64,000 nt of DNA from Methanofollis formosanus (lineage in GTDB: Archaea; Halobacteriota; Methanomicrobia; Methanomicrobiales; Methanofollaceae), in NCBI RefSeq assembly GCF_019633745.1, contig NZ_CP037968.1, positions 826,318 through 890,317 on the forward strand, read 5' to 3'. Positions 1 to 64,000 of the stretch are shown here, one piece after another. The stretch's first letter is position 1. Each line of letters opens with the position of its first letter. The notes under the pieces were generated by a model that saw only the letters and a list, made by a program, of their open reading frames with translations, was not told where the DNA came from and made no database searches. A program made the position numbers and the translations under genes.

Positions 1-388
1 GAAGATAGGTGGAGGACGGAAGAGTGGTGATCATCATTCCGCGGGATCACGCGTGATGCCGTCCCCTGTCCAATCTTTTCGCGAGATGCCGGAAAAGATT
101 CGATGATGAGGGGACGGCGCGGATTATCATGACGCGTGGCGATCATCACTCGGCGGGATCGCATGTGATGCCGTCCCCTGTCCAATCTTCTCGCGAGACG
201 GCAGAACAGATCCAAAGATGAGGGGGACGGCATGCTTTCGATCACGACGCTGTTCTGTTGTCATGACCTCGGAGATAGGAGCGGGACGGAAGAGTGGTGA
301 TCATCATTCAGCGGGATCACGCGTGATGCCGTCCCCAACCCGATCTTCTCGCGAGACCGCAAGGCAGATCCGGTGATGAGGGGACGGC
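1..388 (+). repeat. Tandem repeat array A1 (3 units, forward)
   Basis: Three copies of the A unit, with the GCCGTCCCC motif starting at 58, 170 and 328. Each core runs from GCCGTCCCC to GGGGACGGC about 60-70 bp later and contains a TCGCGAGA-type palindrome. The spacer holds another palindrome (ATCACGCGTGAT at 46-57). The first interval is only 112 bp because part of the spacer is missing; the second is 158 bp, the usual period. The array may continue beyond the left edge. No coding potential is visible. Confidence 0.85.
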
Positions 389-606
389 ACCTCTGTGAGG
401 TTCGTTATTCCCGTCGGTCTCCGGCGGGCATGGATCCCTGCTCTCTCTCTCTGGAGCAGGAAACTACACGGGACCACCACGTCATCGCCGCCCCCGCTAT
501 CCTCATGTGAGACGGCGAGAAAAGTTCTACGATTCAGGGCGGCACGTCGGATCAGCACGCCTTCCCATATCAATCGCGCCGTGGGCACTGCCGTGGGGGT
601 CCGGGG
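389..606 (+). repeat. Degenerate B-type intergenic repeat
   Basis: A non-coding stretch with a degraded B-family core: GCCGCCCCC at 487 to GGGCGGC ending at 543, with CTATCCTC and a GTGAGACGGC segment between. It is followed by a GC-rich tail (CCGTGGGGGTCCGGGGG) like those inside other B elements. The terminal inverted repeats of complete elements are not recognisable here. It separates array A1 from the 3' end of truD. Confidence 0.55.
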
Positions 607-684
607 GTGAACCCCCCGGTTCGAGAGAGTGAGACGACCAGTCCATCAGGTGGGGAAGGCCGTCCGATTCCAGACCTGTCACTC

Positions 685-1956
685 TTAGATCATCGCGTGC
701 GGGTCGGCCTTCATGAACTCCCGGCACACGGTGGTGGCATAGTGACCGGGGGGAAGGGAGAAGGCAAGGCCGACGTCCTGCCCGACGACCTCCGCCGTAA
801 CGTCGGCCCTGACGGCGATGGGCCTGAGTGTTCCCTTATAGCGCAGTCCGACAAAGTCGGCCGCCCTCGCGAAGTCTTCCGCGGTGATCCCGTCCTCATC
901 GAGGAGGGCGATCATCCGCTCGTCGTCTCTCCCGACTGACTCTCTCGGTTCGGAACCAGGCATGAAGAGCGCGACCGCACACCGCCCTCTCTTCATATGG
1001 ACCGAGACGATCCTTTTGTTCTTCTCGGTCACCGTGTCCTCGCGCCCGTTCGCAAAGAGGAGACGCTCGCCGGGGAGAGGGTCGTCGAGATCGGTGCCGT
1101 CGGCAAGGCGCATCGAGAGCACCCGGTTGAAGAGCCAGGACTGGTAGGCCGAGACGAACATCGAGAGGAGTTTTGGCGGGAGGTTCTTGAGGGCCGCGGC
1201 ATAGTCCCCGGGCGCTCCGGCAAGCCCGGAGAGCACGGCCTTCTCGAACCCGAGGTGGTTGGGGAGGGCGGCGATCGCCGGGCCGGGCTCGCCGGTCTCG
1301 AGAAATGTCCGTCTCGTCTCCTGCACCTCGGGCGACTCGTCGGGGAAGGCGAGGCCGACATAGGTCTCGACGGCGGCCCTATAGTCGCCGCGCAGGATCT
1401 CGCGGCCCACCAGATGGGTGACCGGCCTGACCACGCCGAAACGCTGGAGCCCGAAGTAGTTGGGAAAACCGGCGGCGGCCGCCGCGGTGCAAGCCTCGAC
1501 GGTGGCCCGGAGGTCGGGGCCGGTGCATCCGCGCACCGTGATGGAGAAGCGGTTGCCGGTAAGCCCGCCCAGGGCAAGCTGGTGCTGGCTCCGGCCGACC
1601 GGTTCGAGTTCGATCTCCTTGAGGTGCACCCCCGCGACCGTCTCCTCGTCCACGCCATAAATGGAAATATACTGGGTGGTGACGGCGTTTTTGTCCTTGG
1701 TCCCGGCCCAGGCAATCCGCCGGTGGGAGATCCCCATCGCCGAGGCGATGGACTTCATCGCGTGCTGGTGCTCCCAGTTCCGCTTGGTAAGCCGGCAGAT
1801 GAGGTACGGCCCCTCGTCCGCGGGTGCGTCGAGCGGGACCTCTTCGACCTGGAAGTCTTCAGGGGTGGCGCGCAGCACCCCACCGGTCCCCGGGGTGTCG
1901 GTGACGTACCACCCCATCCCGAGATCGGCCTCCAGGGGGTAGGGTGTCCGGATCAT
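685..1956 (-). CDS. truD: tRNA pseudouridine synthase TruD
   Basis: This 423-residue protein matches the TruD family, which makes pseudouridine 13 in tRNAs. The signature AGTKDKNAVTTQ is at residues 84-95, with Asp88 as the expected catalytic nucleophile. The family motifs LTGNRFSI and NYFGLQRFG follow near residues 130-175. Length is normal for archaeal TruD, which carries the TRUD insertion domain. The start codon overlaps the stop of the upstream pth2 gene by four bases, so the two are probably co-transcribed and translationally coupled. Both act on tRNA or peptidyl-tRNA. Confidence 0.95.
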   Translation of the reverse strand: MIRTPYPLEADLGMGWYVTDTPGTGGVLRATPEDFQVEEVPLDAPADEGPYLICRLTKRNWEHQHAMKSIASAMGISHRRIAWAGTKDKNAVTTQYISIYGVDEETVAGVHLKEIELEPVGRSQHQLALGGLTGNRFSITVRGCTGPDLRATVEACTAAAAAGFPNYFGLQRFGVVRPVTHLVGREILRGDYRAAVETYVGLAFPDESPEVQETRRTFLETGEPGPAIAALPNHLGFEKAVLSGLAGAPGDYAAALKNLPPKLLSMFVSAYQSWLFNRVLSMRLADGTDLDDPLPGERLLFANGREDTVTEKNKRIVSVHMKRGRCAVALFMPGSEPRESVGRDDERMIALLDEDGITAEDFARAADFVGLRYKGTLRPIAVRADVTAEVVGQDVGLAFSLPPGHYATTVCREFMKADPHAMI

Positions 1957-2315
1957 AAGAGCGTGAGGTCTCCGGTGATCTGGTCGAGGACTTCGCTCTT
2001 TGCCGGGCCGAGGCCGAGAGCGGTGATCGTACCGGGCGGGATCTCGGTCATCCCCGCGTCCTGGATGAGCGAGGTCGGGATCCCCGCGAACTCGGCGGCG
2101 GTCTTCAGTTCATAGAGGGCGCGCTCGCTCGAAGCCTTGAGCACGACCTTCTTCTGCCCTTCGGAGAGCCATGCCTTCTTCGCCTCTTTCCCAGCATGCT
2201 CGTAGGCCATGACGGCTGCATGGGCGACCTGCGCACACTTCTTGCCACAGCTCATCTTGACATCGGTCCTGATGATCAGACACTGCTTCCACTTGAACTC
2301 GGGCTCTCTGGACAT
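1953..2315 (-). CDS. pth2: Archaeal-type peptidyl-tRNA hydrolase Pth2
   Basis: A 120-residue protein of the Pth2 family, which cleaves peptidyl-tRNA released from stalled ribosomes. The conserved segment MSCGKKCAQVAHAAVMAY lies at about residues 21-38, and the C-terminal half has the TEIPPGTITALGLGPA pattern with the usual DQITGDLTLL ending. The reading frame stays open far upstream, but Pth2 proteins are about 115-120 residues long and homology begins just after the ATG at 2315, so that start is chosen. The upstream extension is antisense to the reductase gene. The stop overlaps the truD start. Confidence 0.93.
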   Translation of the reverse strand: MSREPEFKWKQCLIIRTDVKMSCGKKCAQVAHAAVMAYEHAGKEAKKAWLSEGQKKVVLKASSERALYELKTAAEFAGIPTSLIQDAGMTEIPPGTITALGLGPAKSEVLDQITGDLTLL

Positions 2316-2396
2316 CCACACCCTGTTGGCGCGGGGGAGCAATAAGGCATGGGCATCGGGACATTCATGTAGAGGCAAGGGAGAGATAACCACCAC

Positions 2397-3566
2397 ATGT
2401 ATGACGTAGCGGTGGTCGGTGCCGGACCTTCGGGCGCGGCGGCGGCACGGGCGTGCGCGGAGGCCGGGCTTTCCGTCCTCTGCATCGAGGAACACGCCGC
2501 ACCGGGGTTCCCGGTCCAGTGTGCAGGCCTCCTCTCGTGCCGCGCATTTGCCGGCTGCGAGGTCTCCGACCGCTCGGTCCTCAACACCGTTCAGGGGGCG
2601 CGGGTCGTCTCCGACCGCGGCGCCGAGGTCTTTTTCGACGCACAAGAGACAAAGGCCTATGTCGTCGACCGCGCCCTGCTGGACCAGGAGATGGCCGGGG
2701 ACGCCGCCTGCGCGGGGGCCGAGATCTGGCCGAAGACCGCGGTCGTCGGGCGCGAGGGCGGACGGCTGATCACCCGCGGCGCGTCGGGTCGCCGGGACGT
2801 CGAGGCGCGGATGGTCATCGCCGCCGACGGACCGCGCAGCGGCATGGCGCGGATGCTTGGCCTCGCCCGCGCCCCGGTCTATCTCTCCGGGATCCAGGCC
2901 GATCTTCCCCTTGACCTCGACACCAGGTATGTGGAGGTTCACCCGAACGCCGCCCCGCAGTTCTTCGCCTGGGTGATCCCGACCGGCGAGGGGCGGGCGC
3001 GGGTCGGGCTTTGCGGGACCGGAGGGGTGCGCGAGGCCTTCGAACGCTTCGCGGCCCGGTACCCCGCGGGCTGTACCCACCTGGTCACCGGCACTATCCC
3101 GCTCGGCACGATGCCGCGGACCTACGGGCAGCGGACCCTCTTTGTCGGCGATGCCGCCGGGATGGCCAAACCCACATCCGGGGGCGGGGTCTATACCGGC
3201 GTGCGCGCCGCGCGGCACGCCGCTGCCGTCGCCGTCTCCTGCTGCGAGGCCGACGACTTCTCGGACCGCGTCCTTGCCGCATACGAGCGGCGGTGGCAGG
3301 CAGACTTCGGGCGGGAACTCACTCTCGGGATGCGCCTCTTCAGACTGAGACAGGAACTCTCTGCAGAGAATATAGACTCACTCCTCAGCACCCTCGCCGA
3401 CCCCGACATCACCGATCTTATCGTGAAGTACGGGGACATGGACCGGCCCGGAAGGCTGATCAGGCATCTTATGACGAAGCCGAAAGTCCTGCGCAATATC
3501 GTGACAGTAGCCGGGCCCTCGGTACGCGTTATTTTGAAAGACCTTAACTTCGGAGTGAACAAGTAA
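2397..3566 (+). CDS. Geranylgeranyl reductase family flavoprotein
   Basis: A 389-residue FAD-dependent oxidoreductase of the geranylgeranyl reductase family, which in archaea saturates the isoprenoid chains of membrane lipids. The Rossmann motif VGAGPSG is at residues 7-13, a PVQCAGLL motif near 39-46, and the second FAD motif LFVGDAAGMAKPTSGGG near 248-264. A GGGAGAG ribosome-binding site sits about 10 bases before the ATG. It is divergent from pth2-truD with about 80 bp between. The exact substrate (digeranylgeranyl lipid, free isoprenoid or quinone-like side chain) cannot be told from sequence. Confidence 0.88.
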   Translation: MYDVAVVGAGPSGAAAARACAEAGLSVLCIEEHAAPGFPVQCAGLLSCRAFAGCEVSDRSVLNTVQGARVVSDRGAEVFFDAQETKAYVVDRALLDQEMAGDAACAGAEIWPKTAVVGREGGRLITRGASGRRDVEARMVIAADGPRSGMARMLGLARAPVYLSGIQADLPLDLDTRYVEVHPNAAPQFFAWVIPTGEGRARVGLCGTGGVREAFERFAARYPAGCTHLVTGTIPLGTMPRTYGQRTLFVGDAAGMAKPTSGGGVYTGVRAARHAAAVAVSCCEADDFSDRVLAAYERRWQADFGRELTLGMRLFRLRQELSAENIDSLLSTLADPDITDLIVKYGDMDRPGRLIRHLMTKPKVLRNIVTVAGPSVRVILKDLNFGVNK

Positions 3567-3590
3567 CACTTATATCCTATAGGATGTTAC
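3563..3590 (+). promoter_or_regulatory. Metal-transporter promoter with NikR-like inverted repeat
   Basis: GTAACA (3563-3568) and its exact inverse TGTTAC (3585-3590) are separated by 16 bases. This 6-N16-6 layout is that of known NikR operators (E. coli GTATGA-N16-TCATAC), although the half-site differs. Inside lies a TATA-like CTTATATCC and a perfect 12-base palindrome ATCCTATAGGAT (3574-3585). The left arm overlaps the stop codon of the preceding gene. A regulator bound here would cover the TATA box. NikR control is inference. Confidence 0.5.
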
Positions 3591-3605
3591 TGCTAATCGA
3601 TAGGC

Positions 3606-4244
3606 ATGCACATACCTGATAACTTCATTCCACTCTGGCAGAGTGCGATCTACTGGGTGATCGCCCTCATATTCATCGCCCTCGCACTGCGGTGGGCACG
3701 CAATGAACTGGACGACGAAAAAGTCCCCCTCATCGCCGTCCTGGCCGCCGGGATCTTCGCCATCCAGGCATTCAATCTCCCGGTCGGCATGGGCACGACC
3801 GGCCACCTGGTCGGCGGCGCCCTTGCGGCCATCGTCCTTGGTTCGCCCTATGCGGCGGTCTTCGTCCTCACCCTGGTTCTGCTGGTCCAGGCGGTCGTCT
3901 TCGGCGACGGCGGGATCACCACGATGGGTGCGAACATCATCAACATGGGCGTCATCGGCGGGTTCGTCGGTTTCTATTCCTACCAGGGGATCCTGAAATA
4001 CGCGAAGAACCCCTACCTCTCCGCAGGGATCGCCGCGTGGCTCGCCTGTTTCATCCCGGCCCTTGCGGCATCGGTCGAGATGGCTCTTGCCGGTACCTAC
4101 CCACTCGTCGAGGGTATGATCGCCATGGGCGTCTACCACGCCGCCATCGGAGTCATCGAGGCCGTCATCACGGCGGGCGCGATCTACCTCATCGCATCGG
4201 CCCGTCCTGAACTGATGCAATCGTCTCTGGGGGCGACGGCCTGA
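3606..4244 (+). CDS. nikM: Nickel/cobalt ECF transporter S component (CbiM/NikM)
   Basis: A 212-residue polytopic membrane protein that begins MHIPDNFIP. In the CbiM/NikM family the first residues (Met, His2) form part of the metal site, which fixes the start. Several hydrophobic helices follow, with the conserved stretches NLPVGMGTTGHLVGG (near 57-71) and FGDGGITTMGANIINMG (near 100-116). It is the substrate-binding subunit of an energy-coupling-factor importer whose other subunits follow directly. The PDGLE-type partner next door and the NikR-like promoter favour nickel over cobalt. Methanogens need nickel for coenzyme F430 in MCR. Confidence 0.88.
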   Translation: MHIPDNFIPLWQSAIYWVIALIFIALALRWARNELDDEKVPLIAVLAAGIFAIQAFNLPVGMGTTGHLVGGALAAIVLGSPYAAVFVLTLVLLVQAVVFGDGGITTMGANIINMGVIGGFVGFYSYQGILKYAKNPYLSAGIAAWLACFIPALAASVEMALAGTYPLVEGMIAMGVYHAAIGVIEAVITAGAIYLIASARPELMQSSLGATA

Positions 4245-4579
4245 TGGAGACCAATCAGTTCGTGGCGATCGGACTCGTCGTGGCCATCCTCATCGGGGTC
4301 ACGGCCGTCTTCTTCGCTGCAGGCGACCCCGACGGCCTGGAAAGCACGGCCATCGTCATTCTGGGCGAGAAAGATCTCTTCGGCCCCACCCCCGAGGACG
4401 CCGATCCCGAAGCAGTCGGCCACGAGGGCAGTTTCGAGTATGAGGCCCCGATGCCCGACTACTCAATGGGAGAGGAAGGCGGCAAGATGGGTGAAGTGAT
4501 CGCCGTCGTCGTCGGGATCATCCTCGCGCTTCTCATCGTCTTCGGTGTCGGCAAGGCGGTCGCCGCCTCAAAACACTGA
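4244..4579 (+). CDS. nikN: PDGLE-domain small subunit (NikN/CbiN-like)
   Basis: A 111-residue protein with an N-terminal membrane helix (about residues 7-27), an extracytoplasmic segment and a C-terminal helix (about 84-106). The hallmark DPDGLES occurs near residues 28-34 and MPDYSM near 70, the pattern of the PDGLE domain in NikN-type components. Its ATG overlaps the nikM stop (ATGA-type junction), so the two are coupled. It is presumed to assist metal loading of the S component. Cobalt-specific CbiN lacks the PDGLE motif, which supports nickel, but this is inference. Confidence 0.85.
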   Translation: METNQFVAIGLVVAILIGVTAVFFAAGDPDGLESTAIVILGEKDLFGPTPEDADPEAVGHEGSFEYEAPMPDYSMGEEGGKMGEVIAVVVGIILALLIVFGVGKAVAASKH

Positions 4580-4597
4580 ATCTTTATTCTTTTTTGG
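4580..4597 (+). terminator. T-rich tract between nikN and nikO
   Basis: A T-rich run (TCTTTATTCTTTTTT) follows the nikN stop. Archaeal terminators are often plain T-tracts, so some transcripts may end here. The short gap and shared function argue that read-through into the ATPase gene is normal. Confidence 0.3.
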
Positions 4598-4611
4598 AGA
4601 AATTCTGTACA

Positions 4612-5445
4612 ATGCATATCATTGAGACCCGGGATCTCACCTTCGCCTACCCCAACCGCCCTCCCGCCCTCAGCGGCGTGAACTTCACCGCGGGCCGCAA
4701 AGAAAGGGTCGCGGTGATCGGGGCGAACGGTGCCGGGAAGAGCACGCTTTTCAAACACCTGAACGGGATACTGACACCCTCCTCGGGTGAGGTGCTTGTC
4801 CACGGGGAATCTGTCACGAAACGAAACCTGCGCGAGGTGCGCAAAGCCGTCGGACTCGTCTTCCAGAACCCCGACGATCAGGTCTTCTCACCTACCGTCG
4901 AGCAGGACATCGCCTTCGGACCGGCCAACCTCGGCCTTGACGAGGAGACGATCGCCCACCGGGTGGAGAGCGCCATTCAACTCATGGCCCTCGAAGACCT
5001 GCGTGACCGTCCACCCCACCACCTCTCCGGCGGGGAGAAGAAGCGGGTGGCCATCGCGGGGGTGCTGGCCATGGAGCCCCAGGTGCTCATCCTCGACGAA
5101 CCGACTGCCGGACTCGACCCGCAGGGCGTCGCCGACCTGATCAGGTTCGTAAACACCCTGCCCGAAGCGTTCGGGATGACTGTCATCTTCTCCACCCACC
5201 ACCTCGACCTGGTCCCTGAACTCGCCGACTCGGTCTATGTGATGGACCACAGCAGGGTGGTGGCCCACGGGTCGGTGCCCGCGATCTTCTCGCGGCCGGA
5301 CCTGCTCGAGCAGACCCGCCTCGACGTCCCGGCCCTCCAGCGGTTGATGCGCGACCTGCGCGATGTTGGGGTGCCGATCGGTGAGGGCTACACCTATGAG
5401 GAGGTCAGGGAGGCCTTCACAGCGGCATACCGGGGCAGGGCATGA
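4612..5445 (+). CDS. nikO: Energy-coupling factor ATPase of metal importer (CbiO/NikO)
   Basis: A 277-residue ABC ATPase. Walker A GANGAGKST is at residues 37-45, the Q-loop region VFQNPDDQVFSP near 84-95, signature LSGGEKKR near 139-146 and Walker B VLILDEPTAGLDP near 159-171. ECF ATPases typically have FQNPDDQ. The open frame extends to a TTG at 4594, but the ATG at 4612 is preceded by GGAGA at suitable distance, and MHIIETRDLTFAYP is a typical ABC beginning. The stop overlaps the ATG of the next gene. Confidence 0.92.
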   Translation: MHIIETRDLTFAYPNRPPALSGVNFTAGRKERVAVIGANGAGKSTLFKHLNGILTPSSGEVLVHGESVTKRNLREVRKAVGLVFQNPDDQVFSPTVEQDIAFGPANLGLDEETIAHRVESAIQLMALEDLRDRPPHHLSGGEKKRVAIAGVLAMEPQVLILDEPTAGLDPQGVADLIRFVNTLPEAFGMTVIFSTHHLDLVPELADSVYVMDHSRVVAHGSVPAIFSRPDLLEQTRLDVPALQRLMRDLRDVGVPIGEGYTYEEVREAFTAAYRGRA

Positions 5446-6254
5446 TCGAGCATCTCTTTGATATCGAGGAGGTGGCGCGGGGTAGCAGCCCGGTCCACCG
5501 CTGCGACGCACGGGTGAAACTCATCGTCGCCTTTGCCGTGATCATCGCCGCCGTGGCCCTCCCCTACACGACGGCGGCCTACCTCCCGTCCGCTCTTTTC
5601 CTCGTCTTCTTCGCGATCCTCTGGGCGACCGCGCGTATCTCTCCAACAATCTATCTCAAGCGTCTCCTTCTCGTCCTGCCCTTCGGGTTCTTCCTCATCG
5701 TCTTCCAGATCTTCTTCACCAACCCGCACTATGCCGAGTTCCACCCGCTCGTCACCCTGCCCCTCGGGATCCATATCTATGCCGAGTCGGTGGAGTTCGC
5801 GTCCATCCTGGGGATAAAGTTTCTCGCATGCATCTCTTTCATCATCCTTCTCTCCTCGACGACGACGATGCAGGGGATGCTCGAAGGAGCCGGAAGGCTC
5901 GGCCTCCCGGCCGAGTTCACCCTGATCATCGGGATGATGATCCGCTATCTCTTCCTCTTTGCCAGGATGTACCTGCAGATCGGTGCAACCCTCCAGACCA
6001 GGTGCTTCGACGCCTTCGACCGTTCCCTCCCGTACCGCTACCGCATGAAGATGCTCGCCTACACCATCGGGACGGTCTTTCTCCGCTCCTTTGAGCAGGG
6101 GGAGCGGACGTATACAAGCATGCTCTGCCGCGGGTATGGCCGGGACTCGCACCTCTTCATCACCAAAAAACCGCTCAAGATGGGTGAATGGGCCTTCCTG
6201 GCCGTGAGTCTCGTCCTCGTCCCGGCCATCGGACTCCTCGGGTGGATCGCCTGA
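5442..6254 (+). CDS. nikQ: Energy-coupling factor transmembrane protein (CbiQ/NikQ)
   Basis: A 270-residue membrane protein of the CbiQ family, the scaffold T component that links the S component to the ATPase. It has hydrophobic segments around residues 24-60, 66-90, 120-160 and 245-268. The cytoplasmic coupling region contains MLCRGYGRD near residue 226, corresponding to the conserved Ala-Arg-Gly type motifs of the family. It is last in the nikMNOQ operon and overlaps nikO by four bases. Repeat DNA follows directly. Confidence 0.88.
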   Translation: MIEHLFDIEEVARGSSPVHRCDARVKLIVAFAVIIAAVALPYTTAAYLPSALFLVFFAILWATARISPTIYLKRLLLVLPFGFFLIVFQIFFTNPHYAEFHPLVTLPLGIHIYAESVEFASILGIKFLACISFIILLSSTTTMQGMLEGAGRLGLPAEFTLIIGMMIRYLFLFARMYLQIGATLQTRCFDAFDRSLPYRYRMKMLAYTIGTVFLRSFEQGERTYTSMLCRGYGRDSHLFITKKPLKMGEWAFLAVSLVLVPAIGLLGWIA

Positions 6255-6261
6255 GGAATAA

Positions 6262-6480
6262 TTCGGCCCTTTAGAATTTTTCATGAGGCGAAAGAACACC
6301 TCAAGCATACGGGATAAAAATATATCTTCACTTGATCGCTCTATTTCAAGAGAGGAGAATCAGTGGGGGCCTTGTTCAGGTGCCTCCCCCGCCTATCTTC
6401 GGTCCGTGGGGGTTCCGGCGGGTTGCCAGCACCGCACAGAGATAACCGTCCGGATGATTTCCAAAGAGCCGATTTAACCC
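6262..6480 (+). repeat. B-type (MITE-like) repeat, degenerate
   Basis: This carries the left module shared by B elements: a TTTAGAATTTTTCATGAG-like end, CTCAAGCATACGGGAT, then TTGATCGCTCTATTTCAAG. A CCCCCGCCTATCTTCGGTCCGTGGGGG segment follows, which is the beginning of the GC-rich core, but the right half is degraded. The downstream phrase CCGGATGATTTCC recurs near 26445. No coding signal is seen. Confidence 0.65.
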
Positions 6481-6883
6481 TGACCAGGAATTCAATGCTG
6501 CGGACCCTCCGGAAATCCGCCCATAATCCAGTCTCCTATCCCGCCCTTTTCACGGGCGTACCGGGGAGCCATGATGATTATCATTACTGACAATCATACA
6601 AGGGCTCTTGGTGCGGGATGAGGCCTGGTTTCCTTACCGCGTTGCAGGAATAAGCGTCCCTATGGCTCGATCGAAAATAACGCCCGGGACAGCCCCGGAT
6701 TGGGCCCCCCGCCCATGAAACCGGGGACGATATGGGCGTATTTGAGGGTCGGCCCCATACCTCTTGCCTATCGCGACCCCCGCCATCCTGGAGGGAATTG
6801 CACCACAATCTCTGGCCGGAGGTTGCACCCCCTGACAACACGCGACGAGGAAGCGAACAATCAGAGAGACACGACACCGGGGC
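6481..6883. other. Intergenic region, nothing clear
   Basis: About 400 bases with no convincing gene. Short open frames on both strands lack ribosome-binding sites and family resemblance. GC-rich phrases such as GGGCCCCCCGCCC may be remnants of repeat elements. No promoter for the following small gene is obvious. Confidence 0.4.
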
Positions 6884-7255
6884 GTGGGTTTCAAGAGAGG
6901 CAGGGGAACCGCACCTTATTTCAGGAACGGCATCGTTCCTCTCCTCATGGAAAGCAAATTCGGCAGGGGGTTTGTGATCCCGATCGTCGCCCTCAGCAAA
7001 CATTTCGCCCTCAAACCTGAGAAGGCCTTCCTGGGTGCGGCCGACCATCTCACCGAACTGACCCTCCCTGATCAGTTCAGGGGTACCAGGATCGAAGACC
7101 TCGTCACCCAGCTCCGCAAACAGGTGATCTGGCACCAACCCGGGACCGCGGACGCCGAAGATGCCGAGGCGGTGAAGAAGACGCTGGACCGGTTGCTCGC
7201 CGAGATCGACCGGGCTCTGGGGGTAGAAGACCCACAGATCGGGGTCTACGATTGA
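6884..7255 (+). CDS. Conserved hypothetical protein upstream of gyrB
   Basis: A protein of up to 123 residues, not assigned to a named family. The region from MESKFGRGFVIPIVALSKHF onward looks like a real soluble helical protein, with an acidic C-terminus rich in Glu and Asp (EDAEAVKKTLDRLLAEIDRAL). The start is uncertain: GTG at 6884 gives the full frame and ATG at 6947 gives 102 residues. The sequence just before that ATG (YFRNGIVPLL) also looks protein-like, so the longer form is preferred. It lies on the gyrB strand with about 90 bp between. Function unknown. Confidence 0.6.
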   Translation: MGFKRGRGTAPYFRNGIVPLLMESKFGRGFVIPIVALSKHFALKPEKAFLGAADHLTELTLPDQFRGTRIEDLVTQLRKQVIWHQPGTADAEDAEAVKKTLDRLLAEIDRALGVEDPQIGVYD

Positions 7256-7273
7256 AGAACAAGAGTACCTTAA

Positions 7274-11779
<4,506 letters not shown>

Positions 11780-11824
11780 AGAAGCGGTCTTCTTCGGGGA
11801 CCGACCGAAAATCCGGTTCTCCTC

Positions 11825-11831
11825 TTTTTTT
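11825..11831 (+). terminator. T-tract after gyrA
   Basis: A run of seven Ts preceded by CTCC, about 45 bases past the gyrA stop. It fits a simple archaeal T-tract terminator ahead of the long repeat array. Confidence 0.4.
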
Positions 11832-11925
11832 CGGATTCGTTGCATCGGGCATGAACTCGATCAGGTGCATCGCCGGATTGCCGCCTCCGTCTCGTCTCAG
11901 GCGGGGCGATGATGACGAAGCAGGA

Positions 11926-13460
11926 GCCGTCCCCCCCTATCTTCTCGCGAGACGGCAGAACAGATTCGGTGACGATGGGACGGCACATTCTGATCATCTC
12001 GCCCCTCCCGCAGGCATGACCCCAAAGATAGAACCCGGCCCAGGAAGAGGCGATCATCATTCAGCGGGATCACGCGTTCGTGCCGTCCCCCGCACTATCT
12101 TTTCGCGAAATGGCAGAACAGATCCGAAGATGAGGGGGACGGCACGGTCTGATCATCGTACCTTTCCTGTCGGCATGACCCCGAAGATAGAACCGGGACG
12201 GGAACAGGTCGATCAATTTTCAGCGGGATCACGCGTTCGTGCCGTCCCCCGCACTATCTTTTCGCGAAATGGCAGAACAGATCCGAAGATGAGGGGGACG
12301 GCACGGTCTGATCATCGTACCTTCCCTGTCGGCATGACCTCGAGGATAGAACCCAGCCCAGAAAGAGGCGATCATCATTCAACAGGATCACGCCCTCCGT
12401 GCCGTCCCCGCACTATCTTCTCGCGAAATGGCGGAACAGATCCGAAGATGAGGGGGACGGCATGATATGATCATTATGCGGTTCTGTTTTCATGACCCCG
12501 AAGATAGAACCGGGACGGGAACAGGTCGATCAATTTTCAGCGGGATCACGCGCTCCGTGCCGTCCCCCGCACTATCTTCTCGCGAAATGGCAGAACAGAT
12601 CCGAAGATGAGGGGACGGCATGATATGATCATTATGCGGTTCTGTTTTCATGACCCCGAAGATAGAACCGGGACGGGAACAGGTCGATCAATTTTCAGAG
12701 GGATCACGCGCTCCGTGCCGTCCCCCCCTATCTTCTCGCGAGACGGCAGAACAGATCCGAAGATGAGGGGACGGCATGATATGATCATTATGCGGTTCTG
12801 TTTTCATGACCCCGAAGATAGAACCGGGACGGGAACAGGCCGATCAATTTTCAGAGAGATCACGCGCCGTGCCGTCCCCTGCACTATCTTCTCGCGAAAT
12901 GGCGGAACAGATCCGAAGATGAGGGGGACGGCATGATATGATCATTATGCGGTTCTGTTTTCATGACCCCGAAGATAGAACCGGGACGGGAACAGGTCGA
13001 TCAATTTTCAGAGAGATCACGCGCCGTGCCGTCCCCCGCACTATCTTTTCGCGAAATAGCAGAACAGATCCGAAGATGAGGGGGACGGCACGTTCTGATC
13101 ATCGTACTCGCCCCGTCGGCATGACCCCGAAGATAGAACCGGGACGGGAACAGGTCGATCAATTTTCAGAGAGATCACGCGCTCCGTGCCGTCCCCCGCA
13201 CTATCTTCTCGCGAGACGGCAGAACAGATCCGAAGATGAGGGGACGGCATGATATGATCATTATGCGGTTCTGTTTTCATGACCCCGAAGATAGAACCGG
13301 GACGGGAACAGGTCGATCCATTTTCAGCGGGATCACGCGCTCCGTGCCGTCCCCCGCACTATCTTTTCGCGAAATACTGGTGACGAATCGGTGAAGAGGG
13401 GGACAGCAGGGTTGATCATGACGCCGTCCCGTCACCGTGACCCCGAAGATCGAACCGGGG
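11926..13460 (+). repeat. Tandem repeat array A2 (10 units, forward)
   Basis: Ten A units with GCCGTCCCC starts at 11926, 12082, 12241, 12401, 12559, 12717, 12871, 13028, 13188 and 13346 (intervals 154-160, mean about 158). Each unit has a core hairpin (GCCGTCCCC, ATCTTC, palindrome TCTCGCGAGA or TTTCGCGAAA, GAAGAT, GGGGACGGC) and a spacer with its own GGTTCT ... AGAACC inverted repeat around CATGACCCCGAAGAT. Frames read across it, but the period is not a multiple of three and the translations are simple repeats. It fills the gap between gyrA and the next gene. Confidence 0.92.
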
Positions 13461-13577
13461 ATGCAGGGCGATGACGATATTACCTGATCAACATGCCCCT
13501 CACACCATCTCACGAGGAGAGCGATCACCGGCCCCGACAGAGGTATCCTTTTCTATCAGGCCGCCGGATGCTCACGC

Positions 13578-13994
13578 ATGGTCTATCACGAACGGATCAC
13601 GGTGACCACCAGGGGCGAGGGCGACATCGTCGACCTCACCCCGGCGGTGCACCGGTGCGTGGAGGCAAGCGGGACGGAGAACGGGGTCTGCACCCTCTTC
13701 GTCGTCGGTTCGACGGCGGCGATCTCGACGATCGAGTACGAGGACGGGGTGCTCGACGACCTGCGGGGCGCCCTCGAGCGGGTCGCTCCTTCGGACATCG
13801 TCTATGCCCATGACCGGCGGTGGGGCGATGGCAACGGACGGTCGCATGTGCGTGCCTCGTTCGTCGGCCCTTCGCTCACCCTGCCGGTGGAGAACGGGTC
13901 GCCAGTGCTCGGCACCTGGCAGCAGGTCGTCCTCCTGGAACTTGATATCAGGCAGCGCCGTGAAAGAACTGTGGTCTGTACGGTGCTGCCGTGA
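13578..13994 (+). CDS. YjbQ/UPF0047 family protein
   Basis: A 138-residue protein of the YjbQ (UPF0047) family, small beta proteins that in some bacteria show weak thiamine-phosphate synthase activity; the physiological role is unresolved. The conserved C-terminal block is visible: HVRASFVGPSLTLPVENG (near residues 89-106), then LGTWQQVVLLELD (near 110-122). The usual family segment for binding phosphate (GDGNGRSH) is at about 82-89. It stands alone after repeat array A2. Confidence 0.88.
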   Translation: MVYHERITVTTRGEGDIVDLTPAVHRCVEASGTENGVCTLFVVGSTAAISTIEYEDGVLDDLRGALERVAPSDIVYAHDRRWGDGNGRSHVRASFVGPSLTLPVENGSPVLGTWQQVVLLELDIRQRRERTVVCTVLP

Positions 13995-14044
13995 AAAATG
14001 GATCTCAGATTGAGCCCGGAAAAAGAGTTTCCGGGGTATTCTGT

Positions 14045-14308
14045 TCAGTCAAGCGGAATCGTTTCAAGCTGTGAGACCAGTTCCCAGATCCGGGTGCGGG
14101 CGTGAACCGGCATGTTGGGATCGTTGGAGACCTCGTCGATGGTCGAGATGGCCTCAGCCGCACGCAGGCCGATGCTCTTGTTCTCGTTCATGAGAAGAGA
14201 CTTGGTTTCGTCAGCAACCCTGCGGATGTTACGAGGGATGGTGTTGTCTTCAGAAATATGCTGAAGCATCTGAATACACACATTTATGGTTTCCTCTGGT
14301 GTGGCCAT
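14045..14308 (-). CDS. UPF0147 family protein
   Basis: An 87-residue all-helical protein of the archaeal UPF0147 family, whose function is unknown. The conserved core is [16 protein letters not shown] (residues 24-39) and [21 protein letters not shown] (from about 47). The ATG at 14308 is preceded by GGGTGA at suitable distance; the frame continues two codons further to a TTG, which is less likely. A TATA-like TATATAGTA lies about 20 bases upstream, in a short divergent promoter region shared with the UPF0148 gene. Confidence 0.9.
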
Positions 14309-14382
14309 TGACAATCACCCTTTATTACTATATACCCCAGGTTCTTATATACATTGATTTATCAGACCCCCCGGTGACAGTG

Positions 14383-14748
14383 ATGACAGAGCGAAAACCA
14401 GAGGATATCATGGCCGAATACCTCCTGAAAGGAGGTAAAATGCTTGCTAAAGAGTGCAAGACCTGCGGATCTCCGATGTTCGAGTACAAGGGGGAGACGC
14501 TCTGTGTCGTCTGCGCAGAGAGGGCGGTACAGGAGGAGCGCACGCCGACCGCACCGGTGCCTGCCGTCCCTGCCGCACCGCCGACCGCACCCCCCGCGAG
14601 GGCCGGCACGGCCGAGGCCGGGATCGAGGCGGCGGTCGCCGCCCTCTGCGAGCGGGTCGAAGGGGAAACCGACGAGCGCCGGTGCCTTACTCTGATGCAG
14701 GCGGTGCTCGCCGGCGCCGAGGCGCTCAAACTCCTTCGTCACTCATAA
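14383..14748 (+). CDS. UPF0148 / autoantigen-1-like zinc-ribbon protein
   Basis: A 121-residue archaeal protein of the UPF0148 (Sjogren's syndrome/scleroderma autoantigen 1-like) family. A zinc ribbon CKTCGSPMFEYKGETLCVVC lies at about residues 24-43, after a helical segment (EDIMAEYLLKGGKMLA). It is followed by a low-complexity Pro/Ala/Thr linker and a helical C-terminal segment. The start at 14383 follows GGTGA at 14373 and gives the family's usual N-terminus. The gene is divergent from UPF0147 and its end overlaps hef, which converges, by ten bases. Function unknown. Confidence 0.85.
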   Translation: MTERKPEDIMAEYLLKGGKMLAKECKTCGSPMFEYKGETLCVVCAERAVQEERTPTAPVPAVPAAPPTAPPARAGTAEAGIEAAVAALCERVEGETDERRCLTLMQAVLAGAEALKLLRHS

Positions 14749-16988
14749 GGCCGACTGGAAACGTCCCTGATCCCCTCGGCCCTCTTCTTCCCGATCCCTT
14801 TCACCTGGCTCAGGTCGTCGACGCCGGCGTCGATGACCGCCTGCACCGATCCGAAATGTTCGAGGAGGGCGCGCGCGTGTTTGAGCCCGACCTCGGGGAA
14901 GGCCGCGACCACGTATTCCTGCTCCTCACGCGCGGTCCGGTACGACTTTTTCGGCTGGACTGTCCGTTCGGTCCGCTCGCTCCCCTCTCTCCTGGCGATG
15001 ACGGCGAGCATCTCCGCGGTCTCGTCGGCGCTCCTGGTGAAGAGGACCGAGACGCCGAGGTCGAGGGTGATCGCGGCGAGCGCACCCCTGATGGCGTTGG
15101 GGTGGATGTCCCGCGCCGCATAGAGGTCCTCCTCGCCCTCGACGATGAGGACCGGGCGGACGGCCGCCGAGGCCAGGGCCCGCACCTGTCCCAGGAGGTC
15201 GCGCTCGACCAGGGTGTCGGCAAAGTCCCGCACCGTCTTGCGCTCCACCAGCACCCGGTCGCCGACGGCGTAGTCGCCGACCTCCAGGCGGGTGAGCGTC
15301 AGACGAAGCCCCAGGTCGGAGAGGACTTCCGCGACCCGCGAGGAGGTCTCGCGGTCGTCGACGGTGATCGACGGACCTTCGGGTTCCGGGTCGGGAGCGG
15401 GTGCGGCGGCAAAGGCGCCGATGCTCGTCTGCCCGGATGCCGGCGAGACGGGCGAGATCGGCCCGCCGTTGTTCCCGAGTTTCTTGATCCCCCTGAGCAT
15501 CTGCCGCTCGCGGTTGAGGCTCACGTACTTGTAGACCTCGTCCGAGGTGCCCTTCGTGGTGAGCACCACGATTCGTCCCGAACCGCTCCGCCCGGTCCGC
15601 CCCTTCCGCTGGATGCTCCGGATCTCCGAGGGGACCGCCTCATAAAAGATGACCAGGTCGGTGGACGGGACGTCCAGGCCCTCCTCCCCGACTGAGGTGG
15701 CAACGATCACCGGGAACTCGCCCTCCCGGAACCGCCGCAACACCTCGATCTGCTGCTTCTGGGTAAGTCCCTTCTCGGCGTCTTTGGTCGCCTGCCCGAC
15801 GAAGCGTTCGGCATGGACGCCGGCCGCTGTAAGGGCGTCGACCAGGTGGCCGACCGTGTCCCTGAAACTGGCAAAGACGATGGTCCGGCTCTCCGGGTGC
15901 TCGCGCACCTCCTCGAGGACCAGGTCGACGGTCAGCCCCACCTTGGGGTGGAGTTCGGTCTCCCACCCGGCGGCGCGGGTGCAGAGCCGGCGGAAGACCG
16001 GGTCTCCGGCAAGCCGTTTGCTCGCCTTCGTCCCCGAACCCGACCGCCCCTCTGAGAACAGTTTCTCCAGATACGTCCGCAGGGCCGCACTCCCCTGCGA
16101 CTCGGCGAGGGAGACGGCGTGCCTCACCTTCATCACCTCGGCGTACACCGAGGCCGCCATGAATCCTGCGGGATCGCGCTGTGCGATCCTAGCCTGCACC
16201 TGGGCGTTGAGGGCGTTGAGCGCCTTCATCGAGAGTTTCTCGCGCGCAGGCACCCTGAACCCCGCCTCGCCGAGGGCGTTGAGGCGCGAGTCCAGGAGAC
16301 GGTTGAGGTCGCCGACGGCCGCGGCAAGTTCGTCGGGGAGGTCGACCGAGAGATAGTCCACCTCGCGCTCGTGGATGTACGGACGAACATCGTCGTCCTG
16401 CTCGGTCCGCGTCTCCACCTGCACGACGCCGAGGTTTGCCATCACCTCCTCCACCTTCCCGTGGTCTCCTCCCGGCGAGGCAGTCATCGCAAGAAGAAGC
16501 GGTTTCCCGGCTGTCGTCAGGTACCGGCGCGCCAGAAAGACATACGCATAGTTCCCGACCGCCCGGTGGCACTCGTCCACCACCAGGAGCGTGACCCCAC
16601 TCAGGTCGTAGCGCCCGGCGATGAGGTCGTTCTTCACCACCTGCGGAGTGGCAAAGACCGCCTGTGCGCGTTCCCAGATCGCCGTGCGTTCGTCGGGCGC
16701 GGTATCCCCGGTAAACAGTGCGCAGGCGCCGTCAGGGAGCCTGAGCCGCTCTGAGAAGAAACGGAGGTGCTGCTCGACGAGCGGTTTGGTCGGGGCAAGC
16801 ACCAGGAGCCGGCCCCCCTCCTGGTACAGCCTGGACGCCGCGGTGATCAGGGCGACGGCGGTCTTGCCAAGGCCGGTGGGCAGGACCACCATCGTGCAGG
16901 CGTCGAGGGCCTGGAGCGCGATGGCAAGTTGGTATCGCCGCTCTTCCAGACACTCGGGCCTGATGAGAGGGTGGCTGATGTACTTCAT
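14739..16988 (-). CDS. hef: Hef helicase-nuclease (XPF/FANCM homologue)
   Basis: A 749-residue archaeal Hef, which processes stalled replication forks. The N-terminal SF2 helicase has Walker A PTGLGKT (residues 37-43), DECHR (near 138) and motif VI QRKGRTGRSGSGR (near 470). The C-terminal XPF nuclease has VDDRE (near 543) and VERKTVRDF (near 580), the ERKxxxD metal-binding signature. Helix-hairpin-helix motifs (FPEVGLKHARALLEHFG and VKGIGKKRAEGI) close the protein. All catalytic motifs are intact. Its start overlaps the glyS stop by four bases, suggesting one transcript. Confidence 0.95.
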   Translation of the reverse strand: MKYISHPLIRPECLEERRYQLAIALQALDACTMVVLPTGLGKTAVALITAASRLYQEGGRLLVLAPTKPLVEQHLRFFSERLRLPDGACALFTGDTAPDERTAIWERAQAVFATPQVVKNDLIAGRYDLSGVTLLVVDECHRAVGNYAYVFLARRYLTTAGKPLLLAMTASPGGDHGKVEEVMANLGVVQVETRTEQDDDVRPYIHEREVDYLSVDLPDELAAAVGDLNRLLDSRLNALGEAGFRVPAREKLSMKALNALNAQVQARIAQRDPAGFMAASVYAEVMKVRHAVSLAESQGSAALRTYLEKLFSEGRSGSGTKASKRLAGDPVFRRLCTRAAGWETELHPKVGLTVDLVLEEVREHPESRTIVFASFRDTVGHLVDALTAAGVHAERFVGQATKDAEKGLTQKQQIEVLRRFREGEFPVIVATSVGEEGLDVPSTDLVIFYEAVPSEIRSIQRKGRTGRSGSGRIVVLTTKGTSDEVYKYVSLNRERQMLRGIKKLGNNGGPISPVSPASGQTSIGAFAAAPAPDPEPEGPSITVDDRETSSRVAEVLSDLGLRLTLTRLEVGDYAVGDRVLVERKTVRDFADTLVERDLLGQVRALASAAVRPVLIVEGEEDLYAARDIHPNAIRGALAAITLDLGVSVLFTRSADETAEMLAVIARREGSERTERTVQPKKSYRTAREEQEYVVAAFPEVGLKHARALLEHFGSVQAVIDAGVDDLSQVKGIGKKRAEGIRDVSSRPYE

Positions 16989-18718
16989 TCTGACTTCAGG
17001 TCGGCGAAGGTGGTGCGGCCCCTGATGAGTGCGAGGATCGTCGGGACCAGGTCGTCGATCATGACCCGCACCTGCGTCATGGAGTCGCGGTCACGGAGGG
17101 TGACCGTGCCCGCCTCCTTCGTCTCGGTGTCGACGGTCACCGCGAACGGCGTCCCGACCTCGTCCTGCCGGCGGTACCGGCGGCCGATCGCACCGTTGTC
17201 GTCGTAGTCGGCGAGGACCCCGGCGTCCTGGAGGTCGACGGTGATCTCTCTGGCGATGGTGTCGAGGCCGTCCTTGTTCACGAGCGGGAAGACCGCCACC
17301 TGCACCGGAGCGATGCAGGGGGCGAGGCGGAGCACCTTGCGCACCTCGCCGTCGACCTCCTCCTCGTCATAGGCATGCTCCAGGACCGAGTAGATCATCC
17401 GGTCGATCCCGTACGAGGGTTCGATGACATGGGGCATCACCTCGGCGCCCCGCACCTCGACCTCTTCCTCGGTGACGGTGTAGAGGTCGCCGGGCACGAA
17501 GATCGTCTCGCCGTCGACGACCACCTCGGCGCCGTCCGGGCCCGGCATCGCCTCGGCCAGGGCGGCGGCGATCTTTGCGGCCTTGCCGCGATACTTGGGA
17601 CCGAGCACGCCCATGTTGGCGACGATCCGCTTTCTCGTCTCCTTGCGCGCCTCGTCGAAGGGCACGAAGACGGTCATCGAGTCCCCGCTCTCGGCCGCAT
17701 GCGCCCTGAGGTCGTAGTCGGTCCGGTCGGCGATCCCGACGATCTCGACCCAGCCGAACCTTTCGGAGTAGACCTCAGCGTCCCAGCAGTCGATGGCGTA
17801 ATGCGCCCGCTCATCCGGGAGGTGCTGCCTGAACCGCGTCCGCTTCGGGTCGATCCCGATGGACGTGAGGAGTTCGTGGGTGAGGGCGAGATAGTAGGCG
17901 ATATACTCGTTGGCGATGATCCCCTCGTCCACTGCCTGGCGCATCGTCCTGGTGATCGCCGCGGTGTTGTTCTGCTGCTGCTCGATCGCCCAGAGGTCGA
18001 CCGGGTAATCGGCGTAGCGTGCGAAGGCCGGGTGGGTCTTCTCCTGCGGGTTGACGAAGATCTCGGCCTCGGCCTGGGTGAACTCGCGCAGGCGGATCAT
18101 GCCCTGGCGCGGGGAGATCTCGTTCCGGTACGACTTGCCGATCTGGACGGCGCCGAAGGGGAGTTTCTGCCGGTAAAAACGCAGGAGTCTGGAGAAGTCG
18201 GTGAAGATCCCCTGGGCGGTCTCGGGCCTGAGGTAGCCTTTCCGCTGCGAACCCGGGCCGATGTTCGTCTGGAACATCAGGTTGAAGTCGAAGACCTCGG
18301 TCTGCCCGAAGGTCTCGCCGCAGGAGGGGCACGCGGCGTCGATGATCGCCGCCGCCAGTTCTTCCTTCGAGAGGACGGCGCCGTTCTCGATCCCGCAGGC
18401 CTCGGCAAGATGGTCTGCCCTGAAATATTCGTTGCAGTGAGGGCACTGGCACATCTTGTCGGCAAACCCTTTCACATGGCCCGAGGCGAGATATATGGAC
18501 TCGGTCCCGACGGTCGGGCATTCGATCTCGTAATAGCCCTCTCTGATGACGTAATAGTGTCTCCAGATATTTTCGATCCGCCGCTTCATCATGGCGCCGA
18601 GCGGCCCGTAATCGATGAAGCCTGCAACTGAACCATAGAGCTCTGCCGAGGGCCAGACAAAGCCGCGGCGCTTTGCGAGTTCTATGACTTTATCGTAGAT
18701 GTCACTCACTGCGATCAA
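16985..18718 (-). CDS. glyS: Glycyl-tRNA synthetase (eukaryal/archaeal type)
   Basis: A 577-residue class II aminoacyl-tRNA synthetase that charges tRNA-Gly. Motif 1 region GFIDYGPLGAMMKRRIE is near residues 33-49. A zinc-binding insertion has CPHCNEYFRADH and CPSCGETF (about 92-140). Motif 2 YRNEISPRQGMIRLREF is near 197-213 and motif 3 SYGIDRMIYSVLEHAY near 432-447. The C-terminal anticodon-binding domain follows (PVQVAVFPL onward). A TATA-like ATTATATAG about 30 bases before the ATG implies a nearly leaderless transcript shared with hef. Confidence 0.96.
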   Translation of the reverse strand: MIAVSDIYDKVIELAKRRGFVWPSAELYGSVAGFIDYGPLGAMMKRRIENIWRHYYVIREGYYEIECPTVGTESIYLASGHVKGFADKMCQCPHCNEYFRADHLAEACGIENGAVLSKEELAAAIIDAACPSCGETFGQTEVFDFNLMFQTNIGPGSQRKGYLRPETAQGIFTDFSRLLRFYRQKLPFGAVQIGKSYRNEISPRQGMIRLREFTQAEAEIFVNPQEKTHPAFARYADYPVDLWAIEQQQNNTAAITRTMRQAVDEGIIANEYIAYYLALTHELLTSIGIDPKRTRFRQHLPDERAHYAIDCWDAEVYSERFGWVEIVGIADRTDYDLRAHAAESGDSMTVFVPFDEARKETRKRIVANMGVLGPKYRGKAAKIAAALAEAMPGPDGAEVVVDGETIFVPGDLYTVTEEEVEVRGAEVMPHVIEPSYGIDRMIYSVLEHAYDEEEVDGEVRKVLRLAPCIAPVQVAVFPLVNKDGLDTIAREITVDLQDAGVLADYDDNGAIGRRYRRQDEVGTPFAVTVDTETKEAGTVTLRDRDSMTQVRVMIDDLVPTILALIRGRTTFADLKSE

Positions 18719-19117
18719 TCCTGGTGTAATATTTTGGCCACAGGATTATATAGTCCCGCTTTCCCTGCCTGGGATGGAGCGGCACGGACCGGACAGGATG
18801 GAGGGGGCATGCGAGGTTTGTCGCAGAACCGCGCAAAAGATCGCGCGTTGCCCGACGCACTCAGAAGAGCGTTCCAGGCGAAGAGGCTGGATCACACCCC
18901 TTCTAGTGTCAGAATGATCTGCGCACAGGGGTGGAAAAATCTGAAAACATACGGCAATATAATAAGCATATCTTTTTTTACGCGGTGCCCTTTTTACCCC
19001 ATACATCAAAAATATTCTAATATCTCCAATTGAATCACTCCGGTCCTGCCGGGGATTAATTAATAATTTTTAAATATGATCAGACGTATTCTATTTCAGA
19101 CCTAGTGTGGTATTGCC
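18719..19117. other. Divergent promoter region glyS / HTH protein
   Basis: About 400 bases without a gene. It holds the glyS TATA-like box (minus strand, 18743-18755) and a very AT-rich patch (TTAATTAATAATTTTTAAATATG, in pieces, near 19055-19078) that is the likely promoter of the next plus-strand gene. Open frames of 60-100 codons here lack ribosome-binding sites and cross both promoters, so they are not called. Confidence 0.5.
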
Positions 19118-19726
19118 ATGCCAGCAGAACACAGAAAAAAGGAACTCCTTGCACTCTTCCAGGACCTCACCAGCAAGACGGAGATCGTCGAGCCGATGAA
19201 GAAGATCCATGGAAGTCTCAGGGACCGTGATGCGGTGGGGCGCGAGATCGCCCTCATCATGCGCGAGATCCTTGACCAGGGTTTCTTCCAGACCAAGCTC
19301 TCCCCCCGCCAGCTGGCGACGCTCGTCATCGCCTTCAACGAAGGTAAGAATGACACCGAGATCGCCCGCGAGCTTGGAAACGAAAAACTGGCGAAGACTG
19401 TTGCCAGGGCACGGGTCAGGATCAAACTCTTCCGTGAGTCTGACTTTGACATGCCCTTCGAGCGCACCGAGCTCACCGACCTGGTCGATTCGGGGAAGAC
19501 GATGAACGAGATCTCCCAGTCCCTGGGGATCAGTTCTTCGTCTCTGCGCGAGTACCGACACGTGATCGCCATGGATGAGGACGCCACGCTCGATCCCTAC
19601 CTGGAACGGATCAAAGACGTGATCGAGGACCGCGACCTCACCGAGCAGATGACCCGCGGTGTCACCAACGACGGGCTTTCCGAGGCGATCGACGCGACCG
19701 AAGCCGAGATGATCGACGTAACGTAA
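19118..19726 (+). CDS. Archaeal helix-turn-helix protein, Cmi4-like (tentative)
   Basis: A 202-residue soluble, helix-rich, charged protein. Two segments look like helix-turn-helix units: NDTEIARELGNEKLAKTVARARVRIK (about residues 78-103, described in pieces) and MNEISQSLGISSSSLREYR (about 129-147). The arrangement resembles the haloarchaeal conditioned-medium-induced protein 4 family, but that is from memory of its pattern and not checked. It has its own AT-rich promoter. A role in transcription or signalling is plausible; no enzymatic motif is seen. Confidence 0.6.
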   Translation: MPAEHRKKELLALFQDLTSKTEIVEPMKKIHGSLRDRDAVGREIALIMREILDQGFFQTKLSPRQLATLVIAFNEGKNDTEIARELGNEKLAKTVARARVRIKLFRESDFDMPFERTELTDLVDSGKTMNEISQSLGISSSSLREYRHVIAMDEDATLDPYLERIKDVIEDRDLTEQMTRGVTNDGLSEAIDATEAEMIDVT

Positions 19727-19788
19727 AAGACGTGCCGGGTGGCCCTCCCAGTACCACCTTTTTTACGTCAGGGCACAGATCAGCGTGC

Positions 19789-20442
19789 ATGAAGATCCAG
19801 TGGCTCGGCCATGCATGCTTCCTGCTCGAAGGGAGCAGGACTATTCTTATCGACCCGTTCGTTCCTTCAGGCGAGATCCCGACCGATCCCGACATCGTGG
19901 CCGTCACCCACGGTCATGCCGACCATCTCGGGGAGGTGGTCAGGATCAAAAAGCCGACGGTGACGATGAACGAGATCGCAAAGTATCTCGCCGCACGGGG
20001 TGTCCCGACCGAACCGATGAATATCGGCGGGACGGTCGAAGTGGACGGCGTCTCGTTCACGATGACGCCCGCGCTCCACTCTTCGTGGCTTGAGGAGGCA
20101 GGCGGCGGGTATTATGGCGGCGCGGCGGCCGGGTTCGTCATCACCATGGACGGCGTCACCGTCTACCACGCGGGCGACACCGGCCTCTTCTCAGACATGA
20201 AGTTGATCCGGGAACTCTACCGTCCCGACGTCGCCCTCCTCCCGGTCGGCGGGCGGTTCACGATGGGGCCCAGGGAGGCGATGGTGGCGGCTGAGTTCGT
20301 GGGGGCGAAGACCGTCGTCCCGATGCACTACGACACCTGGCCGGTGATCGCCCAGGACCTTTCAGGATTCAAGGCGGCGATCGAGCGGACGACCGACATC
20401 AAAGTGGCGCTTCTTGCGCCTGGCGAGAGTCTTGAGGTCTGA
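19789..20442 (+). CDS. UPF0173 metallo-beta-lactamase-fold hydrolase
   Basis: A 217-residue metal-dependent hydrolase of the UPF0173 family. The metal-binding motif THGHADHLGE starts near residue 40 (His41, His43, Asp45, His46), with further ligands in ALHSSW (near 95), YHAGDTGL (near 125) and MHYDTWP near residue 183. Homology begins at MKIQWLGHACF, which sets the ATG at 19789, although the frame runs upstream to 19732. The substrate is unknown for this family. It is followed by repeat array A3. Confidence 0.88.
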   Translation: MKIQWLGHACFLLEGSRTILIDPFVPSGEIPTDPDIVAVTHGHADHLGEVVRIKKPTVTMNEIAKYLAARGVPTEPMNIGGTVEVDGVSFTMTPALHSSWLEEAGGGYYGGAAAGFVITMDGVTVYHAGDTGLFSDMKLIRELYRPDVALLPVGGRFTMGPREAMVAAEFVGAKTVVPMHYDTWPVIAQDLSGFKAAIERTTDIKVALLAPGESLEV

Positions 20443-20532
20443 GGAAAGAACTGCGGTGAAGTTCTCTTGATCGATGATTTTGCCAGGGGTCCGGCCACCC
20501 CCTCTTCATGGTCATCGACGACGCCTTCCTGT

Positions 20533-21560
20533 TCCAATCTTCGGGGTCATGGGGATGGGACGGTGTGGGGATCAAAATGTGCCGTCCCCCTTATCTTCGG
20601 ATCTGTTCTGCCGTCTCGCGAGAAGATAGGACGGGGGACGGCACGAGTGCGTGATCCGCTGAAAATGGATCGACCTGTTCCCGTCCCGGTTCTATCTTCG
20701 GGGTCATGCCGACAGGGAAGGTACGATGATCAGAACGTGCCGTCCCCCACATCTTCGGATCTGTTCTGCCATTTCGCGAAAAGATAGGGCGGGGGACGGC
20801 ATGGAACGCGTGATCCCATTGAAAATGGATCGAACTGTTCCCGTCCCGGTTCTATCTCCGGGGTCATGAGGACGGGGCGAGTACGATGATCAGAACGCGC
20901 CGTCCCCTTATCTTCAGATCTGTTCTGCCGTCTCGCGAGAAGATAGGACAGGGGACGGCATGGAGCGCGTGATCCCGTTGAAAATGGATCGAACTGTTCC
21001 CGTCCCGGGTTCTATCTTCGGGATCATGCCGACAGGGAAGGTACGATGATCAGAACGTGCCGTCCCCCCCACCTTCGGATCTGTTCTGCCGTTTCGCGAA
21101 AAGATTGGGTGGGGGATGGCATGGAGCGCGTGATCCCGTTGAATGATGATCGCCTCTTTCTGGGCCAGGTTCTATCTTCGGGGACATGAAGACGGGGCGA
21201 GTACGATGATCAGAACGTGCCGTCCCCCACATCTTCGGATCTTTTCTGCCGTCTCGCGAGAAGATAGGACGGAGGACGGCATGGAGCGCGTGATCCCGCT
21301 GAAAATGGATCGACCTCTTCCCGTCCCGGTTCTATCTTCGGGGTCATGAAAAGAGGACGGCGTCATGATCTGAATTGCCGTCCCCCTTATCTTCGGATCT
21401 ATTCCGCCGTTTCGCGAAAAGATAGGGCGGGGGACGGCATCACATATGCACCCCGGAATAATAATCGGCCCTTTCCCGTCTGTGGTCTATCTTCGGGGTC
21501 ATGCTGGCAGGAAAGGCACGATGATCAGAACGTGCCGTCGCCCCCCGCGAGACGATAGGA
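20533..21560 (-). repeat. Tandem repeat array A3 (7 units, reverse)
   Basis: Seven A units in the opposite orientation to A1 and A2. GCCGTCCCC-type starts on the plus strand are at 20581, 20739, 20899, 21059, 21219, 21377 and 21534 (intervals 157-160). The last unit is truncated after the first motif. Palindromes alternate between TCTCGCGAGA and TTTCGCGAAA. The array fills the space between two converging genes, the UPF0173 hydrolase and iscU. Confidence 0.92.
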
Positions 21561-21634
21561 CGGGCCGCCGGGTCATACTCGATCCAGAGAAAGTGAAGTT
21601 TTCTCCAGAACCGAAATGCCGACCAAAAAAAGAT

Positions 21635-22018
21635 TCACCAGGGTTCAAGCCCCTGTTTTTCCCGATAGGCGTTGATTGCCTGCCTGATCGCGTCCTCGGC
21701 CAGGACTGAGCAGTGCATCTTCGGCTCAGGGAGGCCGCCGAGGGCGGCGGCGACCTCACGATTGGTGAGCGCCCAGGCTTCTTCCAGGCTCTTGCCCTTG
21801 ATCATCTCGGTCGCCATGCTGGAGGAGGCGATGGCCGCGGCGCATCCCAGGGTCCTGAACCTGACGTCCACGATCCGGTCGTCCTCGATCTTGAGGTACA
21901 GGGCGGTGGTGTCCCCGCACTCCGAACTCCCCACCTCGACGAAGGCGTCTGCGTCCTCCAGCACCCCGACATTGCGCGGGTTGGTGAAGTGGTCCATGAC
22001 GGTCTCTGTGAACTGCAT
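21635..22018 (-). CDS. iscU: Iron-sulfur cluster scaffold IscU/NifU-like
   Basis: A 127-residue IscU-type scaffold on which Fe-S clusters are built. The three cluster-ligating cysteines are present: Cys34 in SSECGDTT (with Asp36), Cys59 in RTLGCAAA and Cys103 in MHCSVLAED. The LPPVK chaperone motif of bacterial IscU is not seen, as in many archaeal versions. The frame extends upstream, but the ATG at 22018 has AGGTGATC just before it and starts with the typical MQFTETVMDHF. It follows iscS by about 40 bases on the same strand. Confidence 0.92.
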   Translation of the reverse strand: MQFTETVMDHFTNPRNVGVLEDADAFVEVGSSECGDTTALYLKIEDDRIVDVRFRTLGCAAAIASSSMATEMIKGKSLEEAWALTNREVAAALGGLPEPKMHCSVLAEDAIRQAINAYREKQGLEPW

Positions 22019-22059
22019 CTGATCACCTCTTGGTATGGGATTCACAAAACCCTTCGCTC

Positions 22060-23223
22060 TCAGGCATGGCCACGCGAGAGTCTGCGCAGGCGTGCGACGG
22101 CGTCGGGGAGAGCGTCGAGGAGGAAGTCGATGTCTGCTCCGGTGGTCAGGTCGCCGAGGCTGAGACGGAGCGAGGCGCGGGCGAGGGCGGGGGGAACGCC
22201 CATGGCGGTGAGGACATGGGAAGGCGCTTCTTCGCCGGATGAGCAGGCGCTCCCGGTGGAGGCGCAGACGCCCTGCATCCCGAGGAGGGTGAGGAGGGCC
22301 TCGCCGTCGATCCCCGCAAACGAGATGTTGATGTTGCCGGGGAGGCGCTCGGTCGGGTGGCCGTTAAGGGTGACCTCGGGCACACGCTCCAGGATCCCGT
22401 CGAGGAGGCGGTCGCGCAGCGCCGCCACCCGCGCCGCGTGGCCGGGGATGTCACCGCACGCCCGCTCGATGGCCGCACCCAGGCCGACGATCCCGGGGAG
22501 GTTTTCGGTCCCGGCGCGCCGGCCCTTCTCCTGCCCGCCGCCGTGGACGAGGGTCTCGATGGCGACGCCGTCCCTGATGTACAGCGCTCCTGTCCCCTTG
22601 GGCCCGTAGAACTTGTGGCCGGAGAGGGAGAGGAGGTCGATCTGCATCGCGTCGACGTCGATCGGCACGTTCCCGACGGCCTGGACGGCGTCGGTGTGGA
22701 AGAGGACGCCGTGCTCGTGGGCGACGGCACCGATCGCGGCGATGGGCTGGATGGTGCCGACCTCGTTGTTGGCGGTCATCACCGAGACGAGGACGGTCCG
22801 GTCGGTGATCGCCGCCTCGACGGCGGCCGGGTCGACCATGCCGTACCGGTCGACCGGCAGGTAGGTGACCGAGAAGCCCTGCCTCTCCAGGAACTCGCAG
22901 GTGTGGAGGATGGCGTGGTGCTCGATGGCGGTGGTGATGATATGGTCGCCCTTCTCCCGGTTCGCCAGGGCGACGCCCTTCAGCGCCCAGTTGTCCGATT
23001 CGGTCCCGCCGGCGGTGAAGAAGATCTCGGCGGGCGAAGCGCCGAGGGCGGCGGCGACCTGCCCGCGGGCACGGTCCACCGCCTCCCGCGACTCGTCGGC
23101 AAGGCCGTACAGGGAAGAGGGGTTGCCGAAGTGTTCGGTGAAGTACGGGAGCATTGCGGCGACGACCTCGGGATGGGTCGGGGTCGTGGCGGCGTGGTCG
23201 AAGTAATGGATCTTTTCGCTCAT
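22060..23223 (-). CDS. iscS: Cysteine desulfurase (IscS/NifS family)
   Basis: A 387-residue PLP enzyme that takes sulfur from cysteine and hands it to the scaffold IscU encoded next. PLP-binding Lys204 is in SGHKFYGPKG, His102/103 in AIEHHAI, and the persulfide-forming Cys327 in ASTGSACSSGEE. The long loop around that Cys marks the IscS/NifS group rather than SufS. The frame is open much further upstream through repeat DNA; the start at 23223 has GGGAGAG before it and begins with the usual YFDHAATTP. It forms an iscS-iscU operon. Confidence 0.95.
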   Translation of the reverse strand: MSEKIHYFDHAATTPTHPEVVAAMLPYFTEHFGNPSSLYGLADESREAVDRARGQVAAALGASPAEIFFTAGGTESDNWALKGVALANREKGDHIITTAIEHHAILHTCEFLERQGFSVTYLPVDRYGMVDPAAVEAAITDRTVLVSVMTANNEVGTIQPIAAIGAVAHEHGVLFHTDAVQAVGNVPIDVDAMQIDLLSLSGHKFYGPKGTGALYIRDGVAIETLVHGGGQEKGRRAGTENLPGIVGLGAAIERACGDIPGHAARVAALRDRLLDGILERVPEVTLNGHPTERLPGNINISFAGIDGEALLTLLGMQGVCASTGSACSSGEEAPSHVLTAMGVPPALARASLRLSLGDLTTGADIDFLLDALPDAVARLRRLSRGHA

Positions 23224-23424
23224 ATCTCTCCCTTTGATTATTCCCATTGTCTTTTGATGATGGAAAAAATAACCCTTCGAGACGGGATGTGGTGGGGGGG
23301 TCGGGCTTCGGTTTCCGTATGGTATGATCATCTCATCCGATCGATCTGCCGTCTCTTCTCCGTCCATGCCTTTCTGAGGATTACAGGGATCACTTTCAGA
23401 GGGAAGAACACAGCAGAAGAAGAA

Positions 23425-23870
23425 CTCAAAAAAGTTCTGTTGAATCGGGCATGAGGTGGGAGCACGCCTCAAGCATACGGGATGAAAATTTCTCGTCGCT
23501 TGCTCTCTCTTTTCAAAGATTGAAGAATCGATGGAGACCTTGTTCAATCGCCGCCCCCGCCCATCCTCATTGTGGGGGGTCCGGGGGGTTTCCCCCCGGC
23601 GCGAGATTTCAGAAAAGATTCTCCGATGAGGGTGGCACGTCTGATCATCACGCCTTCCCACAACACCATGCCGGGGGCGCTGCCCCCGGACCCCCAGGAT
23701 GAAGATAGGGCGGGGAAGACAGAGGGTCAATAATTCAGAAAGTGGATATTTCCTCTGTGTATCAACTATGGGGGAGCGCGGATGGATCAAATCCTCATGA
23801 AAATCTGGAGAGACAGTTTTCTGGATCATTTTCATGGTAAATCATCTGGATTGCTCTCTCTGCGGGACGG
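23425..23870 (+). repeat. B-type MITE-like element
   Basis: The left module (CTGTTGAATCGGGCATGAGG, then CTCAAGCATACGGGATGAAA) is followed by a B core at about 23549-23650: GCCGCCCCCGCCCATCCTC, a GTGGGGGGTCCGGGGG hairpin, GGCGCGAGAT and AGAAAAGATT. The right module (TTCTGGATCATTTTCATGG near 23818) also appears in the copies at 29.5 and 35.7 kb. A second GC hairpin (CCGGGGGCGCTGCCCCCGG) is near 23670. It lies upstream of iscS and contains no gene. Confidence 0.75.
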
Positions 23871-23895
23871 CACGGCGGGGGGTGACGATCCAGAT

Positions 23896-24690
23896 CGGCC
23901 GTCCCCCTTCACCGGATCTGTCCTGCTATCTCGCGTGAGGATAGGACGGGGGACGGCACGGAGCGCGTGATCCTGCCGAGTAGAGATCGCCTCTTTTCCG
24001 TCCCGCTCCAATCTTCGAGGTCATGGGAACAGGACGAGGTCATGATCAGACCATGCCGTCCCCTTTTCACCAGACCAGTTCTGCCATCTCGCGAGAGGAT
24101 AGGACGGGGGACGGCACGGCGCGTGATCCTGCCGAGTAATGATCGCTTCTTTTCCGTCCCGCTCCAATCTTCGAGGTCATGGGAACAGGACGAGGTCATG
24201 ATCAGACCATGCCGTCCCCTTTTCACCAGACCAGTTCTGCCATCTCGCGAGAGGATAGGACGGGGGACGGCACGGCGCGTGATCCTGCCGAGTAATGATC
24301 GCTTCTTTTCCGTCCGGTTCTATCCTCGGGGTCATGAAAATAGGACCGCGTGATGATCATATCATGCCGTCCCCCTTCACCGGATCTGTTCTGCCGTCTC
24401 GCGTGAGGATAGGACAGAGGATGGCATCACGCGTGATCCCACCGAGTAGAGATCGCCTCTCTTCCGCCCCACTCCAATCTTCGGGGTCATGAGGACGAGA
24501 CGGCGTGCTGAACGGATGTGCCGTCCCCCTTCACCGGATCTGTTCTGCCGTCTCGCGAGAAGATAAGACAGGGGATGGCATCACGCGTGATCCCGCTGAG
24601 AAGAGATCGCCTCTTTCCCGTCCTGTTCTATCCTCGGGGTCATGAGGGCGGGACAGCGTGACGATCAGAACGAGCCGCCCCTCACCGCAG
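23896..24690 (-). repeat. Tandem repeat array A4 (5 units plus a partial, reverse)
   Basis: Plus-strand GCCGTCCCC starts at 23898, 24055, 24211, 24366 and 24520, with a degraded sixth (GCCGCCCC) at 24674; intervals are 154-157. This array is slightly shorter in period than A2 and A3, and several palindromes are imperfect (TCTCGCGTGAGG). Units 2 and 3 are almost identical over the whole period, indicating recent duplication. Confidence 0.9.
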
Positions 24691-24796
24691 AATCTCCAGG
24701 GGTTCAGAAACCAATCGCTCCTCTACCAGAGGCAAGGAATCGAGAAATACAACAGAGCCGAAAAAAAGAGTTCTGGAGATTATTCAGATTGACCGA

Positions 24797-25978
24797 TTAG
24801 AAATCGGTCATAATTCTGAACTGATCGATCTCCGGGTTGTCCATCCGCTCGATGAACTCGTCCGCGGCATGACCGATGTCCTTGCTCGCGGTGATCGCAC
24901 GGCCGACGACCAGGATGTCGGCGCCCGAGTCCAGGGCCTTCCGCACAACATGTTGCCTGACCCCGCCGGCGGTGGCGACGAGGAGTTTGCCGCCCGCGGC
25001 TTCCTTGATCGCCGGAATGTTGCCCCAGGAATATTCGTCGCCCTCGGTGTCGATGGCGCGGTGGAGTTCGACGATGTCCGGTTTGACCTTCAGTTCTTTG
25101 ATCAGCGCCACCGGGTCGGCGACATTGAGCATGTCGATGACCGAGTAGATGCCGGTCTTCTTCGTCTCCTCGATCGCCTTCTCGATGGTGGCGGTCGGGG
25201 CGAGGCCGGAGATGACGACGGCGTCGGCACCGGCGTCAGAGGCCATCCGGGCCTCAAGGTTGCCAGTGTCAAGGGTCTTGAGGTCGGCGATGATGAAGGC
25301 GTCCGGCCGGATCTTCCTGATCTCGGAGAGGACGTTCAGCCCGAACTGCTTGATCAGCGGGGTGCCGGCCTCGAAGAGGACGTGATCGTTCTTCGGGACC
25401 GCGGTGAGCACGGCCTCGACCTTTGCCATGTCCACGAGGTCCATGGCGACCTGGAGGTACGGGGGGTTCCAGAGACGCTGGACCTTGAAGCCCATGACAG
25501 CGTGGGTGGACCGGTCTTTCTCGTAGAGGAGGGTCTCGGTGTCAGGGAACTTCTGGATGGCACGGCGGATGGCGAGTTTGGTGGCGCCATAGTTGTACCG
25601 GTAAATCTTGCTGTAGTCCTCCGCGTCGGGTGCGATGAAGACGCTGGCGAGGATGACGGTCTCGTCAAGGTCGATCCCCTCAAAGACTCCTTCTTCGACC
25701 GAGTCGGCGACGGCCTTGGCGACGGCGGCCTGGGCCGGGCCGAAGATCTCATTCACCTGCTCGCCCGTCTTCAGGGTCACCTTCGGGATGATGAGGGTGG
25801 CCGGTTTGGTGAGCAGGTTCGGGCGTACCACCGCAAGGAGCGGGGTGTGGCCCGCAGAGAGCTGTGACATACCGTTTGCAAAGGCCATCCCCACCGGGCC
25901 GTTCTTGTCCCCCATGACAAGGTCGATGTGCGCGAGTTCCGCGCCAGTTCCAACGAGAGCTTCACCTATCAAATACAT
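24797..25978 (-). CDS. fae-hps: Bifunctional formaldehyde-activating enzyme / hexulose-6-phosphate synthase
   Basis: A 393-residue fusion. The N-terminal Fae part (about 1-160) has the family start GEALVGTGAELAHIDL with catalytic His17 and GPVGMAFANG; it joins formaldehyde to tetrahydromethanopterin. The C-terminal part (about 165-393) is an orotidine-decarboxylase-fold hexulose-6-phosphate synthase with DLKTLDTGNLE and VATAGGVRQH. In methanogens lacking the oxidative pentose-phosphate route, the fusion makes ribulose 5-phosphate for nucleotides and traps the released formaldehyde. The ATG at 25978 gives the canonical N-terminus; a TATA-like TTTATGTATAAG lies 35-50 bases upstream. Confidence 0.95.
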   Translation of the reverse strand: MYLIGEALVGTGAELAHIDLVMGDKNGPVGMAFANGMSQLSAGHTPLLAVVRPNLLTKPATLIIPKVTLKTGEQVNEIFGPAQAAVAKAVADSVEEGVFEGIDLDETVILASVFIAPDAEDYSKIYRYNYGATKLAIRRAIQKFPDTETLLYEKDRSTHAVMGFKVQRLWNPPYLQVAMDLVDMAKVEAVLTAVPKNDHVLFEAGTPLIKQFGLNVLSEIRKIRPDAFIIADLKTLDTGNLEARMASDAGADAVVISGLAPTATIEKAIEETKKTGIYSVIDMLNVADPVALIKELKVKPDIVELHRAIDTEGDEYSWGNIPAIKEAAGGKLLVATAGGVRQHVVRKALDSGADILVVGRAITASKDIGHAADEFIERMDNPEIDQFRIMTDF

Positions 25979-26234
25979 GGAAATCCCTTCAATAATGCTG
26001 CATATAGATGGCACACGCTTATACATAAAGTGACGGGGGTGGCAGGAAAACCGGAGAAGCACCTGGGAGCGGAAGGCCCGCGCGTGCCCCGGGATACACC
26101 TGATATCGGCCTTGCAGAGATCTTCACCATCTTCTGGAGAGAATATCTCTATCAAACACCATCCTGGGAGGCAACGCCCTTCGGGGCGATCGAGGTGGAG
26201 AAACATCGTGATCAAAGATACCACCTCTGACCCA

Positions 26235-26470
26235 CCCGCCTTCCCCCCCATCTTTTCGCCGGGGGCGCTGCTCCCGAACCCCCGGGACGGCGATAGGGGT
26301 GGGAAGGCAGAACTTGAGATCATGAAGGGGATTGATGCCGCCCCTGCCTATCCTCGTCGTGGGGGTCCGGGGGTGCACCCCCGGCGCAAGACGGCAGAAA
26401 AGATCCTGCGATGAGGGGCGGCAAGCCCCCCGCAGTGAGAACAATCCGGATGATTTCAACAGAGTTTCGA
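26235..26470 (+). repeat. B-type repeat core with flanks
   Basis: GC-rich segment with a complete B core (GCCGCCCCTGCCTATCCTCGTC ... GAGGGGCGGC, about 26338-26422, quoted in part) including the GGTCCGGGGGTGCACCCCCGG hairpin. A second inverted motif (CCTTCCCCCCCATCTTTTCG) precedes it. The flank CCGGATGATTTC is shared with the copy near 6450. No gene. Confidence 0.65.
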
Positions 26471-26497
26471 TCGGTGCCCTCTGTTCCCGACATGCCA

Positions 26498-27166
26498 CTA
26501 TGAGACCGGAAACGTCGTCTCGGTCACGACCGTCCCCGACCGCACATCGACCACCCGCAACCCCCACGTACCCTTGCCGGCAGGCGTGCCCTGCGGGTTG
26601 TCCTGCCATATGTGTGCGCTGCCGTTCCAGTACTGTGGGTACTGGCTCAGGTCGTAGAAATACGGGGTCGTGCTCTTGCGCCTCTCGATGTCGTTGGTCA
26701 ACCAGAACCCCCGGTTCCGGGTCCAGTTCACGGCACCGGCGTTCCCGTCATAGAAGATGTACAGGCATTCCCCGGGTCTGAACCCACGGTCCTCCTCCAT
26801 CGATTCGGACGTGACCGGTTCGATCACCTGGCCGTCCGGAGGGATGACATAGATCTTCACTTCCTTCAGGTCTTCATGCACCCCGGCGCGATCCTTGGAG
26901 AAATAGAGGGTGTCGCCGGCGACGTTCGTGACCTCGATCACCCGGCCGTCGCCGTGCGGCGCACCGACATGGACGGCCTTTGCGAGATTGGCGGTCAGCG
27001 GGGGCTTTTCAACATGAGCCTCACTGAAGATTCCGGAGAAGAGCGCGAACGAGATCCCTGCCAGGAGTACGACCAGAAAGACCATGAGAACAGTCCCGAG
27101 GGTTTCGGAGACGGCAGTGTCATCGCTCATCAGATACGAAATCAGAGCAGAAAGAGATGAAGCCAT
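26498..27166 (-). CDS. Archaeal type IV pilin-like protein
   Basis: A 222-residue protein with the euryarchaeal pilin N-terminus: MSDDTAVSETLG at residues 13-24, followed by a hydrophobic helix VLMVFLVVLLAGISFALF (about 26-43). The charged-to-hydrophobic junction is the expected prepilin-peptidase site. The rest is a secreted beta-rich domain with aromatic residues (YPQYWNGSAHIW) and no recognised ligand motif. The start may instead be the ATG at 27130 (MSDDTAVSE), since neither has a clear ribosome-binding site. It would form or decorate a surface filament. No pilus assembly genes are in the window. Confidence 0.75.
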   Translation of the reverse strand: MASSLSALISYLMSDDTAVSETLGTVLMVFLVVLLAGISFALFSGIFSEAHVEKPPLTANLAKAVHVGAPHGDGRVIEVTNVAGDTLYFSKDRAGVHEDLKEVKIYVIPPDGQVIEPVTSESMEEDRGFRPGECLYIFYDGNAGAVNWTRNRGFWLTNDIERRKSTTPYFYDLSQYPQYWNGSAHIWQDNPQGTPAGKGTWGLRVVDVRSGTVVTETTFPVS

Positions 27167-27185
27167 CGGAATGGATCAGAAAACG

Positions 27186-27353
27186 TGGGGTCGGTGAGAT
27201 TTGAACTCACGATCGACGGGTCTCTCCGACATGCGCGGGGAGCGAGATCTGCATCAGCGCTCCAACGGGTCATCATCAGATCAGTAGACCCATTGTTCAT
27301 CACACGCAAAGACCGCTGGAGCCCGTCGCCATTCCGGACTAGGCCACGACCCC
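27186..27353 (-). tRNA. tRNA-Trp (CCA) with a 94-nt intron
   Basis: Acceptor strands GGGGTCG and CGACCCC pair; the T arm is GTGAG-TTCAAAT-CTCAC. Exon 1 (27353-27316, 38 nt) ends ACGGG-CTCCAG, giving anticodon CCA. Exon 2 (27221-27186, 36 nt) resumes with A and CCCGT, which pairs with ACGGG. The intron therefore sits at the canonical 37/38 position. The mature tRNA is 74 nt without encoded CCA. A TATA-like CATATAAGTG lies about 15-25 bases upstream on the minus strand. Confidence 0.95.
27222..27315 (-). ncRNA. Box C/D guide RNA within the tRNA-Trp intron
   Basis: Read on the minus strand, the intron has box C GTGATGA, box D' CTGA, box C' TGATGA and box D CTGA in order. The guide before D (CCGTTGGAGC) pairs ten of ten with the pre-tRNA anticodon region, with one G-U pair; the fifth base upstream of D faces C34. 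The guide before D' (AATGGGTCT) pairs with the exon 2 junction so that its fifth base faces C39. Intron-encoded methylation guides for positions 34 and 39 are known in euryarchaeal tRNA-Trp. Confidence 0.88.
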
Positions 27354-27451
27354 GAATGTATCACTTATATGCGTCCTCTTCCGACTTAAAAATTGTGATC
27401 GGCGAGCACTAATGATATAAGATCTTCTCGCACCAGTACTTACGAAAACCT

Positions 27452-29152
27452 ATGGTCACGGGCAGCTATGCATGCGGACATTCAGGGCTGTCGCTGATGG
27501 GCGAGACCATCGGCGCCATGCTCAACCGTATAGCCGCACAATACCCGGAGAACGAGGCCCTGGTATCTGTGCACCAGAACATCCGCTGGACGTACCGGGA
27601 GTTCCTTCTTCAGGTAAACTCCCTTGCACGTGGCCTTATGGCACTCGGCGTCGAGCGCGGCGACCGGGTTGCGATCTGGGCGATGAACTACGCCGAGTGG
27701 ACCCTCACCCAGTTTGCGACCGCGAAGATCGGGGCCATCCTGGTCAACATCAACCCGGCCTACCGGGTCTTCGAACTGGAATACGCCCTCAAGCAGGCCG
27801 AGGTCTCGACCCTCATCGTGCAGGGGCGGTTCAAGACCTCCGACTATGTCGGCATGGTCTACGAGGCCTGCCCCGAGGCGATCGAGGCGCGGCCCGGCAG
27901 GGTCTCGACTGAGAAGTTCCCGTTCCTCAAAAACATCGTCTTCATGGGCGACATCCCGTACAACGGGATGTTCACCTGGGACGAGATGATCAAGCGGGGA
28001 GAGGCGATCAGTCCCGACGAACTGGAAGAGCGCGAGGAGTCCCTCAACTTCGACGACGCCATCAACATCCAGTACACGAGCGGGACGACCGGGTTCCCGA
28101 AAGGCGTGGTGCTCACCCATCACGGCGTGATGAACAACGGGTTCATCATCGGCGAGGGGATGAAGTTCACCGAGAAGGACCGTCTCTGTATTCCGGTACC
28201 CTTCTACCACTGCTTCGGCATGGTCCTCTCGAACATGGCCTCGGTTACCCACGGTTCGACGATGGTCATCCCCGCCCCGTACTTCAATGCCGAGGCGGTC
28301 ATGAAGACCGTCCAGAACGAGCGGTGTACCGCCGTCCACGGGGTGCCGACGATGTTCATCGCCGAACTTTCGCACCCTGAATTTGCAAAATATGATTTTT
28401 CCACCCTGCGCACCGGGATCATGGCCGGTTCCCCCTGCCCCATCGAGGTGATGAAGCAGGTCAACACCCTCATGAACATGCGCGACATCGTCATCGTCTA
28501 CGGGCAGACCGAACTTTCGCCGGGCATCACCATGACCACCGTTGACGATCCCCTTGAGCGCCGGGTGGGGACGGTGGGCAGGGCCTTCCCACACACCGAG
28601 ATCAAGATCATCGATCCATATACAAAGAGGATCGTCCCCCGTGGCGTGGTCGGCGAGATCTGTGCCCGCGGATATATGGCGATGAAGTGTTATTACAACA
28701 ATCCATCGGCCACCCGCGCCACCCTGGACCACAACGGGTGGCTCCATACCAGCGACCTCGGAGTGATGGACGAGGAGGGGTACGTGAAGATGTCAGGGCG
28801 CCTCAAGGAGATGGTGATCCGGGGCGGCGAGAACATCTATCCCAGAGAGATCGAGGAGTTCCTCCACCACCACCCCAGGATCGCCGACGCCTATGTGATC
28901 GGCGTACCTGACAAAATATACGGCGAGGAACTGATGGCCTGGGTGAAGCCAAAGGAAGGGCAGAGCATCACGCCCGAGGAGATCGTCGAGTTCTGCACCG
29001 GCCAGATCGCCCGCTTCAAGATCCCGCGGTACTTCAAGTTCGTCGACGATTTCCCGATGTCGGTCACCGGCAAGATCCAGAAGTTCAAGATGCGCGATAT
29101 CGCCGTCGAAGAACTCGGGCTTGGAGAGGCCTCAGAGGTCAAGACGGCCTGA
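27452..29152 (+). CDS. Acyl-CoA synthetase (AMP-forming, FadD-like)
   Basis: A 566-residue ANL-superfamily enzyme that adenylates a carboxylic acid and transfers it to CoA. The P-loop-like motif YTSGTTGFPKG is near residue 206, the YGQTE motif near 350, the hinge/core motif GWLHTSDLGVMDEEGYVKMSGR (in part) near 430-450, and the catalytic Lys in VTGKIQKFK near residue 543. The N-terminus (SYACGHSGLSLMGETIG) resembles medium/long-chain fatty acyl-CoA ligases, supporting the ATG at 27452. Substrate in a methanogen is unknown; fatty or branched acids, or lipid salvage, are possible. It stands alone. Confidence 0.88.
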   Translation: MVTGSYACGHSGLSLMGETIGAMLNRIAAQYPENEALVSVHQNIRWTYREFLLQVNSLARGLMALGVERGDRVAIWAMNYAEWTLTQFATAKIGAILVNINPAYRVFELEYALKQAEVSTLIVQGRFKTSDYVGMVYEACPEAIEARPGRVSTEKFPFLKNIVFMGDIPYNGMFTWDEMIKRGEAISPDELEEREESLNFDDAINIQYTSGTTGFPKGVVLTHHGVMNNGFIIGEGMKFTEKDRLCIPVPFYHCFGMVLSNMASVTHGSTMVIPAPYFNAEAVMKTVQNERCTAVHGVPTMFIAELSHPEFAKYDFSTLRTGIMAGSPCPIEVMKQVNTLMNMRDIVIVYGQTELSPGITMTTVDDPLERRVGTVGRAFPHTEIKIIDPYTKRIVPRGVVGEICARGYMAMKCYYNNPSATRATLDHNGWLHTSDLGVMDEEGYVKMSGRLKEMVIRGGENIYPREIEEFLHHHPRIADAYVIGVPDKIYGEELMAWVKPKEGQSITPEEIVEFCTGQIARFKIPRYFKFVDDFPMSVTGKIQKFKMRDIAVEELGLGEASEVKTA

Positions 29153-29163
29153 AACGATCGGCA

Positions 29164-29174
29164 CTCTTTTTTTT
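29164..29174 (+). terminator. T-tract after acyl-CoA synthetase gene
   Basis: CTCTTTTTTTTGG shortly after the stop codon fits a T-rich archaeal terminator. The B element begins exactly at its end (GGCTTTGTAGAAT). Confidence 0.45.
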
Positions 29175-29695
29175 GGCTTTGTAGAATCAGGCATGAGCCC
29201 CGGGCTCAAGCATACGGGATGAAAATTTCTCGTCATTTGCTCTCTCTCTTTTCAAGACAGGAGAATCTGGGGCGATCGTGTTCCATCGCCGCCCCCACCT
29301 ATCTTCGTCGTGGGGGTCCGGGGGTTTCCCCCGGCGCGAGATTGTGGGAAAGATTTGACAATTTGGGGCGGCCAATCTATCAGAGGAATATTCTATCCTC
29401 TGTGTATCGGCTTCAACGTGATATAAAGAGTTCAAACTCTCATGCAAACATGAAGAGAGGATATTCTGGATCATTTTCATGGTAAATCATCGTGATGGTT
29501 CTCTTCGACGGGGGGTTGGCTGCCCTCCCAACCCCGCGCGAGCGATAGGCGGCGGACTGCAACCCCCCTTTCAGGGTCATTGCTCCGCCTTCCGCCCCAA
29601 TCTTCATCATTGGGGTTCGGGGCGGAGCCCCCGGCATACGCATGAGGGAAGGCGATAGATTCGGTTCATGAAAAGAGGATGTTTTCTACAGAGCC
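29175..29695 (+). repeat. Complete B-type MITE-like element (521 bp)
   Basis: The left end GGCTTTGTAGAA and right end TTCTACAGAGCC are inverted copies with one mismatch. Inside, in order: CTCAAGCATACGGGATG module, B core near 29289-29380 with a CCGGGGGTTTCCCCCGG hairpin, CTCTGTGTATC, TTCTGGATCATTTTCATGG module, and a second GC-rich inverted segment near 29510-29650. The final ATGAAAAGAGGATGTTTTCTACAGAGCC is shared with the copy at 35643-35999. No transposase is encoded. Confidence 0.8.
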
Positions 29696-29885
29696 CTTCC
29701 CGTAACATATCAAGGCTGGAGAGTTCTGGGATGAACTCCATGAAAATATTCTTCGATTTTCGAGGGCCCGGGTTGACGACCGGCCCGCAGCACGGAAATC
29801 GATCCAGGGCCGTGGATTTTAACCCTCAGAAGATCCAACTCTTCGTGATGGCAGGCACGCTTGCTGAGCAGAGGAGGAGCCGCTG

Positions 29886-30560
29886 ATGCTCGGGATCATC
29901 GGCGGCACCAGCCTCCTGTACTGTGACCTTCCGGCACTGGAGGAAAAAACGGTCTGGACCCCCTATGGTCCGGCTTCGGTGCATGTCGGCGAGATCGCCC
30001 TGATGCTCAGGCACCAGGCCGACCGTCCGCCCCACCAGATCAACTACCGCGCCCAGATGGCGGCGCTCGCCCTCTGCGGTGTGGACCGGGTCGTCGCTTT
30101 CGGGTCGGTCGGGTCGTTAAAGCCCCTCATCCAGCCCGGAACGGTGGTGCTCCCGACCGACTATCTCAGCCTCACCGATATCCCGTCCTTCCACAACCAT
30201 GCCATCGAGCATGTGATGCCGGCCATGGACCAGGACCTGGTCAGGCAGATCTCCGGGGCCATCCCCACCGCCGAGGTCGGGGGGATCTATGTCCAGACGC
30301 GGGGGCCCAGGATCGAGACCATTTCTGAGGTGCAGGCCCTGGCAAAGGTCGCGGACGTCGTCGGGATGACGGTGGCGAGCGAGGCGACGCTTGCGCGCGA
30401 GCTCGAAATTCCGTTCGCCGCCGTCTGTACGGTTGACAATTATGCAAACGGCCTCTCCGACGAGGTGCTCACCTACGAGCATATCCTCGCCACCTCGAAG
30501 AAATATGCGAGGCGGACCGAGGACCTGGTCGGTGCGGTCGTGCACGCACTGGGGGAGTAA
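29886..30560 (+). CDS. MTAP/PNP-family nucleoside phosphorylase (methylthioinosine-type, inferred)
   Basis: A 224-residue purine nucleoside phosphorylase of the MTAP branch. Family motifs are visible: the phosphate-binding start GIIGGTSLL (residues 3-11), PPHQINYRAQMAAL (near 48-61), GSVGSL (near 74) and MTVASEATLARELEIPFA (from about 161). A GAGGAGG ribosome-binding site precedes the ATG. The gene is directly followed (one-base gap) by an MTA/SAH/5'-deoxyadenosine deaminase. In Methanocaldococcus such a deaminase is followed by a methylthioinosine phosphorylase, so the likely substrate here is the deaminated nucleoside; this is inference. Confidence 0.85.
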   Translation: MLGIIGGTSLLYCDLPALEEKTVWTPYGPASVHVGEIALMLRHQADRPPHQINYRAQMAALALCGVDRVVAFGSVGSLKPLIQPGTVVLPTDYLSLTDIPSFHNHAIEHVMPAMDQDLVRQISGAIPTAEVGGIYVQTRGPRIETISEVQALAKVADVVGMTVASEATLARELEIPFAAVCTVDNYANGLSDEVLTYEHILATSKKYARRTEDLVGAVVHALGE

Positions 30561-30561
30561 G

Positions 30562-31866
30562 ATGATGAAAGAATCATACAATGGAGAGGACGTCCTGATA
30601 AAGGACGTCGAGGTACAGGGCAGACGGGTGAACATCAAGGTCGAAGGCGGACGGTTTGCGGCCATCGGCGAGGAAGCCGGCGGCGAGGCCGATGTCGTCA
30701 TCGAGGGTCGCGGTGCGGTCGCCCTGCCCGGGCTGTACAACACCCACACCCATGCGGCGATGACCCTGCTGCGGGGGTACGCCGACGACATGCTCCTCCA
30801 GGCGTGGCTCTCAGAGAAGATCTGGCCGCTTGAGGCGCATCTGACCGGCGAGGACGTCTACTGGGGGACGCAGCTCGCATGTCTTGAGATGATCCGGTCG
30901 GGAACGGTCGGTTTCAACGACATGTACTTCTTCATGGACGAGGCGGCCAGGGCCGTCGATAAGATGGGGATGAAGGCGCAGCTCGCGTACGGCTTCATCG
31001 ACCTCTTCGACGAGGAGAAGCGGGAAAAAGAGATCAAGGCGACCGAGGCGCTGGTCTCTTCGATCCAGGCGATGAACAATCCCGGGATCAAGGCGGCGGT
31101 CGGGCCGCACGCCGTCTATACGGTCTCTGAGGAGGGACTCTCCTGGTGCGCCGAGTTCTCCCGGCAGCAGAACATCGGCATCCATGTCCACCTGGCCGAG
31201 ACCGAGCAGGAGGTGACCGACTGCGTCGCCAAGACCGGGGTGCGCCCCACGCAAGTCCTGGACCGGTGCGGGCTTCTCACCCCGCGGACCGTCGCCGCCC
31301 ACTGCTGCTGGCTTGATTCGGACGACTGCGCTCTCCTTGGCGACCGCGGCGTTTTCGCCTCCCACAATCCCACAAGCAACATGAAACTCGCCGTCGGCCG
31401 GGCGATGCCGTACGGGTTGCTGAAGGAACGGGGTGCCGGGCTCTGTCTCGGGACCGACGGATGTTCCTCCAACAACAACCTGGACATGTTCGAGGAGATG
31501 AAGTTCGCCGCCCTCCTCCAGAAGTTCTTCTGGCACTCGCCGACGATCCTCCCGGCAGGCGAGGCGCTTGCCATGGCCTCGGCAAACGGCGCCGAGGCCC
31601 TCGGGTTCAAGGGCGGACGGCTTGAGGTCGGTGCTCCGGCCGACCTGGTCCTCCTCGATCGCCGGGCCGCCTGCAACACCCCGCTGTATAACGCGGTCTC
31701 CAACGCAGTCTATGCCTGCAACGGCGGCGCGGTCACCACCGTACTCTGCGACGGCCGCGTCCTGATGCAGGACGGCGTCGTGCCGGGCGAGGCCGAGGTG
31801 CTGGACGGCGCACGGCAGGCGATCGCCGGGTTGCTTGAGCGGCACCAGGCATCGGTGTCTGAGTAA
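30562..31866 (+). CDS. MTA/SAH/5'-deoxyadenosine deaminase (DadD/MtaD type)
   Basis: A 434-residue amidohydrolase. Metal ligands and active-site residues are in NTHTHAAMTLLRGYADD (from about residue 61), HVHLAETEQEV (near 211), AHCCWLDS (near 249) and GTDGCSSNNNLDM (near 299). It removes the amino group from adenosyl nucleosides left by S-adenosylmethionine-dependent and radical SAM reactions. ATGs at 30562 and 30565 both fit the GGGGGAG ribosome-binding site that overlaps the end of the phosphorylase gene. The pair forms a salvage unit: deamination, then phosphorolysis. Confidence 0.9.
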   Translation: MMKESYNGEDVLIKDVEVQGRRVNIKVEGGRFAAIGEEAGGEADVVIEGRGAVALPGLYNTHTHAAMTLLRGYADDMLLQAWLSEKIWPLEAHLTGEDVYWGTQLACLEMIRSGTVGFNDMYFFMDEAARAVDKMGMKAQLAYGFIDLFDEEKREKEIKATEALVSSIQAMNNPGIKAAVGPHAVYTVSEEGLSWCAEFSRQQNIGIHVHLAETEQEVTDCVAKTGVRPTQVLDRCGLLTPRTVAAHCCWLDSDDCALLGDRGVFASHNPTSNMKLAVGRAMPYGLLKERGAGLCLGTDGCSSNNNLDMFEEMKFAALLQKFFWHSPTILPAGEALAMASANGAEALGFKGGRLEVGAPADLVLLDRRAACNTPLYNAVSNAVYACNGGAVTTVLCDGRVLMQDGVVPGEAEVLDGARQAIAGLLERHQASVSE

Positions 31867-31942
31867 GGCTGTGGAGTGAATCCTGGCCGGGGGAGTGGCA
31901 TCTCATCTCCCCATCGAGATTTTTTCTAAAACCAGAATTTTT

Positions 31943-32215
31943 GGCTTTGTAGAATCAGGCATGACCCTTGGGTCCAAGCATGCCCGATGAAAATTGCTCT
32001 GAGCAGCGCTCCAGCGTGTGGGCGGATCCCGCCCCTCGCGACAGGGGGATCACTCAATCGCCGCCCCCGGCTATCTTCGTCCGTGGGGGGTCCGGGGGTG
32101 CAACCCCCCGGCGCGAGATTCCAGAAAAGATCCTCCGGTTGGGGCGGCCCGGCTGATCGACGTGCCTTCCCTCACGCTCGCCCCGGGAAGAGACGAGGTT
32201 TTCTGCACCGCCGGA
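31943..32215 (+). repeat. B-type MITE-like element, right end missing
   Basis: It begins GGCTTTGTAGAATCAGGCATGA, followed by the B core (GCCGCCCCCGGCTATCTTCG near 32060 to GGGGCGGCC near 32150) with a GGTCCGGGGGTGCAACCCCCCGG hairpin (in part) and GGCGCGAGATT. The right terminal repeat is absent; the next gene starts to be encoded almost at once on the other strand. Between the deaminase stop and this element is only a short spacer. Confidence 0.7.
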
Positions 32216-32219
32216 TCTC

Positions 32220-33173
32220 TCAATTCCGCCGCTCCCCCATAACGATCTCCCGCAACACCTCCTGCGTCTCGGCAGGCGTCGGCCCGGCCGTGACCTCGAA
32301 GACCCTGGTCGCCCCGAGGAGTGCGGCGAAGAAGCGACGGCGTATCCCTTCCCTGAAGGGTGTCCTGACGAGGAGATGAGGATTGAAGTACCCGGCGGCC
32401 GATGCCGCCTCGAGGGCCTCATCAGGTTCGAGGGGTACGCACCGTACCGGACCCCCTTCATGGCGCCTGAGAAAGATCACCGTCCTCAACGTGGTCATCG
32501 GAAGAACCCGCCCCTTCCCCACCACCGAGCGGAGGTCGACCACCGCCCGCTCCTCGGCGTCGAGGTCGGCCTGGCCGACAAGGTCGGCGAACGCCGGCCA
32601 TGCCCCGGCCAGGTCGGCCCTGATATAGAAGTTCTTCTCCGAACCATAGGCGAAGACATCGCTCCCGTAGACCCGGGCAAAGAACCAGTCGTCCGAGACC
32701 ACCCGGATCCGCCCGTCCAGAAGGAGGCCGTAGGTCTGGGTGGTCTTGCCCGCCCCCGACTCGCCGAGGACCGCGGTGCCCCGGCCGTCGGCATCGATGC
32801 AGGCACCGTGGACCGAGTGGGTTCCGTGCTCCTCTTCCAGGACATCTCCTGCGACCGAGAGGGCGAGGGACTTGACCAGACCATAATAGGCGACATTGAT
32901 GAGAAAGGCGGTCCTGGACTGCGGGTCGTAGTACAGGGTGTCTCGCGGGAGCGCGGGATCCCCGAGATGGTAGAGGCGGCCGTGGGACCGGATGTTCTGG
33001 GAGATGAAGTAGAAGTTCTCCTCCCACCGCTCCTTCGTCTCTTTATCGTCGGTGAGAAGTTTGATGCAGCACCCGAAGACCTCCGACTTCACCTCATGGT
33101 CGATCAGATCGGCATACCGTTCGGCCAGTTCTTCCTTCTTCTCGACCGTGATGAGGCTGAGGGTGTAGGGCAT
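32220..33173 (-). CDS. HPr kinase-like P-loop protein
   Basis: A 317-residue protein with a Walker A GESGAGKT at about residues 135-142 preceded by HSVHGACIDADGRG, the layout of HPr kinase/phosphorylase C-terminal domains. Downstream acidic segments (VVSDDWFF near 160) correspond to the HprK DD motif, the likely metal and base site. The N-terminal 110 residues are helical and unlike bacterial HprK. No HPr or PTS gene is in the window and methanogens generally lack PTS, so the target is probably another protein or small molecule. Kinase activity is inferred from fold only. Confidence 0.7.
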   Translation of the reverse strand: MPYTLSLITVEKKEELAERYADLIDHEVKSEVFGCCIKLLTDDKETKERWEENFYFISQNIRSHGRLYHLGDPALPRDTLYYDPQSRTAFLINVAYYGLVKSLALSVAGDVLEEEHGTHSVHGACIDADGRGTAVLGESGAGKTTQTYGLLLDGRIRVVSDDWFFARVYGSDVFAYGSEKNFYIRADLAGAWPAFADLVGQADLDAEERAVVDLRSVVGKGRVLPMTTLRTVIFLRRHEGGPVRCVPLEPDEALEAASAAGYFNPHLLVRTPFREGIRRRFFAALLGATRVFEVTAGPTPAETQEVLREIVMGERRN

Positions 33174-33270
33174 GCGTCCGGGTGGTGCGGTACCCGTTTA
33201 AAAGTTCTCTCCTTCTCTTACGCAGGGGAAAAATGGTGGTTCAAGGTGGACCCGACACCCCTCTCGGTGC

Positions 33271-33645
33271 TCAGGCCGCGAGCATGGGTTGTTTCCTGAC
33301 GACTTTCTCCTCCTTGACGGCATTGACGATGTACTCGCACGCCTCAAAGGCCACGTCCCTCTCAGGTGCACCCGCGGCCACCAGAAGGACGACGTCTCCG
33401 ACACTGACCTCGCCGACGCGGTGCACGACATGGGCACAGCTCAGCCCGAAACGCCTGACCGCCTCGTCCCTGATCGATGCCAGCGTATCGGTTGCCTGCT
33501 GGACATCCGCCTCGATCGAAAGCCCGGTGGCGCCCTCCTCGGCCCGCACCCGGCCGACATAGGTGACGACCGAACCCGCCAGCGCGGCGCTCGATGCTCG
33601 CATCGGGGCGCTGGGGTCGATCTTATTGTGTGTGATCCCGACCAT
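33271..33645 (-). CDS. MoaE-like molybdopterin synthase large subunit
   Basis: A 124-residue protein resembling MoaE, which with MoaD inserts sulfur into precursor Z during molybdopterin synthesis. Conserved segments are VVTYVGRVRAEEGA (near 26-39) and HVVHRVGEVSVGDVVLLVAAGAPERDVAFEACEYI (in pieces, near 70-105). The C-terminus ends VKEEKVVRKQPMLAA instead of the usual KxxxPIWKKE, so a catalytic lysine region is altered. The ATG at 33645 has GGAGGAG six bases before it and is preferred over upstream starts. It stands alone; no moaD is adjacent. Confidence 0.75.
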   Translation of the reverse strand: MVGITHNKIDPSAPMRASSAALAGSVVTYVGRVRAEEGATGLSIEADVQQATDTLASIRDEAVRRFGLSCAHVVHRVGEVSVGDVVLLVAAGAPERDVAFEACEYIVNAVKEEKVVRKQPMLAA

Positions 33646-33894
33646 AATGCTCTCCTCCATGCTCCCTCTCGGGCGATCTGCCCGCAAGGGTCAGGAGTCA
33701 TTACCGGACGCAGTACATAAAAATGATCTCCTTGACGCCGGCAGCGCGTCGGTGCTGGGGGAGCGGAAGGCAGGGGATCAGCGGGTCACCATGACAGGAG
33801 ATTTCACCAGGGCATATCCACGCTTTTCACGATCTCCTCTCCGCCTACACGCTGAAGCGCTGCTCAGGAAATGTTCATCGTGTATGCTGGAGCC

Positions 33895-34246
33895 AGGGGT
33901 TCGTGCCTGGTTACTCTGAAAATGATCCTGACGATCCTCTCTTCAGGTTTGCATGAGCGTTTGAACTCGCCATATCCGGTTGAAGCCAATACGAAGAGTA
34001 TAGATAATTCTTCTGATGGGTCGGCCGCCCCCAATCGTCGAGATTTCCCTGCCATCTCGCGCCGGGGGGAAATCCCCCGGCCCCCCCCCACGACGAAGAT
34101 AGCGGGGTGGGGCGGCATGATGCTCGACTTCGATTCACTCCTCGAACGCACGGATGAGGATCATGAATCGATCCAGTTCTGGGATGATATTTTCATCCGG
34201 TATGCTTGAAGCGTGCTTTCGCTTCATGCCTGATTCTACAAAACCG
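33895..34246 (-). repeat. B-type MITE-like element, reverse
   Basis: Reverse orientation. The plus strand ends GCTTCATGCCTGATTCTACA (inverse of the left end) at about 34221-34240. The core (GCCGCCCCCAATC near 34026 to GGGGCGGC near 34112) has a very GC-rich CCGGGGGGAAATCCCCCGG hairpin beside CATCTCGCGCC. The far end carries the TGAAAATGATCC module found in other copies. A short open frame across the hairpin is not a gene. Confidence 0.72.
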
Positions 34247-34298
34247 GGACCACCCCTTTTTACCCTCTGCAGTCTCATATCGCAGAGTCGGGATTCAC

Positions 34299-35429
34299 AT
34301 GAGCCGGTTTCATATTGTAGACGACGAGACGATCGGGCGCGGCGGGTGCACGGACATCTATTTTGCGCGCTGCGAAGAGGTGCTCGAGAAAGAGGGAAGA
34401 AACCCCATGGTCACGGCAGAGGTGACGACCGCGGGTATGCCCTACAAATGGGGGATCTTCTGCGGGCTTGACGACGTCCTCACCCTCCTCTCCGGCCTGC
34501 CGGTGGACGTCGACGCTATGCCTGAGGGGCGCGTCTTTCACTCGAGAGAGCCGGTGCTCAGGATCACGGGACGGTACCGTGACTTTGGTATCTTCGAGAC
34601 CGCACTCCTCGGTTTTCTCTGCCATGCCTCAGGGATCGCCACCGCCGCCGCCCACATCAAGCAGGCGGCAGGCGAGCGGAAGATCTACTCCTTCGGTTCG
34701 AGACGGCAGCACCCGGCGATCGCCCCGATGATCGAGCGATCTGCCTGGATCGGAGGCGTGGACGGCGTCTCGAACACCACCGCCCCGGAGGGGATGCCGG
34801 TCGTCGGGACGATGCCCCACGCCTTTGTGATGTGTCATGAGAGCCCGGAGGAGGCATGGACGGCCTTCGACCGCTACGCCGCTCCCGGGGTGCCGCGCCT
34901 GATGCTCTGCGACACCTTCGGCGACGAGAAGGAGGAGTGTCTCAAGGCGGCCGAACTCGGGTTCACGAAGGGCGTGCGCCTGGACACCCCGCGCTCGCGC
35001 CGGGGAGACATGCGTTCCATTCTGGAGGAGGTGCGCTGGGAACTCGACAGCCACGGCCACGAGGACATCGAGATCTTCCTCTCCGGCGGGATCACCAGGG
35101 ATGACATCCTCGCCTACCGGGATATCGTCGAGGCATTCGGCGTCGGCGGATCGATCGCCAATGCTCCGGTCATCGACTTCTCCCTGGACATCGTCGAGGT
35201 TGAGGGGCGGGGCGTCGCCAAGCGCGGCAAGTGGAGCGGGGTCAAGCAGGTCTATGCCCTCCCTGACGGCGGGCGGAAACTCCTCCCTCGTGCCGCGCCC
35301 GCCCCTGCAGGGGCCGAACCGCTCCTGGTCCCGGCGATACGGGACGGGACGATAACAATGGCTGCGGAGACCGCGGCGGCAAGGGCGCGCGTCCTCGCAT
35401 ATCTTGCCGGGATCGCAGGATCAGCATGA
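34299..35429 (+). CDS. pncB: Nicotinate phosphoribosyltransferase
   Basis: A 376-residue enzyme of the nicotinate/quinolinate phosphoribosyltransferase fold, making nicotinate mononucleotide for NAD salvage. Visible motifs are SFGSRRQHPAIAPMIERS (from about residue 129), GVDGVSNTTAP near 154, MPHAFVM near 173, DTFGDEKEECLKAAELG near 205 and the phosphate-binding FLSGGITRDDI near 262. Homology begins at the ATG at 34299, soon after the repeat element, although the frame is open upstream. The length and the MSRFHIVDDETIGRGGCTD N-terminus fit the archaeal short form. A tRNA-Ala gene follows on the same strand. Confidence 0.9.
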   Translation: MSRFHIVDDETIGRGGCTDIYFARCEEVLEKEGRNPMVTAEVTTAGMPYKWGIFCGLDDVLTLLSGLPVDVDAMPEGRVFHSREPVLRITGRYRDFGIFETALLGFLCHASGIATAAAHIKQAAGERKIYSFGSRRQHPAIAPMIERSAWIGGVDGVSNTTAPEGMPVVGTMPHAFVMCHESPEEAWTAFDRYAAPGVPRLMLCDTFGDEKEECLKAAELGFTKGVRLDTPRSRRGDMRSILEEVRWELDSHGHEDIEIFLSGGITRDDILAYRDIVEAFGVGGSIANAPVIDFSLDIVEVEGRGVAKRGKWSGVKQVYALPDGGRKLLPRAAPAPAGAEPLLVPAIRDGTITMAAETAAARARVLAYLAGIAGSA

Positions 35430-35471
35430 CCTGCGGAGTATCCCGGCCCAAATCCATTTATCTGATGGCAT

Positions 35472-35492
35472 TCAATAGTATAGGGTAGCACC
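35472..35492 (+). promoter_or_regulatory. Conserved leader of tRNA-Ala copy 1
   Basis: TCAATAGTATAGGGTAGCA directly before the tRNA is repeated exactly before the second tRNA-Ala gene (38823-38841). A TATA-like CCATTTATC lies about 35 bases before the tRNA. The conserved block probably includes the transcription start. Confidence 0.55.
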
Positions 35493-35564
35493 GGGCCGAT
35501 AGATCAGGGGAAGATCGCTTCCTTGGCATGGAAGAGGCCGCGGGTTCAATTCCCGCTCGGTCCA
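35493..35564 (+). tRNA. tRNA-Ala (GGC), copy 1
   Basis: A 72-nt tRNA with all arms: acceptor GGGCCGA/TCGGTCC, D arm GATC/GATC, anticodon arm CTTCC-TTGGCAT-GGAAG (anticodon GGC), T arm GCGGG-TTCAATT-CCCGC, discriminator A. CCA is not encoded. An identical copy lies at 38843-38914. Confidence 0.97.
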
Positions 35565-35642
35565 CTCGTTTTTGAATTTTTTTCAGGCGCATGATTTTTT
35601 TGAGAATGCGCTGATACGGCTCTGGAAAAATCTTCGTGATTG

Positions 35643-35999
35643 GGCTCTGTAGAAAACATCCTCTTTTCATCACCTCAACCCCCGTCGAAGAGAACCATCA
35701 AGATGATTTACCATGAAAATGATCCAGACGTTCAATTCTGGAGTTATGGATGAGAATTCGAAGACATCAATTTCCCTCATACCCGATATACGGAGAACAA
35801 AACCACCCTCAGAACGATCAGGCGTGCCGCCCTCATCGCACGATCTTTCCTGCCGTCTCGCGAGAAGATAGCCGAGGGGCGGCGATGGATTGAGGTCTCC
35901 ACCAATTCTCCGGTCTTGAAAAGAGAGAGCAAGCGACGAGAAATTTTCATCCCGTATGCTTGAGGCGCGCGCTCGCCCCATGCCAAATTCTACAGAGCC
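35643..35999 (-). repeat. Complete B-type MITE-like element with A-type core (357 bp)
   Basis: Terminal inverted repeats GGCTCTGTAGAA (35643-35654) and TTCTACAGAGCC (35988-35999) match exactly. Its left-end module (inverse of GCATACGGGATGAAAATTTC) and right-end ATGAAAAGAGGATGTTTTCT are the same as in the 29.2-29.7 kb element. Its core (about 35827-35886) carries CTCGCGAGAAGATAG without the extra GC hairpin, so it looks like the core of the tandem A units. It is thus a link between the two repeat families. Confidence 0.82.
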
Positions 36000-36069
36000 T
36001 GTGATTGTTCTCTTCTCCGGCGGGACGGCATGGGGCGGCGTTCATAACTGCTGTATGTCTGTGACGGAA

Positions 36070-36500
36070 GCGGTCGGGCGTTCCTATCTTCGGGGTCATG
36101 CCGATGGTGAAGATGTGGTGATCAGAATGGGCCGTCCCTCATCACCAGATCTGTTCCGCGATTTCGCGAGAGGATAGGACGGGGGACGGCATCACGCGTG
36201 ATCCCGACGAGAATAGATCGCCCCATTCGCATCCCAGCTTTATCTTCGGGGTCATGACGATGGGACGGCATGGTGATCAGAGGATGCCGTCCCTTATCAC
36301 CAGATCTGTTCCGCGATTTCGCGAGAAGATAGGACGGGGGACGGCATCACGCGTGATCCCGACGAGAATAGATCGCCCCATTCCCATCCCAGCTTTATCT
36401 TCGGGGTCATGACGATGGGACGGCATGGTGATCAAAGGATGCCGTCCCGCCATCACCGAACCTGTTCTGCTGTCTCGCGAGAGGATAGGGCGGGGGGCAC
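36070..36500 (-). repeat. Tandem repeat array A5 (3 units, reverse)
   Basis: Plus-strand GCCGTCCC starts at 36131, 36286 and 36441, exactly 155 bp apart. Units 1 and 2 are nearly identical, including ATTTCGCGAGA palindromes with one mismatch. Spacers contain ATCACGCGTGAT palindromes and CTTTATCTTCGGGGTCATGA. The array ends in a GC-rich CGGGGGGCACTCACCCCCCG hairpin just before the converging PH-domain gene. Confidence 0.9.
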
Positions 36501-36548
36501 TCACCCCCCGTCGCGAGATGGCGGTGACGGCCCTGCAACGGGCGAGGA

Positions 36549-38039
36549 TCAGATACTGTTCAGGCGGTAATCGTACCGCCCACCGGCGATACGGCCCATC
36601 ACGATCTCGTTGATCCTGTTGAGGTGACTCTCGGGGAAATACCCTGACATGATGCTCGAACTCCCGGTCGAGGAGAGCATATACACGCTTCCCCTGGAGA
36701 CCCCGAACACCCTGGCGACCGGGCCCTCCGCGATCCAGACCATCTGCACCTTATCGTAGTTCATGACCACGGTCTCGCGGTCGACGGCGCCGTTCACGAA
36801 CGTGAAGAGGTCTTCACCGGCGTCGAACTCCGTGACCCTGTAGGAGACGTGCGCAGCATAGACAATCGCGAGGACCGCCAGCGCCGTACCCAGGGGCAGC
36901 ACGTACTGCACGACCACGGCCGGGATGCCGGTGATCCCGGTCAGGGCGGCAGCCTCGCGGAAGACGTAGAGCGAAGGGACGACCATCACCGCGGCAACCA
37001 CCAGGGACGCTACGGCCGCCCTGATCATGAGCACGCGCTTTGCGCCTTCCGGCTGTGTCTCGGGATCGCGTTCGTAGACGAACTCCGGTACCAGCTCCTC
37101 GAGGAGTCTCCGCTGGGTTGCATCGTCTTTGAGCAGGCAGAGGACAGGGCGCGAACCCTCGCCATCTTCCGAGACCAGCCCCACCACCTCAGCCTCGATG
37201 CACGAGCGCCCCAGAAGCCTGGCCGCGAGCGTGCGCTTGACGCGGACGGCATTGATCCGCGAGACGTTGAACGATGTCCGGTAGGTCCTGATCATACCGT
37301 GCTGCAGATAGATCGTGTCGCCCCGGCGGTAGACCTTGTAGTCATAGTACCTGAGCATCAGCGAGATCGATGGTATGATCTGGATTGTGACAAACATCAA
37401 GAGTGAGACCATCGCTCCGGCCCCCACCCCGGCCCCCGCAACCATCGAGAGGGAGAGTACGAAGACCGAGTAGGCCAGGAACATCGAGCCCAGTACGGTC
37501 TGGTAAGTCGAAACGCTGAACAGACCGTGGATGATCACGTCCAGCGGGGTGAACGTTGCCAGGGACTCGATCGTCTCCTCCTCGTCCCGGGAGATCGCAT
37601 GGTCATAGAGACGTTGCGACATCTCGGAGCGTATCCTCTCCGCCACGTCCTGCCTGAACGTCAGGACCGCTTCCGGTGCCATGGCGCTGGTCCCCGAGTT
37701 GATATTGATCAGCACCTTCGATGTCCCGAAGAGCCTGTTCGGTACGTCGCGGTTCACGTTGACCGATGCCATCTTCGCGTAGGGGAGGGTCTTTTTCATC
37801 TGAAAGAGGGTGTCCCTCTCGACCACGACATCGGTCTCGTTGAACCGGATGGTCGTTCTCTTCCACTGCCGGTAGTAGAAGAGCAGGAGTGCGACCGGAG
37901 CGAGCGCGAGCATGGCCGGGAGCGCGGAGAGATCGATCCATGCACCGAGGAAGATCAGCAGCACCACGACCGAGATGAACGACCTGACCGAATTTTCCAA
38001 GATGACACTCGGGTGGCACCTGACTTTATCGCCGCCCAT
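36549..38039 (-). CDS. PH-domain (bPH2/YdbT-like) membrane protein
   Basis: A 496-residue integral membrane protein with repeated bacterial pleckstrin-homology (DUF304/bPH2) domains. Membrane helices lie near residues 20-55, 170-230, 345-365 and 385-410. Soluble PH-like segments follow each helix pair, such as TTIRFNETDVVVERDTLF (near 62) and DYKVYRRGDTIYLQHGMI (near 240). Such proteins come in pairs with a shorter YdbS-type partner, here just upstream with a two-base gap. Their role is poorly defined; membrane stress or secretion functions are suggested in bacteria. Confidence 0.82.
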   Translation of the reverse strand: MGGDKVRCHPSVILENSVRSFISVVVLLIFLGAWIDLSALPAMLALAPVALLLFYYRQWKRTTIRFNETDVVVERDTLFQMKKTLPYAKMASVNVNRDVPNRLFGTSKVLININSGTSAMAPEAVLTFRQDVAERIRSEMSQRLYDHAISRDEEETIESLATFTPLDVIIHGLFSVSTYQTVLGSMFLAYSVFVLSLSMVAGAGVGAGAMVSLLMFVTIQIIPSISLMLRYYDYKVYRRGDTIYLQHGMIRTYRTSFNVSRINAVRVKRTLAARLLGRSCIEAEVVGLVSEDGEGSRPVLCLLKDDATQRRLLEELVPEFVYERDPETQPEGAKRVLMIRAAVASLVVAAVMVVPSLYVFREAAALTGITGIPAVVVQYVLPLGTALAVLAIVYAAHVSYRVTEFDAGEDLFTFVNGAVDRETVVMNYDKVQMVWIAEGPVARVFGVSRGSVYMLSSTGSSSIMSGYFPESHLNRINEIVMGRIAGGRYDYRLNSI

Positions 38040-38041
38040 AT

Positions 38042-38620
38042 TCAGTTCCCCTCTTCACTCGCCCCTGCGATCCGGCCCTGGAGCATCCGGCCCATCAGGG
38101 TGTTGAGCCGGTCCGCGACCTTCTCCGCCTCCTCGATCTCCAGGTATTCGATGGTCGCATCTCCGCCTGCGGTGGTGATGGTGACATCCCCGAGCCCGAG
38201 CATGGTGTTGATCGGGCCCCTGGAGACTTCCACCTGGTGCACCCGTTCGATCGGTACCAGGATGTGCCGTATCACCAGGATTCCGTAGCGGACATCCACC
38301 TTGTCCGCCGTGATCTGGTATCTGTACCGGGCGTAGTAGACCGGCGGGGCCGCCACGATATAGACCAGGGCGACCGCCAGGACCACCAGCCCGGCGTATT
38401 GAACGAGATCGTAGAACTGACCCAGGAATTCCTGCGAGAAGGTCTTCAGGAGGAGGTAGCCCACCAGGAGTACGGCGTATGATATGGCGTACCCGATGTA
38501 CATCGAGACCATGCACTTCCGGTTCAGCCTTCGATAGCCCCCGCCTCCTGCACCGATCTCGTGAGCGGGCTCCCTCTCATCAGCCGTAGGATGCCCCTGA
38601 AACGGGCCGGGGATTGACAT
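38042..38620 (-). CDS. PH-domain (YdbS-like) membrane protein
   Basis: A 192-residue partner of the larger PH protein downstream. Two membrane helices (about residues 40-65 and 73-95) are followed by one bPH2 domain with YQITADKVDVRYGILVIRHILVPIERVHQVEV (in pieces, near 101-135) and MLGLGDVTITTAGG (near 141). The pattern VPIERVHQVEV plus LGLGDVTI is typical of the family. It is the first gene of the two-gene operon. Function unknown. Confidence 0.82.
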   Translation of the reverse strand: MSIPGPFQGHPTADEREPAHEIGAGGGGYRRLNRKCMVSMYIGYAISYAVLLVGYLLLKTFSQEFLGQFYDLVQYAGLVVLAVALVYIVAAPPVYYARYRYQITADKVDVRYGILVIRHILVPIERVHQVEVSRGPINTMLGLGDVTITTAGGDATIEYLEIEEAEKVADRLNTLMGRMLQGRIAGASEEGN

Positions 38621-38822
38621 CGTTAGAGATTTTCATTGAGCGCAATTGAAGGTATGGTCGGGAGTCGCGGTGGCGTTCTTCGCCCCCGGTGTCAGGGAGG
38701 GCGCCTTTGTGGCGCGTCCGAACCGGGATGATGCGCGGGATCAGGAGCCCTCCCGACTCCTGGACCTCACGAGGGAGGGTTCGGGGAGCGGCCGGCCCCA
38801 ATCTTTATTATGGGATCACGAT

Positions 38823-38842
38823 CAATAGTATAGGGTAGCATC
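38823..38842 (+). promoter_or_regulatory. Conserved leader of tRNA-Ala copy 2
   Basis: TCAATAGTATAGGGTAGCA precedes the tRNA exactly as in copy 1, with a single change (T for C) just before the first base. A TATA-like CTTTATTATG is about 35 bases upstream. Confidence 0.55.
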
Positions 38843-38914
38843 GGGCCGATAGATCAGGGGAAGATCGCTTCCTTGGCATGGAAGAGGCCGCGGGTTCAAT
38901 TCCCGCTCGGTCCA
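38843..38914 (+). tRNA. tRNA-Ala (GGC), copy 2
   Basis: Identical over all 72 nt to the copy 3.35 kb upstream, including anticodon GGC and the arms GCGGG/CCCGC. The 19-base leader is duplicated too, but flanks beyond about 25 bases and the 3' flank differ. This indicates a short segmental duplication or gene conversion limited to the transcription unit. Confidence 0.97.
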
Positions 38915-39017
38915 TCACTGTTTTGCGACGTCTTGATCAGGTGTTTTCTGTCTGTGCAGACCCCAATGTACCCTCCGACCACCCGGACACTCAAAAAAGA
39001 AGAGCGCAGGATCCGGC

Positions 39018-39662
39018 CTACTGGCCAAACCCGAAGATCGAGAGACTGATACTCGGCACCAGCGGTTCTTCCTCAGGCTGGACCGCCTCGATACCGATGC
39101 CGGCCTCAGGGTCGGAGACCGCCATCCTGAGATTGAGCACATCCTCCGCCTGGAGCATGACGACCATCTGGCCGACGATCACGGTCCTATGGCCTTCGTC
39201 CTCTTTCGTCGACTGCCAGCGGATATTGCTGTTCGGGATGTCCACCCCGTTGACCGTGAGCCAGAAGTCGACATAGGCAGGTTCGGTCACATTCTCGGTG
39301 GCATTCAGCATGCCCACCTGCGGCGTGAAGACGACGAAGTACACCCCGTCGTTCTCAACCGTGATATTCTCCTCATCAAGCATGACCCCGAACGCCGCAT
39401 CGGTCTGGTCCATCACGACCGGGACCGGGGCCGTGCTGTTGGGCTGCTGCGTGATGCTGCTCGAAAGTCGGGCAAAGCTGAATGCAGGTATCGGCGGCGT
39501 TACATTTTCCGACTCATTACCATTCTCCGGCTCGGCAATCGGTTCGGCCTCGATCCCGTCTTCCGGCGCGGTGACATTCTCGGACTCATTCACCGCCGAG
39601 GCCAGGCCGACGGCACCGACACTCAGTACGGCTGCGATCAGAAGAACCAACAATCTTCTCAT
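39018..39662 (-). CDS. Secreted protein with possible C1q/TNF-like domain
   Basis: A 214-residue protein with a clear signal peptide (MRRLLVLLIAAVLSVGAVGLASA in pieces, about residues 1-23), an acidic linker with two NESENVT repeats, and a beta-rich C-terminal domain from about residue 85. The pattern FGVMLDEENITVENDGVYFVVFTPQVG (in pieces) followed by DFWLTVNG and IVGQMVVMLQAEDVLNL resembles the jelly roll of C1q/TNF-like and BclA proteins. That resemblance is inferred by eye. Several Asn-X-Ser/Thr sites could be glycosylated. A TATATATATAAT-rich promoter region lies about 85-100 bases upstream. Confidence 0.6.
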   Translation of the reverse strand: MRRLLVLLIAAVLSVGAVGLASAVNESENVTAPEDGIEAEPIAEPENGNESENVTPPIPAFSFARLSSSITQQPNSTAPVPVVMDQTDAAFGVMLDEENITVENDGVYFVVFTPQVGMLNATENVTEPAYVDFWLTVNGVDIPNSNIRWQSTKEDEGHRTVIVGQMVVMLQAEDVLNLRMAVSDPEAGIGIEAVQPEEEPLVPSISLSIFGFGQ

Positions 39663-39925
39663 TCTTCATCCCCCCATGAATCCCGGAGAGCAGGCACGCA
39701 ATCAGCACACCCGCTCCCGACGAGACGGTCATCCTCGGCCTTCAGCATATATATATAATTTCGTGAAAATTCCGGCGCGACGTGATCTGAACGCCATGAA
39801 ACGGACCATACGGCCAGCAACAGAGACACCGGGAATAAAAATAGGCAAGAAGTGTCGCCACGGCCGGCGCTTCCCGCAAGATGGAATGGTTTTTGTCCAG
39901 TGAGAACCGATAACACTTGGGTGCA

Positions 39926-40555
39926 ATGGGTCTTAAAGAGTGGATCGTGCCGCAAGACAAGGTTTTTTTTGACTTGTTCGAAAAGCAGGCAGATACGGTT
40001 AACGAGGGTGCTATGCTCCTTCACGCCCTCGTCAATGATTATGTGGACGTTAAAAATCAGTGCCACAAGATCAAAGAGATCGAACACAAGGGCGACGAGA
40101 TCGCTCACGAGGTCTACGAGCAGCTCAACCTTACCTTCATCACGCCCCTCGAGCCCGAGGAGATCTCCAGGCTCGCCACTGCGCTCGACGACGTTCTGGA
40201 CTACATCGATGGCACGACACAGCAGATGTACGGCTACGGCGTCACCGAGACCGACGACCTGATGAGAGAACTTGCCCGGCTCATCTACCTCTCCACGCAG
40301 GAGATCCAGACGGCTGTACGGCTGATCAGGACGATGGACGATCCCAGGGCCGTCGAGAAACACTGCATCGAGATCAACCGGCTTGAAAACCTTGCCGATG
40401 CGGTCCTTGCAGACGCTATCAAGAACCTCTTCTCCACCAACGACGCGATCACCATCATCAAACTCAAGGACATCTACGAGAACCTTGAGGAAGCCACCGA
40501 CAAGTGCGAAGACGTGGCAAATGTCCTCTCGGACATCGCGATCAGGCACTCGTGA
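39926..40555 (+). CDS. DUF47 (PhoU-like) phosphate transport accessory protein
   Basis: A 209-residue, entirely helical protein of the DUF47/PhoU-like family. Conserved stretches are the N-terminal FFDLFEKQADTVNEGA, IEHKGDEIAHEVYEQLNLTFITPLE (in pieces, near 50-75) and ALDDVLDYIDG near 86, followed by DIYENLEEATDKCEDVANVL near the end. Such proteins are almost always encoded next to PiT permeases and are thought to regulate them; the PiT gene follows five bases later. The ATG at 39926 is preferred over an upstream TTG. Confidence 0.9.
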   Translation: MGLKEWIVPQDKVFFDLFEKQADTVNEGAMLLHALVNDYVDVKNQCHKIKEIEHKGDEIAHEVYEQLNLTFITPLEPEEISRLATALDDVLDYIDGTTQQMYGYGVTETDDLMRELARLIYLSTQEIQTAVRLIRTMDDPRAVEKHCIEINRLENLADAVLADAIKNLFSTNDAITIIKLKDIYENLEEATDKCEDVANVLSDIAIRHS

Positions 40556-40560
40556 GGAGC

Positions 40561-41736
40561 ATGGAAATCGTCATCATCCTCGGCATCGTCCTGGCGCTCC
40601 TCTTCAACTTCGTCAACGGGCTCAACGATGCCGCAAACTCGATCGCAACGGTCGTGGCCACCAAGGTGCTCTCTCCCTTCAAGGCCGTCCTGCTTGCATC
40701 GTTCTTCAACCTGGTCGGCCCCCTTCTTTTCACGACGGCGATCGCCCAGACGATCGGGCGCGGCATCGTCGACCCGATCCTGCTCAACCCCCAGATCATC
40801 CTGATGGCCATGGTCGGCGCGGTGATATGGGTCTTTTTCTGCTCGTATTTTGGCATCCCGGTCTCAAGCAGCCACGCTTTGATCGGCGGACTGCTCGGGG
40901 CCGCGACCGCCTGTTGCGGAATCAGCGCCATCCTCTGGCCTTCGGAGATGCTTGTCCTCAAACTTCTGGTGATGCTCGTCATCGGGGCCGTCGGGGGGAT
41001 GGCGGTGGCGGTCTATCTTGCCACCCACTTCGACGAGGCATGGGACCGGTACCTGGGACTCGGCGCCCTCTCGGGAGTTGCCGTGCTCATTCCGATCATG
41101 GTGGGCGCCGGCCTCCTCCCGCTCTCAGGGGTCCTGGCGGTGGTGGTCTTCATGGTCGTCTCCCCGATGCTCGGGTTCATGGTCGCCTACCTCTTCGGGA
41201 TCATCATCATCAGGCGGTTTGCGAGATCGCAGTCGCCGATTCTGGACCATGCCTTCAAAAAACTCCAGATCGTGGCCGCTGCCTTCCAGGCGATCGGGCA
41301 CGGGAGCAATGACGCGCAGAACGCGATGGGGATCATCACGGCGATGCTGGTGGCCGCCGGGTTCCTGACCGAGTTCGAGGTGCCGGTCTGGGTCATCCTT
41401 CTCTCATGCACCGCGATCTCGCTCGGCACCCTTCTTGGCGGGTGGCGGGTCGTGGACATGATGGCCAACAAGATCACCAAGATGCAGCCGTACCAGGGCT
41501 TCTGCGCCTCGGCAGCGGGGGGTACCGTCCTCTCGGTGGTGACCGCCTTCGGTGTGCCGGTCTCGACCACGCACGCGATGAGCGGGTCGATCATGGGTGT
41601 CGGTGCGACAAAAGGGTATTCTGCGGTAAAGTGGGGGATTGTGCGGGACATCGTCGCCGCGTGGGTCATGACCGTCCCGGCCTCGGCGGCGGTGGCCTGG
41701 GGGTGCTATCTGGTCTTCGCACCCCTGCTCCCCTGA
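40561..41736 (+). CDS. pit: PiT-family phosphate permease
   Basis: A 391-residue inorganic phosphate transporter with about ten membrane helices. Both copies of the family signature are present: FNFVNGLNDAANSIAT near residues 16-31 and FQAIGHGSNDAQNAMG near 242-257. Matching PVSSSHALIGG and PVSTTHAMSGS repeats lie near 100 and 338. The inverted two-fold repeat is thus complete. A GAGGAG ribosome-binding site overlaps the end of the DUF47 gene. Its last 31 bases overlap the converging nth gene. Confidence 0.93.
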   Translation: MEIVIILGIVLALLFNFVNGLNDAANSIATVVATKVLSPFKAVLLASFFNLVGPLLFTTAIAQTIGRGIVDPILLNPQIILMAMVGAVIWVFFCSYFGIPVSSSHALIGGLLGAATACCGISAILWPSEMLVLKLLVMLVIGAVGGMAVAVYLATHFDEAWDRYLGLGALSGVAVLIPIMVGAGLLPLSGVLAVVVFMVVSPMLGFMVAYLFGIIIIRRFARSQSPILDHAFKKLQIVAAAFQAIGHGSNDAQNAMGIITAMLVAAGFLTEFEVPVWVILLSCTAISLGTLLGGWRVVDMMANKITKMQPYQGFCASAAGGTVLSVVTAFGVPVSTTHAMSGSIMGVGATKGYSAVKWGIVRDIVAAWVMTVPASAAVAWGCYLVFAPLLP

Positions 41737-42374
41737 ACCTCTTCTCTAAAATATCGGCACCAGGGCGTGAGCATACACTCCTCGCACCTGGGCCGGCGGG
41801 CGATGCAGATCGCCCGCCCGTGTTGGACCAGGAAGGCGTTGATATCGCCCCAGACCTCCCGCGGGAAGGTCGCGGTCAGGTCTCGTTCCACCTTTTCCGG
41901 GTCGGTCTCGTCGGTGAGGCCGAGCAGTCTGCTGATCCGCCGCACATGGGTGTCGACGGCGATCCCCTCGTCGGTGCCGCAGGCATTGGAGAGGACGATG
42001 TTTGCGGTCTTGCGCCCGACACCGGGGAGGCGGGTCAGGCCCTGGAGGGTGCGGGGCACCTCCCCGCCGCACTCGTCCACGATCATCCTGGCGGCCCCGA
42101 TGATATGCCGCGCCTTGACCCGGTAGAACCCGGTCGGACGGATGATCTCCTCCACCTCGTCGGGATCGGCGGCGGCAAGCGCACCCGGCGTTGGGTACCT
42201 GGAGAACAGGAGTGGCCCGACCGCCGCGACGGTGCGGTCGGTGGTCTGTGCGGAGAGGATGGTGAGCACCAGCACCTCGAAGGGACCGCCGTAACTGATC
42301 CCGCCTTCGATGATGCGAGGATATCTGGCGTTGAGTGCCTGATAGATGGCGCAGGCGGATTTTCTGTCCATCAT
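41706..42374 (-). CDS. nth: Endonuclease III (DNA glycosylase/AP lyase)
   Basis: A 222-residue base-excision repair enzyme that removes oxidised pyrimidines. The catalytic Lys lies in the helix-hairpin-helix LTRLPGVGRKTANIVLSNA (near residues 113-131) and the catalytic Asp in VDTHVRRISRLLG (near 139-151). The [4Fe-4S] cluster has C-X6-C-X2-C-X5-C in CIARRPRCEECMLTPWC near the end. ATGs at 42374 and 42371 are equivalent starts. The gene begins only nine bases after the tRNA-Pro 3' end on the same strand, so a joint transcript is likely. Confidence 0.94.
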   Translation of the reverse strand: MMDRKSACAIYQALNARYPRIIEGGISYGGPFEVLVLTILSAQTTDRTVAAVGPLLFSRYPTPGALAAADPDEVEEIIRPTGFYRVKARHIIGAARMIVDECGGEVPRTLQGLTRLPGVGRKTANIVLSNACGTDEGIAVDTHVRRISRLLGLTDETDPEKVERDLTATFPREVWGDINAFLVQHGRAICIARRPRCEECMLTPWCRYFREEVQGSRGAKTR

Positions 42375-42382
42375 AAGAAAAG

Positions 42383-42457
42383 TGGGGTAGGGCAGATTCG
42401 AACTGCCGTCAAAGCGTCCCAAACGCTCTAGGATGGACCAGGCTACCCTACTACCCC
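42383..42457 (-). tRNA. tRNA-Pro (TGG)
   Basis: A 75-nt tRNA with acceptor GGGGTAG/CTACCCC, T arm GGCAG-TTCGAAT-CTGCC, and anticodon arm GAGCG-TTTGGGA-CGCTT giving anticodon TGG. CCA is not encoded and no intron is present. A TATA-like CCGATATAGT lies about 15-20 bases upstream on the minus strand. Confidence 0.96.
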
Positions 42458-42564
42458 GTGCTTGAACCACTATATCGGTCTTCCAGGCTAAAATAATTAT
42501 CTTGCGGCGGGGATAGGCCACGGCAACCCGGTGTGGAGATGACGCGGCACCGGGGGAACATCGC

Positions 42565-43565
42565 CTCGTCGTCGTTCCCCGGCGATCCTCACGCGAGACG
42601 GCAGGAAAGATTCAGTGATGAGGACGGCGTGTTCTGATCGTCACGCCGTCCTGTTTTTATGGCCCATGAGATAGAATCGGGACGGGAAGATGGCTGATCT
42701 CTTTTCGGCGAGATCAGACATCCGTGCCGCCCTCCGCCCTATCTTCTCGCGAAATATCAGAAAAGATTCAGTGACGGGGGGGCGGCATGGTCTGATCATC
42801 ATGCGGCCCGGTTTTCGTGACCCCGAAGATAGACCCTGAACAGGAGAGTGACGATCTTTTTTCAGCAGGAGCACGCCGCGCTGTGCCGTCTCCCGCCCTA
42901 TCTTCTCGCGAAAGAACAGAAAATATTCAGTGACAGGAGGACGGCACATTCAGATCACCACGCCGTTCCGTTGTCATGAACCCGGAGATAAAATCCTGAC
43001 GGGAGAGTGACGATCTTTTTTCAGCAGGAGCACGCCGCGCCGTGCCGTCCCCCGCCTATCCTCTCGCGAGACGTTAGAAAAGATCTCGTGATAGTGGACG
43101 GCACATTCAGATCACCACGCCGTTCCGCTGTCATGACCCCGGAGATAGAACCCGGACGGGAGAGTGACGATCCCTTCTCAGCAGCATCACGCATCCGTGC
43201 CGTCCCCTGTTCTCCCCTCTCGCGAGACGTTAGAAAAGATCCCGTGATAGGGGGCGGCACATTCAGATCATCACGCCGTCCCGTTGTCGTGACCCCTGAG
43301 ATAGAACCCGGACGGGAGAGCGACGATCTTTTTTCAGAGAGATCGCACGTGGTGCCGTCCACTGCCCTATCTTCTCGCGAGAAGGCAGAACAGATTCATT
43401 GATCAAAGACGGCATATTCTGATCATCACGCCGTCCCGCTGTCATGACCCTGGAGATAGAACCCGGACGGGAGAGCGACGATCTTTTTTCAGCGGGAGAA
43501 CCCCGCGCCGTGCCGTCCCCCCTATCCTCTCGCGAGACGACAGGCCAGATCCAGTGAAGAGGGGG
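42565..43565 (+). repeat. Tandem repeat array A6 (7 units, forward)
   Basis: Starts at about 42567 (degenerate), 42726, 42885, 43044, 43199, 43354 and 43512, with intervals of 155-159. Cores contain TCTCGCGAAA or TCTCGCGAGA palindromes. Spacers carry GATCACCACGCCGTTCC and TCATGACCCCGGAGATAGAA in this sub-family, unlike those of A2. The array fills the space between the tRNA-Pro gene and pyrH. A short flank with a TTCTACAGACCCC end (near 43667) resembles a B terminal repeat. Confidence 0.9.
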
Positions 43566-43746
43566 CGGCAATCGGGCACGGGTCCCGGCGAGGGTCCCAC
43601 CGGGTATCCGGTTCCGAGGGAGGAGCACGGATCCACGCACACCACAAAAACCCACAACATGCCGGGTTCTACAGACCCCAACAAAAACAGAAAAAAACAA
43701 AAATGACCCGCCCTCCAGGGCGGGATCGTCCAACGCTTGCGCGATC

Positions 43747-44451
43747 TCACAGGGGGAACGGGCTGCAGGCGCCCTCGCTGACGATGGTGCCCTCGAACTT
43801 CCCCTCGCAGACCGCCACAACCAGATTCCTCGGGTTTCTGCCGTCGATGACCGCGAGCGGGATGCCGCTGCGCTCGATGACCTTGGCGGCCACGATGTCG
43901 ATGACCGTGTTGGACCCGGCGTCGAGGCGGGCCGACGAGATGATGCCGAGGAGTTCGGCCGGGGTGAGATGGTCGTAGCGACGGGCGTCCTTCTCGACCT
44001 TCGGGTCGGCGCTGTAGATGGCGTCGACCGAGGTGCCGTTGATGATCACGTCGGCCCCGACGGTCTCAGCGAGCACGGCCGAGACGGCGTCGGTCGTCTG
44101 CCCGGGGGTGACCCCGCCCATCACGACGATCTTGCCTGACTCGCCGAACTCCCGCGCCTGCCGGTACGAGGTGGCGATCGCCGGATAGGCGGCATCGCCG
44201 AGGGCGAGCATCAAAAGCGTGGCGTTGATCCTGGTGACCATGATCCCGATCTCGTCGGAGGAAGCCTCGCTGATCCCGAGAGAACGGGCGGCCCTGATGT
44301 AACGGCGCGCCTCACCCCCGCCGCCGACCACGACGAAGACCTGTGCCCGGGTTGCCATCTCGGTAAGCGCTGCCACATACTCGGATACGGTATGGGATTC
44401 AAGGGAAGGCACCAGTATCGAACCTCCCAGGGAGAGTACTATCTTCGCCAT
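43747..44451 (-). CDS. pyrH: UMP kinase (archaeal PyrH)
   Basis: A 234-residue amino-acid-kinase-fold enzyme that phosphorylates UMP. The N-terminal KIVLSLGGSILVPS (residues 3-16) and VVVGGGGEARRYI (near 40-52) are the nucleotide- and phosphate-binding glycine-rich loops, and GQTTDAVSAVLAE near 117 with NGTSVDAIYSADPK near 138 match archaeal PyrH. A TATA-like CTATATGGC lies immediately upstream, suggesting a very short leader. It is divergent from the radical SAM gene. Confidence 0.94.
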   Translation of the reverse strand: MAKIVLSLGGSILVPSLESHTVSEYVAALTEMATRAQVFVVVGGGGEARRYIRAARSLGISEASSDEIGIMVTRINATLLMLALGDAAYPAIATSYRQAREFGESGKIVVMGGVTPGQTTDAVSAVLAETVGADVIINGTSVDAIYSADPKVEKDARRYDHLTPAELLGIISSARLDAGSNTVIDIVAAKVIERSGIPLAVIDGRNPRNLVVAVCEGKFEGTIVSEGACSPFPL

Positions 44452-44553
44452 ATAGATCTAAGCTTATTCGTTTCTTCGGGCCTCTGATATATCTTGTTGA
44501 CGCATCCCATTTCCCCACAATCTTCAATTATACCCCGGTGCATTATCGGGCAT

Positions 44554-45564
44554 ATGTACGAGGCGCACCAGTATGCCAGGACTGAAGGGGACGCGGTCAG
44601 GTGCTCGCTCTGCGCCCACCGCTGTACGATCGCCGAGGGGAAGCACGGGATCTGCGGGGTGCGCATCAACCGGGGCGGCACGCTCTACGCGGCGAACTTT
44701 GCCAGAGTGGCCGCAGAGGCGGTGGACCCGATCGAGAAAAAACCGCTCTTCCACTTTCTTCCCGGCACCCTCTCCTACTCGCTCGGTGGGGTGGGGTGCA
44801 ACTTCAGGTGTCGGCACTGCCAGAACTGGCATATCTCGCAGGCGTCCCTGGACGCGATGCCCCTGATGGAGATCAGCCCGGAACGGGGCGTCGAGCGGGC
44901 ACTGGCCTCGGGGTCGGCGAGCATCGCCTGGACCTACAACGAACCGACGATCTGGCACGAGTACGCCCTGGAGATGGGGGCGCTGGCGCGCGAGCAAGGG
45001 CTCGGGACGGTCTATGTCACCAACGGTTACGCCACGGAGGAGGCGCTCGACGAACTCGCTCCCATGCTCAACGCCTTCAGGGTGGACATCAAGGCCTTCT
45101 CCGACGACTTCTACCGGAAGATCTGTCGGGCCAGGCTCCAGCCGGTGCTCGACGCCACCCTCGCCGCCCATGAGCGCGGGATGCATATCGAGACGGTGAC
45201 CCTGGTCATCCCGGGCCTGAACGATTCCGAGGACGAGATGAGAGCGCTGATCACCTGGGTGCTCGACAACCTCGGCCCCGACACCCCGATGCACTTCACC
45301 CGATTCCATCCCGACTACAAGATGACCGACCGCAACCCGACGCCCCTCCCGCTGCTCGAGAAGATCTACACCATGGCACGGGACCTCGGGGTGCGCTATC
45401 CCTATCTCGGGAACGTCCCGCCCGGCCCGTACGAGAACACCTATTGCCCCGCGTGCGGGGCGCTGCTCATCGAGCGGTTCGGGTTTTCGAGCAGGATCGT
45501 CGGGCTCGACAGGGACCGGTGCACGAAATGCGGGGAGCGGATCGCGGTTGTCAGGTCGGTCTGA
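44554..45564 (+). CDS. amrS: AmmeMemoRadiSam-type radical SAM enzyme
   Basis: A 336-residue radical SAM protein of the pyruvate-formate-lyase-activase-like AmrS group. The cluster motif CNFRCRHC is at about residues 87-94, preceded by LGGVG. Extra cysteines at the N-terminus (CSLCAHRC near 17-24 and CGV) and C-terminus (CPACGALL near 298, CTKCGE near 324) suggest metal-binding ribbons. The ATG at 44554 fits the family start. A Mut7-C gene follows after ten bases. The substrate is unknown. Confidence 0.87.
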   Translation: MYEAHQYARTEGDAVRCSLCAHRCTIAEGKHGICGVRINRGGTLYAANFARVAAEAVDPIEKKPLFHFLPGTLSYSLGGVGCNFRCRHCQNWHISQASLDAMPLMEISPERGVERALASGSASIAWTYNEPTIWHEYALEMGALAREQGLGTVYVTNGYATEEALDELAPMLNAFRVDIKAFSDDFYRKICRARLQPVLDATLAAHERGMHIETVTLVIPGLNDSEDEMRALITWVLDNLGPDTPMHFTRFHPDYKMTDRNPTPLPLLEKIYTMARDLGVRYPYLGNVPPGPYENTYCPACGALLIERFGFSSRIVGLDRDRCTKCGERIAVVRSV

Positions 45565-45574
45565 AGAGCGGAAG

Positions 45575-46039
45575 GTGCGGTTCCTTGCGGACCGGATGCT
45601 CGGCACCCTCACCAGGCGGCTGCGGCTGATGGGCTATGACACACTCAGTGCCAACACGCTTTTCCCGGGGAGCAGGCGGGAGGATACGGTGCTCCTGGAG
45701 ATCGCCGTGACGCAGGGGCGCATACTCCTCACCAGAGACGCCGAACTCGCACGAAGGGCCGGGGAGCAGGGGGTGCGGATCAGGTCTGAACGGGTCGAGG
45801 AACAGGTGGCGCAACTCCTGGCCCTGGACCTGGTCAGGCCGGCCCTCTCCTTTGACCGCTGCTCGCTCTGCAACACCCCGCTCAGGCCGGCGCGCCGCCG
45901 GGAGATCGAGGGGGCCGAGTACGCACCCCGGAACCGGGACGGGCTCTCGTTCTTCTGGTGCCCGGTCTGTCACCGTCTCTACTGGATGGGCTCGCACACC
46001 AGACGGATGCGGGAGGAGATGGAGAAGAGCGGGGGATGA
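45575..46039 (+). CDS. Mut7-C family PIN-like RNase domain protein
   Basis: A 154-residue protein with the Mut7-C fold: MRFLADRMLGTLTRRLRLMGYDT at the start (in pieces) with acidic LTRDAEL near 56, and a C-terminal zinc ribbon CSLCNTPL ... FWCPVCHRLYW (near residues 95-140). The domain is related to PIN nucleases. The GTG at 45575 gives the typical N-terminus; a TTG nine codons earlier is possible. It sits ten bases behind the radical SAM gene on the same strand. RNA cleavage is inferred from the family. Confidence 0.82.
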   Translation: MRFLADRMLGTLTRRLRLMGYDTLSANTLFPGSRREDTVLLEIAVTQGRILLTRDAELARRAGEQGVRIRSERVEEQVAQLLALDLVRPALSFDRCSLCNTPLRPARRREIEGAEYAPRNRDGLSFFWCPVCHRLYWMGSHTRRMREEMEKSGG

Positions 46040-46049
46040 CCCGCCCCCT

Positions 46050-46715
46050 TCACGCTTTCGGCCGGGCGGCCCAGGTGTCGTATTCGTGCGTCCACTCGTC
46101 CTTGTGTGCTTCGACGAGGAAACGCATCCGTTCCTCCATCCCCTGGTGGAAGGCCTCCTGGTCAGGGTACCGCCGCCCTTCGCGGACGGCGGCTGCAAGG
46201 TCGGTGCCGAGCCGGTAGGCCTGCTCTTCAGCCGGGAAAAGAGCGTCCGGGTCAGGGCCGAGGACGACGCCGACCGCACCGACGGTGGTGGCCCCGAGGA
46301 CGCGGAGGGTCTGGTTCAGGTAGGCGGCCACCTCGTCGGCACCCGAGCCCCCGGCGGTCGAGACCGCACACCCGTACTTCCCGGCAAACCGCTGGCAATG
46401 GATTGCATCGGCCATCCGGTCGAGGAGGAGTTTGAGCTGGGCCGAGACATTGTCGATGTAGTTGGGAGAGCCGAGGACGATCGCGTCGGCGGCGAGCATC
46501 TTCTCGTAGACCGCGGCGAAGTCGTCCGACTTCGGGCATTCGCCGGTCCGGTAGCAGAGCGTGCAGCCGGTGCACGGTCTGATCTCGTGGTCGGCGATGT
46601 CGATGTACCCGGTCTCCGCCCCTGCAGCGGCGGCCCCCTGCAGGACGGCCTCGAGGAGACGGCGGGTCCTGCTCGCCGCACCCCTCGGACTCCCGTTGAT
46701 GCCAAGAATTCTCAT
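46050..46715 (-). CDS. Iron-sulfur flavoprotein / NADPH-dependent FMN reductase family
   Basis: A 221-residue flavodoxin-fold protein. The FMN phosphate loop GINGSPRGAASRTRR is at residues 5-19, a cysteine cluster CTGCTLCYRTGECP near 48-61 matches the compact [4Fe-4S] motif of archaeal iron-sulfur flavoproteins, and GSPNYIDNVSAQLK near 82-95 lines the flavin site. Such proteins transfer electrons in methanogens. The ATG at 46715 has GGTGATC before it; the longer frame upstream is not used. It converges with the Mut7-C gene and lies just upstream of the mcr promoter region on the opposite strand. Confidence 0.87.
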   Translation of the reverse strand: MRILGINGSPRGAASRTRRLLEAVLQGAAAAGAETGYIDIADHEIRPCTGCTLCYRTGECPKSDDFAAVYEKMLAADAIVLGSPNYIDNVSAQLKLLLDRMADAIHCQRFAGKYGCAVSTAGGSGADEVAAYLNQTLRVLGATTVGAVGVVLGPDPDALFPAEEQAYRLGTDLAAAVREGRRYPDQEAFHQGMEERMRFLVEAHKDEWTHEYDTWAARPKA

Positions 46716-46763
46716 GAGGATCACCCTGATCTCTGCGAGGGACGTCTTGATACTATCGTTCAT

Positions 46764-47173
46764 TCATGCCCTGCGTGAACAGACCATTTCTCCCCTGCCG
46801 CCCCTCCTTCACACCCTTTTTTGATCCCTTCCCTGCGAAAAGCCATTATATCGTCACCTCAAATTATTCTGGAGCATTCCAGAAAGTGCCGACACAGGCC
46901 CATGCTCCTGCGAACATCACCATGTGACACCCCTTTTTCCTCGCCACCCTTCGTTGCCGGCCAATATATTAACACACATTATTATTTCTCGAAACAATAT
47001 TCTTATTAATTATTCTCTAAAATCAAAAGAAATAGACATAAAACCCGGGAAATCCAACATATTGAGGAAAGCGTATATTCAGTACAAAATTTGTACAGAA
47101 ATAATAGTACAATGTTATAATATTCTATTTTAATGTAAAATATCATGTTAAATTATTAAAAAAGATTAGGAAA
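46764..47173. other. AT-rich intergenic region upstream of mcr
   Basis: Some 400 bases without a gene, strongly AT-rich from about 46860 onward (runs such as TTATTATTTCTCG and TACAATGTTATAATATTC). The base composition contrasts with the window. Short plus-strand frames (62-69 codons) have no ribosome-binding site or family. The region may hold regulatory sites for the highly expressed mcr operon. Confidence 0.5.
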
Positions 47174-47314
47174 TTTTATATGAGCCTCGCCGGATAGATA
47201 TATAGTCCCAGATTGGGGCTTGCAGTAGTGACTCTCAGGAATTCCATACCATTTACCGGGTGGAATTCTTAGTGAAGATACCTTCCTACACAAAGGGTAA
47301 AAGGATGTACTGAT
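47174..47314 (+). promoter_or_regulatory. mcr operon promoter and leader
   Basis: TATA-like boxes TTTTATATG (47174-47182) and AGATATATAG (47196-47205) precede mcrB by 110-140 bases, so a leader of roughly 85-110 nt is expected. It contains an inverted repeat GAATTCCA (47239-47246) / TGGAATTC (47261-47268), extendable to ten pairs with one G-U, around a 14-nt loop. An AAAGG-type ribosome-binding site precedes the ATG. Confidence 0.65.
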
Positions 47315-48631
47315 ATGGCAGCATATTCAGAAACCATCGATCTCTATTCAGATGACGGTAAACTGCTGAAAAGCGGTGTTACCCTCGATAAGGTCAGCCC
47401 GTTGGTGAACCCTGCGACCAGCAAGATCATCGACCTGACCAAGCGTACGATCAATGTCAACCTCGCTGGCATTGAGAACACCCTCAAAGCCGGCAAGCTC
47501 GGCGGAGGGAAGATCAGGGGGCGTGAGCTCAACCTCCCGATCATGGAGAACAAGGAAGCCATCGTTGCCAGGATCAAGGAAATGGTCCAGGTCGAGGAGG
47601 GTGACGACACCGAGATCCTCGAGTTCAACAACGGCCAGCTCCTCCTCGTCCAGGTGCCGAGAAAGCGTCTCGACAACGCCGCCACCTACGACGCCGCGAT
47701 CACCGCAGTCTCTGCGGCGACCACCTACGCGATCGTCGAGGAGTTCGACGTCGACATGTTCAACGCGTCCACCGTCAAGGCGGCATGCTGGGGCGGGTAC
47801 CCGCACACCATGGACACGAAGGGCAGCAACGTCACCTCCATCCTCAACATCCCCCAGAACAACGAAGGCCTCGGGTTTGCCCTGAGGAACATCCCGGTCA
47901 ACCACTTCGTGATGATGACCGGCAGGAACTCCCTCCAGGGCGCCGCCCTCGCGGCAACCCTCGAGACCGCCGGTGAGTTCGAGATGGGCCAGGCCATCGG
48001 TGCATTCGAGCGCAACCAGCTTCTCTGCTACGCCTACCAGGGCCTCAACGCCAACAACATGGTCTACGACCTGGTCAAGGCCAACGGCGAGACCGGTACC
48101 GTCGGTACGGTCGTCCAGTCCCTGGTCGAGCGTGCGATCGAGGACAAGGTCATCGCACCGGGCAAGAAGGGCGGGTACTTCCAGTTCTACAACACCAGCG
48201 ACCCGATGCTCTGGAACGCCTACGTCGCAGCCGGTTCCCTTGCCGCATCCGTCGTCAACTGTGGTGCCGGCCGGTTCGCCCAGGCGGTCTCCTCGACCCT
48301 CCTGTACTTCAACGACCTCATCGAGCACGAGACCGGCCTGCCGTCCTGCGACTTCGGTCGTATGATGGGTACCGCCGTCGGTTTCTCCTTCTTCAGCCAC
48401 TCCATCTACGGTGGCGGTGGTCCGGGTATCTTCAACGGGAACCACGTTGTGACCAGGCACGCAAACGGCGTCGCTATCCCGTGCGTCGTTGCCGCCTGTG
48501 CACTCGATGCGGGCACCCAGATGTTCTCGCCTGAAGGCTCCTCCAAGGTCATGGGCGAGACCTACGGCCAGATCGACGTCTTCAACAAGCCGATTGACCA
48601 GATCGCCAAGGGCGTTGATCTTATTGCCTGA
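47315..48631 (+). CDS. mcrB: Methyl-coenzyme M reductase subunit beta
   Basis: A 438-residue subunit of the enzyme that releases methane from methyl-coenzyme M and coenzyme B. The family signature GFSFFSHSIYGGGGPGIFNGNHVVTRH (in pieces, near residues 350-376) includes the active-site Tyr of SIYGGGG. The N-terminal YSDDGKLLKSGV and LAGIENTLKAGKLGGGKIRGRELNLP are also typical. First gene of the operon. The end overlaps the start of mcrD by a few bases. Confidence 0.98.
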   Translation: MAAYSETIDLYSDDGKLLKSGVTLDKVSPLVNPATSKIIDLTKRTINVNLAGIENTLKAGKLGGGKIRGRELNLPIMENKEAIVARIKEMVQVEEGDDTEILEFNNGQLLLVQVPRKRLDNAATYDAAITAVSAATTYAIVEEFDVDMFNASTVKAACWGGYPHTMDTKGSNVTSILNIPQNNEGLGFALRNIPVNHFVMMTGRNSLQGAALAATLETAGEFEMGQAIGAFERNQLLCYAYQGLNANNMVYDLVKANGETGTVGTVVQSLVERAIEDKVIAPGKKGGYFQFYNTSDPMLWNAYVAAGSLAASVVNCGAGRFAQAVSSTLLYFNDLIEHETGLPSCDFGRMMGTAVGFSFFSHSIYGGGGPGIFNGNHVVTRHANGVAIPCVVAACALDAGTQMFSPEGSSKVMGETYGQIDVFNKPIDQIAKGVDLIA

Positions 48632-49163
48632 TTCAGCCTTCCCCCAGTGCAGGATTGTCCCTCTGCGGCTCCTCTCCCCCGAGACGACGGAGCTTCTCCT
48701 CAACCAGGTCGCGGGGGTTCCGGGCGTGCGCCGGGCCGTTATCAACGGCCCCGCCCTCCCGGCCACCGTCCCATACGGCCCGGCACGGGGCACAGAGAAC
48801 CCGAATACCAACAGACGGACGATCCAGGTTCGCGGCACTGAGTTTGAGATGCGGGTCCAGACCGGCATGGTCACCCTCGAAGTCGAAGACGACACCGTAG
48901 TTGAGAAGATACGCACGGCCTGCGACGAGGTCTTTACGGCATTCCCGTACACCCTCCAGACCGGCCGTCAGTTCATGAAAAGCCAGGCATCCCTGGTTGA
49001 CTACGCGAAGTACGGCCCCAACGCCGACGAGTTCATCATCGGACTCACCGACCCGAGGAGAAAGGACAGCCCCGTCATCATCCCGACCGCAACACCCGAC
49101 ACCGATGGGGGAAGACTGTCTGATCAGACGCAGACAGAACATACTTCAAATTATTCCAATTGA
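48624..49163 (+). CDS. mcrD: Methyl-coenzyme M reductase operon protein D
   Basis: A 179-residue McrD, a non-structural protein encoded in mcr operons and implicated in assembly or activation of MCR. It begins PDSAFPQCRIVPLRLLSPETTELLLNQV (in pieces), the family N-terminus. No ATG is available there; the frame offers TTG at 48624 or 48615, both inside the end of mcrB, so translation probably couples to mcrB. The C-terminal tail (DTDGGRLSDQTQTEHTSNYS) is poorly conserved in the family. Confidence 0.9.
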   Translation: MPDSAFPQCRIVPLRLLSPETTELLLNQVAGVPGVRRAVINGPALPATVPYGPARGTENPNTNRRTIQVRGTEFEMRVQTGMVTLEVEDDTVVEKIRTACDEVFTAFPYTLQTGRQFMKSQASLVDYAKYGPNADEFIIGLTDPRRKDSPVIIPTATPDTDGGRLSDQTQTEHTSNYSN

Positions 49164-49172
49164 GGTGACAAA

Positions 49173-49937
49173 ATGGCATACACACCACAGTATGGTCCGG
49201 GAACTTCGATTGTGGCCCAGAACCGGCGCAACCAGATGAACCCCGAATACGACCTCCAGAAACTCCGTTCAGTTACTGATGAGGACGTCGTCCTTGTCCT
49301 TGGCCACCGCGCTCCCGGTGCGGCATACCCGACCGCCCACCCGCCCCTGGCCGAGCAGCAGGAACCCGCAGACCCGATGCGCAAGCTCGTCAAGCCGACC
49401 GAGGGTGCCAAGGCCGGCGACCGTGTCAGGTACGTCCAGTTTGCAGACTCCATGTTCAACGCGCCCTCGCAGCCGTACCAGAGGACCTACGCCGAGATGT
49501 ACCGCTTCCGTGCTATCGACCCCGGTACGCTCTCCGGCCGTCAGATCGTCGAGTGCCGCGAGCGTGACCTCGACCAGTACGCGAAGTTCCTTATCGAGAC
49601 CGAGATGTTCGACCCGGCCACCGTGGGCCTCCGCGGTGCGACGGTGCACGGCCACTCCCTCCGTCTTGCAGAGGACGGCATGATGTTCGACGCTCTCCAG
49701 CGCTGTGTCCTCGGCGACGACGGTATCGTCAAGTACGTCAAGGACCAGGTCGGCGTCCCCCTCGACCGCCCGGTCGAAGTCGGTAAGCCGATGGACGAGG
49801 CCTGGCTCAAGGAGCACACCACCATGTTCCACTCCCTTGTCGGGACCGGGTTCCGCGAGGACGAGGAATACATCGAATACATCCAGCGCATCCACACGCT
49901 GAGGACCAAGTACGGCTTCATGCCCAAAGAGGAGTGA
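49173..49937 (+). CDS. mcrG: Methyl-coenzyme M reductase subunit gamma
   Basis: A 254-residue gamma subunit. It begins [20 protein letters not shown] and contains [14 protein letters not shown] (near 37-50), VQFADSMFN, and [23 protein letters not shown] (in pieces, near 148-170), all characteristic. A GAGGTGA ribosome-binding site covers the end of mcrD. It follows mcrD by nine bases, leaving no room for mcrC, which sits between them in many methanogens. Confidence 0.98.
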
Positions 49938-49942
49938 TTGCA

Positions 49943-51649
49943 ATGGCAAAGATCGAGAGAGCACAGAAGCTTTTCCTCAAATCACTGAAAGAGAAGTTCC
50001 AGGGACAGGACGTCCAGTCTGAGAAGACCGAGTTCTACAAGTTCGACGGTGTTCGCCAGTCCCCGAGAAAGCGCGAGTTCATGGAAGCCACCAAGGCAAT
50101 CGAAGCCAAGCGTGGTATCTCCATGTACGACCCCGAGCGCTGCCACCTTGGCGGTATCCCGATGGGTCAGCGCCAGCTGATGACCTACGAGGTCTCCGGC
50201 ACCGGCACTTTCGTCGAGGGCGACGACCTGCACTTCGTCAACAACTCTGCCATGCAGCAGTTCTGGGACGACATCCGCAGGACCGTTATCGTCGGTATGG
50301 ACATGGCCCACGCCACCCTCCAGAAGAGGCTGGGCAAGGAGGTCACCCCTGAGACGATCAACGAGTACCTCCACACCCTCAACCACGCCATGCCGGGCGC
50401 AGCCGTGGTTCAGGAGCACATGGTCGAGACCCACCCGGGCCTTGTCGACGACTGCTACGTCAAGGTCTTCACCGGTGACGACGAACTCGCCGACGACATC
50501 GAGCCCCAGTTCCTCATCAACATCGAGAAGCTCTTCCCGGCCGATCAGGCCGAGGATCTGAAGGCCGAAGTCGGCAAGTCGATGTACCAGGCAATCCACA
50601 TCCCGACCATCGTCTCCAGGACGTGCGACGGCGGTACCACCTCCAGGTGGTCTGCGATGCAGATCGGTATGTCCTTCATCGCCGCGTACCGCATGTGCGC
50701 CGGTGAGGCAGCCGTCGCTGACCTGTCCTTCGCCGCAAAGCACGCCGGTGTCGTTCAGATGGCATCCATCCTGCCGGCCCGCCGTGCCCGTGGTCCGAAC
50801 GAGCCGGGCGGTATCAAGTTCGGTCTCTTCTCCGATATCGTCCAGGCGAACCGGAAGTACCCCAACGACCCCGCCAAGGCATCCCTCGAGGTTGTCGGCG
50901 CAGGTACCATGCTCTTCGACCAGATCTGGCTTGGTTCCTACATGTCCGGCGGTGTCGGGTTCACCCAGTACGCCACCGCGGCGTACACCGACAACATCCT
51001 CGACGAGTTCACCTACTACGGTATGGACTACGTCAAGGACAAGTACGGCTTCGACTACACCCAGCCAGGCCAGAACATGCTCACCCCGACCCAGGACATT
51101 GTCAACGACCTCGCCACCGAGGTTTCGCTCAATGCCATGGAGCAGTATGAGCAGTTCCCGACCATGATGGAGGACCACTTCGGCGGTTCCCAGCGTGCCG
51201 GTGTCATGGCCGCAGCCTGTGGTCTGACCTGTTCGATCAGTACCGGAAACTCCAACGCCGGTCTCAACGGCTGGTACCTCTCCATGCTCCTGCACAAGGA
51301 CGCCTGGTCGAGGCTCGGGTTCTTCGGCTACGACCTGCAGGACCAGTGTGGTTCCGCCAACTCGCTCTCCATCGAGCCCGACCGCGGTCTGATGGGCGAA
51401 CTCCGTGGCCCGAACTACCCGAACTACGCCATGAACGTCGGTCACCAGGGCGAGTACGCCGCTATCGTCGGCGGTGCCCACTACGGCCGCGGCGACGCGT
51501 TCTGCTACGCTCCGCTGGTCAAGATCACCTTCGCCGACCCGTCCCTCAAGTTCGACTTCGCCGAGCCGAGGAAGGAGTTCGCAAAGGGTGCAATCCGCGA
51601 GTTCGAGCCTGCAGGCGAGCGCTCGCTCATCATCTCAGCCAGGAACTGA
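49943..51649 (+). CDS. mcrA: Methyl-coenzyme M reductase subunit alpha
   Basis: A 568-residue catalytic subunit. Recognisable sites include the AAKHAGVV and [13 protein letters not shown] segments (modified His and Arg in other MCRs), [14 protein letters not shown] (active-site Tyr), [10 protein letters not shown] (modified Gln) and [16 protein letters not shown] (active-site Tyr and the thioglycine glycine), followed by [19 protein letters not shown] (in part). All positions for post-translational modification are conserved at sequence level. The ATG at 49943 follows GGAGTGA at the end of mcrG. A T-tract terminator follows the stop. Confidence 0.98.
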
Positions 51650-51660
51650 GATTCCACGAC

Positions 51661-51671
51661 TTCTTTTTTTT
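51661..51671 (+). terminator. T-tract terminator after mcrA
   Basis: TTCTTTTTTTTC begins about 12 bases past the mcrA stop, a typical archaeal T-rich terminator for the operon. Confidence 0.55.
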
Positions 51672-51789
51672 CTGCACGTTCCCTCAAACGTTTGAAAGAG
51701 ATGTCGTGATCTTCGAGCCACTTCTCCAGATCCCCAGCGTGTATGCGCCACATCGCGCCGCGATCCGGGCTGTGACTTGTCCATAGACA

Positions 51790-51842
51790 ATTTAAATAAC
51801 CCTGGGGGCGCGCCCGTGCGCCCCTTCACCTTAGAGAGGTGA
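51790..51842 (+). ncRNA. Candidate small structured RNA
   Basis: A TATA-like ATTTAAATAA (51790-51799) is followed by two perfect hairpins: GGGGCGC/GCGCCCC (51805-51811, 51818-51824, loop of six) and TCACCT/AGGTGA (51826-51831, 51837-51842, loop of five). No open frame of note covers them. It could be a small RNA, or the second hairpin could be an operator. The call rests on structure only. Confidence 0.3.
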
Positions 51843-51896
51843 TGCGGGCGTTTCTGATCTTTTCTTCAGCGGGTTTTGAGAATGGGTGATGAAACC

Positions 51897-52125
51897 AGGT
51901 TTGTAGGACCGGGCATGAACCCCTGGTTCAAAAATACGGGATGAACATTTCTCGTCGCCTGATCGCTCTATTTCAAGACAGGAGAACTGGCGGAAACTTT
52001 GTTCCATCGCCGCCCCCACCCATCTTCGGTCCGTGGGGGGGTCCGGGGGTGAAACCCCCGGCGCGAGATGGCGGGGAAGATTCTGTGATTGGGGGCGGCC
52101 GGTCTGATCGATGTGCCTTCCCACA
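51897..52125 (+). repeat. B-type MITE-like element
   Basis: It begins GGTTTGTAGGACCGGGCATGAACC and continues with TACGGGATGAACATTTCTCG and a B core (GCCGCCCCCACCCATCTTCG near 52009 to GGGGGCGGCC near 52101) carrying a GGTCCGGGGGTGAAACCCCCGG hairpin (in part) and GGCGCGAGATGG. The right terminal repeat is not seen. The following 300 bases to the next gene show nothing clear. Confidence 0.72.
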
Positions 52126-52424
52126 CGCTCGCGTCGGAGAGGCGACTTCTCCAGAATCCGTCCGTGATAGCAATTGAGGCAGGAAGGCCACGCGGAAGAT
52201 ACTGGCGACGAGATCGCTCAAGACGATTCCCCCCGGTCGACGAAGCAGCAGAAGAGAGGGAACCCTATTTCCCTGCCCCCGCCGACACACATCGTGCGGT
52301 GAGAATATGGCATCAGGTTATTCCTCTCTACTCTGGCACCGAACCGCCCGCCAGGGCCAATCTATCCGTTGTCTGGCATTCATCAGATCTTTGTTCCGCA
52401 CGCGTTCCCTGACCGGGAGGATCG

Positions 52425-53036
52425 ATGCCTCCGCATAACCCCCACGGCATCCTCGGCGTCGGCGGCAGTCCGCGCCGCGGGGGGAACACCGACATCCTGC
52501 TCGACCGGATCCTCGAGGGCGCGGCGGCGGGAGGTGCGGAGGTGGAGGGCGTGCATCTCCGCGACTACACCCTCGAGGCCTGCACCGGATGCGAACGCTG
52601 CCGGAGGGACCTGACCTGCACCAGGTTCCTGGACGGCATGCACCTGCTCTATCCGAAACTGGAGGGGGCGGGGGGCCTGGTGATCGGGTCGCCGACCTAC
52701 AACTACAATGTAACCAGCATGACCAAATCGTTCATCGACCGTCTGTATCCCTACTATATCTTCACAAAAGAGCGGCCCGGAGTATATTCAAGCCGGCTCG
52801 CCGGAGAAGGGCGCCGGGCGCTGGTCTTTTCAGTCAGCGAGCAGGCGGAGATCGGAGAGCAGGGGTTCACCCTGGAGGCGCTCTCGATGCCGCTCGAGGC
52901 CCTGGGGTACCAGGTGGTCGAACGGTTCCCGGTCACCGGGATCTTCGAGCGGGGCGCGGTGAAAGGGCATGACGAGATCATGGACGCGGCGTATGAACTC
53001 GGACGGCGGTTCGGCCGCGGGATGGCGGCGCGATAG
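52425..53036 (+). CDS. Flavodoxin-fold NADPH-dependent FMN reductase family protein
   Basis: A 203-residue flavoprotein: ILGVGGSPRRGGNTDILLD (residues 9-27) is the FMN phosphate loop, CTGCERCRRDLTC (near 53-65) a cysteine cluster like that of iron-sulfur flavoproteins, and GSPTYNYNVTSMTKSFIDRL (near 88-107) the flavin-lining segment. It resembles the gene on the other flank of mcr but is not a close copy. A ferredoxin and a radical SAM gene follow on the same strand after a repeat element, suggesting a redox role. Confidence 0.85.
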   Translation: MPPHNPHGILGVGGSPRRGGNTDILLDRILEGAAAGGAEVEGVHLRDYTLEACTGCERCRRDLTCTRFLDGMHLLYPKLEGAGGLVIGSPTYNYNVTSMTKSFIDRLYPYYIFTKERPGVYSSRLAGEGRRALVFSVSEQAEIGEQGFTLEALSMPLEALGYQVVERFPVTGIFERGAVKGHDEIMDAAYELGRRFGRGMAAR

Positions 53037-53215
53037 ACTTTGTAGAGTTGAGCATGAACCCTGGGTTCAAGCATATGGGATGAAAATTTCTCACCGCTTG
53101 ATCGCTCTTTTTCAATCGCCGCCCCCACCTATCCTCGTCGTGGAGGGTTCGGGGGTCTCCCCCGGCGCGAGACGGCGGTGAAGATGCTGCGATGGGGGAC
53201 GTTCCTCTGATCTTG
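53037..53215 (+). repeat. B-type MITE-like element, truncated
   Basis: It starts CTTTGTAGAGTTGAGCATGAACC right after the flavoprotein stop, then TCAAGCATATGGGATGAAAA and a B core (GCCGCCCCCACCTATCCTCG near 53118) with a CGGGGGTCTCCCCCGG hairpin, GGCGCGAGACGGCGG and GATGGGGGACG. The tail is degraded before the ferredoxin gene. Confidence 0.7.
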
Positions 53216-53325
53216 CGCTGCACTTTATCCTCACACCGATCGATCTCATCCTTCCTCCATCCCGGAGACCCGGTCTATGGCGCGGTGCGATAGGTCTATA
53301 TGAGAGAGCGACAACTCGCCTCCCC

Positions 53326-53547
53326 ATGGTGCTGGTCACGATCGAGAGGGAGGAGTGCACGAGTTGTGCGCTCTGCTGGGAGACCTGCCCGGAGATCTTC
53401 GAGGAGAGTCCTGACGGACGCGTGCAGATCAGGGAGGAGTATCAGACCGACGGCCCGGAGGCAGGAGAGGTTCCGGACGAGATGGAGGACTGTGCAACGG
53501 ACGCCGCCGACGGCTGCCCGGTGGAGATCATTCAGGTCGGGGAGTGA
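53326..53547 (+). CDS. Small ferredoxin ([4Fe-4S])
   Basis: A 73-residue acidic ferredoxin. CTSCALCWETCPE (residues 11-23) supplies the CxxCxxCxxxCP motif, and CATDAADGCPVEII near the C-terminus supplies the remaining ligand. It resembles single-cluster ferredoxins with a partly degenerate second site. It lies 37 bases before a radical SAM gene that has its own ribosome-binding site, and probably serves as electron donor to it or to the neighbouring flavoprotein; that link is inference. Confidence 0.88.
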   Translation: MVLVTIEREECTSCALCWETCPEIFEESPDGRVQIREEYQTDGPEAGEVPDEMEDCATDAADGCPVEIIQVGE

Positions 53548-53584
53548 AAAGAAGAAGAGACCGCCTGCAGGGACGGAGGAGAAG

Positions 53585-54625
53585 ATGATCCCCTGCCGGC
53601 AGTGCGGGGTACGACCGGCGGCGGAGGTTATCGGGCTCTGTGCCGAGTGCCTCCGGGCGCTTCCCGTCGGAGAGGTGCCTGACGTCCACTCGCCGGTGAG
53701 GAAAAAGTTCGGCCTTCCGGCGAGGCCGCCGAAGAGCCGCGGCGGGGTGCCCTGCACCCTCTGTGCCAACGAGTGCCTGATGGGCCCCGGTGAAACAGGG
53801 TTCTGCGGGCTGCGGTGGAACGAGGGGGGGCGACTGATCACGGCGGCGCCGAAAGGGGCTGCCCTTGCGGCGACGTACTACGACCCGCTCCCCACCAACT
53901 GTTGTGCGGCCTGGTTCTGCCAGGGGTCGGGAGAGAGGGGTTCCAACCTCGCGGTCTTCTTTTATGGCTGCAACTTCGACTGTCTCTTCTGCCAGAACGC
54001 CTCGCACAAACGGGTCTGCGAGGCGCCGACGGTCCGGGAGGAGGATATGGTCGAGCAGGCGTGTGCAGCGCATGTCAGGTGCGTCTGTTTCTTCGGCGGG
54101 TCGCCTGAACCTCAACTGCCCTTCGCCCTCCGCGTGGCCGGTCGGGTGGTTGAGGAGAGCGAGAACTCCCGCCATATCTGCTGGGAGTGGAATGGCTGCG
54201 GCCACCCCGCGCTGGTGCGGCGGGCGGCCCGGCTCTCCGCCGCCAGCGGGGGGACGGTGAAGTTCGACCTCAAGGCGTACCACCCGAACATCGGTTACGC
54301 CCTCAGCGGTGTCGGGAACAGGCGGGCGTACGAGAACTTCGCAATGGTTGCGAGGGAGGTGCCCGAGAAGGAGGTGCTGACCGCGACGACGCTCCTGGTT
54401 CCCTCCTATGTCGACGAGAAGGAGGTGACGGCAATCGCCCGCTTCATCGCGGCGATCGACCCGGAGATCCCGTACTCCCTCCTGGTCTTCCATCCCGACT
54501 TCGCCATGGCAGACCTCCCGATTACTCCTCGTTCGCAGGTGGCGGCGTGCGAGCGAGCGGCGAAGCGGTATCTCTCACGGGTGGAGGTGGGGAACAGGCA
54601 TCTGCTGATGTACGCAGGAGATTGA
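53585..54625 (+). CDS. Radical SAM protein with N-terminal cysteine ribbons
   Basis: A 346-residue radical SAM enzyme, PflA-like. The cluster motif CNFDCLFC is near residues 130-137. Before it come two cysteine pairs, CRQCGVRPAAEVIGLCAEC at 4-22 and CTLCANECLMGPGETGFCG near 58-75 (each quoted in part), and NCCAAWFCQG near 104. SAM-binding segments CFFGGSPEPQ (near 168) and KFDLKAYHPNIG (near 226) follow. GGAGGAG precedes the ATG at 53585. Substrate unknown; it is distinct from the AmrS-like gene on the other side of mcr. Confidence 0.85.
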   Translation: MIPCRQCGVRPAAEVIGLCAECLRALPVGEVPDVHSPVRKKFGLPARPPKSRGGVPCTLCANECLMGPGETGFCGLRWNEGGRLITAAPKGAALAATYYDPLPTNCCAAWFCQGSGERGSNLAVFFYGCNFDCLFCQNASHKRVCEAPTVREEDMVEQACAAHVRCVCFFGGSPEPQLPFALRVAGRVVEESENSRHICWEWNGCGHPALVRRAARLSAASGGTVKFDLKAYHPNIGYALSGVGNRRAYENFAMVAREVPEKEVLTATTLLVPSYVDEKEVTAIARFIAAIDPEIPYSLLVFHPDFAMADLPITPRSQVAACERAAKRYLSRVEVGNRHLLMYAGD

Positions 54626-54777
54626 TCCTGAGAATCAACAGGGCCGAGATCTCGCCTATTCTGAAATCTGGAATTTCAAAATCGGCCCCTTTCCCTTTTT
54701 TCAGATCAGATTGCTGAATCCAGGATCCAAAAGTAGATATAAACAAATTTATTTTTCCGAAAAGGGCATGGTACTCT
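54626..54777 (+). promoter_or_regulatory. Terminator and MFS promoter region
   Basis: A CCCTTTTTTCAG tract follows the radical SAM stop. A TATA-like AGATATAAAC at about 54734-54743 lies 35 bases before the GTG start of the exporter gene. Confidence 0.45.
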
Positions 54778-56274
54778 GTGAAACCGAGTCAGCCTCCGGC
54801 ACAGGGACACCACACCCTCCTCATCATCTCTGCCATCGCCATCGCGGCCTTCATGTCCGCGCTCGACGGCAGCATCGTGAACATCGCCCTCCCGACGATC
54901 TCGGAAGCGTTCGACATCTCAACAGGCCTCGTCTCCTGGGTCTCGACGGCCTATCTGCTGGTGGTGACGAGCAGCCTGCTGATCTGCGGGAAGATCGCCG
55001 ATATCAGGGGCCTCAAGAAGATCTTCCTCGTCGGGTTCGTCGTCTTCACCCTGGGATCGTTTCTCTGCGGCTTCCTGCCGGTCGCCCTCAACTCCTTCGG
55101 GGCCCTCATCGGCGCGAGGGTCGTCCAGGCGATCGGGGGAGCGATGCTCGCCGCCATCGCCCCGGCCATGGTCAGTACCTTCATCCCCATCGAAGAGCGG
55201 GGGCGGAGCATGGGCCTGGTGGTCACCTTCGCCTCCCTCGGCGCGGCAGCCGGGCCGTTCCTCGGCGGGCTCCTGACCGAGTTCCTCAGCTGGCACTGGA
55301 TCTTCTTCATCAATGTCCCGGTCGGGATCGGCGCCGTCATCCTGGGCGCGCGGGTCCTCCCCCACCACCAGCCCGACGCCGGGCGGACGGCTGGGTTCGA
55401 CGCACCCGGTGCGGCCCTTCTCTTCGCCGGGATGATGACCGGCGTCTTCGCCCTCAACATGGGGACCGCGATGGGTTTCACCTCGCCGCTGATCCTGCTG
55501 GCCGCAGGCGCCGCCCTGGTCTGTGCCGCCCTCTTCGTATTCCATGAGCGGCGCGTCGAAGACCCGCTTCTCGACCTCCGCCTCTTCAGGGACCGCACCT
55601 TCCTCTATGCAAACCTGGCGGTCACCCTGATCATGATCGCCTTTGCCGGGTCCGCCTTCCTCCTCCCCTTCTTCCTCGAATATGTCAAAGGGATGCCGAC
55701 CTTCTCGGCCGGGATGGTGATGACCGCCTTCTCCTTTGCGATGATGATCGGCGGCCCGGTGGCCGGGGCGCTCTTCAACCGCGTCGGCGGTCGGCGGCTC
55801 ACGCTGGTCGGGGCGGTCCTGGCGGCCCTCGCGTTCGTCGTCCTCGCCGGCCTGCAGCCCGAGACCTCCGTCATCGTGGTCGCCGGGGCGCTCGGCCTCC
55901 TGGGCTTTGCGATCGGCCTCTATGTCGCCCCCAACAACACCATGGTGATGAACAAGGTCGGGGCTGAGAAGCGGGGGATGGTCTCCAGTCTCCTCAACAC
56001 CGAACGCTACGGCGGGCAGTCGCTGGGGATCGTCCTCTTCGAACTGGTCCTCATCCAGGGCGTCCTCTCGATCGTCTCGCATGCAGGCGTGACCTCCTCG
56101 TCGCTCGCTTCCGTCACCATCGACCAGAAACTCGCGGTCCTCACGGCCGGGTTCGATATGGCCTTCTGGGTCGGGGCGGCGCTCGCGGTGCTGGCGCTCG
56201 GGTTCTCGTTCCTGGTGAAGGAAGAGGAAGTGCCGGCCGAGATGGGAGAAGAGGTTCCTGCGGCGGTGGGATGA
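54778..56274 (+). CDS. MFS exporter, DHA2 (EmrB/QacA) type
   Basis: A 498-residue drug:H+ antiporter-like protein with about 14 membrane helices. Motif D1 MSALDGSIVNIALPTI (near residues 25-40), motif A GKIADIRGLKKIF (near 71-83) and motif C GAAAGPFLGGLLTEFLSWHWIFFINVPVG (in pieces, near 157-186) mark the DHA2 family. A C-terminal acidic tail (KEEEVPAEMGEEVP) is cytoplasmic. The GTG start is preferred because homology covers the first helix. Exported compound unknown. Confidence 0.9.
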   Translation: MKPSQPPAQGHHTLLIISAIAIAAFMSALDGSIVNIALPTISEAFDISTGLVSWVSTAYLLVVTSSLLICGKIADIRGLKKIFLVGFVVFTLGSFLCGFLPVALNSFGALIGARVVQAIGGAMLAAIAPAMVSTFIPIEERGRSMGLVVTFASLGAAAGPFLGGLLTEFLSWHWIFFINVPVGIGAVILGARVLPHHQPDAGRTAGFDAPGAALLFAGMMTGVFALNMGTAMGFTSPLILLAAGAALVCAALFVFHERRVEDPLLDLRLFRDRTFLYANLAVTLIMIAFAGSAFLLPFFLEYVKGMPTFSAGMVMTAFSFAMMIGGPVAGALFNRVGGRRLTLVGAVLAALAFVVLAGLQPETSVIVVAGALGLLGFAIGLYVAPNNTMVMNKVGAEKRGMVSSLLNTERYGGQSLGIVLFELVLIQGVLSIVSHAGVTSSSLASVTIDQKLAVLTAGFDMAFWVGAALAVLALGFSFLVKEEEVPAEMGEEVPAAVG

Positions 56275-56305
56275 CCACTGCGGGTTTTCCCCGGCCTCTT
56301 TTTTC

Positions 56306-56369
56306 GGCTTTGTAGAATTCAGCATGAACCCCGGGCTCAAGCATACGGGATGAAAAATTCTACAGAGCC
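56306..56369 (+). repeat. Minimal B-type element (64 bp)
   Basis: GGCTTTGTAGAATT (56306-56319) and AATTCTACAGAGCC (56356-56369) are inverted repeats with one mismatch, enclosing only the CAGCATGAACCCCGGGCTCAA and GCATACGGGATGAA module. It lacks the core and the right module and shows the ends and minimal unit of the family. It lies just after the MFS gene. Confidence 0.8.
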
Positions 56370-56466
56370 GTTTTTTGTATATTGTCAGCACATCCTCCGG
56401 CCACCGTGCCGGGGCTAAAAAAGCCGCCTGTTAAGAATTATATTGCGGAGACTACCTGTCATCCAT

Positions 56467-57069
56467 TCAGGACACGGGTATTTCAATATAATCAGTCCCG
56501 CATATCTTTACACCGTTTTTTTCATCTGAGCCGACTGCGACCATAATATCCAATGTCCCGGTTTGACCTATTGCATCTTTATCAGGCAACAGATCAATTA
56601 CAACAGTCCCTGTACCTCTCCCTGCGGTTAAATTACCGCGATCTCTTCCGACTTCTACCCTCGCACTCCATTCAGATTCCGGTTCTGCAGCAGTCCATGT
56701 CGTTACATGGTCCGCAGGTATGGCCGGGGCATCGTTTTCCGGATAACTGCTCATAATAGCGGAAACATACCACCCGGCAGGGATATAGAAGGCAACGCCG
56801 CCCCAATCATCGGGGTCTACCTCAATCCGGGCAAAAATTCGGATATTTTCTGGAATTTCTCCGGTCCCCCCGACAAATATCGTTCCTCTTGCTGATGTAT
56901 TCAGGTCTGTGGAATCGGAATGAACACTGAAACCCGTAGTCCGGGTTATGTCTTTGTTGACCGTTATAATTTCAGAGGTATCGTCTTCTTTGATGGTGGC
57001 TGAAATCAGTACGGCAGCCATAATTACAATCAATAGGGCAAGTAAAATATATCGAGATTTTATGATCAT
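56467..57069 (-). CDS. Secreted or membrane-anchored hypothetical protein, AT-rich
   Basis: A 200-residue protein with an N-terminal hydrophobic segment YILLALLIVIMAAVLISATI (about 7-26) and an extracellular beta-rich remainder with WGGVAFYIPAGWYVS (near 93-107) and a terminal ICGTDYIEIPV. It matches no family I can name. Base composition and codon choice are much more AT-rich than neighbouring genes (many ATA, AAT and TTT codons), and the flanks to about 57180 are AT-rich as well, suggesting later acquisition. It stands alone. Confidence 0.6.
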   Translation of the reverse strand: MIIKSRYILLALLIVIMAAVLISATIKEDDTSEIITVNKDITRTTGFSVHSDSTDLNTSARGTIFVGGTGEIPENIRIFARIEVDPDDWGGVAFYIPAGWYVSAIMSSYPENDAPAIPADHVTTWTAAEPESEWSARVEVGRDRGNLTAGRGTGTVVIDLLPDKDAIGQTGTLDIMVAVGSDEKNGVKICGTDYIEIPVS

Positions 57070-57325
57070 ACAGGCCTCCGTGCGGTCATTTTATCAACGC
57101 CGGACAATTTGTTGTATCATTCAATTTGCGTAAGTCATCATAAATATTATGAAAAAAATAACTTCCAATGGAATTAATTCTCTGACTCCCAGGGGTAAAA
57201 ATCTCTCATCACAATTCTTCGGGGTGTGGAAGGATCTTTGTTCCTTCTCCTCGCGACAGGGCGGAGGGGAGGGGCAGCACCGGATTCACACTCAAGAAGA
57301 GATTTCAAGAGAGCCCCTTCCCATG

Positions 57326-59656
57326 TCATACGCGAGTTTCCGGCACGCCCACATCTTCTCCCGACAACCCGACAGAAGAAGACCATCCTCCCTCCGCCTT
57401 CCTGAAGGTGATCCCGACGGCGGCACCCTCCCTAGGTCTCCCGGGCACCCGGTCTCCGATCGAGACCCCACCCCCATAGCAGGCGGCCAGATCCCTGACA
57501 ATACACAGCCCGTGCCCGCGCACCTTTGAAGAAAGATCCTCACATATCTTCTCGGGAATCCCCGGCCCGTCGTCCTCGACCATGACCTCCACCCGGTCAC
57601 CGTCCTCCCTGACACCGACCAGGATGGACACCCCCTTCCCGCTGTACCTCACACTGTTGTCAAAGAGATTCCAGAATATCTCCCCGATCAGGTCGTCGGC
57701 AAGCACCACCGCGCCACTCTCTGCATACGCGATCTCGATCCCGGGAAAATGCGAGATCTCGTTTTTGATCGCGGCATCAAGGGAGACCTCCTGGAGCGCG
57801 GCGGTGCCGTTCCGGATCTCGCCGATCTTTCGGAGGGTCTTGAGATTACGGATCACCTCCTGGCCCTTCCTGATGGCGCGGGTCATTTTCTCTGCAACTA
57901 TCCTCGCCTCTCCGTCCACCATCTCATCGATGAGATCGGCATATCCAAGAGCGGCAGAGACGGCATTCGCTAGGTCGTGAGCGACGATGTCGAAGTGAAG
58001 AGCGGCGATACGCTCCGCCGCTTCACCCTCCCTGTTCCGGCGCATCTGAACATAAAGTGCACCGATCAGGTCTGCAGAGAGGTCAAGGGCCACATGCCCC
58101 TCATATACAGAGAGGTCAGGCACCCGCACCGAGAGACAGAGGAGACCCAGGGCCTCTTCCCCATCGGTGAGAGGGAGATGAACAACAGGATCTCCCCTTC
58201 CATCCCGTGTTTCTTCGGCGAAGGGCGCAACAGGGGATCCCTCATACCCCTGGAGTCCCGGGACGATCTCATCAAAAGGACCACAGTCTTCCTGCCTGAC
58301 GACACTGAGCGTGCCGTGCTCATCATACCGTACGATACACCCCCCGCCGATCTCAGGAAGATCCTGCACCGCTTCAAGGGCGGCCTTCAGGAATGCGTCG
58401 GCAGAACCGGCCGTCACCGAAGCCGCGACAATTCCCGAGACCGCTTCCGCAAGAGGTGAACCTATCGTCCCACACTCCCCGCTCCCCTCCCCACCGGGCA
58501 GAGGGTCGTGCAGTTCGGCAAAGACGCCCCTCGTCTCTCCCTCTCCGTCCCGATAGACGGTACCGTAGAAGAGAACCGACCGTATGCCGCCGTCGACCCC
58601 CCTGACCACGAGGGGGTGTTCTCTGACCGTGCCATCGGCGATGACCTTCCAGTACGCCTCCTCCGCACCGACGGGGTCGGTGAAGAGCGCACAGAACTCG
58701 GTACCGATCAGGGTGTCCCGCGTCCTGCCGGTCAACGCCTCGGTCGCTGCATTAACGTCGCTGATCCGCCGGTCAGGACCGATGGTCACCAGGGGATCGA
58801 TATGCGCCTCGATGAGGGTGCGTCTGTACTCCCCGGCCGAGATCACCTCTTTTTCAGCCTGTTTCTGTGCCGTGATATCGCGGACCGACTCGATGGCACC
58901 GGCGACGTTCCCGTCCTCACCGTACAGGAGGGTCGCCTTGGCCCAGAGCACCACCTGCTCCCCGTTCAAAGACGCCTCAGCGGTCTCTGCAATGATCAGG
59001 CCCGGTTCCCGTTGAACAAGGGTATAGGAGGAAGGCACCTCTTCATCAGGATGAAGGAGAGCGTCAACAAGGGACGGCCTGGATACATCGTAAAAGGGAC
59101 GTGCATAGGCGTGAGCGCCGGTGCCGATGATCTCGCCCGCCGCCACGCCGGTCATCGCCTCCATCGCCCGATTCCAGGCGATGACCTTTCCTGAACAGTC
59201 GATGGCAAAGGTCGCATCAGGGAGGTGGTGGAAGATCTCGGTGATCCGGCGCTCTGACTCGCGGACCTCCTGTTCAAACCGGTGCTTTTCCACGGCCCGC
59301 CTGACCGCGTTTCTCAGTTCTGCAAACTGTGACTTTGCCTCGCCCCCTTTCTGGATATAGAAGTCGGCCCCCTGGTTGAGTGCCTCGATCACCACCTCCT
59401 CTCTCCCCCGCCCGGTAAAGATGATGAAAGGGATTGGAATGCCGGCACTTCTCAGTTCGAAGAGAAAGTCGATCCCGTTCATGCCCGGCATCTCATAGTC
59501 TGAGATGACGGCATCGAACTCCGCGGTCTCGATCAATCCGAGCGCCTCTTCTGCAGATGTGCAGGAGGTGATCTGCATCTCGCCGGTACGTTCGAGAAAG
59601 AGTTGCGTCAGTTCAAGGATGAGCGATTCGTCGTCGACGTGGAGGATCCGCATCAT
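57326..59656 (-). CDS. Hybrid sensor histidine kinase (REC-PAS-PAS-GAF-HATPase)
   Basis: A 776-residue cytoplasmic signalling protein. An N-terminal receiver domain (about 1-120) has acidic residues HVDDES and phospho-acceptor Asp53 in ISDYEMPGM. Two PAS domains follow (about 138-260 and 270-390), then a GAF-like region (about 400-540). The kinase part has an H-box-like FDIVAHDLANAVSAALG (near 560), N box FWNLFDNSVRYS (near 660), and G boxes EDDGPGIP and GHGLCIVRDL. No membrane segment is seen. The ATG at 59656 has GGGGAGAG before it. It lies downstream of the ion-channel gene on the same strand with about 150 bp between. Confidence 0.85.
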   Translation of the reverse strand: MMRILHVDDESLILELTQLFLERTGEMQITSCTSAEEALGLIETAEFDAVISDYEMPGMNGIDFLFELRSAGIPIPFIIFTGRGREEVVIEALNQGADFYIQKGGEAKSQFAELRNAVRRAVEKHRFEQEVRESERRITEIFHHLPDATFAIDCSGKVIAWNRAMEAMTGVAAGEIIGTGAHAYARPFYDVSRPSLVDALLHPDEEVPSSYTLVQREPGLIIAETAEASLNGEQVVLWAKATLLYGEDGNVAGAIESVRDITAQKQAEKEVISAGEYRRTLIEAHIDPLVTIGPDRRISDVNAATEALTGRTRDTLIGTEFCALFTDPVGAEEAYWKVIADGTVREHPLVVRGVDGGIRSVLFYGTVYRDGEGETRGVFAELHDPLPGGEGSGECGTIGSPLAEAVSGIVAASVTAGSADAFLKAALEAVQDLPEIGGGCIVRYDEHGTLSVVRQEDCGPFDEIVPGLQGYEGSPVAPFAEETRDGRGDPVVHLPLTDGEEALGLLCLSVRVPDLSVYEGHVALDLSADLIGALYVQMRRNREGEAAERIAALHFDIVAHDLANAVSAALGYADLIDEMVDGEARIVAEKMTRAIRKGQEVIRNLKTLRKIGEIRNGTAALQEVSLDAAIKNEISHFPGIEIAYAESGAVVLADDLIGEIFWNLFDNSVRYSGKGVSILVGVREDGDRVEVMVEDDGPGIPEKICEDLSSKVRGHGLCIVRDLAACYGGGVSIGDRVPGRPREGAAVGITFRKAEGGWSSSVGLSGEDVGVPETRV

Positions 59657-59805
59657 GGTCAACTCTCCCCGATAAAATGTGACTTACGACCGATTCGAGG
59701 ATTTATGAGATCCTTGTTTGCTGAATGCATACTTTTCATCTCTATTTTGGTGGAGATAGGGGGTGCCCGAAGATCATTCAGAAGAGATCTCAAAACCGAA
59801 AGTGC

Positions 59806-61635
59806 TCACGAAAAAACAGTGGTAATCAGCACGATCGAGACGATGTACGCGACCGGGTAGCACCAGACCAGTACGCGATCGAGGCGTTCGGCCACCTCTT
59901 TCTGCTCTTTGGTCGCGAGCCACTTAAGGTACAGGTTGTAGACCACCGTGAGTCCGCTGACCACGAAGGTGGTGATCAGGACGGCGTCAAGGAAGGTGAG
60001 GTAGCCGAGACGCGGCAGGTCGCCGGCGATGGTGAAGTTGAAGGCGATGAAGAGGAGGAGGTTGGCGCTCGCCACGTCGGCGCGTTTGCTGTAGTCCTTG
60101 AGGAGGAAGGTGACCCACCCGAGCATCACCAGGATGAAGATGGGGACGAAGATCCTGAGGATATAATATTCGAGGTGCCGTTGCGCATCAAAGCCAAAGG
60201 AGAACCTGGAATGGATCCGGTCCTGTTCGACGGTGTCGACCTCGGTCCAGTAGTTGGTGATGTACCACTCCTCTTCGCCGAGTTGCGTGCCGACGACGGT
60301 CTTGCCTTCCCAGTCGGCATACTGGAAGAACTCTTCGGGGTACAGGGCCTGGATCCTGATGTAGAAGGTCTGAGTGTCGAAGGGGTAGTCCTTGAAGTAA
60401 AAGTCAGGGGCCTGGAAGGTCGTCCAGAAGCGTTCGAAGTAGGTCGTTGTCCCGTCCGGTGTGATGGTGATGAGCCGGTTCTGGGTCCACCGGTTCCCCT
60501 GCTGGTTGAAGAGGGTAAACTCGGGCCATCTCGTCCCTTCGGCCTCGACGAAGTCGTCGATCTCCCGGTAGATCTTGAAAGCAGAGCCTTCCTCCTGTGG
60601 GTCGAAGGCGAGTTCGGGATCGGTCCACCGCATCCTGATGTTTGCGACGGCGGCGTAGTTCTCGGCCTTCTGGTCCACGCCGGTGATCTGGTCCAGTTCC
60701 ACCGCGGCCCTGACGGTGATCGGGTCCCTGATCACCTGCCGTCCGCCGGGAACAGCGGTGCCGTCCAGGACGCCGGGATCGTTGACGCCGACGAGAAGCC
60801 TGAACTCCCCTTCGCCCTCGCCGGCCTCCACATGGAGGACCAGGCCCTCGGTCTCGTCGGTGGGAACCTGGTATGAGAGTGCTGCCCTGGTCCCGTGGTC
60901 CAGGAAGTTGGCCGCCATCAGGGGTTTCCCATCGACGCTCTCGAGGATGAGGACCGGTTTCAGGTCCCCCGAAATCGTCTCCACGACGGCATGGATGGTG
61001 TCTTCGGCCTCGAGGTCCTTGAGCGGGAAGAAGGTCCAGTTCCTGTTCGCGGTGAGAGTGCCGGTCCGCTCCTCGACACCTTTTCCTGCCGGCGGCATCG
61101 TCGGGTCGGGAACGGCGACGACCGCACCGGGTGTCGGTTCCGCCGTGCCGTTGAGCACACCCGGAGCGTCGATCCCGACGAGGAGCCCGTATTCACCGAA
61201 GGTTCTGGTCAACGGGGAGGAGGTGATGATAAGCGGATAATCCCCGGCCTCCGGAACCTCCCACGAGAATGCGGCGGCATGCCCTTCTGCGCTGTCGTCG
61301 TCCCAGGCGAGGAAGAACTGATCGGCGACCCCGGTGATCTCCGCGACCGGTTCGCCGCCGCCCCTGACCCTGCTCTCGACCGTGGTCCAGAATTCCTCGC
61401 CGAGGGTGGTGCGGTTAGTCTCGGGCGGCGCGATGGCGACGAAGGGGTCGAGGTTCCCTGAAGTCCGGTTCACCCGCACTGTGACGGTCTCGCCGGGTTG
61501 CAGGTCGGGGAGCAGATAGATCACACCGCCCTCTTCGAGCACCCTGCCTTCGAGTGCCTGGACCTCTCCTGCAGAGGCCATGGCCGGCAGGAGCAGCACC
61601 AGACACACGGCCACGAGCAATGCCCGACGATCCAT
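59806..61635 (-). CDS. Pentameric ligand-gated ion channel with two N-terminal beta domains
   Basis: A 609-residue Cys-loop-receptor homologue. After a signal peptide (1-22) come two similar beta domains (about 25-165 and 185-295), both ending in the same pattern, LLVGIDAPGVLNGTA (151-165) and LLVGVNDPGVLDGTA (280-294), like PPC-type domains. The ligand-binding domain (about 305-490) has MRWTDPELAFDP (335-346) and the Pro-loop DYPFDTQTF (416-424); the paired cysteines of animal receptors are absent, as in other prokaryotic members. Four membrane helices follow: about 491-513, 519-540, 545-570 and 588-608. The ATG at 61635 follows GGGGAGAG. Confidence 0.9.
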   Translation of the reverse strand: MDRRALLVAVCLVLLLPAMASAGEVQALEGRVLEEGGVIYLLPDLQPGETVTVRVNRTSGNLDPFVAIAPPETNRTTLGEEFWTTVESRVRGGGEPVAEITGVADQFFLAWDDDSAEGHAAAFSWEVPEAGDYPLIITSSPLTRTFGEYGLLVGIDAPGVLNGTAEPTPGAVVAVPDPTMPPAGKGVEERTGTLTANRNWTFFPLKDLEAEDTIHAVVETISGDLKPVLILESVDGKPLMAANFLDHGTRAALSYQVPTDETEGLVLHVEAGEGEGEFRLLVGVNDPGVLDGTAVPGGRQVIRDPITVRAAVELDQITGVDQKAENYAAVANIRMRWTDPELAFDPQEEGSAFKIYREIDDFVEAEGTRWPEFTLFNQQGNRWTQNRLITITPDGTTTYFERFWTTFQAPDFYFKDYPFDTQTFYIRIQALYPEEFFQYADWEGKTVVGTQLGEEEWYITNYWTEVDTVEQDRIHSRFSFGFDAQRHLEYYILRIFVPIFILVMLGWVTFLLKDYSKRADVASANLLLFIAFNFTIAGDLPRLGYLTFLDAVLITTFVVSGLTVVYNLYLKWLATKEQKEVAERLDRVLVWCYPVAYIVSIVLITTVFS

Positions 61636-61808
61636 CGAAAAACTCTCCCCCCCATTGCTGTCGGCAGCACCGGCGCGGCGACCCCCAGGTTCCGCCGGAG
61701 CGCCTCTGCCCTGTACTGCAGAGGACGACATATAAGTCTTTCCCGTCCGTCTGGCATGGGGGCCAAAGTATCATCGTCTCTGCGGCACACTCCTTTCTGG
61801 TACCCTTT

Positions 61809-62420
61809 ATGCGCCTCAGAGAATCTCTTGCGGGGTCGGTGCCCGCCCCGTACCTCGACCTCCTCACCGACCGCTATAATGTCATCGGAGATGTCGCCGT
61901 CCTCTCGCTTCATCTCCTGCTCCGGGCATATGAAAAAGAGAGCGCCCTGACGGTCGTCCGGAACAGAAAAAACATCCGGACGGTCCTGAACCGGGTCTCG
62001 AAACTGGAAGGGGACCACCGCGTCGCCCACTACGAGGCGGTCGCCGGGGAAGAGACGGTCACCTGCCACCGGGAGTACGGCTTCTCGTACCGCCTGGACG
62101 TGGCCACAGTCTTCTTCAACCCTTCGCTCGGCACCGAGCGGCAGCGGGTCGCCGGGATGGTCAAACCCGGCGAGCGGGTGCTCGTCCCCTTTGCCGGCGT
62201 GGGGCCGTTCGTCGTGCCGGCGGCGACACGAGGGGCGCAGGTCGTGCCCCTGGTGCGGGCCGACGGAATCGTTCATTTCTATACCTTCAAGAAGCCCAAA
62301 GAGATCGCCGGGCTTTCCGGGAGTTTCCGGGAGATGAGGCTTGAGATCCGGTCATACCGGCGGTGCGGGAACGTGGCGCAGGGCGTTTCCAGATGGGTCT
62401 TCGATCTGGTCCGGAGATGA
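61809..62420 (+). CDS. Shortened Trm5/Taw2-like protein, middle of methyltransferase domain missing
   Basis: A 203-residue relative of Trm5 (tRNA m1G37 methyltransferase). The N-terminal YNVIGDVAVL (near 23), the HREYGFSYRLDVATVFFNPSLGTER (in pieces, near 98-122) and SAM motif I VLVPFAGVGPFVVPAA (near 133-148) are clear. Immediately after GAQVVPL the sequence passes to DGIVHFYTF, normally about 90 residues further on, and then ends as the family does (GNVAQGVSRWVFDLVRR). The segment with the acidic SAM-ribose residue and the NLPH-type catalytic motif is absent. Either an inactive paralogue or an in-frame deletion of the gene. Confidence 0.75.
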   Translation: MRLRESLAGSVPAPYLDLLTDRYNVIGDVAVLSLHLLLRAYEKESALTVVRNRKNIRTVLNRVSKLEGDHRVAHYEAVAGEETVTCHREYGFSYRLDVATVFFNPSLGTERQRVAGMVKPGERVLVPFAGVGPFVVPAATRGAQVVPLVRADGIVHFYTFKKPKEIAGLSGSFREMRLEIRSYRRCGNVAQGVSRWVFDLVRR

Positions 62421-62517
62421 GCGCGGCACGACCTGGAGGAACGATCACCTCTCAGGGTGACACCAACCTTTTTTAAACCCATGATGGAAAGAGACCGCGG
62501 TAGCGGGGGGGTATGAG

Positions 62518-62817
62518 ATGAAGGCAAAACAGACCGTGAAGGTGAAACGTCTCGGCGTGGTCTCGGTCGGACTTTTTTTTGCCGTGCTGATGGCACTCTA
62601 TGCACTGATCGTCGGGATCGTGGTGTTTCTCTTCGGCGACGTCGGGCAGGGGGCAGGGATGCTCCAGACCGTGGGGACCGGGATCATCGGGATCCTCACC
62701 AGCGTGATCGTCTTTGCGATCGGCGGATTCTTCGGCGGGGCGATCGCCGCGTTCGTCTACAACCTGGTCTTCGCCGCCACCGGGGGGATCGAGGTCGACC
62801 TCGAGATGGTAGACTGA
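62518..62817 (+). CDS. Small membrane protein (DUF3566-like)
   Basis: A 99-residue protein with a basic N-terminus (KAKQTVKVKRLG) and two long hydrophobic segments (about 14-40 and 51-88, the latter rich in glycine: GFFGGAIAAFVYNLVFAATGG). The pattern resembles transmembrane DUF3566 proteins. A strong G-rich ribosome-binding site precedes the ATG. No operon partner. Function unknown. Confidence 0.65.
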   Translation: MKAKQTVKVKRLGVVSVGLFFAVLMALYALIVGIVVFLFGDVGQGAGMLQTVGTGIIGILTSVIVFAIGGFFGGAIAAFVYNLVFAATGGIEVDLEMVD

Positions 62818-62847
62818 AGAACGATCATCTTCTCTGATTTTTTTGGT

Positions 62848-62905
62848 GGTGGAGAATCTACCATGAGTCGGGAGCATGCCTGGTTCTTCAGGGGTCAAAA
62901 ATAAT
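62848..62905 (+). repeat. Fragment of B-type left module (weak)
   Basis: GGTGGAGAATCTACCATGAG and GGTTCTTCAGGGGTCAAAAATAAT (in pieces) recall the left end of B elements but are considerably diverged. No core follows. The call is weak. Confidence 0.3.
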
Positions 62906-62928
62906 TCTCCCGAAGGAGGATCTAACAT

Positions 62929-63120
62929 ATGAACAATAAAACCAATTCGCTCCCGATTACCCTCTCCCTCCTCGGCATCGCATGCGTCCTGCACTTCATC
63001 GGGAGCGAGTACTATTTCTTCGGTTCGGCACCCACCGGCTTCAGCATCGGGACGCTTGGTCTGATCATCGCCACGATGGGGGTGCTGCTCAGCGGGTATC
63101 TGGCGTTGAACGAAGAGTGA
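62929..63120 (+). CDS. Small two-helix membrane protein
   Basis: A 63-residue protein with two hydrophobic helices (about residues 8-24 and 40-59) joined by an aromatic loop SEYYFFGSAPTGF. GAAGGAGG lies about 10 bases before the ATG, which supports expression. No family recognised. Confidence 0.65.
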   Translation: MNNKTNSLPITLSLLGIACVLHFIGSEYYFFGSAPTGFSIGTLGLIIATMGVLLSGYLALNEE

Positions 63121-63275
63121 ACCATATGCTCCGGGATTCAGGAAGATCATTTTTTGGACGGAGATGAGCGACCAGATGATCAGGATCGGCCCGGTCGGCA
63201 TCACCTCATCTCACCGCCACCCCTCCCATCGCACCACATACTGATATACCAGGACAACTCCAGAGCCCCGCCTGG

Positions 63276-63926
63276 GTGAGAGGATTGAGACGATCAACAG
63301 CATCTCTGATGGTATGGTGCCTGGCGGGGCTGACGATATGTGGTGTCTCCGCCATGTCCCCGCCAGCATGGGTTGGGCCGGGAACGACCGTAACCTACGA
63401 GGCCGCATTGACGCCGTACTACGCGATCGATTCCGACGATCCCCTGGAGAGATGGGTGCACTATGAAGGGACCGGGGTGTACGCCTTCTGGATCGACCGG
63501 GTGCTCGAACGTGACGAGACCGGATATGCAGGAGACTCGACGGTGATCAGCGCCTTCGACGGCAGCACGCTGGTGGAGGGCGAGTGGTCGTATCAGCCGG
63601 GAGATCCGGGTATGGGCCTCTTCTGGGTCGATCTCGACGGCATCGCCTTCAGTGAGGAGAACCTCGTCGCGGAAGGGCCGATGGAGGCCGCCGGGGAGGT
63701 ATGGGATGCCCGGGCCTATTATTATGCGTCGATCGGGAACACCTTCGACGTACGGCTCATCGTGGATAAAGAGAGCGGGCTTCTCCTCAGCAAGACGGAA
63801 GGGCTGACCGGTGCGGATGGCAGGATGCAACGGGCGATCTATATCCTGCAGTCGATCGAAAACCCGCAGCCAGGGATGGGTCGGCCCGAGAACACCACCT
63901 CGTGTCAGGAGAGAAAAGGTCTGTAG
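63276..63926 (+). CDS. Hypothetical secreted protein
   Basis: A 216-residue protein with an N-terminal signal peptide (RRSTASLMVWCLAGLTICGVSA, in pieces, about 5-26) and an acidic, aromatic beta-rich extracellular part (WVHYEGTGVYAFWIDRVLER near 61-80). No family is recognised. The GTG at 63276 starts the frame; a TTG three codons later would also keep the signal peptide. A TATA-like CTGATATACC lies about 30 bases upstream. Expression and function unknown. Confidence 0.6.
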   Translation: MRGLRRSTASLMVWCLAGLTICGVSAMSPPAWVGPGTTVTYEAALTPYYAIDSDDPLERWVHYEGTGVYAFWIDRVLERDETGYAGDSTVISAFDGSTLVEGEWSYQPGDPGMGLFWVDLDGIAFSEENLVAEGPMEAAGEVWDARAYYYASIGNTFDVRLIVDKESGLLLSKTEGLTGADGRMQRAIYILQSIENPQPGMGRPENTTSCQERKGL

Positions 63927-64000
63927 AATCAGGCGTTATCGCCGGACTTACACGTACGCGATTTGAACATTCATGGTGGTCTCAGGGGGGCATGGATCCG
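63921..64000 (+). repeat. Fragment of B-type left module at window edge
   Basis: GTCTGTAGAATCAGGCGTTATC at 63920-63941 (in part) resembles the B left end GGCTTTGTAGAATCAGGCATG. The following TACACGTACGCGATTTGAAC is diverged from GCATACGGGATGAAAA. The window ends before a core could appear. Confidence 0.45.

Follow-up and report, generated by a model that had tools for sequence, protein, structure and literature searches.

A DeCLIC-type pLGIC with duplicated N-terminal jelly-roll domains in the methanogenic archaeon Methanofollis formosanus

The channel gene and its domains

We analysed a window of 64,000 nucleotides from the genome of Methanofollis formosanus, which consists of a single contig of 2.97 Mb. 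On the minus strand of this window, at positions 59806-61635, lies a gene for a channel protein of 609 amino acids plus the stop codon (coding part 59809-61635), without any internal stop codon. An upstream ATG at 61731 would extend the frame to 641 amino acids. This longer version was dropped because its ATG is located within a TATA-box-like element (CTTATATG, 61736-61729). As a purine-rich GGGGGGAGAG is in addition present 8 nt 5′ of the ATG at 61635, the latter, which was also used in a first-pass annotation of the window, is probably the better start. Scans for sigma-70 promoters and terminators were set aside as uninformative for an archaeon. On the opposite strand, a frame at 61554-62420 (+) shows a partial match to TRM5/TYW2 tRNA methyltransferases, confined to residues 88-227. 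As the beginning of this frame overlaps the 5′ end of the channel gene, its true start should be further in, and this TRM5/TYW2-like gene looks truncated or frameshifted.

The following features were assigned to the channel gene, all on the minus strand:

61570-61635, minus: signal peptide, aa 1-22 (MDRRALLVAVCLVLLLPAMASA), a hydrophobic stretch that ends in ASA
61132-61569, minus: NTD1, aa 23-168, a PPC-type jelly roll with the putative calcium Site 1 residues (AlphaFold2, Foldseek, Pfam PPC in homologues)
61141-61185, minus: repeat motif 1, LLVGIDAPGVLNGTA, aa 151-165, present in the translation
60736-61098, minus: NTD2, aa 180-300, which repeats the NTD1 fold but lacks the acidic residues of Site 1 (hhalign against NTD1)
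60754-60798, minus: repeat motif 2, LLVGVNDPGVLDGTA, aa 280-294, present in the translation
60181-60729, minus: canonical pLGIC ECD, aa 303-485, with Pro-loop YPFD and loop F QLGEEEW (Pfam PF02931; 42% identity to the DeCLIC ECD)
59809-60180, minus: TMD, helices M1-M4, aa 486-609 (AlphaFold2; 48% identity to DeCLIC)
60025-60093, minus: M2 pore helix, aa 515-537, with the acidic 2′ ring D520, L527 at 9′ and F534 at 16′ (alignment)

The prime numbering of M2 follows an alignment of the AFN motif with GLIC. The Pfam profile Neur_chan_LBD (PF02931) matched aa 303-465 (E 2.3e-11), and the NCBIfam model LGIC_1 matched at 1.9e-31, which is under the curated cut-off of that model. An AlphaFold2 model of the full-length monomer, built with 40 homologues, reached a pLDDT of 85 and a pTM of 0.72 and contains two jelly rolls, the pLGIC beta sandwich and four helices (488-511, 515-537, 548-575 and 579-608). 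When this model was compared with the PDB using Foldseek, the best 20 matches were full-length DeCLIC chains (E down to 2.9e-61), and the pLGIC core also aligned to GLIC and sTeLIC. The TM-score to full-length DeCLIC was just 0.6-0.7 (rmsd about 7 Å), probably because the domain orientations differ. NTD1 alone matched DeCLIC at 0.8, and the core gave a TM-score to target of 0.89 with sTeLIC.

The ligand-binding domain, the DYPFDTQTF Pro-loop and the four membrane helices described in the first-pass annotation were all recovered in the sequence, with Pfam and in the AlphaFold2 model, and structure prediction of the monomer yielded the pLGIC fold and DeCLIC as its match. With an ECD beta sandwich, a YPFD Pro-loop and four subsequent helices of which M2 lines the pore, the protein is a Pro-loop receptor. 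The term 'Cys-loop-type channel' was right with respect to the pLGIC family (PF02931 and fold) but wrong with respect to the loop, because this reads APDFYFKDYPFDTQTF and lacks both cysteines of the disulphide; it is not a Cys-loop receptor in the eukaryotic sense.

In a phmmer search against the PDB, DeCLIC was matched over residues 19-604 of the channel (E 1.2e-123), followed by sTeLIC over residues 303-604 (3e-83) and GLIC (about 1e-27). The full-length score is far above that of the core alone, which implies that the N-terminal half is homologous to DeCLIC as well. Identity to DeCLIC was 39% overall (NTD1 36%, NTD2 33%, ECD 42%, TMD 48%). Two tandem N-terminal jelly-roll lobes thus precede the ECD, with homology along the full length. 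The comparison with DeCLIC made in the first-pass annotation therefore stands: as an archaeal representative of the DeCLIC kind the channel is well supported, and it is better described as a DeCLIC homologue than as a new architecture. By analogy with DeCLIC, it would assemble as a pentamer and carry an ion-gated current.

The N-terminal domains are a duplicated module

The profiles of NTD1 and NTD2 aligned in hhalign with a probability of 99.7% (E ~1e-26 to 2e-26) over 110-112 columns, with 30% identity in the query, as against only 0.1-0.4% for either domain versus the ECD. The two domains, whose motifs LLVGIDAPGVLNGTA and LLVGVNDPGVLDGTA had already been read as internal duplicates, are a true internal duplication of a PPC-type, putatively calcium-binding jelly roll. 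Neither the acidic triad nor the helical insertion of NTD1 is present in NTD2, which probably lost its calcium ligands after the duplication.

Modelled alone, NTD1 reached a pLDDT of 91.5. Its Foldseek matches were the DeCLIC NTD crystal structure 6v4b, the periplasmic lysozyme inhibitor PliG, Tk-SP, the ColG collagen-binding domain and a PPC domain. A similar set of neighbours has been obtained for the DeCLIC NTD with Dali from the experimental structure (PMC12664993, 2025). The Pfam PPC profile (PF04151) matched 17 of 40 homologous NTD1s at E up to 0.1 (best 3.9e-5); there was no match of this profile to the NTD1 of the query itself, and no convincing Pfam match to NTD2.

The module was also observed on a protein without a channel. 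A Chloroflexota genome (G788, contig C66) encodes a secreted protein of 988 aa (L086 707-3673, plus strand), in which four tandem DeCLIC-NTD/PPC-type modules (PPC 1.1e-8) are followed by a HEFHH-motif region (DUF6055). Its four copies mark the NTD as a mobile module, and the pair on the channel is most readily understood as a PPC-type module of this mobile kind that was duplicated.

PPC-type domains such as that of ColG, which binds collagen, attach to macromolecules, and calcium has a structural role in them. The NTDs might accordingly recognise an organic molecule or a partner in the envelope, such as an S-layer glycan or a peptide, with only a structural role for calcium. This would fit the position of NTD1 near such domains in Foldseek, the four module copies in the channel-less HEFHH protein and the sulfatase genes that recur close to the channel gene in other methanogens. 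However, a conserved pocket was not found in the NTDs here, and the invariant residues of NTD1 are mostly the calcium ligands, which makes this explanation improbable.

Putative calcium sites and the pore

Residue assignments for calcium Sites 1, 3 and 4 of DeCLIC were taken from PMC12664993. The corresponding residues of the channel are D63, P64, D113 and D114 for Site 1, E325, P410, F412 and L452 for Site 3, and Q451, G453 and E455 for Site 4. The main candidate ligands are encoded at the following positions:

61447-61449, minus: D63 (DeCLIC D76), putative Site 1 ligand, followed by P64; D63 in 40/40 homologues
61294-61299, minus: D113-D114 (DeCLIC D123 and D124), putative Site 1 ligands, in WDDD; 40/40 and 38/40 homologues
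60661-60663, minus: E325 (DeCLIC E347), putative Site 3 ligand in the beta1-beta2 loop; 38/40 homologues
60268-60282, minus: loop F LGEEE, aa 452-456 (DeCLIC L477-E481), putative Sites 3 and 4 (alignment)

All acidic side-chain ligands of Sites 1, 3 and 4 are identical in the query and are kept in at least 37 of the 40 homologues. Within loop F, E454 and E456 are present in 40/40, and E455 in 37/40 with D in the remaining three. The residues of DeCLIC-type calcium sites are thus in place, namely the NTD1 triad D63/D113/D114 as well as E325 and E455 (DeCLIC E347 and E480). Less conserved are the backbone-only Site 2, in which G126 of DeCLIC is replaced by A116, and the backbone ligand Y129 of Site 1, which is H119 here. 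The earlier suggestion that the extra domains sense an ion is likely to be right; NTD1 keeps the DeCLIC calcium ligands, and NTD2 does not. At the 2′ position of the pore, D or E was found in 40/40 homologues. The conserved calcium acids and the acidic 2′ ring are consistent with a calcium-inhibited, cation-selective channel.

We consider it likely, reasoning from DeCLIC, that the protein is a DeCLIC-type cation channel that is shut by external calcium and opens when calcium falls. The channel would be a pentamer in the cytoplasmic membrane whose NTDs and ECDs lie outside, beneath the S-layer. External calcium would be bound by NTD1 (D63, D113, D114) where it contacts the neighbouring NTD2, and also at the ECD interface, by E325 with loop F around E455, and would keep the pore shut. 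A drop in calcium would loosen the NTD lobes and open the interface, and cations could then flow through the pore, which has D520 as the acidic 2′ ring in its lining. For this model the fold, the full-length homology, the duplication, the conservation of the calcium ligands, the acidic pore ring and purifying selection (see below) were obtained here, and the pentamer, calcium inhibition and cation selectivity are carried over from DeCLIC. The cation currents that DeCLIC gives upon calcium depletion (PMC12664993) speak for the model; its calcium-free cryo-EM structures, which are still closed (PMC9897478, PMC12664993), count against it. Physiologically, the channel probably serves to respond when external calcium or ionic strength falls.

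The PDB titles of 9fth and 9fti describe DeCLIC as open at pH 5, with and without calcium. These entries would agree with a DeCLIC-family cation channel for which pH is the physiological stimulus, while calcium would do no more than stabilise the folds of NTD and ECD. Precedents are GLIC, gated by protons, and sTeLIC, gated by alkaline pH; the latter is the next-nearest solved relative (42% identity, TM-score 0.89) and has the GEEEW loop. Protonation of acidic groups was moreover raised as an open question in the 2025 DeCLIC paper (PMC12664993). On the other hand, conservation extends to every calcium-ligand acid, also to those in NTD1, a domain that is absent from GLIC and sTeLIC, and DeCLIC responds to calcium in oocytes (PMC12664993). 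We therefore regard pH as a somewhat unlikely stimulus.

Gene neighbourhood

Directly downstream of the channel gene, on the same strand and after a gap of 144 bp, lies a gene for a response regulator-PAS-PAS-histidine kinase hybrid (57326-59662, minus). It was rejected as an operon partner, since a kinase homologue is adjacent to the channel gene in just one other genome among those examined. Malate dehydrogenase-like and methyltransferase-like neighbours, found in five genomes, were rejected as housekeeping genes that reflect synteny rather than function. The window also contains a gene for a DHA2-type MFS drug efflux transporter (54778-56274, plus; TIGR00711, 3.6e-80), and four other genomes of the genus likewise have a gene of this type close to the channel gene.

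In several methanogen genera as well as in Chloroflexota, the long-type channel gene repeatedly has members of two families in its vicinity: a 782-aa sulfatase (PF00884) and proteins of DUF1269 or DUF6325 type, for which Pfam gave DUF1269. Examples are L073 2617-4962 (minus) and 10144-10857 (plus); others are at L071, L072, L067, L079 and L019. In statistics that ignore shared ancestry within genera, and in a comparison chosen after the neighbours were seen, the sulfatase was present in 21/27 genomes of the order with the channel versus 10/205 others (Fisher 3e-17), in 6/6 versus 4/34 when counted by genus (p 5e-5), and at 10 kb or less from the channel in 5/21 genomes of four genera (chance about 0.8% each, p 7e-7). 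In the genome of the window itself, the sulfatase is 575 kb away from the channel; it adjoins a DUF6325-like gene there, at about 311.3-313.9 kb. We treat the link between sulfatase and channel as a lead and not as a function. As a long shot, the channel could belong to a cassette for stress or ion homeostasis, together with the 782-aa sulfatase, DUF1269/DUF6325 proteins and transporters, that was swapped between Chloroflexota and methanogens, in which the PPC-type NTDs would sense a sulfatase-modified component of the archaeal envelope with calcium as co-ligand.

Distribution, selection and history

The long-type channel gene was found in 9/12 genomes of the genus Methanofollis and in 27/232 genomes of the order Methanomicrobiales, counted from listing rows; about 25 further genomes of the order have a short, distant pLGIC only. 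The archaeal homologue search also detected the long type in Methanotrichaceae and Methanophagales. Given this spread and a Methanosarcina pLGIC described in 2004 (PMC549065), the first-pass view that the architecture is unusual in a methanogen was too strong. Overall, the first-pass observation is confirmed and its interpretation partly supported. Bacterial carriers belong to Chloroflexota, Thermodesulfobacteriota, Nitrospirota and Pseudomonadota. Among 301 genomes drawn evenly from the phylum of one Chloroflexota carrier, the long type was present in that carrier only, indicating that the gene is sparse in bacteria too.

The patchy spread over 27/232 genomes could be taken to mean that the gene was acquired horizontally and persists as a silent, functionless remnant. 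Against this, dN/dS relative to two congeners was 0.14-0.15, which indicates purifying selection, and the frames are intact in nearly all genomes, so that a remnant is extremely improbable. The TMD had the lowest dN/dS (0.05-0.07), and the signal peptide (0.6-1.1) was the only segment near free evolution. The single probable frameshifted copy is in G451 (contig C23; L058 578-2442), where the gene is in two overlapping frames, an NTD part and an ECD-TMD part. Separate NTD and channel genes were rejected for this genome, as the apparent split looks like one frameshift in one MAG.

In the tree, Methanomicrobiales and Methanotrichaceae formed one clade (100/99), and two Methanophagales sequences were nested in another clade with Chloroflexota (100/100). 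The archaeal long-type genes are thus two separate groups among bacterial, mostly Chloroflexota, sequences, and a topology that held all archaea together was rejected (p-AU 5.3e-6). The simplest reading is at least two transfers across the domain boundary, in either direction. Together with the channel-less tandem-NTD protein, the tree bears on how the DeCLIC-type architecture arose: the data indicate that a PPC-type module was duplicated onto a channel, which later moved between bacteria and archaea at least twice.

A Chloroflexota channel with binding domains at both ends

A Chloroflexota pLGIC of about 1210 aa (L085 5925-9836, minus; genome G772, C15:145924-149559) carries a PBP-type domain (Peripla_BP_6), the pLGIC core and, after M4, a solute-binding domain SBP_bac_1 (PF01547, 6e-34). 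Relatives are found in G858, G859, G898, G968, G931 and G977. Full-length forms with 44-60% identity occur in five more genomes (six in all), one further copy is split over two contigs, and five shorter forms lack the C-terminal domain. In pLGICs the end of M4 faces the outside, which would place the two binding domains on the extracellular side, in an arrangement that recalls ionotropic glutamate receptors. Fusions of pLGICs to PBP-I at the N-terminus, and PBP-II genes as their operon neighbours, were reported in 2004 (PMC549065); no report of a pLGIC with binding domains at both ends of one chain was found in our literature search.

Significance and comparison with known channels

Nerve-transmitter receptors thus have a relative of the same family, a gated ion channel, in a methanogen. 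As methanogens depend on a sodium gradient, the presence of a gated cation channel in the membrane poses a concrete physiological question. The near-invariant calcium ligands of some 30 archaeal and 20 bacterial homologues point to sites that matter; these homologues are new proteins for structures, and their hosts may be tractable. Among pLGICs, DeCLIC alone is described as having an NTD that is characterised even in part, and both its role in the cell and the stimulus that gates it are open (PMC12664993, 2025). Jaiteh et al. 2016 (PMC4795631) added further archaeal pLGICs and had already deduced several lateral transfers into archaea. No DeCLIC-type channel was reported from archaea in the literature searched, which is weak evidence as subscription journals were thinly covered.

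sTeLIC (6fl9) shares the ECD and TMD with the query (42% identity, GEEEW loop F), but lacks the N-terminal domains and is gated by alkaline pH according to its PDB title. GLIC, the proton-gated channel of Gloeobacter, shares the pLGIC core fold at about 24% identity, also without NTDs, and its acidic pore residue is at -2′ instead of 2′. PPC domains (PF04151; ColG collagen-binding domain, Tk-SP) share the fold and the calcium-binding strand region of NTD1 (PMC12664993), but are normally C-terminal in secreted enzymes, whereas NTD1 is at the N-terminus of a channel. The Methanosarcina pLGIC of Tasneem et al. 2004 is, like the query, a methanogen channel with two added N-terminal sensor domains; these are, however, MCP-N and Cache domains, unrelated to the NTDs (PMC549065).

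DeCLIC from the deltaproteobacterium Desulfofustis (6v4a/6v4s, 7q3g/7q3h, 9ev8, 9fth) has the same order of signal peptide, NTD1, NTD2, ECD and TMD, and both proteins have all acidic calcium ligands, the GEEEW loop F and an acidic 2′ position. The query differs in its Site 2 region (A116, H119), in the absence of the family-common cysteine pair that DeCLIC has (near aa 349-351 in the query) and in its host, a methanogenic archaeon and hence without an outer membrane or true periplasm. The DeCLIC-like build with intact calcium residues and the presence of the gene in many related methanogens argue for a real archaeal member of this group and not for a new kind of channel.
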